Source: Prochlorococcus sp. AG-670-N10
GTDB taxonomy: Bacteria; Cyanobacteriota; Cyanobacteriia; PCC-6307; Cyanobiaceae
NCBI GenBank assembly: GCA_003209065.1
Contig: QCSX01000014.1
Span: 1 to 37,809 of the forward strand
Length of the DNA: 37,809 nt
Direction of reading: 5' to 3'
Shown: positions 1 to 37,809 of the stretch, one piece after another
Position numbering within the stretch: the first letter of the stretch is position 1
Layout of the letters: every line of letters begins with the position of its first letter
Made by a program: the position numbers and the translations under genes
The notes under the pieces: model-generated
Database searches by the model: none
What the model was told of the DNA's origin: nothing
The model's input: the letters and a program-made list of their open reading frames with translations, nothing else

Positions 1-1
1 C

Positions 2-580
2 AATAAAGGTTCTTATAGCGTTTCTGAATATAGGATCGAGACAAAAGCTGGTATAAAAATTGCTCAATATAATAATGGTGAAATTACTGTAAAAATGGGA
101 AAACCAATATTAGAAACTAAATCTATTCCAACAAAAATCGATACAAAAATCAATTCAATTCCTTCATGCCTCTTTAAAGAAACGAATTTTGAACAACAGG
201 GATATGCAGTGGGGATGGGAAATCCACATTTGATATTTTTTCTTGAAGATATCACTCAAATATCACTTTCACTATTAGGTCCAGTGTTTGAAAAACATAA
301 ATTATTTCCTGAAAAAACAAATGTTCATTTTTCCCAAATAATAAATAGAGATAACATTAACGTACTTGTATGGGAAAGAGGAGCAGGAGCAACATTAGCT
401 TGTGGAACAGGAGCTTGTGCTGTACATGTGGCAGCATACAAACTAGGTTTATGTAATTCAAAAACAGTAATAAATCTACCAGGAGGTAATCTAATAATTA
501 ATTGGTCTAGATCAGAAGATGAAATTTTGATGACTGGTAATGCAAAAAAAGTTTTTTCTGGAACATATATTCTAAAATAG
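2..580 (+). CDS. dapF: Diaminopimelate epimerase, C-terminal part (5' end outside window)
   Basis: The reading frame is open from the first bases of the window, so the gene starts upstream; about 192 C-terminal residues are visible. DapF interconverts LL- and meso-diaminopimelate in the cytoplasm, feeding lysine and peptidoglycan synthesis. The family signature ERGAGATLACGTGACA is present near the C-terminus and contains one of the two catalytic cysteines (in ACGTGA); the other lies outside the window. GNPHLIFF also matches the family. The stop TAG directly abuts the ATG of the cysteine desulfurase gene, suggesting cotranscription. Confidence 0.95.
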   Translation, partial: NKGSYSVSEYRIETKAGIKIAQYNNGEITVKMGKPILETKSIPTKIDTKINSIPSCLFKETNFEQQGYAVGMGNPHLIFFLEDITQISLSLLGPVFEKHKLFPEKTNVHFSQIINRDNINVLVWERGAGATLACGTGACAVHVAAYKLGLCNSKTVINLPGGNLIINWSRSEDEILMTGNAKKVFSGTYILK

Positions 581-1753
581 ATGGACAATAAGTATATTTA
601 TCTTGATAATGCATCTACAACTCCATTATCTAAGAATGTATTAAATATAATAAATTCTACATACAAAAACTATTGGAGTAATTCATCCTCAACTTATAAA
701 TATGGAATTAAATGTGCGACATACTTAGAGAAAATAAGACTTAAAATAGCAAAGATTTTAAATGCTAATACAGAAGATGTTGTTTTTACGTCAGGCTCTT
801 CAGAGTCGACATCATTAGTATTTAGTAATCTTAGTGATAAATATAAGTGTGGAAGAGTTGTTATCTCTAATATTGAACATCAAGCCACAATAATTTCAGC
901 AAATAAGCTAAAAAGAAAAGGGTGGGAAATCTATAAATGGCCAGTTAATAGAGATGGGATTATAAATATATCAAACATTAATGAAGTAATTAAAAATAAC
1001 ACAAATCTTGTTTCGCTAATTTGGGGTCAGAGTGAAGTAGGAACTTTACAACCTGTCCAATTAGTTGGAACTAAATGCAAGGAATTAGATATTCTATTTC
1101 ATATCGATGGGACACAGATATTAAGTAACGGTATTTTTAATTGGAAAGAACTTAACTGTGATCTTTTAAGTTTATCTGCACATAAATTTGGAGGTCCTAA
1201 AGGCATAGGATTGCTATTGACGAATTCAAAATCTAGATTGTTATTAAAAAATAATGATATTTCACTTTCTCAAGAATATTCAATAAGACAAGGGACAACT
1301 CCTTTGCCATTAATAGCTGGAATGTATCAGTCAATAAAAAATATTAAGGGAAGAATTAAATTCAATTCGTATAATGCCGAGTTCGAAAATAATAAAAAAG
1401 TACTGCTTAGAAAATATTTTATAAATAAAATAACTAATAATCCAAATATTAAAATTACAGGTAGTAGCACTGAAAGACTTCCAAATCACATATCATTTCT
1501 TTTATTTAATACGAAATTAGAACCAATAAAAGCTTATAAGGTTATTAACTATATGTCTGATAATAATGTTGCTATAAGTAGTGGTAGTGCATGTTCTAGC
1601 TCCTCAGGAAAACATAGTCTTACTCTTGAAAATATGGGATATGATAGTAATCAACTTTATTCAAACATTCGTGTTAGTTTAGGAACTATGAATAAGAAGT
1701 CTGATATAGATAGATTATTTAAACTAATTCAAATTTGTATAAAAAAATTCTAA
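581..1753 (+). CDS. Cysteine desulfurase (NifS/IscS-like, PLP-dependent class V aminotransferase)
   Basis: A 390-residue protein of the usual family length. Cysteine desulfurases release sulfur from cysteine as an enzyme persulfide for Fe-S clusters and thiolated tRNAs. The N-terminal YLDNASTTPLS motif, the PLP-binding HIDGTQ (about 174-179), the Schiff-base lysine K202 in SLSAHKFGGPKG and the active-site cysteine C338 in SSGSACSSSSG are all present, so it should be active. The long Ser-rich loop after the active Cys resembles the group I NifS/IscS type. It starts immediately after dapF, and its stop overlaps the next start as TAATG. Whether it is the main IscS-type enzyme or a specialised copy cannot be told from sequence. 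Confidence 0.92.
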   Translation: MDNKYIYLDNASTTPLSKNVLNIINSTYKNYWSNSSSTYKYGIKCATYLEKIRLKIAKILNANTEDVVFTSGSSESTSLVFSNLSDKYKCGRVVISNIEHQATIISANKLKRKGWEIYKWPVNRDGIINISNINEVIKNNTNLVSLIWGQSEVGTLQPVQLVGTKCKELDILFHIDGTQILSNGIFNWKELNCDLLSLSAHKFGGPKGIGLLLTNSKSRLLLKNNDISLSQEYSIRQGTTPLPLIAGMYQSIKNIKGRIKFNSYNAEFENNKKVLLRKYFINKITNNPNIKITGSSTERLPNHISFLLFNTKLEPIKAYKVINYMSDNNVAISSGSACSSSSGKHSLTLENMGYDSNQLYSNIRVSLGTMNKKSDIDRLFKLIQICIKKF

Positions 1754-2400
1754 TGAATACTATTTATGTGCTACCTAAGGATCTTAATGATGCCTTAAAA
1801 AATCTTGAAAATTCAATAATCTCTAGTTTAAAACTATCAAGTTTTCGATTTACTGTTGAATTTAATTTCGAGGGATTAAAATTTAATAAAATAGGTATAA
1901 CTATTTATAAGATTCTTGCAAATTATTATAATAATAAAAAAATAAAAAAAAATGTTTTTCTTACTTATTCTGATCCAGGAGCTGTAGCTTTGGCTCAGAG
2001 AGATTATCCAGATATTAAAGAAAATATTTTTACATTTAAAGGGTTTAATGAATCCATATATATTGATCAAGATGAATCAATCTTGATATCGATACTGCCT
2101 CAACCTTACGATTTTGATACATTCGAACCTATGTGTGATAACTTTAAGGGTTTGCATTATTCGTTAAATCCAAAATTTGAAGATGCAAATATTGGGATAG
2201 GAAGTGTAATAAGAGAAAGAAGAAAAAACTTTGTAAAAACTTGGTATAACGTTTATTTTCTTCAACCAATTGATAATGGTGCATTAATGCATTCTTATCC
2301 AAATAATTGGTTACTTTTTAAAGAAATTAATAAAAAATATTTATTTAAAAAAGAATTTGATGAGAGACCTGATAATGAAACTATTTTTGTAAATTTATAG
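1753..2400 (+). CDS. DUF1995 family protein (LPA3-like)
   Basis: A 215-residue protein when started at the ATG at 1753, which overlaps the upstream stop as TAATG; an ATG six codons earlier (1735) lies inside the upstream gene and is less likely. DUF1995 occurs in cyanobacteria and plastids; the plant relative LPA3 has been linked to photosystem II accumulation, but the biochemical activity is unknown. Supporting segments are SSLKLSSFRFTVEFNFEG near the N-terminus, FLTYSDPGAVALAQRD in the middle and GALMHSYPNNWLLF near the end. No signal peptide or membrane helix is visible. The family call is from memory of the pattern. Confidence 0.7.
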   Translation: MNTIYVLPKDLNDALKNLENSIISSLKLSSFRFTVEFNFEGLKFNKIGITIYKILANYYNNKKIKKNVFLTYSDPGAVALAQRDYPDIKENIFTFKGFNESIYIDQDESILISILPQPYDFDTFEPMCDNFKGLHYSLNPKFEDANIGIGSVIRERRKNFVKTWYNVYFLQPIDNGALMHSYPNNWLLFKEINKKYLFKKEFDERPDNETIFVNL

Positions 2401-2402
2401 TT

Positions 2403-3632
2403 TTGATAGTTTTTAGAAAAATTTATTTTTATATTATTTTAATTTTTGCCTTATTAAGTTTTCCTCTTTTAATTTGGAATTTATTAAATACTCAAAAAAG
2501 TAAATTATTAAATAACATATATTTTAATTCTGCAGGAATAATTAGGAATAACAAAAAGTGCATAAAGTATGATGAATTATTATTTAAATCGCTTGATAAG
2601 ACTTTTAGCGTATCCATTATTAATGAGAATGGTGTTCTTATAAGTTCATATAATGATGATATATTAAGAATACCAGCTTCAAATTTAAAGTTATTTAGTA
2701 CTGCATATGTATTAAATAAATTCAAATCCTCAAAAAGTTTTAAAACGTCAATATTTAGAAAGGGTAAAGATAAATATTATTTAGTAGGTCAAGGGGATCC
2801 AGATCTTAACTATTCTGATATTTATAAATTACTATCTAATATCACTAATAATAATAAAATTAATCTGAATATCTTAGAAATAAATTCTAAATATTATTGG
2901 CCAAAAGGTTGGACAAATGTAGATAAGCAATACGATTATGGAGCTCCTATTACAACCTTGGCATTAAATAGTAATGTGAGTAATTATGAAAATATTGAAT
3001 ACTTAAAAAAGACTATAGAAAAATATATTTTTAAAAAATTTCCTTATTCCACAATAAATATCAATATTGCAGATAATTCTAAAAAATATTATTTGAATTC
3101 ATCAATTAAATTGGAATCAATTTCTTCTAATCCATTATTGTCCTTAATAACATTAGCTAATTCTGAAAGCCATAACTTCACTGCAGAATCACTTTTTAAA
3201 AATGCTTCAAATTCTTGGAATGAGAATGATTATATTAAATTAAAATATTGGTTGAATAATAGAGGATTAAAAGTTGATCATTCAACTATTTCAGATGCAA
3301 GTGGTCTTTCCAGAAACAATAGAGTAACAACCAAATTAATATCAGAATTTTTGAATAAGATGAAATATTCAAAAAACTTTAGTACTTTTCAGTCTTCACT
3401 ATCTATTATTGGGGTAAGAGGAACATTGGCTAAAAGATTCACAAACTCAGAATTAAAAGGTAAGTTTTTTGGGAAAACAGGTACTTTATCAAATGTATTT
3501 GCGTTATCAGGATATCTATACAAAGATAAGAAACCTCTAGTTATAAGTATTATTCAAAATTCAGAAAATATAGACAGGGATAAGACATTTAACCTGCTAA
3601 AAAACATATATAAATTAGAAGGATGTATTTAA
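2403..3632 (+). CDS. dacB: D-alanyl-D-alanine carboxypeptidase/endopeptidase, PBP4 (DacB) type
   Basis: A 409-residue penicillin-binding protein with all three active-site motifs: SxxK as S93-N-L-K96 (PASNLK), SxN as S303-R-N305 after DASGL, and KTG at 358-360. Residues about 6-27 form a hydrophobic N-terminal segment, a signal peptide or anchor that places the enzyme in the periplasm. There it trims D-Ala from peptidoglycan peptides or cleaves crosslinks. It is somewhat shorter than enterobacterial PBP4 (about 480), with a compact insertion domain between SxxK and SxN. The start appears to be TTG, 3 bases after the previous stop. Its 3' end overlaps the convergent coaD by 4 bases. Confidence 0.85.
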
Positions 3633-4108
3633 TCTTTTTTATAATATTTCTTTAGATCTCTTTCTACGGAATCAGGCACCATATGGTTTATTTCACCTCC
3701 AAATTTAGCAACCTCTTTAACCAAGGAACTACTTAAAAAACTAAAGTTTGTATTAGTAGAAAGAAAAATTGTTTCTATTTCAGTATTAAGAGATTTATTT
3801 GTATGTGCGATTTGAAGTTCATATTCAAAATCACTCATGGCTCTTAATCCTCTTAATATCAGATTCGCGTTAACGTCTTTTGCGCAATCTACTGTGAGAC
3901 CTTCGTAGGAAATAACACTAATATTTGATAGATGAGATACAGCATTCTTTATTTGTACTATTCGTTTACTAATATCAAAGGTTGGGTTTTTACTAGTATT
4001 TTCTAAAACAGCAACAACTACATTTCCAAATAATTTTTCAGCTCTTTGTATTAAATCTAGATGTCCATTTGTTAAAGGATCAAATGTACCTGGGTAAAGT
4101 ATTTTCAT
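3629..4108 (-). CDS. coaD: Phosphopantetheine adenylyltransferase
   Basis: A 159-residue protein of standard CoaD length. It transfers AMP from ATP to 4'-phosphopantetheine to give dephospho-CoA, the penultimate step of coenzyme A synthesis. The nucleotidyltransferase motif TxGH is present as T13-N-G-H16 in [31 protein letters not shown] and the C-terminal [12 protein letters not shown] segment that binds ATP phosphates are also clear. It is the only gene here read leftwards between dacB and the flavin-reductase-like gene. The start ATG at 4106-4108 fits the family N-terminus exactly. Confidence 0.95.
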
Positions 4109-4167
4109 AATTTAATTATGATTAGAAAGTATATTTGGTTAAAATACGATTATTAGTTAAATCAATT

Positions 4168-4656
4168 ATGACATTAAATCTTGAAGCAAAAAAAATCTTA
4201 TTAAGAAAAATTCCACATGGATTGTTTATTTGCGGAGTGAAAGATGATGAGACAAATGAAGTAAATGGCTTTACTGCTAGTTGGGTTACACAAGGTTCCT
4301 TTAACCCTCCCCTAGTTGTTATGGCAGTAAGAGCTGAAGGATCCAGTCATGAAATAATAAAAAATACTGGAAAGTTTTCTTTAAATGTTCTGAAAAGTGA
4401 TCAAAAGGATTTAGCAGCAGTCTTTTTTAAACCACAAAAAGCACTTGGAGGAAGATTTGAATCTGTAGAATTTAATATCGGAGAATTTGGTTTACCAATA
4501 TTAGTTGATAGTGTTGGTGGTGTTGAATGTAAGGTTGTAGGAAATGTTATGTATGGTGATCATACAGTTTTTGTTGGGGAGGTTTTATCTGCTTATTTAA
4601 ATAATGATGTTGATTCGTTAAATTTAAATACTACGGGATGGAACTACGGAGGTTAG
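4168..4656 (+). CDS. Flavin reductase-like domain (FMN-binding) protein
   Basis: A 162-residue protein of the flavin reductase-like FMN-binding fold (DIM6/NTAB group). GFTASWVTQGSFNPPLVVMAV is the typical flavin-binding segment, followed by FSLNVL and a late GDHTVFVGEV stretch. I choose the ATG at 4168; a TTG-initiated extension of 11 residues upstream (from 4135) lacks family character. In cyanobacteria such domains also sit at the C-terminus of flavodiiron proteins, but this is a stand-alone version, so its electron partner is unknown. It is followed after 9 bases by uvrC. Confidence 0.8.
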   Translation: MTLNLEAKKILLRKIPHGLFICGVKDDETNEVNGFTASWVTQGSFNPPLVVMAVRAEGSSHEIIKNTGKFSLNVLKSDQKDLAAVFFKPQKALGGRFESVEFNIGEFGLPILVDSVGGVECKVVGNVMYGDHTVFVGEVLSAYLNNDVDSLNLNTTGWNYGG

Positions 4657-4665
4657 AAATAATAG

Positions 4666-6636
4666 ATGAATAATCCTTCAACAAAGGTTTCTACTAAAGT
4701 ATTTGATAAAAAATATAATCTCAAAATTGAATATAAACTTATTAAAAATAAGGAGTTATTAAAATCAAGATTATCTGAAATACCAAAGTCTTCTGGTTGT
4801 TATCTTTTTAAGGATATTGATAATAACTTACTTTATATAGGCAAATCTAAAACACTAAGAAATAGGGTAAGTAGTTACTTTAATAATTATGCTGAACTGT
4901 CACCCAGATTAAGTCTAATGGTTAGACAAATAACTGAAATTGAAATTATAGTTACAGATAGCGAGTATGAAGCTTTAAATTTAGAATCAAATTTAATTAA
5001 AGCTAATAAACCTTATTTTAATATTTTATTAAAAGATGATAAAAAATATCCATATCTTTGCATTACATGGAGCGAACAATATCCAAGAATTTTCATAACA
5101 AGAAAAAGGAGAAATAGAAATAATTTTGATAGATATTATGGACCTTATGTTGATGTTGGATTATTAAGAAAAACATTATTCATCATTAAAAAAATTTTTC
5201 CGTTAAGACAAAGACCTCGTCCTGTTTATAAAGATAGAACTTGCTTAAATTATTCAATTGGGAGATGTCCAGGTGTTTGTCAAGAAATAATATCCTCAGA
5301 AGATTATAAAAAAACTATGAAGCAAGTATCTATGATTTTTCAAGGAAGGAACGATGATCTGGAGGTTTTTCTAGAACAAAAAATGAATCAATATTCCAAT
5401 GATTTAGAATTTGAAAATGCTGCTAAAATAAGAGATCAAATTTTAGGTTTAAAATTATTAACCGAATCTCAAAAAATTTCTATACCAGATTCATCAATTA
5501 ATAGAGATATTTTTGGCATCGTTTCTGAAAATAACATCTCTAGTATTCAAATTTTTCAAATGAGGTCTGGTAAATTAATAGGAAGGATTGGATATTCTCA
5601 AAAAATTGATAATATTGATGAGAAAGAGATACTACAAAGAGTATTAGAAGAGCACTACATTAATGTTGAAGGAGTTGAAATACCATCAGAAATTTTATTG
5701 CAATTTAATCTTCCAAAACATAACACAATTGAAGAATGGTTAAGTGAATTAAGGCAGAAAAAAGTTAAGTTAATTATCCCAAAAAGAAATAAAAAGTTTG
5801 AAACCGTTGAAATGGTTTTAAAAAATGCAAAATTAGAATTAGAGAGGATATTAAATGGAATTCAAGATAATGAATCTGCAATAGAAGACTTGACTCAAAT
5901 ACTTGAATTAACTAACCAGCCGAGAAGAATTGAAGGATATGATATTAGTCATATACAAGGAACAGATCCTGTAGCATCACAAGTAGTCTTTATAGATGGT
6001 ATTCCATCCAAACAAAATTATAGAAAATATAAGATTAAAGATCCTAATATATTTATTGGTCACAGTGATGATTTTGCCTCAATTTATGAGGTTATATATA
6101 GAAGATTTAAAAAATGGTCAAAATTTAAAATTGATGGCGGAGACATTAGTTCGTTACAAGATAAGAAAAAAAGTGCATTAGAAAATGATCTTCTAACAGA
6201 TTGGCCAGATTTGATTATGATTGATGGCGGGAAAGGACAATTAAATGCAGCATTGAAGGCCTTAACACAATTAGATCTTCATGAAGAAGTTAGTATATGT
6301 TCTTTAGCAAAAAAAAATGAAGAGATATTCATCCCAGGGTTCTCAAAATCTCTTGATACTAATCAAAACCAAAAAGGAGTTCTATTACTTCGAAGAGTAA
6401 GAGATGAAGCACATAGATTTGCATTATCATTTCATAGAAATAAAAGATCTACTCGAATGAATAGATCTCAATTATCCCAAATACCAGGTTTAGGACCTTC
6501 ACGTATTAAAGATTTGCTTGAGCATTTTAATTCAATTGATGCAATTAGAATTGCAAGCAGAGAGGAACTTTCAAAAGTTAAAGGTCTTGGTATACATTCA
6601 GCAAATGATATTTATAATTACTTTAATGAGTTATAA
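4666..6636 (+). CDS. uvrC: UvrABC excision nuclease subunit C
   Basis: A 656-residue UvrC, the dual-incision nuclease of nucleotide excision repair. The N-terminal GIY-YIG domain (about 40-120) shows SSGCYLF...LYIGKS; the first motif is GCY rather than the common GVY. A Cys pair region (CLNYSIGRCPGVC) follows, then a UVR motif for UvrB contact (LEFENAAKIRDQI). The RNase H-like C-terminal nuclease domain has EGYDISHIQGTDPVAS and LIMIDGGKGQLNAAL. Tandem helix-hairpin-helix motifs close the protein (IPGLGPSRIKDLLEHF and VKGLGIHSANDI). The ATG at 4666 is close behind the preceding gene. Confidence 0.96.
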   Translation: MNNPSTKVSTKVFDKKYNLKIEYKLIKNKELLKSRLSEIPKSSGCYLFKDIDNNLLYIGKSKTLRNRVSSYFNNYAELSPRLSLMVRQITEIEIIVTDSEYEALNLESNLIKANKPYFNILLKDDKKYPYLCITWSEQYPRIFITRKRRNRNNFDRYYGPYVDVGLLRKTLFIIKKIFPLRQRPRPVYKDRTCLNYSIGRCPGVCQEIISSEDYKKTMKQVSMIFQGRNDDLEVFLEQKMNQYSNDLEFENAAKIRDQILGLKLLTESQKISIPDSSINRDIFGIVSENNISSIQIFQMRSGKLIGRIGYSQKIDNIDEKEILQRVLEEHYINVEGVEIPSEILLQFNLPKHNTIEEWLSELRQKKVKLIIPKRNKKFETVEMVLKNAKLELERILNGIQDNESAIEDLTQILELTNQPRRIEGYDISHIQGTDPVASQVVFIDGIPSKQNYRKYKIKDPNIFIGHSDDFASIYEVIYRRFKKWSKFKIDGGDISSLQDKKKSALENDLLTDWPDLIMIDGGKGQLNAALKALTQLDLHEEVSICSLAKKNEEIFIPGFSKSLDTNQNQKGVLLLRRVRDEAHRFALSFHRNKRSTRMNRSQLSQIPGLGPSRIKDLLEHFNSIDAIRIASREELSKVKGLGIHSANDIYNYFNEL

Positions 6637-6691
6637 ATATTGATTAATTTTTATAAATTTAAAATTATTCACTATTAAATAAGTATTTATA

Positions 6692-7291
6692 TTGGTAATA
6701 GTTTATGAATTATATTTTATTAATTTGTCATCAGAAGCATATTTATGGTTTAAGTCTCTTCACATCATTGGTGTAATTGTATGGTTTTCTGGTCTTTTTT
6801 ATTTAGTTAGGCTTTTTATATATCATGAAGAGTCAAGAACCATGCAAGATGATCTGAAGATTGCGTTTAATGATCAATATTCCTTAATGGAAAAAAGGCT
6901 TGCCAATATTATTACTACTCCAGGAATGATACTGGCTTTAAGTATGGCTATCTGTTTAGTAATTATGCAACCTGGATGGTTAAGTGAAAAATGGCTTCAG
7001 ATAAAAATTTCTTTTGTTTTGGGCTTAGTCATATATCATTTTTATTGTTATAAAATAATGAACTCTTTACAGAATGGTACTTCAAAAATATCTGCAAAAA
7101 ACCTTAGATTATTAAATGAACTTCCTACGTTATTATTATTTATAATTGTACTATTAGTTATTTTTAAAAATAATTTCCCTACAAGTATTGTGACATGGAG
7201 TGTATTTGGACTAGTAATATTTATGCTTGTATCTATTCAGTTATATGCAAAAATCAGGAGAAAAAATGAAGAATCTCTAAAGAATGGATAG
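6692..7291 (+). CDS. hemJ: HemJ-type protoporphyrinogen IX oxidase (UPF0093)
   Basis: A membrane protein of about 199 residues with four or so hydrophobic helices. HemJ carries out the protoporphyrinogen to protoporphyrin step of heme and chlorophyll synthesis in most cyanobacteria lacking HemG/HemY. The hallmark block SLHIIGVIVWFSGLFYLVR (around residues 22-40), with the conserved histidine H24, is clear; KRLANIITTPGM also matches. The start is uncertain: TTG at 6692 is the earliest reasonable codon and no in-frame ATG lies near, while the ATG at 6705 is in another frame. Its end overlaps the PHP gene by 8 bases. Confidence 0.87.
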   Translation: MVIVYELYFINLSSEAYLWFKSLHIIGVIVWFSGLFYLVRLFIYHEESRTMQDDLKIAFNDQYSLMEKRLANIITTPGMILALSMAICLVIMQPGWLSEKWLQIKISFVLGLVIYHFYCYKIMNSLQNGTSKISAKNLRLLNELPTLLLFIIVLLVIFKNNFPTSIVTWSVFGLVIFMLVSIQLYAKIRRKNEESLKNG

Positions 7292-7931
7292 GCAAGATTT
7301 AATAAAAATAACAACAAATATAAATAAGGAAAGCTGTCCAGGCTTAGTAAATTTTCATTGTCATACGAAATTTAGTGATGGGAGCTTTGATCCTGAACAA
7401 TTATTAGATCAAGCTTTTATAAATAAAATAAAATTTATATCTATAACAGATCATCACACTGTTAAAGCTCATGATTTCATTGAACGTAATAATATACTTG
7501 ATAAATATCCAACTGATTCTTTTAAACTAATTTCTGGAATTGAAATAAATTGTTTACTTCTAGGATGCTTAGTTCATGTTATTGGATTAGGAATTAATAT
7601 AAAAAGCACTCATCTAACACCTTATGTTCAAGGCGAGTCCCCAATTGGGAATGATTTACACATCAAATCAGTAACCAAGGCAATCAGATTAGCTGGAGGT
7701 TTATCTTTTCTTGCACATCCAGCGAGGTACAGAATTCCCTTTTTTAAACTAATCCCTGAAGCTAATAAGCAAGGAGTTGACGGAATTGAAGTTTGGTACG
7801 ATTATGATTTGAAAGAAAGATGGCAAGCAAGTAATTTTGTATGTTCAGAGATAAATAAAATAACCGAAAGCCTTAATATGCTTAAAACCTGCGGAACAGA
7901 TAGTCATGGATATTCATTATTGAGCCGATAA
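7284..7931 (+). CDS. PHP domain metal-dependent phosphoesterase
   Basis: A 215-residue PHP-family hydrolase. Metal ligands are visible as H25-C-H27 with S31-D32 in FHCHTKFSDGS, D56-H57-H58 in SITDHHTV, a middle glutamate in GIEIN, the LAHPARY motif and the terminal GTDSHG. The family (TrpH/YciV-like) includes 3',5'-nucleotide phosphatases and oligoribonucleases, so a nucleotide substrate is plausible but not shown. It overlaps hemJ by 8 bases and is probably cotranscribed with it. It converges on cobN with a one-base gap. Confidence 0.85.
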   Translation: MDRQDLIKITTNINKESCPGLVNFHCHTKFSDGSFDPEQLLDQAFINKIKFISITDHHTVKAHDFIERNNILDKYPTDSFKLISGIEINCLLLGCLVHVIGLGINIKSTHLTPYVQGESPIGNDLHIKSVTKAIRLAGGLSFLAHPARYRIPFFKLIPEANKQGVDGIEVWYDYDLKERWQASNFVCSEINKITESLNMLKTCGTDSHGYSLLSR

Positions 7932-7932
7932 A

Positions 7933-10900
7933 CTAGTATTCGTTTTTCTCAATTTTGGCATCAGCCATATTAACAATCTTTTTTAAATTTTCTAATATTT
8001 CTGGAGTATGGTCATTCCACATCTCTCTATTAATAATCTCAAGAAATCTTTGTGATAAATCTCGTAAGGCCCATGGATTATTCTCGATAAAAAACTTTTT
8101 AAGGTTCTCATCACATATCCAAGAATTATATATTTGGGTATAACACCAATCAGATACTATTTTCGTTGTGGCATCATAAGCATATAAATAATCGAGCGTT
8201 GCAGAAAACTCAAAGGCACCTTTATATCCGTTTTCCTTCATTCCATCTATCCATTTTGGATTAAGCACTCTTGTCCTAACAACCTTATTTATTTCATAGC
8301 TTAATTTATTTATTTTAGATAAACGATATTTTGATAAATCACCATGATATATTTCGGGAAATTTGCCTTGTAGTTTATTTATTGCTGATGATATTCCTCC
8401 TTGAAATTGATAATAATCATCAGAATCTAAAATATCATGTTCTCTGTTATCTTGATTATGAATAACTACTTGAATATTTTTAAGCGCATTTTCTAATTCT
8501 TTTTTATTTTCGATAGGTTCATTTCCATCAGAATATATCCACTTACTCCAGTTTAAATAAGAATCAGCAAAATCATTTATATTTTCCCAACTAGAATTAG
8601 ATATAAGTTCTTGTAATCCAGCTCCATATGATCCAGGTGCAGAACCAAAAATTCGATTTAAAGAATCTCCGTTTTTATAAGATGCTGAAATTGGATTTAA
8701 TTTTTTATCTTCGTCAAGTTTAGAAACTAATTTTATAGCTTTGTAAACTAAAGATATTAATTGAGGAAATGCATCCCTAAACATACCCGAAATTCTTAAA
8801 GTAACATCAACTCTTGGTCTATTAAGAATACTTAAAGGAATTATTTCTATATCAATGACTCTTCTAGAAGGACCATCCCAAATTGGTTTTACGCCTAGTA
8901 AATACAATATTTGACAAACATCCTCCCCTCCGTTTCTCATAGTAGATGTAGCCCATACAGAAATAGCTAATTTTTTAAGGTCTTGACCATGATCCTGTTT
9001 ATATAAATCAATTATTTGAGAAGCTGATTCACATCCAACAATCCATGCCGATTCTGTTGGTAAGCCTCTGGAGTCAACCGAAAAAAAATTTTTACCTGTA
9101 GGAAGAACTTCAGTTTTACCACGTGTTGGGGCTCCTGATGGTCCGCTACTTACATATATACCATTTAAAGCATTTATAAATGAAGCCTTCTCATTTATGG
9201 TCGATTTAATAATAGGTTCTAATATTTCTTTATGAATTAGATTAAAATAATCTTTATGTTTTTTATCTACATTAAATAATAATAATATATTTTTATTTTC
9301 TAATATTTTTAATTCATTTAGAGTTATTTGGTCTTTGTAAAAGAAATGATAAATTAAATATTTTGCTTGATTTTCTATAAATTCTAATGCTCTTCTAAAG
9401 TTATTGATATTATCTTTTGAATAATTACTAATAATTTCTTTATCGTTATCACTAAGAACTTGATCATAGTTATTAGTCCATGGATCTAAATCTAAATTAA
9501 GATTTGAAGCGATGTATTGGATTAACCCACTACGTTTTGCAGTTGGAACTCTAGCAATACTTATGATTAAATTAATTTCATTTATAAATTTTTGTCTACT
9601 TCCAAAAATGTGAAGACCAGTTCTTATTTGTGATTCTTTTAGTTCACATAGATATGAGTCAATTTTTTCAATTTTATTTGATTCGTCAAAAAATATAATG
9701 TCTTTAAAATCGTTTTTTATAATTTCTAATATAGATTTTTCAATAATGTTTATTCGCTTAGAATTTAATAACTTAGCCTCATAGTATTCGTCTAAACATT
9801 GTTCTAAAGTCGATAGTTTTCCATACAAATCAGATCTATCTAAAGGAGGTGTTAGATGATCAATTATTGTCGCATGAGTTCGCCTTTTTGCTTGTGATCC
9901 TTCTCCTGGGTCATTAACAATAAATGGATATATATTTGGAATTGGTGGACAAATAATACTCGGGAAGCATTCATCACTAAGTCCTATAGATTTTCCTGGT
10001 AACCATTCAATAGTGCCATGTTTACCTATATGACAAATAGCATTCGAATCAAATTTACTTTCAATCCAATAATATTGGGCTAGATATCTATGGGGTGGTG
10101 GTAGATCTGGAGAATGTATATCTTTATTAGATTCAATATCGTAACCTCTTTGAGGTTGAATTAGTAAACATATTTTTCCAAAGAAAAGACCATTAATCGA
10201 AAAACCTTGGTTTTCTAAATCTTGAGACTTAGATGGAACACCCCATCTATCAACGATAAGATTTTTAGGTTTAAGGGATAGTTTGTTCCAAAATTCTAAG
10301 TATTCATTTAATGATAAAAAATCAAGAGGTTTATTATTTTGAGATTCAATATCATTTGTTCTAGTTTTTATAAGTAACGAAATTAGTTCTGATGAATTTT
10401 TAGGTAATTCTCTAGAACCAAGATCATAACCTTCATCTTTTAACCAATAAAGAATATTAAGGACAGACTGCGGAGTATTTAAACCGACTCCATTTCCAAT
10501 TCTTCCATTTTTTACAGGATAATTTGCAATTACTAATGATATCTTTTTATCAAAATTATTTAAATTATTTAGTCTTAGATAATTACTTGTAAGTTTTGTT
10601 ATCCATTTAATATTTCCAAAATCAACTTTGTAACTTGTAATTTTGCTACATAAGGTTTTATTTACAGAAATAACCTCTTTAAAAGCACAAGGTTTTGTTG
10701 TAATTCGTCCATCAAATTCTGGAATAATTATTTGCATTAATAAATCTGTTGGATTCATTCCAGTTGATGAGTCCAACCAATTATTTCTGGATTTATTAGA
10801 AGAGAGTATTTGAAGGATTGGAAGATTAAGTGATTTAAAAATATTTAAATTATTATCTATATTTTCACTAGAACTATTAAGCGAGGAAGAAAAAGAGGTA

Positions 10901-11670
10901 GTTGTTATTAGTAGTTTTATATCTTCTTTTTTAAAAAGATTAATCAATTCCTTCTGAACATCATAATTTTTTAAAGTGGAAACAAATACTGTTTTAGGTG
11001 AAAAACCATTACACCTTAGTTGAGATATTAATTCATTTGATAATTCAATTTCGTTAGCTAAAAAAAGTGATTTATAAGAAATTATTCCAACCTTTAATCC
11101 TTTTTCATTTTTCCAATCATATTGATAAGGATCTGGATAGCTGACGTTAGATAAATATTTTAGTGGAATATTAGTTTCATTAGATGATAGATAACTTAAA
11201 CAATGTAGAAATCTTCGATAATTCTCCTTTCCTCCTGACTTAAGAAGTTTACTAATTTTTAATGAAGTATCTAAATCAACGCTACTTAATTCATTTAGTG
11301 ATAAATCCTCTTCATCCGTTCCAGAAAGAATTAAAAGAGTTTTATTAAGACTTACTTCTTTCCATTTTATTAATTGTTCAAGTCCATAACTCCATGTCCC
11401 TTTATCACCAAACAATCTTAAAACAACTATTTTTGCATAATTTATTGTTTTTAAAAAATAATTATCTATTTGTGCGAATGTATTTAGGTTTGAAATTTCT
11501 AATGCTCTAAAATTATCCTGGAATAAAAGAAATTCTTTATCTTCAATTAAATCTGAAATTATATTAATATCAGCTTTTACGCTCGTGATAAATATAAAAT
11601 CAGCTTTAGGATGTTCAATTAAATCAACGTTATTATTTTCATTTCCAGCAATATTTAATATCCTATGCAT
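7933..11670 (-). CDS. cobN: Cobaltochelatase large subunit CobN
   Basis: A 1245-residue member of the CobN/Mg-chelatase H family. The large subunit binds the tetrapyrrole for ATP-driven metal insertion, helped in cyanobacteria by ChlI/ChlD-type AAA+ subunits. HIGKHGTIEWLPGKSIGLS and the GNGVGLNTPQSVL, GGEDVCQILYLLGV and RVDVTLRISGMFRDAFP blocks are typical. Length (about 1245 rather than about 1330) and the N-terminus (MHRILNIAG) favour CobN over ChlH. It is divergent from ilvE-metH, so the B12 chelatase and the B12-dependent methionine synthase are close neighbours. The ATG at 11668-11670 gives a 71-base divergent promoter region. Confidence 0.88.
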   Translation of the reverse strand: MHRILNIAGNENNNVDLIEHPKADFIFITSVKADINIISDLIEDKEFLLFQDNFRALEISNLNTFAQIDNYFLKTINYAKIVVLRLFGDKGTWSYGLEQLIKWKEVSLNKTLLILSGTDEEDLSLNELSSVDLDTSLKISKLLKSGGKENYRRFLHCLSYLSSNETNIPLKYLSNVSYPDPYQYDWKNEKGLKVGIISYKSLFLANEIELSNELISQLRCNGFSPKTVFVSTLKNYDVQKELINLFKKEDIKLLITTTSFSSSLNSSSENIDNNLNIFKSLNLPILQILSSNKSRNNWLDSSTGMNPTDLLMQIIIPEFDGRITTKPCAFKEVISVNKTLCSKITSYKVDFGNIKWITKLTSNYLRLNNLNNFDKKISLVIANYPVKNGRIGNGVGLNTPQSVLNILYWLKDEGYDLGSRELPKNSSELISLLIKTRTNDIESQNNKPLDFLSLNEYLEFWNKLSLKPKNLIVDRWGVPSKSQDLENQGFSINGLFFGKICLLIQPQRGYDIESNKDIHSPDLPPPHRYLAQYYWIESKFDSNAICHIGKHGTIEWLPGKSIGLSDECFPSIICPPIPNIYPFIVNDPGEGSQAKRRTHATIIDHLTPPLDRSDLYGKLSTLEQCLDEYYEAKLLNSKRINIIEKSILEIIKNDFKDIIFFDESNKIEKIDSYLCELKESQIRTGLHIFGSRQKFINEINLIISIARVPTAKRSGLIQYIASNLNLDLDPWTNNYDQVLSDNDKEIISNYSKDNINNFRRALEFIENQAKYLIYHFFYKDQITLNELKILENKNILLLFNVDKKHKDYFNLIHKEILEPIIKSTINEKASFINALNGIYVSSGPSGAPTRGKTEVLPTGKNFFSVDSRGLPTESAWIVGCESASQIIDLYKQDHGQDLKKLAISVWATSTMRNGGEDVCQILYLLGVKPIWDGPSRRVIDIEIIPLSILNRPRVDVTLRISGMFRDAFPQLISLVYKAIKLVSKLDEDKKLNPISASYKNGDSLNRIFGSAPGSYGAGLQELISNSSWENINDFADSYLNWSKWIYSDGNEPIENKKELENALKNIQVVIHNQDNREHDILDSDDYYQFQGGISSAINKLQGKFPEIYHGDLSKYRLSKINKLSYEINKVVRTRVLNPKWIDGMKENGYKGAFEFSATLDYLYAYDATTKIVSDWCYTQIYNSWICDENLKKFFIENNPWALRDLSQRFLEIINREMWNDHTPEILENLKKIVNMADAKIEKNEY

Positions 11671-11741
11671 TTAATTATAACAATTAGGTTTAGAATACTT
11701 AAGTAAGTTAGAACAATTTTAACTCATTTCTAAAATAAAAT

Positions 11742-12656
11742 ATGCAAGAATTTCTTCCATATGCCTGGTTTGAAGGTAAGTGTATACCCTTTAAAGATGC
11801 AAAAGTGTCAATAGCAACTCATGCACTTCATTATGGAACAGCAGCCTTTGGAGGAATGAGAGCTATTCCAAATCCATCTAATAAGGATGAATTTCTTTTA
11901 TTTAGAACAGATAAACACATAAAAAGGTTATCTCAAAGTGCAAGATTGCTTTTAACAGAAATATCTGAAGAATATATATTTAATGCACTAAAAACAATAT
12001 TAAAAAAAAATAAACCTACAAAACCGATCTATATAAGACCTTTTGTTTATACAAGTGATTTAGGTATTGCTCCTAGATTACATAATATAGAAACTGATTT
12101 CTTCATTTATTGTATTGAACTAGGAGATTATTTATCTCCCGATGGTGTGTCTTGTAGGATGAGTAGTTGGACAAGACAAGAAGATAGATCTCTACCTTTA
12201 AGAGGTAAAATAAGCGGTGCTTACATTACTAGTTCATTAGCCAAGACAGAGGCTAGTTTATCAGGATTTGACGAAGCTTTGCTATTGAATTCTAGTGGTA
12301 AAGTAAGTGAGGCTAGTGGAATGAACTTATTTATAGTAAGAAATGGTGAATTGATTACACCAGGAGTTGATCAAGACATTCTAGAGGGAATTACTAGAGC
12401 TAGTGTTATTGAATTAGCGAAATCGTTTGGTATAAATGTTATAGAAAGACCTGTTGATAAAACAGAATTACTTATTGCTGATGAAGTATTTCTAACTGGT
12501 ACTGCAGCTAAAATTACACCTGTAAAGCAAATAGAATCAACAAATATTAATAATGATCGTCGCATAATGAATAAATTAAAAAATAAGCTTATCGAAATAA
12601 CGGAAGGCCGTTCACAAGACTATGATGATTGGATAACACGTATTGATATTAGTTAA
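11742..12656 (+). CDS. ilvE: Branched-chain amino acid aminotransferase
   Basis: A 304-residue fold-type IV PLP aminotransferase that makes leucine, isoleucine and valine from their 2-oxo acids. ATHALHYGTAAFGGMRA, RPFVYTSDLG, the PLP lysine K156 in RGKISGAY, and the phosphate-binding EASGMNLFIV and LTGTAAKITPV blocks are all present. No truncation is seen. It is transcribed away from cobN and followed after 24 bases by metH, so the two may be cotranscribed although they belong to different amino-acid pathways. Confidence 0.95.
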   Translation: MQEFLPYAWFEGKCIPFKDAKVSIATHALHYGTAAFGGMRAIPNPSNKDEFLLFRTDKHIKRLSQSARLLLTEISEEYIFNALKTILKKNKPTKPIYIRPFVYTSDLGIAPRLHNIETDFFIYCIELGDYLSPDGVSCRMSSWTRQEDRSLPLRGKISGAYITSSLAKTEASLSGFDEALLLNSSGKVSEASGMNLFIVRNGELITPGVDQDILEGITRASVIELAKSFGINVIERPVDKTELLIADEVFLTGTAAKITPVKQIESTNINNDRRIMNKLKNKLIEITEGRSQDYDDWITRIDIS

Positions 12657-12680
12657 CTTTTATTTTTTTTCTTTTAAATT

Positions 12681-15600
12681 ATGGTTTCATTTAGAAATTA
12701 TTTAAATAGAGATGATAAACCAATTATTATTTTTGATGGTGGGACAGGTACTTCTTTTCAAAATTTAAATTTATCATCACATCATTTTGGTGGGGATGAT
12801 TTAGAGGGTTGTAATGAAAACTTAGTTTTATCCTCTCCTAATATTGTTGAACAAGTACATAACTCATTTCTTGAAGCAGGTTGTCATGTAATTGAAACTA
12901 ATACGTTTGGAGCTTCATCTATTGTTTTAGATGAATATAATATTTCAAACAAAGCTTATGAGATCAATAAAAAAGCGGCTCAGATAGCAAAAAAATGTGC
13001 GAATTTATATTCCTCTATTAATACTCCTAGATTTGTAGCTGGATCAATTGGACCAACGACAAAATTACCAACATTAGGTCATATTAATTTTGATAAGCTG
13101 AAAGATTCATATGAAGAACAGATTAATGGTCTAATAGACGGAGGTATTGACCTTTTATTAATAGAAACATGCCAAGATGTATTACAAATAAAATCAGCAT
13201 TATTTGCTTCTCAAGAAGTAATCAAAAATAAGAATATTGAATTACCAATAATGATATCCATAACTATGGAAACCACAGGAACGATGCTAGTCGGTTCAGA
13301 TATAGCCTCTGCATTAACAATACTAGAACCATACGATATCGATATTTTGGGACTAAATTGTGCAACTGGTCCAGTTCAAATGAAAGAACATATTAAGTAT
13401 TTAGCTGAAAATTCACCCTTTGCAATTAGTTGTATACCTAATGCAGGATTACCTGAGAACATAGGGGGTGTTGCTCATTATAAATTAACTCCATTAGAGT
13501 TGAAAATGCAGTTGATGAACTTTATTTATGATTTTAACGTTCAACTTATTGGAGGGTGTTGTGGAACCACTCCTGAACATATCAAGCATTTATCATCAAT
13601 CATAGATGACATAGTCGATAAAAAAATAAATAATAACCTTTCTACTGTAAAAACAAATTTTATTCCTTCAGCCGCTTCTATATATAATTCAGTTCCATAT
13701 AAACAAGATAATTCAATATTAATTGTTGGAGAGCGTTTAAATGCTAGTGGATCAAAAAAAGTAAGGGAACTACTAAATGAAGATGATTGGGACGGCTTGG
13801 TATCAATTGCTAAGCAACAGCAAAAAGAAAATGCTCACATACTAGATGTCAATGTTGATTATGTAGGAAGAGATGGGGTTAAGGATATGAAAGAAATTAC
13901 CTCAAGATTAGTCACAAATATAAACCTTCCATTAATGATAGATTCAACAGAAGCAGACAAAATGGAAAGCGGATTAAAAACCGTAGGAGGAAAATGCATT
14001 ATAAATTCAACAAACTACGAAGATGGAGATGAAAGATTTAATCAGGTCTTAAAACTTGCATTAGATTATGGTGCTGGAATCGTTATTGGAACTATTGATG
14101 AAGATGGAATGGCAAGAACATCAGATAAAAAATATAGTATTGCAAAGAGAGCATTAATTAAAACTAGATCTAGTGGCCTTGCAGATTATGAGATATTTTT
14201 TGATCCTTTAGCACTGCCAATATCTACAGGAATTGAAGAAGACAGGTTAAATGCAAAAGCAACTATTGAGGCAATATCAAATATAAGAAAAAGCTTCCCA
14301 GATATTCATATTATTTTAGGAATATCTAATATAAGTTTTGGGCTTTCACCATTATCAAGAATTAATCTTAATTCAATATTTCTCGATGAATGTATAAAGG
14401 CAGGATTAGATTCAGCTATTATTGCACCAAATAAAATATTGCCTCTTTCAAAAATATCTGAGGAAACAAAAAAATTATGTTTAGATTTAATATATGACAG
14501 AAGGAAATTTGACAATGAAATATGTATATATGATCCATTAGTTGAACTAACAAAAGTATTCCAAGATTTAACAATCAGTGACTTTAAAAAATCATCTACT
14601 TCAAATAAAAACCTCACCTTAGAAGAAAAACTTAAAAACCATATTGTAGATGGAGAAAAAATAGGTTTAGAAGAACAATTAAATAAAGCGCTTAAAAAAT
14701 ACAAACCACTTGAAATAATTAATACTTATTTATTAGATGGAATGAAAGTAGTCGGAGAACTATTTGGATCCGGCCAAATGCAATTACCTTTTGTATTGCA
14801 ATCAGCGGAAACAATGAAATTTGCTGTTTCAGTGCTAGAACCACATATGGAAACAGTAGATAAAAAAATATCTAACGGAAAATTACTAATAGCAACTGTT
14901 AAAGGAGATGTTCATGATATAGGTAAAAATTTAGTTGATATAATTCTCTCAAATAATGGATTTGATGTAATCAACCTTGGAATTAAGCAGGATGTTTCAG
15001 CGATTATTGATGCACAAAAAAAACACAAAGCAGACTGTATTGCTATGAGTGGTTTACTTGTTAAATCTACAGCATTTATGAAGGATAATTTAGAAGCATT
15101 TAACAATGCTGAAATTAATGTTCCAGTTATTCTTGGAGGTGCCGCATTAACTCCAAAATTTGTGAACGAAGATTGTAGTCAGATATATAAAGGTAAAATT
15201 TTGTATGGGAAAGATGCTTTTACAGATTTACAATTTATGAATGACTATATGGATAGTAAAAAGAAGGGTAATTGGTCTAATGAAAATGGTTTTACTAATA
15301 CTGATGATATTCAAATTAAATTAGCCTCCCCAAGCTCTTCTGCTAAAGATAAAAATTTAAATAAAAATTTTGAAAAAACCAAAAGTATTCAATTAATTGA
15401 AAATTTTAATAGATCTAATTTTGTAGAAGAAGAGGAACCTATAATGGCTCCATTTTTGGGAACTAGAGTTCTTCAAGATTTTGAAATAGACTTTGACAAA
15501 CTAATTTTTTATTTGGATAAAAAAGCATTATTTAGTGGTCAATGGCAAATTAAAAAAAACAAAGGTCAATCAGTAGAAGAATACAATAATTATTTAGATT

Positions 15601-16241
15601 CATATGCAAATCCATTACTTGAAAAATGGATCAATATTATTTTAGATAAAGGCCTAGTTTCACCAAAAGCTGTCTATGGCTACTTCCGTTGCGGGAGGAA
15701 TGATAATAGTATTTACCTCTTTGATCATGTATCAAATAAAAAAATTTCTGAATTTAATTTTCCTCGACAAAAATCGGGAAATAATCTTTGCATTGCTGAT
15801 TTTTACTGTGATCTTAAAAATAATTATCCAGTAGATATTTTTCCAATGCAAGCAGTAACAATGGGGGAAATAGCTAGCGAATATTCTCAAGAATTATTTA
15901 AAGCTGATAAATATAGTGATTATTTAATATTTCATGGTTTAACCGTTCAATTAGCAGAGGCTCTTGCAGAATATGTTCATTCAATAGTAAGAATTGAATG
16001 TGGATTTAAATCATATGAGCCAAACAATAACCGTGAAATATTAGCTCAAAAATATAGAGGAGCTAGATACTCATTTGGTTATCCAGCTTGTCCTAAAGTT
16101 TCTGATTCAAATATACAGTTATCATTATTGGATACAAAAAGGATTAATTTAACAATGGATGAATCAGAGCAATTACATCCTGAACAAAGTACTACTGCAA
16201 TAATTTCACTTCATTCAAAAGCGAAATATTTTAGTGCCTAA
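12681..16241 (+). CDS. metH: Cobalamin-dependent methionine synthase
   Basis: An 1186-residue four-module MetH, transferring a methyl group from methyltetrahydrofolate through cobalamin to homocysteine. Module order: homocysteine-binding barrel with zinc motif [10 protein letters not shown] (near residue 295); pterin barrel with [12 protein letters not shown]12-binding cap and Rossmann domain with DVHDIGKN, whose H745 is the lower cobalt ligand; and the C-terminal reactivation domain that binds AdoMet ([13 protein letters not shown]). All modules are intact. Prochlorococcus is known to rely on B12 for methionine synthesis, consistent with cobN and cobU in the same window. A weak terminator-like hairpin lies just past the stop. 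Confidence 0.97.
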
Positions 16242-16249
16242 ATAAATTT

Positions 16250-16279
16250 TAGATTATAAATTATTTTCAAGATAATCTA
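16250..16279. terminator. Putative bidirectional terminator hairpin, metH / 73-aa gene
   Basis: Arms TAGATTAT (16250-16257) and ATAATCTA (16272-16279) are perfectly complementary around a 14-base loop. The hairpin lies between the convergent ends of metH and the reverse-strand small gene, overlapping the latter's last codons. The stem is AT-rich and weak, with no strong T-run. Confidence 0.35.
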
Positions 16280-16475
16280 TAATTTCTTCTTGAAGTTCTT
16301 CCATAATTTCATAATCACTTATATCGATGCCATCACCTGCAGCGTCTTGAATTAATTCTAAATAATATGATGCCCCATCACTCGCCAAGAATTCAGTTGC
16401 TGATGTTTCATCACATTCTTTAAAAGCTTCAATTAGGGATTTAAATGCTATGTTTTCAGTGAAGTCCCAATCCAT
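16254..16475 (-). CDS. Small acidic conserved-looking hypothetical protein
   Basis: A 73-residue, strongly acidic protein with no cysteine, signal peptide or membrane helix. It is mainly helical by appearance, ending in a Glu-rich stretch (EIMEELQEEIIDYLENN). I do not recognise a characterised family. Its gene converges on metH. The clear ATG start, codon use like the neighbours and lack of any alternative gene on the other strand support coding. Acidic proteins of this size can be partner-binding or adaptor proteins, but that is only a guess. Confidence 0.7.
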   Translation of the reverse strand: MDWDFTENIAFKSLIEAFKECDETSATEFLASDGASYYLELIQDAAGDGIDISDYEIMEELQEEIIDYLENNL

Positions 16476-16583
16476 ATTGAAAAAAACCTTATTAAAATTA
16501 TTACCTCTTTACCCCCCATATTCGTCAACCCTTTTTTAAGAAATGTATGAGTATTTATTATTATTTAAATAAATTATCTAAAA

Positions 16584-16976
16584 ATGAATAAAGAAAGTCA
16601 AAAAAATAATGAACATTTAAATGTTTTAGGACAAAAGCTCGAGGTATGCAGCTGCAAACCTCTTACAGGTTGGTTTCGAGATGGATATTGCAAATACGAT
16701 TCAAATGATGGAGGAAATCATTCAATTTGCTGCATAATGGATGATAATTTCCTTAAATATAGTATGTCTCAAGGTAATGATTTAATAACCCCTATGCCAA
16801 TGTATTCATTCCCAGGCTTGAAGGATGGAGATCATTGGTGTATTTGTTTAGATAGGTGGAGACAGGCATTGCTTGATGGCTTAGCACCTATGGTTATTTT
16901 AGAAGCAACAAATATAATAGTTTTAGAATCTGTATCGTTAGAAAAATTAAAAGAATATCAATTTAATAAAAAGTAA
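16584..16976 (+). CDS. DUF2237 family protein
   Basis: A 130-residue cytoplasmic protein matching the DUF2237 pattern: NVLGQKLEVCSCKPLTGWFRDGYC near the N-terminus, then CC in HSICCIMDDNFL, SFPGLKDGDHWCICLDRW and a closing ATNIIVLE stretch. The several conserved cysteines (CSC, C, CC, CIC) could bind metal or form a redox site, but no function is established for the family that I know of. It starts at an ATG 108 bases from the divergent 73-aa gene. Confidence 0.8.
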   Translation: MNKESQKNNEHLNVLGQKLEVCSCKPLTGWFRDGYCKYDSNDGGNHSICCIMDDNFLKYSMSQGNDLITPMPMYSFPGLKDGDHWCICLDRWRQALLDGLAPMVILEATNIIVLESVSLEKLKEYQFNKK

Positions 16977-17032
16977 TTCCTAATTTATTATCTTTTTTAA
17001 AATGAATATGAGAATTTTTTCTATTTTTATAA

Positions 17033-17863
17033 ATGAGAAGTGAAAAATATTGGGTTAAAGCATTAGATCAAACTCATTTATCTATTACCAATAATGGCTT
17101 ATTTCCTTTAAAAACGACTGTTGTAACTAGTGAATATTACAATAAAAATGACTTTATAATTAGAGAACTTGATACTTCAAAATTTAAGAAAAAAAATAGT
17201 TTTGGTCCAAAACAGAATCCATTTAAACCATGGGATAAGATACTTGAAGTTGATAAAATTGGATCTAATCATCAATTAATACTAAATAAATATCCTGTAC
17301 AAACAGGTCATATTTTACTAATAACAAATACTTGGAAACCTCAAGATGGATGGTTAGATATTAATGATTGGATAGCTATACAAATGGTAAATGAAGATAC
17401 AAGTGGCCTATGGTTTTTTAATAGTTCTCCCATAGCAGGTGCAAGTCAACCGCATAGGCATTTTCAGCTTTTAAGAAGAGATCATGGTGAAATCACTTGT
17501 CCAAGAGAGAAGTGGTTTTTAGATTTAGAAAATAATAATTATCAAGACAGCAAGCTTAAGCAAAATTCTGTTGTATCAAAATTTAACTTTTTAGATAATT
17601 CAATAAATATTTATAATTTATACTTAGAACTTTCAAAAAAAATTGGTTTAGGAAATCCAATTGATGATGAAAAACCAAGATTTCCTCACAACATTTTAAT
17701 TACAAATAATTGGATAGCCATAATTAAAAGGAAGCACGATCACGTCCATGGCTTTAGTGTTAATGGGTTGGGTTTTGCTGGATATTTACTAGTCACAGAA
17801 AAATCTAATATTAATTATTTAAAGAAATATGGACCAGAGAAACTTCTTGAAAATTTTGTTTGA
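17033..17863 (+). CDS. Ap4A phosphorylase / ATP adenylyltransferase-type HIT-superfamily protein
   Basis: A 276-residue protein of the Apa1/Apa2-like branch of the HIT superfamily, which splits diadenosine tetraphosphate with phosphate into ATP and ADP. The catalytic triad motif appears as H141-R-H143-F-Q145 in SQPHRHFQLLRR. The N-terminal GPKQNPFKPW and KYPVQTGHILLIT blocks and the later PHNILITNNW block also fit. A few bases separate it from the convergent 83-aa gene. The exact nucleotide substrate is inferred from the family. Confidence 0.87.
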   Translation: MRSEKYWVKALDQTHLSITNNGLFPLKTTVVTSEYYNKNDFIIRELDTSKFKKKNSFGPKQNPFKPWDKILEVDKIGSNHQLILNKYPVQTGHILLITNTWKPQDGWLDINDWIAIQMVNEDTSGLWFFNSSPIAGASQPHRHFQLLRRDHGEITCPREKWFLDLENNNYQDSKLKQNSVVSKFNFLDNSINIYNLYLELSKKIGLGNPIDDEKPRFPHNILITNNWIAIIKRKHDHVHGFSVNGLGFAGYLLVTEKSNINYLKKYGPEKLLENFV

Positions 17864-17866
17864 AAA

Positions 17867-18118
17867 TCAACTACTAACTTCAACTTTGTCTCTAGAGATT
17901 TGATTTTCTAGAACTTCTATTGAAGCACTTACTGATGCAATTTTTCTTTCAAGAGAATCCTTGATGTAATTAAGCATTTCTAATTTCTTTTTTTGATAAA
18001 AAGACTTTTTTTCTTCTGAGGATTTAAAGTTACAGTAAAACATTTTTTTATTTTTATTATAAAAATTTATTTTGTTGAGACGTGACTTATAAAAAGCAAG
18101 ATTTTGATTTAAAGACAA
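17867..18118 (-). CDS. Small coiled-coil hypothetical protein
   Basis: An 83-residue Lys- and Glu-rich protein. Residues about 35-78 (EKKSFYQKKKLEMLNYIKD, then a run through IEVLENQIS) look like one long helix or coiled coil. There is no membrane helix. I do not recognise a family. It is divergent from the RHH/J-domain gene across a 72-base AT-rich gap, so the two may share a control region. Coding is supported by the clean ATG start, tidy fit between neighbours and no competing ORF. Confidence 0.6.
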   Translation of the reverse strand: MSLNQNLAFYKSRLNKINFYNKNKKMFYCNFKSSEEKKSFYQKKKLEMLNYIKDSLERKIASVSASIEVLENQISRDKVEVSS

Positions 18119-18190
18119 AATATTTATTTAGACTTTCATAATATGAATACAATTAATATTTTTGTTCTATTATTAAAAAAAAATGTTTAA

Positions 18191-19204
18191 TTGAGTAATT
18201 CTGAGAATTCAAATACAAAAAGAATTTCAATTGATTTACCAGAAGAGTTAGTTTCTAGGTTTGATCAATTACGAAAAGAATGGGGTTTTAGAGCAAGAGG
18301 TCCTGTAATAGAAAAGTTGCTTACGGAAATTCTTCAAGAAGAAGACTTATTACCTAAAAGTCAACAACAGACAATTGATTACAGCGAAAAGGTGAATATA
18401 AATGAATACTCTAACTTTGATGAAAAGAGTGCTTTAGTCCTTATTAAATCTAATAAGGATGAGAGTACTAGTACAGAATCCGAAGAAAAACTTCTTTTAA
18501 ATAAGAAAGAAGTTATTGAGAAACCTAACTTAAACATCAACCTACCTAATTTTGTTGGAAAAAAGGTTAGAAATCTGAGAAGAAGTATAAATATTGAAAA
18601 AACAAAACAAAAAATTAATGATATTCAAATTAATACAATCAAGGAAAAAGATTTAATAAAATGTCGAATTGAAATTATAAGCCATTGGAAAAACCTATAT
18701 GGATCAATTCCGAATGAACAAGTAATAGAAGCATCTATTGATTGGTTTTGTATAGACATTTGGCCAAATATTGATGGAACCGAGCAGTTACCATTCACTT
18801 GGAGTGCCGCAAATAAATTAATGTCGGATTTATGTCCTTTTTGGATAAAACAAACTCCCTCCTTAGAATTAGTTATTTTAATGATAGGTGTATTAGAAGA
18901 TCCATTTGCAACATCTGATTTATTAAATAGGGTCCCAACATTAGTAAGAAGATTTATAAGTAGGTTTAAAAGGAAAAATAAGGGGAATTCATTTGAAGCA
19001 CTTGATTCAACAATGACTGTTCATGGAGCTCTAAAATTATTAAAGTTATCAACCGCTGCAGGGTCAGCACATACATTAAATAAAATAAGAGAAGCATATA
19101 AAATTAAAGCTTTAGAAACTCATCCAGATTCTGGTGGGTCTACTGATGAGATGAGGAAATTAAATGATGCATATCAATTGCTTAAAAATATGTATAGAAG
19201 ATAG
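18191..19204 (+). CDS. Ribbon-helix-helix plus DnaJ-like C-terminal domain protein
   Basis: A 337-residue protein with an unusual two-end design. Residues about 10-50 read as a CopG-type ribbon-helix-helix DNA-binding domain (RISIDLPEELVSRFDQLRKE, then a GFRARGPVIEKLL helix). A charged linker follows to about 130, then a Trp-rich globular middle (about 155-260). The C-terminus resembles the second half of a J-domain, with H311-P-D313 in ETHPDSGGSTDEMRKLNDAY. HPD is the motif that stimulates Hsp70 ATPase, so a DNA-binding DnaK partner is possible. The start appears to be TTG at 18191; a nearby ATG at 18183 gives only a three-residue peptide. A palindrome cluster begins just after its stop. Confidence 0.75.
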   Translation: MSNSENSNTKRISIDLPEELVSRFDQLRKEWGFRARGPVIEKLLTEILQEEDLLPKSQQQTIDYSEKVNINEYSNFDEKSALVLIKSNKDESTSTESEEKLLLNKKEVIEKPNLNINLPNFVGKKVRNLRRSINIEKTKQKINDIQINTIKEKDLIKCRIEIISHWKNLYGSIPNEQVIEASIDWFCIDIWPNIDGTEQLPFTWSAANKLMSDLCPFWIKQTPSLELVILMIGVLEDPFATSDLLNRVPTLVRRFISRFKRKNKGNSFEALDSTMTVHGALKLLKLSTAAGSAHTLNKIREAYKIKALETHPDSGGSTDEMRKLNDAYQLLKNMYRR

Positions 19205-19620
19205 TGTTAATAATCTTATATGAGACTTACTCTAAGTCTAAATAAAAGTCTTATATAAGACTTAAGAGATGATATTTAAATTAAAAAAATTTCTAAAAAG
19301 TAATTCTTGCTTTTCAGAGTAGTTAAATGTGAATAATGCATAACAAATGATGGTGTATTAACTTTCTTATATAAGACTTAACATAATTCAGTACACAAAC
19401 ACTCCTCAAATAGAAGAGTTGAATAAATTTATATAAAAAGAGTATTACTAGTCTTATATAGGACTTATAAATAGTCTACTAATGAATCTTAAATAAGATA
19501 ATCAATATATAGTCTAATTTTATAATTTATTGTCCTTTGCTTGTCCAGTCTTGAAGTAATGTACTAAAAACATAAATATAACTAGAGTTTCAATTATGTA
19601 GTGCTGCCTTAAAGACAGTA
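19205..19620. other. 416-base gene-free region rich in short palindromes
   Basis: No convincing ORF is found on either strand between the RHH/J gene and the small secreted-protein gene. The region holds repeated palindromes of the CTTATATAAG type (annotated separately), AT-rich filler and a hairpin at its right end. It is long for this compact genome, where most gaps are below 100 bases. Confidence 0.7.
19212..19499. repeat. Cluster of AAGTCTTATATAAGACTT-type palindromes
   Basis: One copy is a perfect 18-base palindrome at 19246-19263 (AAGTCTTATATAAGACTT). Degenerate copies lie at about 19212-19228 (ATCTTATATGAGACTT), 19365-19379 (TCTTATATAAGACTT), 19450-19466 (AGTCTTATATAGGACTT) and 19486-19499 (ATCTTAAATAAGAT). 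Spacing is irregular (about 34, 119, 85 and 36 bases), so this is not a CRISPR array. Copies are close enough in sequence to suggest a common binding site or a small spreading element. Confidence 0.75.
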
Positions 19621-19623
19621 CTA
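19599..19623. terminator. Hairpin at the 3' end of the small secreted-protein gene
   Basis: TAGTGCTG (19599-19606) and CAGTACTA (19616-19623) form an eight-pair stem with one G-T pair and a 9-base loop. The right arm overlaps the reverse-strand stop codon of the 82-aa gene. It may end transcription from that side, but no clear T-run follows. Confidence 0.35.
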
Positions 19624-19869
19624 CCGAGATTGCAAGTTTTGTAATGCAGTATTTTTATTAATACTTGGCACATCGTTTAACCCGTTTGCATCAAACCAAG
19701 GAGCGCTTGCCCAGTCAAAACCTTCTCCGAACGTATTATCTGGAGCTGTTATATACCAATGGCATGATGCGTCTGGAACATCAACTGAACATTTAGACCA
19801 GTCGTCAGACCATTGAGGGACTTGAACCCAAAGAACAGAAGATATTAAAAATGAAATAATATTAATCAT
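19621..19869 (-). CDS. Small exported-looking protein with a cysteine pair
   Basis: An 82-residue protein. The first 16 or so residues (MINIISFLISSVLWVQ) look like a short signal peptide, and the rest is polar and aromatic, rich in Trp and Asp, with two cysteines (C27 and C36) that could form a disulfide after export. I recognise no family. The gene lies between palindromes on both sides and downstream of pheT on the same strand. Its amino-acid make-up (WSDDWSKC, ASCHWYITAPDN, FDWASAPWFDANG) is less AT-driven than its neighbours, which supports real coding and hints at a distinct history. Confidence 0.6.
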   Translation of the reverse strand: MINIISFLISSVLWVQVPQWSDDWSKCSVDVPDASCHWYITAPDNTFGEGFDWASAPWFDANGLNDVPSINKNTALQNLQSR

Positions 19870-19914
19870 GAGTATTATTATATATTATCAATTAAATTAA
19901 TAGGATTATTATTT

Positions 19915-19957
19915 TTCTTATTTAAGAATCTTTCTAAGACTTATATTGGGTCTTAGA
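19915..19957. repeat. Palindromes upstream of the small secreted-protein gene
   Basis: TTCTTATTTAAGAA (19915-19928) is a near-palindrome of the same type as those at 19.2-19.5 kb. It is followed by an inverted repeat with perfect 8-base arms, TCTAAGAC (19933-19940) and GTCTTAGA (19950-19957), around a 9-base loop. They sit in the 106-base gap after pheT. They could be a pheT terminator, an operator for the 82-aa gene, or members of the repeat family. Confidence 0.6.
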
Positions 19958-19975
19958 TAAGAATTAGTATACTAT

Positions 19976-22438
19976 CTATCTTAATTTGGTTGAGAATTTA
20001 TTTTCAATTATTAAAACAATGTTTTCATGAAGATCTGCTATGTCAGAATCTAATAAAGTTTTTTCATAATCTCTATAAGCCAACCTAAATGTATAGCTTA
20101 TAAAATCCTTGCCAAAATTATTATCTTCATAAACATCTATTAAATAGACATCTTCTAATAACTTTTTACCAGATTTTTTTATTATTGAAATTATCTCGTT
20201 TACAAGATACTTTTTATTAAATATAAAGTTAATATCTCTTTCCATTTTTGGAACTGTTGGAAATTGTCTATAAACTGGTATCCATTTATTTTTTCTTGTG
20301 CATGCATTTAAAATATTATTAGTTTTTAAACTGAATAAATACATTTTTTTTAAAGCTTTCTTTTCAGCAATTAATTTGGGATGAATTTCTCCAAAATATC
20401 CTACTTCACATCCTTCCGTAAATAATATAGAGGCTCTTCCTGGATGAAGAAACTCTATTGATTCGGTTGGTTTATCTTCAATTTTAAAATTTAATTTTGT
20501 TAATGCTTCCCTAAGTTTACCTCTCGCTTCATAATAATTTAAATTTTCATCTTTAATATTTTCTGACCATTTGTCAAACTTATTTTTGCCATATATTGCT
20601 CCGTTTATGATTTCCTCTTGTGATAGATCAGGTTTTTTATGAAATATATTTCCTACTTCAAATATCCAACAATAATCATTTCCTGATTTGATATTTTGAT
20701 TACAAATTTTGATATGTTCTTGCCAGATATTATTTCTTAAACAAGATGTTTCTATCAATAACGGATTTGAAATCTTGATTAAATCATTATTACTCTCTGG
20801 AACAAGAGAATAAGATAACACTTCGGTAAATCCAGTATCTATAAATCCTGATTTTAAATTTCTTAATGCTATTTGAGTAGAAGAAAGCTTACCCGGTTTA
20901 ATTGGATTTGGCAAATTTAAATCAAACATGTCATAACCTATTAATCTTGCAATTTCCTCTATCAAATCAATTTCTCTTCTTAAATCTTGTGATCTGTTGG
21001 CAATAACTTCAACCTCCCATCCATATTCTTTTTCATTCAATTTACAACCTATTAGTTTTAATTTATCTGTTATTTCAACGTCTGATAAATTTTTCTTTTC
21101 AATTTGACTATTTTTCTCATGATTTTCATTTCTAATAACCAATGGACCAAGAATTTTATGAATTCTTTCTCTTCTTAAAGGTATTAATTCTTCTTTACTA
21201 ACAGATTCTATTGAAGTATTAATTACTGGATTAGAAATATTGAAGTATTCTTCTAGAATATTAATAGCTCGGATAACTGAATCTAATGTATTTTTAGAAG
21301 AAATCCCTTTTTCATATCTACTGCTAGATTCTGTTCTAATTCCAATTTCTTTTGAAGATTTTCTTATAGATACTGGATTAAAAACTGCTCCTTCAAGATA
21401 AATTGAAGAAGTATTCTCGTTAACAGCCGTTTCTAAACCACCTATTACACCAGCTATAGCAACAGGTCTATCGTCACAAGCGACAATAGTTATTTTTTCA
21501 TTTAAGTTATAATTTTCCCCATTTAAACACAAAAGTTTTTCATTACTCTTTGCTTTTCTAACAGAAAAATCTCCAGGTAAAACCTCTCTGCCAATTAAAT
21601 TCGTTAATTTATCCTTATCAAATGCGTGTAATGGTTGTCCTTGTTCTAAAAGTATATAGTTGGTTATGTCTACCAAAAGATTAATCGATTTTATTCCTGA
21701 TTTATCTAAACGATCCTTAATCCATTGTGGGGATAATTCCCTACCATTAACTAAATCAATTCGACTTATAGAATAGATACATTTTTTTGTAATTGCATCA
21801 GAGCAGAGATTAAAGTTTTTATATACATTAACCTTGTATATATTTTTTAATTCTGGAAGGGTCAATTTTGTTTCCAAAAGAGCAGATATTTCTCTTGCAA
21901 TGCCAACTACAGACATCCCATCAGGTCTATTTGCTGTAATAGCTAAATCATATACGTAATCGTTTAAATCAAGTAAAACGGCTCCTGGTGTACCTAATTT
22001 ATGTTTTGAAGCTAATTTATCATTAATAATAGCAATTCCTTCACTAGTCTCTTCAATACCTAATTCAACTAATGAACAAAGCATTCCTTCGCTCATAACT
22101 CCCCTTATTTCACTTCTTTTAATAGTTAAATTAATCGAGGTTAAATTGGCTCCAACAGTAGCAACATAAACATATATATTTTCTTTTACATTTTTAGCTC
22201 CACAAATTATTTGTAAATTATTTGTACTTCCAATATCCACATTACATATAAATAATTTATCAGAATTTTCAAGTTTATTTACTGATATAACTTTTCCAAG
22301 AACTATACCTTTAACATTTTCTGAGCAATTTATAAGAGATTCAACTTCGAATCCTCCTATTGATAACTTTTCAGATAAATCATTTGGTGTAGTATTTATT
22401 TCAACTAGGGATTTCAACCAATTTTGAGAAACCTTCAT
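19976..22438 (-). CDS. pheT: Phenylalanyl-tRNA synthetase beta subunit
   Basis: An 820-residue bacterial-type PheT, which pairs with PheS to charge tRNA-Phe. The order is: N-terminal helix with MKVSQNWLKSLVEI; EMAP-like tRNA-binding domain with VGKVIS-like and LQIICGAKNV segments; B3/B4 editing region with VDITNYILLEQGQPLHAFD; B5 domain; a catalytic-like domain with RREIDLIEEIARLIGYD; and a C-terminal ferredoxin-fold anticodon-binding domain (FPTVPKMERDINFIF). It is divergent from rpmG. pheS is not in the window, so the two subunits are encoded apart. Confidence 0.96.
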   Translation of the reverse strand: MKVSQNWLKSLVEINTTPNDLSEKLSIGGFEVESLINCSENVKGIVLGKVISVNKLENSDKLFICNVDIGSTNNLQIICGAKNVKENIYVYVATVGANLTSINLTIKRSEIRGVMSEGMLCSLVELGIEETSEGIAIINDKLASKHKLGTPGAVLLDLNDYVYDLAITANRPDGMSVVGIAREISALLETKLTLPELKNIYKVNVYKNFNLCSDAITKKCIYSISRIDLVNGRELSPQWIKDRLDKSGIKSINLLVDITNYILLEQGQPLHAFDKDKLTNLIGREVLPGDFSVRKAKSNEKLLCLNGENYNLNEKITIVACDDRPVAIAGVIGGLETAVNENTSSIYLEGAVFNPVSIRKSSKEIGIRTESSSRYEKGISSKNTLDSVIRAINILEEYFNISNPVINTSIESVSKEELIPLRRERIHKILGPLVIRNENHEKNSQIEKKNLSDVEITDKLKLIGCKLNEKEYGWEVEVIANRSQDLRREIDLIEEIARLIGYDMFDLNLPNPIKPGKLSSTQIALRNLKSGFIDTGFTEVLSYSLVPESNNDLIKISNPLLIETSCLRNNIWQEHIKICNQNIKSGNDYCWIFEVGNIFHKKPDLSQEEIINGAIYGKNKFDKWSENIKDENLNYYEARGKLREALTKLNFKIEDKPTESIEFLHPGRASILFTEGCEVGYFGEIHPKLIAEKKALKKMYLFSLKTNNILNACTRKNKWIPVYRQFPTVPKMERDINFIFNKKYLVNEIISIIKKSGKKLLEDVYLIDVYEDNNFGKDFISYTFRLAYRDYEKTLLDSDIADLHENIVLIIENKFSTKLR

Positions 22439-22537
22439 TTATAATTTTTGTCTAATGATACTAAAAGAAAAGTAATTATTCAAAATAGTTTCTTAAAGTT
22501 GTACAATAGAAAATTATACATCAACGTATTAATTAAA

Positions 22538-22732
22538 ATGGCGAAAAAAGGTACGAGAGTTGTAGTAACCTTAGAATGTACTGAAGCTAGAACAAGTTCA
22601 GAACCTAGAAGATCTAATGGTATTTCAAGATATACAACTGAAAAAAACAAAAGGAATACTACTGAAAGATTAGAACTTAAAAAGTTTAATCCTCATTTAA
22701 ATAAAATGACTATTCATAAAGAAATTAAATAA
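22538..22732 (+). CDS. rpmG: Ribosomal protein L33
   Basis: A 64-residue L33 of the large ribosomal subunit. I choose the ATG at 22538, which gives the canonical [17 protein letters not shown] start; an open frame extends 30 codons upstream but has no family match. It has one cysteine, so it is the form without the four zinc-binding cysteines. It is followed by rpsR after 12 bases, the usual L33-S18 pair. Confidence 0.95.
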
Positions 22733-22744
22733 AAATTAAAAACA

Positions 22745-22966
22745 ATGCCAAATTCAATTTTTAAAAAACAATTATCTCCAATTAAACCAGGTGATCCAAT
22801 AGATTATAAAGACGTTGAGCTGCTTAAAAAATTCATAACTGAAAGAGGGAAAATATTACCAAGAAGAATGACTGGATTAACATCTAAGCAACAAAGAGAT
22901 CTCACATTGGCTGTTAAAAGAGCTAGAATTATTGCCTTTTTGCCATTCGTTAATCCAGAAGGATAA
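22745..22966 (+). CDS. rpsR: Ribosomal protein S18
   Basis: A 73-residue S18 of the small ribosomal subunit platform. [27 protein letters not shown] and [21 protein letters not shown] are diagnostic. It is cotranscribed with rpmG and probably with the RNB nuclease gene 38 bases downstream. Confidence 0.97.
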
Positions 22967-23004
22967 TTCTAAAACCAGTAGTTTCAAAATAATATTTTAA
23001 TTAT

Positions 23005-24189
23005 TTGAGAGATTTAACAAATTTAAAAACTTTCATCATTGATTCAAATAAACCTAAAGAGGTAGATGATGCAATTTCATTAGAATTCATTGAAGGAAAC
23101 ATAAAAAAACTATGGATTCATATTAGTAATCCATGCAAATTATTTTTAATAGATTCAAAAATAGATATTGATGCAAGAAATAGAAGTAGCAGCTTGTATT
23201 TAGTTGATCAATATGTACCAATGTTGCCATATGAAATAATTGATAAGGCAAATTTAAATCAAAATAAAATCTCAAACACTATAAGTGCCTCAATTATTTT
23301 TAATGAAAATGGTTCAATAAATAAATATGAAATAATAGAGGCAAAAATTAAACCAAAATATCAATTAACTTATGAAGATGCAGAAGAAATTATAGATTTA
23401 GAACCTAAAGAAGAACTTGAAATAATTGAAATAAAAAACTTATTACTTAAAAGTATTAATTATCGTAAAACACAAGGAGCAATTGTTTTTGATATGCCAA
23501 ATTATAAAATTAACATTATTAATGGTGAAGTCGAAATCAATCACATACAAAAAAGTATTTCGCAGTTTATCGTATCTGAATCAATGATATTAATGGGTTA
23601 TGTTACTAGTTTATATTTATTCGAAAATAATATAGCTACTCCCTACAGAACTCAAAAAATAAATTGTAATGCAACCGAGATATTAGAAAAATATAAAGAT
23701 AGTGATATAAAGTTTTCAATATTAAAACAATATATGGGTAAAAGTTATATTACTACTAAGCCTAACAAACATGAATCTTTGGGTCTTACAAAGTACACTC
23801 AATGTACTTCTCCGCTAAGAAGATATTTAGATTTAATTGTTCAAAGACAAGTCTATAATAAACTTACTAAAGTTGAACAACTAAATATAAATAAGATTAA
23901 TGAAATAATAGATTTATCAAAAGTTAAGCAATTAGAAAATAATACTATTTATAAAAATGATAAGTTATATTTTTTAAATATATTCTTTGATAATGAAAAT
24001 AAAACAAATTATAAAATAATATTTATTAAATGGATTAATAATAAGAAAAGTATAGCTTTAGTCTATTTTCCAAAATATTGCTTAGAACTCTTAATTGTAT
24101 TATTCATTTCTATAGACACATATACTAACAAAATATACAAAGTCAAATATAATAAAAATGATAACTTTCTTCTTGAATTTATTCACTAA
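23005..24189 (+). CDS. RNB-domain exoribonuclease (RNase II/R family), minimal form
   Basis: A 394-residue protein starting directly at the RNB catalytic domain. The magnesium-binding acidic cluster reads D13...E19-V-D21-D22 in IDSNKPKEVDDAIS, with Glu in place of one Asp as in many plant and cyanobacterial relatives. TSPLRRYLD (T268-R273 onward) supplies the conserved arginines. It lacks the N-terminal cold-shock RNA-binding domains of RNase II/R, and only a short, poorly conserved tail (about 310-394) replaces the S1 region. The start is probably TTG at 23005. Its place after L33-S18 and before metG suggests a translation-linked transcript. Activity is likely by residues, but substrate range is unknown. 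Confidence 0.85.
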   Translation: MRDLTNLKTFIIDSNKPKEVDDAISLEFIEGNIKKLWIHISNPCKLFLIDSKIDIDARNRSSSLYLVDQYVPMLPYEIIDKANLNQNKISNTISASIIFNENGSINKYEIIEAKIKPKYQLTYEDAEEIIDLEPKEELEIIEIKNLLLKSINYRKTQGAIVFDMPNYKINIINGEVEINHIQKSISQFIVSESMILMGYVTSLYLFENNIATPYRTQKINCNATEILEKYKDSDIKFSILKQYMGKSYITTKPNKHESLGLTKYTQCTSPLRRYLDLIVQRQVYNKLTKVEQLNINKINEIIDLSKVKQLENNTIYKNDKLYFLNIFFDNENKTNYKIIFIKWINNKKSIALVYFPKYCLELLIVLFISIDTYTNKIYKVKYNKNDNFLLEFIH

Positions 24190-24253
24190 ATAAAAATTAA
24201 CACCACTATTCTATTGTCGAAATTATATTTGTTAATATAAAAAAAAGGATATT

Positions 24254-25789
24254 ATGAGTTTCGTAATTACTACCCCATTATATTATGTGAATGATAAACC
24301 ACATCTTGGAAGTATTTATACAACATTAATTTGTGACTCGATAGCAAGATATAAGAGACTCTCTGGCGAAGATGTAATTTTTATTACAGGCGTGGATGAA
24401 CATGGTTTAAAAATTCAAAGAACTGCCAATAATAAGGGAGTGGATCCGCAATCTCATTGCGATGAAATTTCAAATATTTTTATCCAAAATTGGAAAGATT
24501 GGGACATTACACATAACAAATTTGTAAGAACAAGTTCTCAACAACATGAATATATAGTTAGAGAATTTTATAACAGAGTAAAAAAATCTGATGATATTTA
24601 CATGGGAGTTCAGAAAGGTTGGTATTGCGTTGGTTGTGAGGAATTCAAAGATAATCCAGAAAATTCATCAACACATAAATGTCCAATTCATAAAAAAGAT
24701 TTAGAGTGGAAAAATGAAGAAAATCTTTTTTTTAGATTATCCAAATATCAATCACAAATAGAGGATCTAATTAATAATCCTTCATTTATTCAACCAAAAG
24801 AAAGAAGAAATGAAATTATCAATTTTGTAACTAAAGGGTTAAAGGACTTCTCGATATCGAGAACAAATTTATCTTGGGGAATAGCAGTCCCTGATACTAA
24901 TGATCATACTTTTTATGTATGGTTTGATGCTTTACTTGGCTACGTTAGTGCGATAAGTCAAAACAGAGATAACCCATCATTGGAAGAATCAATTAATAAT
25001 GGCTGGCCTGCTGATATACATTTAATAGGTAAAGATATTCTTAGGTTCCATGCAGTCTATTGGCCTGCAATGCTTCTTTCTGCTGGTATGAAAGTCCCTA
25101 AGAAAGTCTTTGGTCATGGTTTTCTAACTAGGGAAGGGCATAAAATGGGTAAAAGCTTAGGTAATGTATTGGATCCAAATCTACTATTAACTAAATACGG
25201 TAAAGAAGCTGTTAAATGGTATCTACTAAAGGATATTTCATTGGGTAGCGATGGTGACTTTCAAGATAAAAGATTTGTAGACATTATTAATAATGATTTA
25301 GCTAACACTATTGGAAATTTATTAAATAGAACATCTTCTATGTCTAGAAAATGGTTTGATAATCAAGTTCCAAAGAAAGAGGAACATAATATTGACAATA
25401 CGTTAGAATTATTATCGAAAGAAACGGTCGAGAATTATTTAGAACATTTTAATTCCTTCGAAATAGATAAAGCAGCTAATGAAATACTCAATCTTGCAAT
25501 TAAAACAAATTTATATCTTAATGAGAAACAACCCTGGACTTTAATTAAAGAAAAGAATAATAATTCAATAGTTAGTAATATTATTTATAATGTATTAGAA
25601 AGTACAAGGATAATAGGCTTATTATTATTACCATTACTACCTGATTTATCATTAAAAATTGATAATCAATTAGGAGCTATGCATGATGATGAGAAATCAT
25701 GGAATGACCTATTAAAATGGGGATTATTAAAACATAATTCTAACTTACCAGTCCCAAAACCAATTATAGATAAACTTGATTATGAATAG
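24254..25789 (+). CDS. metG: Methionyl-tRNA synthetase
   Basis: A 511-residue class I synthetase charging tRNA-Met. The HIGH-like motif is PHLGSIYTT, the KMSKS motif appears as KMGKSLGN, and a zinc-type cysteine knuckle is seen at WYCVGCEEF...HKCPIH. The C-terminal helical anticodon-binding domain ends without the EMAP-like dimerisation domain of E. coli MetG. KMGKS variants occur in some bacterial and organellar enzymes. AAGGAT about 10 bases before the ATG is a reasonable ribosome-binding site. It overlaps the lipoprotein gene by 8 bases. Confidence 0.96.
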   Translation: MSFVITTPLYYVNDKPHLGSIYTTLICDSIARYKRLSGEDVIFITGVDEHGLKIQRTANNKGVDPQSHCDEISNIFIQNWKDWDITHNKFVRTSSQQHEYIVREFYNRVKKSDDIYMGVQKGWYCVGCEEFKDNPENSSTHKCPIHKKDLEWKNEENLFFRLSKYQSQIEDLINNPSFIQPKERRNEIINFVTKGLKDFSISRTNLSWGIAVPDTNDHTFYVWFDALLGYVSAISQNRDNPSLEESINNGWPADIHLIGKDILRFHAVYWPAMLLSAGMKVPKKVFGHGFLTREGHKMGKSLGNVLDPNLLLTKYGKEAVKWYLLKDISLGSDGDFQDKRFVDIINNDLANTIGNLLNRTSSMSRKWFDNQVPKKEEHNIDNTLELLSKETVENYLEHFNSFEIDKAANEILNLAIKTNLYLNEKQPWTLIKEKNNNSIVSNIIYNVLESTRIIGLLLLPLLPDLSLKIDNQLGAMHDDEKSWNDLLKWGLLKHNSNLPVPKPIIDKLDYE

Positions 25790-26408
25790 ATTATGTAAAT
25801 ATTTATTCTTGATAGCAATATTAATAGCAGGATGTAAGACGATTGAAATAGATGATAAAACAATAAGTCAAAGTATTAATAGCCTAAATATGAATATCTT
25901 CTCTAATGAAGGTAATAAATTGCTATCGATTAAGAGCCCTTATTCAAGTTATGATAAAGATAAAAATACATTTAACCTAAAAGAAACTAAAATATATTTA
26001 TACAAGAATAATCAAAGTGAATATATAATTATTTCAGACAATTCAAAATTATCTAATAATAATAAACTACTAGAATTAAATGGTAATGTAATAGTTAAAT
26101 CACTTATTAAGCAGGAAGATAAATTATATTCAAACAGTTTCACATGGAATACTGAAAATTCTGAATTTTTATTAGTTGGAAATGTAAAATTTGAAAATAA
26201 CTTTATTACTTTAAGTTCAAATAAGGCAATTCTAAATAAAACTAATAATATTATTAAATTTTTTAATCCGGTACAATATATAGTTAATGACAAAAATAAT
26301 GCAACTGGATATGAAGTTAACTCAGAAAATGCCTACTATAATATTGAAACAAAATCTGTAAGTTTCAGATCAGGAGAAGAGAAAGTTCGATCTATAATCT
26401 ATTTTTAA
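25782..26408 (+). CDS. LptC-like lipoprotein (LPS export component family)
   Basis: A 208-residue protein started at the ATG at 25782 (a TTG two codons earlier is possible). Residues 1-18 form a lipoprotein signal with lipobox I-A-G-C18, so it should be anchored in a membrane and exposed to the periplasm. The rest is repetitive beta-strand sequence (LKETKIYLYKNNQ, LELNGNVIVKS, LVGNVKFENN) like the LptC/OstA beta-jellyroll that passes lipopolysaccharide to the outer membrane. The match is structural pattern rather than strong motif. It overlaps metG by 8 bases and is followed by a strong hairpin. Confidence 0.7.
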   Translation: MNRLCKYLFLIAILIAGCKTIEIDDKTISQSINSLNMNIFSNEGNKLLSIKSPYSSYDKDKNTFNLKETKIYLYKNNQSEYIIISDNSKLSNNNKLLELNGNVIVKSLIKQEDKLYSNSFTWNTENSEFLLVGNVKFENNFITLSSNKAILNKTNNIIKFFNPVQYIVNDKNNATGYEVNSENAYYNIETKSVSFRSGEEKVRSIIYF

Positions 26409-26433
26409 AAACTATTTTTCAAAAATAGATTAT
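26394..26433. terminator. Bidirectional terminator hairpin between lipoprotein and CCB-type genes
   Basis: Perfect 13-base arms, ATAATCTATTTTT (26394-26406) and AAAAATAGATTAT (26421-26433), surround a 14-base loop. It overlaps the 3' ends of the two convergent genes. T-runs exist on both strands, so it can serve both directions. Confidence 0.65.
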
Positions 26434-27031
26434 TTAATTTTTTGGCCCAATTATTAATCCACTTTTCATCTGACTTTGTAAAACATTTATAACTCCATCC
26501 ACCTATTAGAATAAATGATTTATTATTAACTGGAATTATTATGATAGAGGGAACATTTGGGCAAAAGCTGTAAAATTCATCTCTTCCAGGGTAAAATTTT
26601 GTATTACTTAGAGAAATTAATTTCATATCTTTTATAGATCTCAAACAAGTTTCACCTGGTTTAAATAAATCATTAGAGGTAATACCTCTTTTTAATATAT
26701 TTTTACCATTATTGTGAATTAATATTGTTGCCGCAGCAGTTGATGTTAATATTGCCTCTGAACCCCATGCCAGTTCATCTAAAATTTCCAAAGGTATTTC
26801 TGGATCTAATACAAAGTTATTATTTCCTTTTAATTGAACTCTCTCACCCAGATTTGAATTGAATTGTTTAAATAAAAATCCTATTAAAACAATTATTACC
26901 GATGATACAGCCGATAAAACTTGTGCCCTTTCAAGTGCTGGAGATATTGTATCTATTGAAAAATAATTTCCTAATTGAAAGCAAAAAAGTATAGAGCCAA
27001 TAATAATTAAAGTTTTACCATCGAAATTCAT
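26405..27031 (-). CDS. Cofactor assembly of complex C subunit B (CCB2/CCB4) family protein
   Basis: A 208-residue membrane protein. Two N-terminal hydrophobic segments (about 8-24 and 38-54) form a hairpin, followed by a soluble domain (WGSEAILTSTAAATILIHNN, FYPGRDEFYSFCPNVPSIIIIPV, LIGGWSYKCFT). The pattern matches cyanobacterial homologues of plant CCB2/CCB4, which help attach heme c-i covalently to cytochrome b6 of the cytochrome b6f complex. The membrane hairpin followed by a GAF-like soluble region fits. Family assignment is from memory of such proteins. Confidence 0.7.
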   Translation of the reverse strand: MNFDGKTLIIIGSILFCFQLGNYFSIDTISPALERAQVLSAVSSVIIVLIGFLFKQFNSNLGERVQLKGNNNFVLDPEIPLEILDELAWGSEAILTSTAAATILIHNNGKNILKRGITSNDLFKPGETCLRSIKDMKLISLSNTKFYPGRDEFYSFCPNVPSIIIIPVNNKSFILIGGWSYKCFTKSDEKWINNWAKKLNNLFLKNSF

Positions 27032-27099
27032 ACATAGATCAGAGATTAAGCTTAATAATTACTATCAATAATTATATTGGAATTTTATATGAAAGAAAC

Positions 27100-27127
27100 T
27101 TAGACTTATACTTTATTATTATATAAT
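27100..27127 (+). promoter_or_regulatory. Candidate promoter for the 103-aa membrane protein gene
   Basis: TTAGAC (27100-27105) and a consensus TATAAT (27122-27127) are 16 bases apart. The ATG lies only 15 bases past the -10 box, so the leader would be very short. The gap also drives the divergent CCB-type gene. Confidence 0.4.
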
Positions 27128-27142
27128 TGAACTAAAACCAAA

Positions 27143-27454
27143 ATGACCAAGTATTTTTATAAATCCTTTTTTTCAATTGCAATAATAGGTTTTCTTTTCA
27201 TTGCTCTCCCAATAAAAAGTTATGCATTAGGTTGGAATAATATTGGTGACCTTTTTATGGTTGGTCAACAAAAAACAATTATTAATTACGAAAAAAGTCA
27301 ACCTTCTTCAATTGATAATCCAGTAGTTGATCCTAATTTTAATACTATGAGAGCTGAAGATAGTGAGAGTTCAACAGCTACTTATATTGTTATTGGCTTG
27401 TTAGTTGCGGCTACAATAATACCTCTAGCAACATGGTGGTATTTCTCTAAATAA
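27143..27454 (+). CDS. Small protein with signal peptide and C-terminal membrane anchor
   Basis: A 103-residue protein. Residues 1-28 look like a cleavable signal peptide (FFSIAIIGFLFIALPIKSYA), a polar middle of about 45 residues follows (NIGDLFMVGQQKTIINYE), and a single helix at about 80-100 (YIVIGLLVAATIIPLATWWYF) anchors it near the C-terminus. I do not recognise a family or function. The layout suggests a thylakoid-lumen or periplasmic domain anchored by its tail. It precedes cobU by 9 bases but probably has its own promoter. Confidence 0.75.
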   Translation: MTKYFYKSFFSIAIIGFLFIALPIKSYALGWNNIGDLFMVGQQKTIINYEKSQPSSIDNPVVDPNFNTMRAEDSESSTATYIVIGLLVAATIIPLATWWYFSK

Positions 27455-27463
27455 CATTTATTT

Positions 27464-28012
27464 ATGGAAATCAATCTCAATAGTTCCTCTGAAATTATAT
27501 TTATAACTGGTGGTACAAAAAGTGGGAAAAGTGAATTTGCAGAATATTTAGGTAGAAACATTAAAAAGTTAACTTATATAGCGTTGTCAGAACCAAGACC
27601 TGGTGATGTAAATTGGCAAAAAAAGATTCTTCTTCATCGTAAAAGAAGGCCTAATCATTGGGAATTAATCGAGACCAATAATCTAATTAGTGCTTTAAAA
27701 AGTGAGAAAGGTCCTATATTAATTGATTCGATAGGAGGTTTTATAATGGAGAGCATTAATAAAAATGATGATGAATGGCATAACAAAATTTATTTACTTT
27801 TAGATCTTTTGAAAATGAGGGTAAAAACAACCTTAATTGTTGGAGAGCAAGTAGGATGGAGTTTAGTTTCAGAATATGAAATTGGCAATAAATATATTGA
27901 CAGACTTGGAGATCTTCAAAAAAGAATAACAAGAATTTCAGGAGAGAGTTGGTTAACAATTAATGGAAGAGCAATAAAATTAGATAATATAAGTTTTGAA
28001 ATACCTTCTTAG
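27464..28012 (+). CDS. cobU: Adenosylcobinamide kinase / cobinamide-phosphate guanylyltransferase
   Basis: A 182-residue CobU/CobP-type bifunctional enzyme that phosphorylates adenosylcobinamide and then attaches GMP in nucleotide-loop assembly of cobalamin. The P-loop is GGTKSGKS (16-23). The HRKRRPNHWELIE block (58-70) corresponds to the family region holding the guanylylated histidine, and IDSIGGFI and VGEQVGWSLV also fit. Cyanobacteria generally make pseudocobalamin by this late route. It is the second B12-synthesis gene in the window with cobN. Confidence 0.93.
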   Translation: MEINLNSSSEIIFITGGTKSGKSEFAEYLGRNIKKLTYIALSEPRPGDVNWQKKILLHRKRRPNHWELIETNNLISALKSEKGPILIDSIGGFIMESINKNDDEWHNKIYLLLDLLKMRVKTTLIVGEQVGWSLVSEYEIGNKYIDRLGDLQKRITRISGESWLTINGRAIKLDNISFEIPS

Positions 28013-28015
28013 AAT

Positions 28016-28498
28016 TTGGAAATTTCACTTTTTGAACCAAGAATTCCTCAAAATACTGGGAGTATAGCAAGAACCTGTGCGGCTTTTGACATAACATTAA
28101 ATTTAATTGAGCCTTTAGGTTATAAATTAGAGGACAAATATTTAAAAAGAGCTGGTCTAGATTATTGGCCTCTAGTTAAATTAAATAATTATCCTAATTA
28201 TAGAATTTTTAAAGAATCTAAAAAAGAAAAAAGAATCATAGCTTTTAGTAAAAAAAATGGGATATATTTGAAAAACTTTAGATTCTTAGAAGAAGATATT
28301 TTATTATTTGGAAGAGAAGATTCAGGATTACCTGAAAATATCATTAATGGTTGTGATTCATTAATATCTATTTTTATGCCTAATTTAGAATTATCAAATA
28401 ATGATAAAAAAGGGGTTAGGAGTTTAAATTTATCCGTTGCTTGTGGAATAGCAATTTATGAGGCTTATAAACAAATTAATTATCAAAATGCTAATTAA
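28016..28498 (+). CDS. trmL: tRNA (cytidine/uridine-2'-O)-methyltransferase, TrmL type (SPOUT)
   Basis: A 160-residue SpoU-class methyltransferase of TrmL size, which methylates the wobble ribose of certain leucine tRNAs. Motifs: FEPRIPQNTGSIARTCAAFD at the N-terminus, LLFGREDSGLPENI (motif 2) and a knot-forming C-terminal RSLNLSVACGIAIYEA (motif 3). The start is apparently TTG at 28016, three bases after cobU stops; no ATG is available nearby. A tRNA gene follows 28 bases downstream. Confidence 0.9.
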   Translation: MEISLFEPRIPQNTGSIARTCAAFDITLNLIEPLGYKLEDKYLKRAGLDYWPLVKLNNYPNYRIFKESKKEKRIIAFSKKNGIYLKNFRFLEEDILLFGREDSGLPENIINGCDSLISIFMPNLELSNNDKKGVRSLNLSVACGIAIYEAYKQINYQNAN

Positions 28499-28526
28499 GA
28501 CTAGTCATGATTTAAAATAAAAATAA

Positions 28527-28600
28527 GTCTCGGTAGCTCAGCTGGTTAGAGCGGTGGATTCATAGCCCACAGGTCGCGTGTTCAAGTCACGCTCGAGACA
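28527..28600 (+). tRNA. tRNA with CAT anticodon (probably elongator tRNA-Met)
   Basis: A 74-base cloverleaf. The acceptor stem is GTCTCGG with TCGAGAC and discriminator A; the D stem is GCTC/GAGC; the anticodon loop TTCATAG has CAT at 28561-28563; the T stem is GCGTG/CACGC with loop TTCAAGT. The anticodon stem is GTGGA/CCCAC with one A-C mismatch next to the loop. CCA is not encoded. A CAT anticodon can mark elongator Met, initiator Met or lysidine-type Ile2; the intact A-T-containing acceptor pairing rules against an initiator, and Ile2 is not excluded. It marks the left edge of an accessory-looking region. Confidence 0.93.
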
Positions 28601-28609
28601 TTTTCACAG

Positions 28610-29011
28610 AAGTGTCACACGTTTGTCTGATTTTTCTTTTTATTTTTATTCATTATATTCTTAAAAAATTTAAACTCAATAAAGTCATTAATCATTTGAA
28701 CTTCCTCCTTCATATAACTTACATCTAAATTGAGATGTAAGTTATCTTTATTTTTATCGTTGTTAAAACAATTATTACTACTAAGAAGAGATTCATTAAT
28801 ATTATAATTGAATTTATATGATCTATTCTCTATTGAATTACTTAATACACCTCTAGAACTAAGTGCTTCTTCAACTAAAATCCCAGTAACTTTTGATTGA
28901 CTTAATTTATTATTTTTACAAATTTGATCTATTAAGATTTGAACTTCTACTCGTGGTAAAAACCCAATTCTTTTTCTTTGAGAGGGCATAAAATAATTTA
29001 TTGTGACACTT
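28610..29011. repeat. 10-base inverted repeats flanking the small RHH gene
   Basis: AAGTGTCACA (28610-28619), starting 10 bases after the tRNA and overlapping the RHH stop codon, is the exact reverse complement of TGTGACACTT (29002-29011), which lies just before the RHH start. They bracket the gene precisely. They may be terminal repeats of a tiny mobile unit, or two copies of an operator. Confidence 0.5.
28615..28989 (-). CDS. Small ribbon-helix-helix-like DNA-binding protein
   Basis: A 124-residue protein whose N-terminal 50 residues (RIGFLPRVEVQILIDQIC, then KNNKLSQSKVTGILVEEAL) resemble a CopG/Arc-type ribbon-helix-helix: one short strand followed by two helices. The rest is low-complexity and rich in Asn, Lys and Leu, ending in a basic tail (MNKNKKKNQ). 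I do not recognise a specific family. It lies immediately after the tRNA on the other strand. Inverted repeats overlap its promoter, so autoregulation is plausible. A toxin partner is not evident. Confidence 0.65.
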   Translation of the reverse strand: MPSQRKRIGFLPRVEVQILIDQICKNNKLSQSKVTGILVEEALSSRGVLSNSIENRSYKFNYNINESLLSSNNCFNNDKNKDNLHLNLDVSYMKEEVQMINDFIEFKFFKNIMNKNKKKNQTNV

Positions 29012-29026
29012 GCATATTATAAGTGT
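29006..29026. promoter_or_regulatory. Candidate operator in the RHH divergent promoter region
   Basis: ACACTT (29006-29011) and AAGTGT (29021-29026) form an inverted repeat with a 9-base spacer. On the reverse strand a TATAAT -10 box for the RHH gene lies at 29016-29021, inside the repeat. The position suits repression by the RHH protein itself. Confidence 0.4.
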
Positions 29027-29037
29027 TGCACTATATT
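29010..29037 (+). promoter_or_regulatory. Candidate promoter for the 50-aa membrane peptide
   Basis: TTGCAT (29010-29015) and TATATT (29032-29037) are 16 bases apart, 23 bases before the ATG at 29061. It overlaps the candidate operator for the divergent RHH gene. Confidence 0.4.
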
Positions 29038-29060
29038 AGATTTAAGTCAATGTAATTTTA

Positions 29061-29213
29061 ATGCAAATTTTAATAATTCCAATTGGATTTCTTCTATGGT
29101 ATTTAGCTTATGAATCGAAGCCAATAAATAATGATGAAGAAACTTATATATGGGAAGAAGAAAATTATGTTAAAAGAACAAGACTTCTAAATATTCTAAA
29201 AAAGACTTTTTAA
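29061..29213 (+). CDS. 50-residue membrane-anchored peptide
   Basis: A short ORF with an N-terminal helix (MQILIIPIGFLLWYLAYE, about 1-18) followed by an acidic middle (NNDEETYIWEEENY) and a basic tail (VKRTRLLNILKKTF). This organisation is common for small Prochlorococcus membrane proteins. A reasonable promoter lies upstream and the gene is divergent from the RHH gene. No family is recognised. Confidence 0.5.
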   Translation: MQILIIPIGFLLWYLAYESKPINNDEETYIWEEENYVKRTRLLNILKKTF

Positions 29214-29398
29214 AATCTTTAAATTAAAATTTACTTATCTACATAGATTTATCAAATGAATAAAAGAGAATAAGGTTTATCTGGCCATATTTAAAATATA
29301 TATATAAGTTCTCCATAATTTTATTATTGGTTAAGTCAACAACATTAAATAAATTTCTAATTAATATCTATAAAGACTTTACTAATAATATCTTGTAA

Positions 29399-29557
29399 TT
29401 ATTGTGAGAAAGGGAATTCAATTCTACTACCATTATAAATTCTATCCAACATTATCTCATTACTAGCTTCACTTATCTTACAATTATTAGAATTTTTAAT
29501 TGATTCTAAAGAATTATTTTTAAATTCCTTTTTTTTTTCTAATTTATTTGAAGCCAT
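29399..29557 (-). CDS. Possible 52-residue polar peptide
   Basis: An ORF starting MASNKLEKKKEFKNNS and ending RIEFPFSQ, very polar with one cysteine. There is no recognised family and no visible promoter. It could be a real small protein, but in DNA this AT-rich an ORF of this size may occur by chance. Confidence 0.35.
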   Translation of the reverse strand: MASNKLEKKKEFKNNSLESIKNSNNCKISEASNEIMLDRIYNGSRIEFPFSQ

Positions 29558-29640
29558 TTAATATTTAGCAAATATTTTTTATTATCATATTTACATGGAT
29601 TTAAAACACATTAATTCTTTATGTTTTTTTAATATTTGTA

Positions 29641-29796
29641 TTAATATTTTTCCCAATTCATATTATCTTTTAATTCAGCAATACTTTTGGAAATAGATAC
29701 TAATTCAACTAATTGAAGTTTTTGAATTTTATTTAATCTATCTGAAGCAATAAGGTCATTAATTATTTCTAGAACTGAGGAATCATTAACATTCAT
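29641..29796 (-). CDS. Possible 51-residue helical peptide
   Basis: An ORF reading MNVNDSSVLEIINDLIA at the start, then LNKIQKLQLVELVSISKSI, and ending NMNWEKY. The regular hydrophobic spacing suggests two amphipathic helices, which is better than random translation of AT-rich DNA. No family is recognised. Confidence 0.45.
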   Translation of the reverse strand: MNVNDSSVLEIINDLIASDRLNKIQKLQLVELVSISKSIAELKDNMNWEKY

Positions 29797-30013
29797 TCTG
29801 TTTAAATATAGAATATATTTTAAATAAATATAACAGTAAAAAAATTTATATTTGTGGATATTGTATATAAGATAATTTTACAGAATAAATTTTTAAGTTT
29901 AATCAATTTATAACAATGATAATTAACAAAGTATAAAATTTTTTGTTAAATATCTTTATTAAAATCGAAAACACAATACTATTCATTTTCGTTTAAATTA
30001 AAGTAAAACTATT

Positions 30014-30184
30014 ATGGATAAAAAAAGAACACAAGATTACATATCTAGAGAGGAAGTAAATGAGATGATCGAAAATGCATTACGAAGACATAACAGAAGA
30101 TCAACCATAATATCAAGTGTTTTAGGTTGGATTTTAATAGGAGGGTATTCATTCGGCTTATTTCAAGCCATTCAGAACGTTTAA
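30014..30184 (+). CDS. 56-residue protein with C-terminal membrane helix
   Basis: It begins with a charged segment (MDKKRTQDYISREEVNEMI) that looks helical, followed by an Arg-rich patch (LRRHNRRS) and a hydrophobic helix (about 31-52, IISSVLGWILIGGYSFGLF). The positive patch before the helix fits the positive-inside rule and supports a real tail-anchored protein. No family is recognised. Confidence 0.55.
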   Translation: MDKKRTQDYISREEVNEMIENALRRHNRRSTIISSVLGWILIGGYSFGLFQAIQNV

Positions 30185-30246
30185 CATTTTCTATCTAGTT
30201 TAATTAACCTATTTAATGTTAAATTTAAAAAAGTCAAATAATTTTA

Positions 30247-30465
30247 ATGAGGGAATATATCAATACGAACTTAATTGTAATTAAGACACATTTAAAGAAA
30301 AGATCAAAAAAAATTTCCAAATCAAATAGAAATTCAATAAGTGAAGAATTTAAAGAATGGTATGATCCTTTATTTAATAAGGAATTAATTTGGACATTAC
30401 CCGATTTAACTAGAATAGAAAGATATAAAAATTTTTGTAGATCAATTAAAAAAAAAATTAGGTAA
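30247..30465 (+). CDS. 72-residue basic hypothetical protein
   Basis: A Lys/Arg-rich soluble protein with an aromatic core (EEFKEWYDPLF, ELIWTLPDLTRIERYKNF). It has no membrane helix or signal peptide. The WYDPLF and WTLPDL segments are not low complexity, which supports coding. I recognise no family. It nearly touches the convergent small gene downstream. Confidence 0.55.
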   Translation: MREYINTNLIVIKTHLKKRSKKISKSNRNSISEEFKEWYDPLFNKELIWTLPDLTRIERYKNFCRSIKKKIR

Positions 30466-30470
30466 TGAAA

Positions 30471-30629
30471 TCACTTCCCTAAATGTATATCATTTATTTT
30501 TAAATAAAAGTATCCCGCAAAACCGACAACATTTAGTATCGTTACAAACAACCAAGCACTGATTGGTTGATCACGATCAATTTTTTTAATTTTGAGTTTT
30601 GCTTTAAGCCTTTCTATGTAATTTCCCAT
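30471..30629 (-). CDS. 52-residue protein with one membrane helix
   Basis: It starts with a basic segment (MGNYIERLKAKLKIKKIDRD) followed by a hydrophobic helix (about 24-44, AWLFVTILNVVGFAGYFYL) and a short tail. The arrangement suits a single-pass membrane protein with its N-terminus in the cytoplasm. No family is recognised. It lies tail to tail with the 72-aa gene. Confidence 0.55.
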   Translation of the reverse strand: MGNYIERLKAKLKIKKIDRDQPISAWLFVTILNVVGFAGYFYLKINDIHLGK

Positions 30630-30678
30630 ATTTATTATGTTCACTAAATAAGTTTTTGCTCAATAGATTTAAATAAGC

Positions 30679-30712
30679 AATTTAAATTAATAAATGTTTA
30701 TTAATTTAAATT
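30679..30712. repeat. Perfect 16-bp-armed inverted repeat, all A/T arms
   Basis: AATTTAAATTAATAAA (30679-30694) and TTTATTAATTTAAATT (30697-30712) are exact reverse complements separated by two bases (TG). The element could form a cruciform. It lies between divergent genes, so it is not an ordinary terminator. Confidence 0.8.
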
Positions 30713-30866
30713 TATTTATTGATTTCATTTCTTATCACTATCCCTTTTTATTGGGTACTTAATCAATTCTCTTTTAAGATTTTTTATTAATTTTGAATAA
30801 TTCATTATTGTAAATTTCCTTGTTAGGGAATGATGCCATTTCATAAATTCATATTAAAGAATTACT

Positions 30867-30875
30867 TGCTATATT
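30867..30875 (+). promoter_or_regulatory. Candidate extended -10 box for the peroxiredoxin gene
   Basis: TGCTATATT is an extended -10 (TGn followed by TATATT), about 75 bases before the ATG. No good -35 box is seen. AGGA about 15 bases before the ATG may act as ribosome-binding site. Confidence 0.35.
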
Positions 30876-30949
30876 ATAAACGTTAAAATTATAATAAAAA
30901 GTAAGGTAAATAAGGCCTTAATTTTTTTCAAAACAGGATTAGAAATTCC

Positions 30950-31534
30950 ATGAGTTTAAGAGTTGGTCAAGAAGCACCTGATTTCACTGCAACGGCAGTT
31001 TATGATCAAGAATTTAAAGATATTACCCTTTCAAGCTATAAAGGAAAGTGGGTTGTCTTGTTTTTCTATCCATTAGACTTTACTTTTGTTTGTCCAACAG
31101 AAATTACAGCCTTCAGTGATGAATTTAATAAATTCTCAGACTTAAATACTGAAGTCCTTGGAGTATCTGTAGATAGTAAACATTGTCACTTAGCATGGAT
31201 ACAAACACCAAGAAATGAAGGGGGTATAGGTGATATTAATTATCCTTTGGTATCTGATTTGAAAAGAGAAATTTGCCAAGCTTACAATGTACTTAATGAA
31301 GATGGAGAAGCTGACAGGGGATTATTTCTTATCAATCCAGAAGGAATTGTAATGCACACAACCGTAAATAAAGCACCTGTAGGAAGAAATGTTGAAGAAA
31401 CATTAAGAATTCTTCAGGGTTATCAGTACGTTGCAGCAAATCCTGATGAGGTCTGCCCTGCGAATTGGACTCCAGGAGAGAAAACAATGCTAGAGGATCC
31501 AAAAGGAAGTAAAGAGTACTTCTCTGCTCTTTGA
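30950..31534 (+). CDS. Typical 2-Cys peroxiredoxin
   Basis: A 194-residue AhpC/Prx1-type peroxidase that reduces hydrogen peroxide and organic peroxides using thioredoxin or a similar donor in the cytoplasm. The peroxidatic cysteine C48 is in [13 protein letters not shown], and the resolving cysteine C169 is in DEVCPANW. Length and both motifs are standard. The C-terminus after the resolving Cys carries the usual extension. A bidirectional terminator follows. Such enzymes protect against light-driven peroxide stress. Confidence 0.96.
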
Positions 31535-31548
31535 GCTTAAAAAATAAT

Positions 31549-31585
31549 TTATTCAATACTTTATTATTTAAAAAGTATTGAATAA
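31549..31585. terminator. Bidirectional terminator between peroxiredoxin and membrane protein genes
   Basis: Perfect 14-base arms, TTATTCAATACTTT (31549-31562) and AAAGTATTGAATAA (31572-31585), enclose a 9-base loop. The hairpin lies between convergent genes and overlaps the end of the reverse-strand one. Confidence 0.7.
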
Positions 31586-32316
31586 TATAATATTATCAAA
31601 AAGTAAACTATAAAAATATAAAATATCGATAAAACATCATTTTTATATGGTTTTGGAACGTTCCAGTCACTTAAATAAGATCCATAAGAAATATATGACC
31701 ATAAGTAAAATACCGTTTCGATAGCTAATAGTAACGTTATATTTATGAAGTTTACATTTCCAAATTTAAAAATATTAAATAGAACAATATCATCTAAAAA
31801 CAAATTATTAATTTGTGAGTACCATGAAATAATAGAAAATATAAAGAAATTTAATAAAGTTATTTTTTTTATAAGAAATTTAGTTTTTTCTAAAATTAAA
31901 AAAGCTGCAATAATAACTACAAAAAAGATATAAATATTATCTAATTGAACTAGATATTCATTATTATCAATAAATAAATCTAAGAAAATATTTAAATTTA
32001 TAAAAATATAATGTGATACAAGAATTGAGAGAGTAGATAATACAATTAAGGTTATTAAGAATAATAATTTCCCATTAGCGTCATTACTATTATTTTTATT
32101 ATGATAATTAAATTTATAATAAGTAAACTTATTTAATGAATTAATAATTACAAGAATCGGAACAATTATTCCGCTTAAATAATATAAAAGTTTATAAATA
32201 GTAAAATTATTAATATCAAACAAATATAAATTTAACCATTGCTTTTGAACTAATGGAAAAAAAATTGCTATTAAAAAGATTATTGATAGTCTTATTTTGC
32301 TAAATTTTATTATCAA
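31564..32316 (-). CDS. Multi-pass membrane protein of unknown function
   Basis: A 250-residue protein with about seven hydrophobic segments (for example about 9-23, 44-60, 85-105, 128-143, 155-167, 190-208 and 230-248). No signature motif is recognised; SYGSYLSDWNVPKPY between the last helices is the most distinctive loop. It lies directly downstream of the ftsH-like gene on the same strand with a 33-base gap, so the two may be cotranscribed and work together at the membrane. Residue use is dominated by Ile, Leu and Asn, as expected for this AT-rich genome. Confidence 0.7.
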   Translation of the reverse strand: MIIKFSKIRLSIIFLIAIFFPLVQKQWLNLYLFDINNFTIYKLLYYLSGIIVPILVIINSLNKFTYYKFNYHNKNNSNDANGKLLFLITLIVLSTLSILVSHYIFINLNIFLDLFIDNNEYLVQLDNIYIFFVVIIAAFLILEKTKFLIKKITLLNFFIFSIISWYSQINNLFLDDIVLFNIFKFGNVNFINITLLLAIETVFYLWSYISYGSYLSDWNVPKPYKNDVLSIFYIFIVYFLIILYYSILFK

Positions 32317-32349
32317 TGAAAACTTATTATGTTGTTTAAATGTATTAAA

Positions 32350-34104
32350 TCACACTTTTAATAAATCAAAAGATATTTTTTTAAATACATTATTCTCTAG
32401 AGTTTCTTTAATTATTAATATTTCAACCAATTTTTCTAATAAAATTCGGTTATTACGGATAATATTTATGGCATTATTTAGAGAAATTTTTGAAATATTG
32501 ATAATTTCATTATCAATTTTGAAGCAAGTATTATCAGCTATTGTTGAATTATTCCTTACAAAACCATCTCCAATTGATATTTCACTACTATTTTCAAGAG
32601 ATAGAGGACCTATAATAGAAAATCCATACTTAGTAACCATCTCTCTTACTACGCTTGTTGCATAAGATATATCATTAATTGAACATTGAGTAATTTCATT
32701 TTTCCCGTATACGATTGTTTCAGCAGCTCTCCCTGCCAATGCAATTTCAATTTTAGATAACAATACCTTCTTTGAAATTAATCCACTTGAAACGATATCT
32801 TCGTCTGGATTAAATTTGGTATATCCTCCCACATAACCAGATCTCGGAAGAATTGTTATTTTATCTACTGAATCAATACCATTTCTAACAGCAGAAACAA
32901 TTGCACGTCCAACTTCGTTATATGCAATAATCTTTTTCATATTTTGAGAAGAAATAATAGAAGTGCGAAGACCAAGAGTAATCTTATCTAAAGCATTATC
33001 TATATGGATATCACTAATTAATTTAGATTCATCTCTAGCGCAATGTATAGCACTTTCATTCATTAAATTTGCTAAGTCAGCTCCAGAAAAACCTACTGTT
33101 CTTGTAGCCCAATATGCCAAATCTACATTTTTTGAAAGAGGTTTCGATAAGGAATGAACTGAAAGTATTTTTTTTCTCCCATCTAAATCAGGCAACAACA
33201 CTTCAATTTTTCTATCGAATCGACCAGGCCTGAGAAGAGCTGTGTCTAGTATATCTGGCCTATTCGTAGCAGCAATAACAATTATTCCAGAATTATCCGC
33301 AAAACCATCTAATTCTGTTAATAGCTGATTAAGGGTTTGTTCTCTTTCATCATTACCCCCTCCGATACCAGAACCTCTTTGTCTTCCAATAGAGTCGATT
33401 TCATCAATAAATATAATGCAAGGAGACTTTTCTTTTGCTTTTTCAAATAAGTCTCGAACTCTACTTGCACCAACACCAACAAATAGTTCAACAAACTCAG
33501 AAGCAGCAATAGATAGGAAAGGGACTCCTGACTCACCTGCAATAGCTTTAGCTAATAATGTTTTACCAGTACCTGGAGGACCAATTAATAAAACCCCCTT
33601 AGGTACTTTTGCCCCAAGATCTGTAAATTTCTTTGGTTCATTAAGAAATTTTATGACTTCTTTTAATTCTTCCGCAGCTTCAGGAACTCCAGCAACATCA
33701 TCAAAGCGTGTATCTACATCATCAATAGTAATAAATTTGGATTTATTTTTACCAAAACCTAAAGCTCTTGAGGCAAGTTTTGAGGTGCTTCTTAAAATTA
33801 AAACTATGGCGATTATAAAAATCAAAAAAAGTCCCACTGATGCAAATGAATTGGCTGTTAAAGACTCTTTACGACTATTATTAATGGTAAGTTCAACATT
33901 ATTTTCAGATGCTTTTTCAATTATTAGTTGATCATTATAAAGTATAGGTACTTTTTCTTTATTCCCATTCTTATACAGAACATCTATTTCTCTCTTTCGT
34001 GGATAGAAATATATCGATTGTATGTTTCCCGAATCTAATTCTAATAAGATATCAGAATAGCTTTTATTAGAATCTGAATACGTAAAATTTGATTTAAAGA
34101 ACAC
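32350..34104 (-). CDS. ftsH: FtsH-family AAA protein lacking the protease zinc site (FtsHi-like)
   Basis: A 584-residue FtsH homologue. The AAA domain looks active: Walker A GPPGTGKT (175-182), Walker B IIFIDE (230-235), and the second region of homology TNRPDILDTALLRPGRFDR. The peptidase domain is aligned by KKIIAY..., but the zinc motif HEAGH is replaced by N396-E-V-G-R400, so both zinc histidines are lost. The distal acidic ligand region (SINDIS) is partly kept. Only one membrane helix is seen (88-104); the usual first helix is missing, and an in-frame stop precedes the GTG start. It likely acts as an unfoldase, chaperone or partner in FtsH hetero-hexamers, as plant FtsHi proteins are thought to. 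Confidence 0.9.
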   Translation of the reverse strand: MFFKSNFTYSDSNKSYSDILLELDSGNIQSIYFYPRKREIDVLYKNGNKEKVPILYNDQLIIEKASENNVELTINNSRKESLTANSFASVGLFLIFIIAIVLILRSTSKLASRALGFGKNKSKFITIDDVDTRFDDVAGVPEAAEELKEVIKFLNEPKKFTDLGAKVPKGVLLIGPPGTGKTLLAKAIAGESGVPFLSIAASEFVELFVGVGASRVRDLFEKAKEKSPCIIFIDEIDSIGRQRGSGIGGGNDEREQTLNQLLTELDGFADNSGIIVIAATNRPDILDTALLRPGRFDRKIEVLLPDLDGRKKILSVHSLSKPLSKNVDLAYWATRTVGFSGADLANLMNESAIHCARDESKLISDIHIDNALDKITLGLRTSIISSQNMKKIIAYNEVGRAIVSAVRNGIDSVDKITILPRSGYVGGYTKFNPDEDIVSSGLISKKVLLSKIEIALAGRAAETIVYGKNEITQCSINDISYATSVVREMVTKYGFSIIGPLSLENSSEISIGDGFVRNNSTIADNTCFKIDNEIINISKISLNNAINIIRNNRILLEKLVEILIIKETLENNVFKKISFDLLKV

Positions 34105-34193
34105 TAATCATCGATATAATATAATAAGTTAATCTTAAAAGCTCAAGTTAAGAATTGCATTATTTAAAACAAATATACCCAAAATTTTGAGAG

Positions 34194-34212
34194 ATAACCA
34201 CTGAAAGGTTAT
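34194..34212 (+). promoter_or_regulatory. Small hairpin in the rpmF leader
   Basis: ATAACC (34194-34199) and GGTTAT (34207-34212) form a 6-pair stem with a 7-base loop, 28 bases before the rpmF start. It could affect translation, but a stem this short may be chance. Confidence 0.25.
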
Positions 34213-34239
34213 ATTAATATATGGATTTAAGAAATTAGT

Positions 34240-34416
34240 ATGGCTGTCCCAAAGAAGAAAAAATCAAAGAGCAAGAGAAATCATCGACATGCTGTTTGGA
34301 AAGGAAAAGCAGCATCAGCTGCTCAAAAGGCGATATCACTAGGTAAATCTGTTTTAACAGGTAAAGCTCAAGGGTTTGTGTATCCAATTGATGAGGAGAA
34401 TGATAGCGAAGACTAA
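34240..34416 (+). CDS. rpmF: Ribosomal protein L32
   Basis: A 58-residue L32 of the large ribosomal subunit. The N-terminus [20 protein letters not shown] is diagnostic; the rest ([20 protein letters not shown], then an acidic tail) fits cyanobacterial L32. The zinc-binding cysteines found in some L32 forms are absent. It is divergent from the ftsH-like gene and converges on ycf20 with a 5-base gap. Confidence 0.95.
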
Positions 34417-34421
34417 TTTGA

Positions 34422-34748
34422 TCATGAACCTAGTTTGAAAGCTTCAAGTATTACAGCATATGTTGCTCCAATTCTAGCTTTATCAACTATTGACCAAAAG
34501 TTAAATAAACTAGAACTTTCAGATGGTCTTATTCTTATTAAAAGCTCAAGAACAAATATTATAATAGGTACCATAATTAATTCATTTCTACCTTCAGAAA
34601 TAAATTTAGTAACAAAATTTGCAAATAAAAAATAACCTGTCAGTACAGAAAGAATATTAATAGATTTCGATTTCCAAGAGGAGCTTAAAAAACCAAACAA
34701 TAAATTACTAAATCGATCATTAATCTTTGAGAATTTTGTTTTTTGCAT
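34422..34748 (-). CDS. ycf20: Ycf20 family protein (DUF565)
   Basis: A 108-residue membrane protein. It has two hydrophobic segments (about 32-50 and 58-72) and the characteristic C-terminus ARIGATYAVILEAFKLGS. Ycf20 is conserved in cyanobacteria and plastids. Plant and algal relatives have been linked to photoprotection (non-photochemical quenching), but the mechanism is unclear. It is cotranscribed with the HAD hydrolase gene, one base apart. Confidence 0.88.
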   Translation of the reverse strand: MQKTKFSKINDRFSNLLFGFLSSSWKSKSINILSVLTGYFLFANFVTKFISEGRNELIMVPIIIFVLELLIRIRPSESSSLFNFWSIVDKARIGATYAVILEAFKLGS

Positions 34749-34749
34749 T

Positions 34750-35499
34750 TTAAATTGTCATTAAATATTTTTCCAAATAAGCACAATCAACATAATCACT
34801 ATCTAGTTTAGGTCCTTTAATAACATTTGACTTACAAATTTCATTACCAAGATTATCTACAAAACAGTCTAAATTTATATCCTTATCAATAAATGTGGGT
34901 ATATTTGAAGGAACATAAATAGTAGGTAGTCCAGCGGCTAAAGATGATCTAAGTCCAGGAACAGAATCTTCGAAAACTATTGATCTATTGAATTTTATAC
35001 CACTTAATTTAATCGCTTTTAAGTAAGGTAAAGGGCTTGGTTTATGAAATTGAACATCATCACTTGAAATGATAAATTCAAATGGATTAAATTTTTTAAA
35101 TAATTGATTAGTTATTAATTTGGCTTGCTTCTTAGAACTTGAAGTTACTATAAATTGTCTTACTTTTTTTTCTTGTAATTCTTCAATTAATCTATTAACA
35201 CCCGTTTTAAGTGATATGACATTATTTTCTTTTACATATTTAATATAATGATATTGTTTTTGTTCATGAATTCTCTTTACTTTTTCATTATTCAAAGGTT
35301 TATTTATTAATTTTGAATAATAAGAAATTCTATTTTTACCTCCATTTATTTTTAATAGATCTAAGTATGTAGATCTGTCCCAATTCCAATTAAGATTAAA
35401 ATCAATAAATGCGAAATTGAAAGCTGGTAAATGAGCCTCTAATTCAGTATTTGCAATTGTTCCATCTAAGTCCCAATAAACACCCTCAAGGTTAGTCAC
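34750..35499 (-). CDS. HAD-superfamily hydrolase (CbbY/phosphoglucomutase-like)
   Basis: A 249-residue HAD phosphatase with a helical cap. Motif I is D10-L-D12-G-T, motif II is the VTSSSKKQA segment, motif III the KPSP lysine, and motif IV FEDSVPGLRSSLAAG. It resembles CbbY, which in other organisms removes the Rubisco inhibitor xylulose bisphosphate, and beta-phosphoglucomutase. Either role is possible here. The start appears to be GTG at 35497-35499, since an in-frame TAA lies just upstream. It is directly followed by ycf20. Confidence 0.87.
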   Translation of the reverse strand: MTNLEGVYWDLDGTIANTELEAHLPAFNFAFIDFNLNWNWDRSTYLDLLKINGGKNRISYYSKLINKPLNNEKVKRIHEQKQYHYIKYVKENNVISLKTGVNRLIEELQEKKVRQFIVTSSSKKQAKLITNQLFKKFNPFEFIISSDDVQFHKPSPLPYLKAIKLSGIKFNRSIVFEDSVPGLRSSLAAGLPTIYVPSNIPTFIDKDINLDCFVDNLGNEICKSNVIKGPKLDSDYVDCAYLEKYLMTI

Positions 35500-35519
35500 T
35501 AAGAATTAAAGAATATTTT

Positions 35520-35597
35520 TTATTTGCGAAAAAATACAAGCGCTATTATCGCTGGCCCAGCTAATGCAACGACAGCTAAAGGTATAAGGGTTGCCAT
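35520..35597 (-). CDS. psb30: Psb30 (Ycf12)-like photosystem II small subunit
   Basis: A 25-residue single-helix peptide, MATLIPLAVVALAGPAII followed by ALVFFRK. It matches the Ycf12/Psb30 core, in which a hydrophobic run with a GP pair is followed by an aliphatic stretch and a basic end. Psb30 is a one-helix subunit at the periphery of the photosystem II core near cytochrome b559. It is too short for ordinary gene callers. An open frame continues upstream to a TTG, but the ATG gives the normal family length. Other one-helix photosystem peptides (PsaM, PsbY) fit less well. Confidence 0.6.
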   Translation of the reverse strand: MATLIPLAVVALAGPAIIALVFFRK

Positions 35598-35678
35598 GTG
35601 ATTGATTATATGATGTGATACTATTTTTACAAATAAACCTTTCAACTGTACCAATACGTTACAAGATTGAATTAAATT

Positions 35679-36032
35679 ATGAAGTCATGGAGTTGTATAG
35701 AAAATTGTGGGGCGTGTTGTCGATTAGATTTATCTGATAGAGATGATCTATCAGGGGTACTGAGTAATACAGATATAAGATTAATAAATTCCATGAAAAG
35801 AAAAGATGGTTGGTGCAAATATCTCGATAAATCAAACAGAAAATGCATGATTTATGAATCAAGACCACATTTTTGTCGTGTAAGTGAATTTTCTTCATCA
35901 TTCAAAGAGTATTTAAAAGATGGTGATAAATTCCTAATTGAATGTTGTACACAACATATATCTTCTATTTATGGAAGAAAAAGTGAACAATTGAAGGCCT
36001 TTAAATCGGCTGTTTCAAAAAATGAATATTAA
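35679..36032 (+). CDS. YkgJ-family cysteine-cluster protein
   Basis: A 117-residue protein with the family cluster C6xxxC10xxC13-C14 (CIENCGACCRLD), a second set WCKYLD...KCMIYESRPHFCR and a late CC. The cysteines probably bind zinc or iron, or an Fe-S cluster. The biochemical role of the family is unknown. Its end overlaps the first UPF0016 transporter gene by 11 bases, so it is probably translated together with the transporter pair and may serve metal handling. That link is inferred from position only. Confidence 0.83.
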   Translation: MKSWSCIENCGACCRLDLSDRDDLSGVLSNTDIRLINSMKRKDGWCKYLDKSNRKCMIYESRPHFCRVSEFSSSFKEYLKDGDKFLIECCTQHISSIYGRKSEQLKAFKSAVSKNEY

Positions 36033-36348
36033 CTTAGAAAAAGAAGATAAAAATGTTGAAAAGACTTTTTCATCTATTTTTTTTACAACTTTTACTACTA
36101 TTTTTATAGCTGAATTGGGAGATAAAACACAAATAGCGACCCTAATCTTATCTGCAGAATCAGGAAAACCAGTTATCGTTTTTATTGGAAGTTCAATAGC
36201 ATTAATAAGTTCAAGCCTAGTAGGGGTATTAATTGGTAAATGGTTATCAAATAAAATAGCACCAAACAAATTTGCTCTTTTTACAGGATTGTTAATGATA
36301 ATTATAAGTATATTTTTAGCTTATGACATTTTAAAAACCTTTCTATAA
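36022..36348 (+). CDS. UPF0016/GDT1 half-size transporter, copy 1
   Basis: A 108-residue membrane protein with three helices and the family motif ELGDKTQ (in FIAELGDKTQIATLIL). Full-length UPF0016 proteins (Gdt1, plant PAM71, cyanobacterial Mnx) have six helices and two such motifs and transport manganese or calcium. This is one half of that repeat. It overlaps the YkgJ-type gene by 11 bases, and its stop abuts the ATG of copy 2. It has a charged N-terminal extension of about 15 residues not in copy 2. The two halves probably pair to make a functional exporter. Confidence 0.88.
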   Translation: MNINLEKEDKNVEKTFSSIFFTTFTTIFIAELGDKTQIATLILSAESGKPVIVFIGSSIALISSSLVGVLIGKWLSNKIAPNKFALFTGLLMIIISIFLAYDILKTFL

Positions 36349-36645
36349 ATGATTTTAAGTTTACTACTATCGACATTCATAACAATATTTATTGCGGAAC
36401 TAGGTGACAAAACTCAATTAGCAACGTTAACAATGAGTGGTACAACCAATAAACCTTTAGCGGTATTTTTAGGTTCTTCAACTGCTCTTGTATTAGCAAG
36501 TTTAGTAGGTGCATTAGCAGGTGGATCAATATCCAATTTTGTACCTGAAATTATTTTAAAGTCGATAGCATCAGTAACTTTTTTTATTCTAGGTATGAAA
36601 CTCTTCATAAATTCATTTACTTCAAATGAAAATGATAATAATTAA
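36349..36645 (+). CDS. UPF0016/GDT1 half-size transporter, copy 2
   Basis: A 98-residue three-helix protein with ELGDKTQ in FIAELGDKTQLATLTMSG, followed by a loop LAVFLGSSTALVLASLVGAL. It is homologous to copy 1 and begins one base after it stops. Together they supply both motifs needed for the metal path of the six-helix family. Manganese export or delivery to photosystem II is inferred from family members in cyanobacteria and plants. Confidence 0.88.
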   Translation: MILSLLLSTFITIFIAELGDKTQLATLTMSGTTNKPLAVFLGSSTALVLASLVGALAGGSISNFVPEIILKSIASVTFFILGMKLFINSFTSNENDNN

Positions 36646-36729
36646 TGAAATATTAAATCGTATTTTGATTAGAAAGAAAGATATAATATAAATATATTTT
36701 TATATATTAAATAAAAATTTAAGATCATT

Positions 36730-37809
36730 ATGTTTTCAACTTCTTCAATAATTGAAAATTTAAACCAGGAAGAAGGCTTGGAATATAAAAAATTATGCAG
36801 GTTATTAAAATTAACAAAAAAATCAGATAAGGGTAAATTAGATATAGCATTGCGAGCATTAGAAGAACTTGAAATAATAAATAAAAATAAAGATAATGAA
36901 TATTTCAACGTCAAAGAGAGTAATCATTTAGTTGCTAAAATTAGATGCAGCAGCAAAGGTTATTGCTTCGCAGTTAGAGAAAATAACAATGAAGATATTT
37001 ACATAAAAGAAAATTTACTTAACTATGCCTGGAATGGAGATAAAGTTTTAGTAAGAATAATCAAAGAAGGTGTAAGAAGAAGATCACCAGAAGGAGTTGT
37101 TGACTGCATACTTGAACGAACTAATCAAATATTGTTGGCAAAAGTGGAAATAATTAAGGACGAAGTATATGGAATACCTATAGATGACAGAATTCTAGCT
37201 AAAATAAAACTCCCAAAAAAAGATGAAAAATATAAATATAATTCTGATAATAAAAATATAGTAAAAATTGAAATTGACTTATTCCCAATTGCCCAACAAG
37301 AAGGTATTGGTCATGTCATAAAGGAATTAAAATTAAATAATGACGAAAAGCTAGACACAGAATTTGTATTATCTAAAAGCAATATACATAGAATTGATAA
37401 CTTTCAAAAACCAAAGCTTACTGTTGGAAATCAACAACCAAGAGTTGATCTATCAACAAAGAATTCATATATGTTCAAAAGTTGGAATAAAGAAAATTCA
37501 CCAATTCTGCCAATTTTACAAATAGAAAAAAATAAAAACAACACATATAAACTCTGGCTACATACCAATACAATTGCTGAAAGATTAGATCTGAGCAATA
37601 AGAAATCCTTACAAATATTCTTTGATAGATTTGAATCATTCCCCTTACTAGACAAATGGCAAAACTACCTTAGTGATGAAATATGTAATTCTGCAAAATT
37701 TAAGACAAACGAAATAAATGATGCTATTAGTTTGTGTATAGAAATTAATAGCGAAAATGAAATAATTGATTGGTCGTTTCATTTAACAAAGGTGAAATGT
37801 TCTCTTGTA
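36730..37809 (+). CDS. zam: Zam-type RNB-family protein (3' end outside window), catalytic site degenerate
   Basis: 360 residues are visible and the frame runs off the window. N-terminal sequences up to about residue 225 resemble the winged-helix and cold-shock RNA-binding part of RNase II/R (CSSKGYCFAV, LNYAWNGDKVLVRII, RIDNF). The RNB domain begins at about R238-V-D-L241, but the acidic cluster expected within the next 25 residues (D-DD type) is replaced by K244-N-S-Y-M-F-K-S-W-N-K-E-N-S257, so the magnesium-binding Asp residues are gone. The name Zam comes from a cyanobacterial gene linked to acetazolamide resistance. It is likely a non-catalytic RNA-binding relative. It starts 84 bases after the transporter pair. 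Confidence 0.75.
   Translation, partial: MFSTSSIIENLNQEEGLEYKKLCRLLKLTKKSDKGKLDIALRALEELEIINKNKDNEYFNVKESNHLVAKIRCSSKGYCFAVRENNNEDIYIKENLLNYAWNGDKVLVRIIKEGVRRRSPEGVVDCILERTNQILLAKVEIIKDEVYGIPIDDRILAKIKLPKKDEKYKYNSDNKNIVKIEIDLFPIAQQEGIGHVIKELKLNNDEKLDTEFVLSKSNIHRIDNFQKPKLTVGNQQPRVDLSTKNSYMFKSWNKENSPILPILQIEKNKNNTYKLWLHTNTIAERLDLSNKKSLQIFFDRFESFPLLDKWQNYLSDEICNSAKFKTNEINDAISLCIEINSENEIIDWSFHLTKVKCSLV

What the first reader, a model, noticed from the sequence alone, without database searches (positions are those of the whole stretch)
19212..19957. Cluster of CTTATATAAG-type palindromes around a small secreted-protein gene
At least six related palindromes occur within about 750 bases: a perfect 18-mer AAGTCTTATATAAGACTT at 19246-19263, close variants at about 19212, 19365, 19450 and 19486, and further related inverted repeats at 19915-19957. 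I saw no similar copy elsewhere in the window. They lie on both sides of the 82-aa gene and right after the RHH/J-domain gene. Spacing is irregular, so it is not CRISPR. Multiple sites of this type suggest a cooperative DNA-binding protein, a spreading small element, or a processed RNA region.
Basis: partly seen in the sequence, partly recalled or inferred. Interest (0 to 1): 0.75.

Follow-up and report, generated by a model that had tools for sequence, protein, structure and literature searches.

The report
Likely dif site of Prochlorococcus
The palindromes surround what looks like the long-missing DNA site at which these ocean cyanobacteria untangle their replicated chromosomes, a site that some of their viruses appear to carry too.

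Summary
The palindromes are real and conserved, but only part of the story. In 81 loci, 154 of 186 nearby palindrome distances are exactly 35 bp, with AGWCT midway; elsewhere in the family the unit is an array of up to seven RGWCY boxes, about one helical turn apart, 3-6 units on the 3' side of the RHH/J-domain gene in 19 of 19 non-HL genomes. The locus is near the antipode of dnaN in 17 of 23 genomes and within about 20 kb of the strand-skew switch in 5 of 6. An IMG/VR scan found 81 exact copies; three control patterns found none; the two neighbouring terminase families tested are closest to cyanophages. Best explanation: the dif-type chromosome-dimer-resolution site of picocyanobacteria, with accessory protein arrays; dif prediction had failed in cyanobacteria (Kono 2011). 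Recombination, recombinase and array reader are untested. RHH/J is a candidate reader, weakened because arrays persist without it.

The parts
19598..19624 (.). Candidate dif-type core site: 27-bp inverted repeat, arms 10 + centre 7 (GTAGTGCTGC cttaaag ACAGTACTAC, 8/10 arm matches); its right arm overlaps the stop codon of the 82-aa gene
   Evidence: corresponding site in 19/19 non-HL genomes and 58/58 HL loci examined; covarying arms
19209..19265 (.). Array element A: palindromes with cores at 19214 and 19249, AGTCT midway; centre 33 bp after the RHH/J stop codon
19447..19503 (.). Array element B: palindromes with cores at 19452 and 19487, AGTCT midway
19911..19967 (.). Array element C: palindromes with cores at 19916 and 19951, AGACT midway; lies on the other side of the core site
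19362..19379 (.). Unpaired palindrome, probably half of a decayed array element
18191..19204 (+). RHH/J gene (337 aa): N-terminal ribbon-helix-helix, helical middle domain without a convincing relative, C-terminal J domain with invariant HPD; candidate array reader
19621..19869 (-). 82-aa gene inside the cluster; found at the same place in the HL genome G042 (82% identical), not in the 19 non-HL loci
19976..22438 (-). Neighbour read by eye as pheT (synteny marker)
12681..16241 (+). Neighbour read by eye as metH (synteny marker; also beside the arrays of G208, another family)

Best explanation
This is the chromosome-terminus recombination locus of picocyanobacteria, a complex dif-type site. The 27-bp inverted repeat (10-bp arms, 7-bp centre) would be the core at which a tyrosine (Xer-type) recombinase converts chromosome dimers to monomers. 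The surrounding arrays of RGWCY boxes would be accessory sequences on which a protein stacks, one dimer per helical turn, to build and control the synapse. In picocyanobacteria the adjacent RHH/J protein is the leading candidate for that protein, its J domain recruiting DnaK to dismantle the complex. Shown by sequence: architecture, conservation, one site per non-HL locus, location near the terminus, copies in viral contigs. Inferred: recombinase binding, recombination, identity of the array reader, DnaK step.
For: (1) After masking arrays, the best shared 16-mers 3' of RHH/J in 19 non-HL genomes belong to the 10-7-10 repeat (three shuffles lower): 19/19, 28.9-39.9 bits versus at most 13.5 in 80 background 20-kb windows (profile trained on those 19 loci), centre 266-840 bp after the stop codon. 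58/58 HL loci carry it, 44 with an identical 21-nt core. (2) Arms covary: 94.2% of cells paired versus 77.6% shuffled, 40 double-change cells versus 13.1, 0/500 shuffles each. (3) Arrays lie on both sides in 19/19 non-HL (my comparison) and 56/58 HL loci. (4) Terminus: at least 0.45 of the chromosome from dnaN in 16 of 19 genomes, 17 of 23 with G294, G303, G350 and G252 added; skew switch within about 20 kb of the locus in 5 of 6 genomes sampled, including off-centre ones: G264 best 785 kb (locus 801; antipode 130 lnL worse), G303 best 500 kb (locus 519; antipode 37 lnL worse). (5) 81 exact viral matches with the 7-nt centre, 0 with a 6-nt centre, 0 for two altered-arm patterns (122 is less degenerate); two representative neighbouring terminases are nearest to cyanophages. 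(6) G234 keeps the gene neighbourhood but lacks RHH/J, arrays and site there, and arrays genome-wide. (7) Seven of 20 genomes have exactly one tyrosine-recombinase match, in frames of 389-407 aa. (8) MED4 vesicle DNA is reported to peak at ter, 826-832 kb (PMC10913375, passages); the HL genome G015 has its cluster at 828.9-829.6 kb, but G015 cannot be shown to be MED4.
Against: No binding or recombination was tested. Genome-wide uniqueness of the core was not scanned; only 1.6 Mb of background was. Six of 23 genomes have the locus off-centre (G232 0.444, G273 0.443, G264 0.33, G303 0.39, G350 0.385, G252 0.36), and G286 and G265 look off-centre by rounded size. G252 has its best skew switch at 505-650 kb, not at the locus (1065 kb; 12 lnL worse); in G264, G303, G350 and G294 the locus is 2.6-13 lnL below the best point, 15-20 kb away, and G350 is weak. 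Gene order around the locus is conserved, so position may partly be synteny. In HL only 21 of 57 loci keep at least 7/10 arm matches. The window genome's only tyrosine-recombinase match is below the curated cut-off, and PMC5101192 (passages) calls xerC rare in cyanobacteria. Outside the family the core was seen in G203 and perhaps G208, not in the loci of G209, G206, G213 or G222; in G206 the arrays are 236 kb from dnaN. Twelve regions of named cyanophages lack the site. RHH/J as reader: arrays persist where it is a pseudogene (G042) and in genus g28 and other families where no RHH/J was found.
Confidence: 0.72

Rival explanations
1. MatP-like terminus organiser: the RHH/J protein binds the arrays and bridges sister termini, as MatP does at matS, with no recombination at the site; the inverted repeat is a further binding site or a hairpin.
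For: RHH fold supported by profile and fold; first array centre 36-48 bp after the RHH/J stop codon in 14 of 19 genomes; loss of gene, arrays and site together in G234.
Against: Arrays sit in one local cluster, not across a macrodomain; the core repeat is conserved separately and occurs in viral contigs without arrays beside it; arrays occur without RHH/J.
Confidence: 0.12
2. Replication fork trap (Tus-Ter-like): the arrays stop forks at the locus, which is why the skew switches there even in unequal replichores.
For: Skew switch near the locus and away from the antipode in G264 and G303.
Against: Elements are symmetric, so no polar arrest is expected. In G303 the asymmetry may be recent: three other genomes of its genus are near 0.48-0.49 (two by rounded size), so old skew could persist without a trap. 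G252 does not fit.
Confidence: 0.06
3. The inverted repeat is a bidirectional transcription terminator between convergent genes and the arrays are operators of a local regulon.
For: It lies in a convergent intergenic region and its arms can pair.
Against: TTTT follows the stem within 9 nt in only 3 of 19 sites; viral matches need the 7-nt centre, 81 versus 0 at 6; viral copies share the arms while their 9-nt centres differ, 53 distinct in 80; arrays lie mostly 3' of RHH/J, not at its promoter.
Confidence: 0.05
4. The core is a phage attachment site (attB) maintained by repeated phage integration, unrelated to dimer resolution.
For: 81 viral matches, up to 32 of 80 beside two terminase families.
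Against: The host site is near the terminus and bracketed by arrays that the viral loci lack beside the site; phages using a host dif site would give the same picture.
Confidence: 0.05

Closest known systems
dif/XerCD chromosome dimer resolution (Kono 2011, PMC3025954, passages)
   Same: Short inverted repeat of about 28 bp, near the terminus and skew switch, found in phages
   Different: 27 bp with a 7-bp centre, other arm sequence, bracketed by box arrays; that paper predicted dif in 0 of 5 cyanobacteria
Single-recombinase Xer systems (XerS/difSL, XerH/difH; recalled, no call)
   Same: Seven of 20 genomes have a single tyrosine-recombinase match
   Different: Accessory arrays; recombinase identity untested; site sequences not compared
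cer/psi plasmid dimer resolution with ArgR/PepA accessory sequences (recalled, no call)
   Same: Recombinase core site next to accessory protein sites
   Different: Chromosomal, arrays on both sides, repeated RGWCY boxes, RHH/J gene
MatP/matS (recalled, no call)
   Same: RHH protein gene and palindromic sites in the terminus region
   Different: One local cluster; RHH/J has a C-terminal J domain and an unmatched middle domain
MetJ/Arc-type RHH operator arrays (recalled, no call)
   Same: Short symmetric boxes repeated about every helical turn
   Different: 3' of the gene; up to seven boxes with 9-12 bp spacing

Membership tests
dif/Xer | Inverted repeat of about 28 bp with a 6-8 bp centre | tested here: met
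   10-7-10, 27 bp; 18 of 19 non-HL loci have at least 8/10 arm matches, the 19th 7/10; 94.2% of cells paired over 26 sites; in HL one arm is decayed
dif/Xer | Located at the replication terminus / skew switch | tested here: met
   17 of 23 genomes at least 0.45 from dnaN; skew switch within about 20 kb in 5 of 6, contrary in G252
dif/Xer | One copy per chromosome | tested here: inconclusive
   One per 16-kb non-HL locus; none near its score in 1.6 Mb of background; whole genomes not scanned for it
dif/Xer | Bound and recombined by XerC/XerD or a single Xer | not testable with these tools
   Only tyrosine-recombinase family matches were seen, 20 of 20 genomes, 18 over the cut-off
dif/Xer | Control by FtsK | not tested
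   ftsK was not searched
dif/Xer | Used by phages of the host | tested here: inconclusive
   81 viral matches versus 0 for three controls; host inferred from two terminase families; 12 named cyanophage regions lack it; use not tested
MatP/matS | RHH protein | tested here: met
   NikR and CopG-type matches over residues 1-59, E 0.019-0.2; weak RHH_1
MatP/matS | Sites spread over a large terminus domain | tested here: not met
   One cluster per genome
Tus/Ter fork trap | Polar, non-palindromic sites | tested here: not met
   Units are symmetric about AGWCT
CRISPR | Regular repeats with unique spacers and cas genes | tested here: not met
   2-4 paired units per genome; Pfam on six window proteins shows no cas gene; cas genes were not searched otherwise

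The most novel reading that the evidence does not exclude
Cyanobacteria use a complex dif: a 7-bp-spacer Xer site whose choice of dimers over monomers is governed in cis by flanking box arrays and, in picocyanobacteria, by a terminus-encoded RHH/J protein that brings DnaK to the synapse; the arrays (though not RHH/J) go back to the common ancestor of several cyanobacterial families, and cyanophages have repeatedly taken the core site beside their terminase genes.
Probability: 0.35. Interest if true: 0.92.

Novelty: new variant of a known kind. Interest (0 to 1): 0.86.

Why it matters
dif prediction failed in all 5 cyanobacteria tried (PMC3025954, passages), a later genome paper still reports none (PMC6416890, passages), and the terminus of S. 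elongatus was not clearly defined by skew (PMC3480399, passages). A sequence-level candidate in an abundant marine phototroph makes chromosome termination, dimer resolution, terminus-rich vesicle DNA and phage use of dif testable in cyanobacteria. In the listings of ten paper searches and the passages read, I saw no paper giving this site, the arrays or the RHH/J protein; most listed papers were not opened. PMC10913375 marks a MED4 dif position, with no sequence in the passages seen; the work it cites for MED4 (Biller 2014) and subscription papers were not read.

Tried and rejected
CRISPR, dispersed repeat and structured RNA were rejected. The first working idea, RHH/J as sole reader of MatP-like sites, was weakened by arrays without RHH/J. 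hmmsearch of RHH/J sub-profiles against open frames of the 25 loci L292-L316 gave no relative beyond one J-domain hit in L314. A 354-aa gene beside the G208 arrays has no clear family. HL-type core pattern in viral contigs: 10 hits with other extended palindromes, judged unrelated. RHH/J has no tblastn match in the phage or plasmid collections. The HL composite array has no exact viral match. G252 skew contradicts, G350 is weak. R1 at E 0.12 in G293 lies 132 kb from RHH/J, at chance level. A GC-rich run of four boxes in a G216 region was not counted as an array. Array columns over the whole HL 3' region were only slightly more conserved than the rest (0.89 versus 0.86, the rest including the 82-aa gene). 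The AlphaFold model is of limited confidence (pLDDT 70, pTM 0.39).

Selections: HL site counts used 57 of the 80 fetched HL loci plus the window; some of the others are too short 3' of the gene, others were simply left out. The array and core profiles were trained on the same 19 non-HL loci in which they were counted. R1 was built from 54 non-HL and 3 window units; of the 41 genomes searched with it only G264 had contributed. Off-centre genomes G264, G303, G350 and G252 were picked for the skew test because they were off-centre. 80 of the 81 viral matches were read, two from one contig. The output was cut, so not all array scores of the g28 loci were seen. Gene names metH, pheT, rpmG, rpsR, rnb, metG, mnmE and malic enzyme are my reading of sequences, not a family search. 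Antipode fractions of G294, G303, G350, G252, G203, G209 and G222 are my arithmetic from printed coordinates.

Full report
What was reported and what is there. The window is AT-rich (27% GC); the 80 relatives returned by name are Prochlorococcus or uncultured Synechococcaceae. The bare 14-mer is not over-represented by count against a backward control in 200 genomes of the genus (105 of 200 have a match, with similar control numbers). What is unusual is where the matches lie and how they are arranged.

The unit. Across 81 loci (80 named relatives and the window), 154 of 186 distances of up to 120 bp between palindrome cores are exactly 35 bp. The 149 distinct pairs share, in about 95% or more of cases per position, a third element, AGWCT, exactly midway. 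The unit is TCTYATATRAGA-N9-AGWCT-N9-TCTYATATRAGA. As a 47-nt pattern with up to three mismatches it occurs 2-4 times in each of 33 HL genomes, with 0 matches for the backward control in all 50 genomes searched; the listing of places was capped, and in the genomes listed they fall at one locus.

A family-wide array. A symmetrised profile of the HL unit, applied to 16-kb regions around the RHH/J gene in 19 non-HL genomes (29-70% GC), gave its best hits 3' of that gene in nearly every one. Retraining gave 88 units; 12 of equal score occur in 1.6 Mb of background (the profile was trained on those loci). Each of the 19 has 3-6 units on the 3' side, most within 1.4 kb, some up to 5.8 kb away, and 5 have one upstream. 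In these genomes the unit resolves into G[AT]C boxes at 0, 12, 23 and 32 bp either side of the centre, with frequencies 0.96, 0.76, 0.47 and 0.20 against 0.06 or less elsewhere (72 units). Short symmetric boxes about one helical turn apart suggest a stacked or cooperative DNA-binding protein. The first array centre lies 23-163 bp after the RHH/J stop codon, in 14 of 19 genomes 36-48 bp. A sequence-only model (R1) was searched in 41 genomes. Of the 25 family genomes there with an RHH/J gene, 22 have hits at E up to 0.01, and comparison puts all of those within 2 kb of that gene. Two of the other three (G303, G252) have weak hits there at E up to 0.3; G293 has only a chance-level hit elsewhere.

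A hidden core site. With arrays masked, the best shared 16-mers in 1.5 kb 3' of RHH/J belong to one inverted repeat (12.7 of 16 mean match, three shuffles 11.3). It is a 10-7-10 repeat, GCGTAMCTGY-N7-RCAGKTACGC, in 19 of 19 non-HL genomes at 28.9-39.9 bits; the best of 80 background windows reaches 13.5 (profile trained on the 19). With at least 8/10 arm matches it occurs exactly once in 18 of the 19 loci, and 10 such repeats occur in 1.6 Mb of background. In HL it has become TAGTACTG-type: 58 of 58 loci examined carry it, 44 with a 21-nt core identical to the window's, one arm nearly invariant and the other variable. Arms covary across 26 sequences (94.2% of cells paired, 40 double-change cells against 13.1 shuffled). 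Arrays lie on both sides of it in 56 of 58 HL loci and, comparing the positions, in 19 of 19 non-HL loci (in G273 the far side begins 3.1 kb away). Genomes of genus g28, without RHH/J, carry a perfect 10-7-10 repeat (GCCACACTGC..GCAGTGTGGC or a variant) in 4 of 6 array loci read, and G203 of another family carries GGTTACCTGC..GCAGGTAACC about 1.5 kb from its arrays.

Where it is. In 19 single-contig non-HL genomes the RHH/J gene lies at a median 0.485 of the chromosome from dnaN, 16 of 19 at 0.45 or more. With four more exact lengths (G294 0.495, G303 0.39, G350 0.385, G252 0.36) this is 17 of 23; G286 and G265 also look off-centre by rounded size. Gene order around it (metH, Ap4A phosphorylase, RHH/J, pheT, rpmG, rpsR, rnb; most names by eye) is largely kept, so position alone could be synteny. 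A stricter test is the strand-composition switch, fitted per gene at third codon positions in spaced 20-kb samples. G264: locus 801 kb, best switch 785 kb, antipode 130 lnL worse. G303: locus 519 kb, best 500 kb, antipode 37 lnL worse. G228: locus 884 kb, interval 884-894 kb. G294: locus 864 kb, interval 844-849 kb. G350: locus 2592 kb, best 2610 kb, weak. G252 contradicts: interval 505-650 kb, locus 1065 kb. So 5 of 6 put the best switch within about 20 kb of the locus.

Beyond the family. R1 hits cluster in G213, G208, G206, G203, G209 and G222 of other families; all six clusters contain runs of four or more boxes, which occur only 4 times in 1.6 Mb of background. From I compute distances to dnaN of 0.493 (G209), 0.477 (G203) and 0.484 (G222); G206 is contrary (236 kb from dnaN), and G213 and G208 have dnaN on other contigs. 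The G208 and G209 clusters share a gene that I read as malic enzyme, G208 also has metH and G209 pheT, which suggests one ancestral terminus neighbourhood.

The phage link. The non-HL core pattern has 81 exact matches in IMG/VR. Three controls gave none: two with altered inner arm bases (the first less degenerate) and one with a 6-nt centre. Of the 80 loci read, one has an array-like hit, 6.7 kb from its site, and one (L333) a tblastn match to the 82-aa protein; no other host terminus gene was found. Up to 32 loci have one of two terminase families among the nearest genes; one representative of each was searched, and the nearest named relatives are cyanophages. The 9-nt centres are diverse, 53 distinct in 80, and one host centre is shared by 3. 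Terminase-side regions of 12 named cyanophages lack the site. Phages that borrow a host dif are known in other bacteria (recalled), and this is the reading I prefer.

The RHH/J protein. A match is present in 141 of 151 family genomes and 30 of 34 genera (G042's is a pseudogene), none in phage and plasmid collections. It has an N-terminal RHH, a conserved helical middle domain with no convincing match among the listed structures, and a C-terminal J domain with HPD invariant in 26 of 26. G042 has only a pseudogene and g28 none, yet both keep arrays. G234 keeps the neighbourhood but has lost gene, arrays and site. It is therefore a plausible but not exclusive partner.

Reading. A strongly conserved recombinase-type inverted repeat near the terminus, bracketed by accessory arrays and found in viral contigs with its exact spacing, is best explained as the dif-type site of picocyanobacteria. 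dif could not be predicted in cyanobacteria (PMC3025954, passages; repeated in PMC6416890, passages). Prochlorococcus MED4 vesicle DNA is reported to be most enriched at ter, 826-832 kb (PMC10913375, passages), the interval that holds the cluster in the HL genome G015; whether G015 is MED4 could not be checked. Seven of 20 genomes have a single tyrosine-recombinase match, the window's own one below the cut-off, so a one-recombinase system is possible; PMC5101192 (passages) calls xerC rare in cyanobacteria. Recombination, recombinase binding, genome-wide copy number and the array reader remain to be tested.

Noticed in passing
window 28990-30950: ORF-poor stretch of very low GC (0.22-0.23) just after the tRNA-Met gene at 28527-28600; might be an insertion hotspot.
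   Followed up: no
L178 8120-8580 (G042): RHH/J is a degraded pseudogene in an otherwise complete HL genome while the three array units and the core site stay intact.
   Followed up: partly
L328, L329, L330, L331: Small RHH-only frames (64-84 aa) resembling the N-terminus of RHH/J elsewhere in G260, G238, G223 and G300.
   Followed up: no
L309 9555-10619: 354-aa gene of no clear family in G208 (another cyanobacterial family) with a box array about 35 bp after its stop codon, like RHH/J.
   Followed up: partly
L302 9834-10246: In G320 of genus g28 the arrays and core site lie directly 3' of a gene I read as mnmE (by eye) instead of RHH/J.
   Followed up: partly
L368 and L397: Two loci of one viral contig (IMGVR_UViG_3300021963_000225) carry the same core site, perhaps integration ends or terminal redundancy.
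   Followed up: no
L333 1-934: A viral contig with the core site near its end also has a tblastn match to the 82-aa protein of the window.
   Followed up: no
window 19621-19869: The 82-aa gene is absent from 19 non-HL loci, and its stop codon overlaps one arm of the core site.
   Followed up: partly
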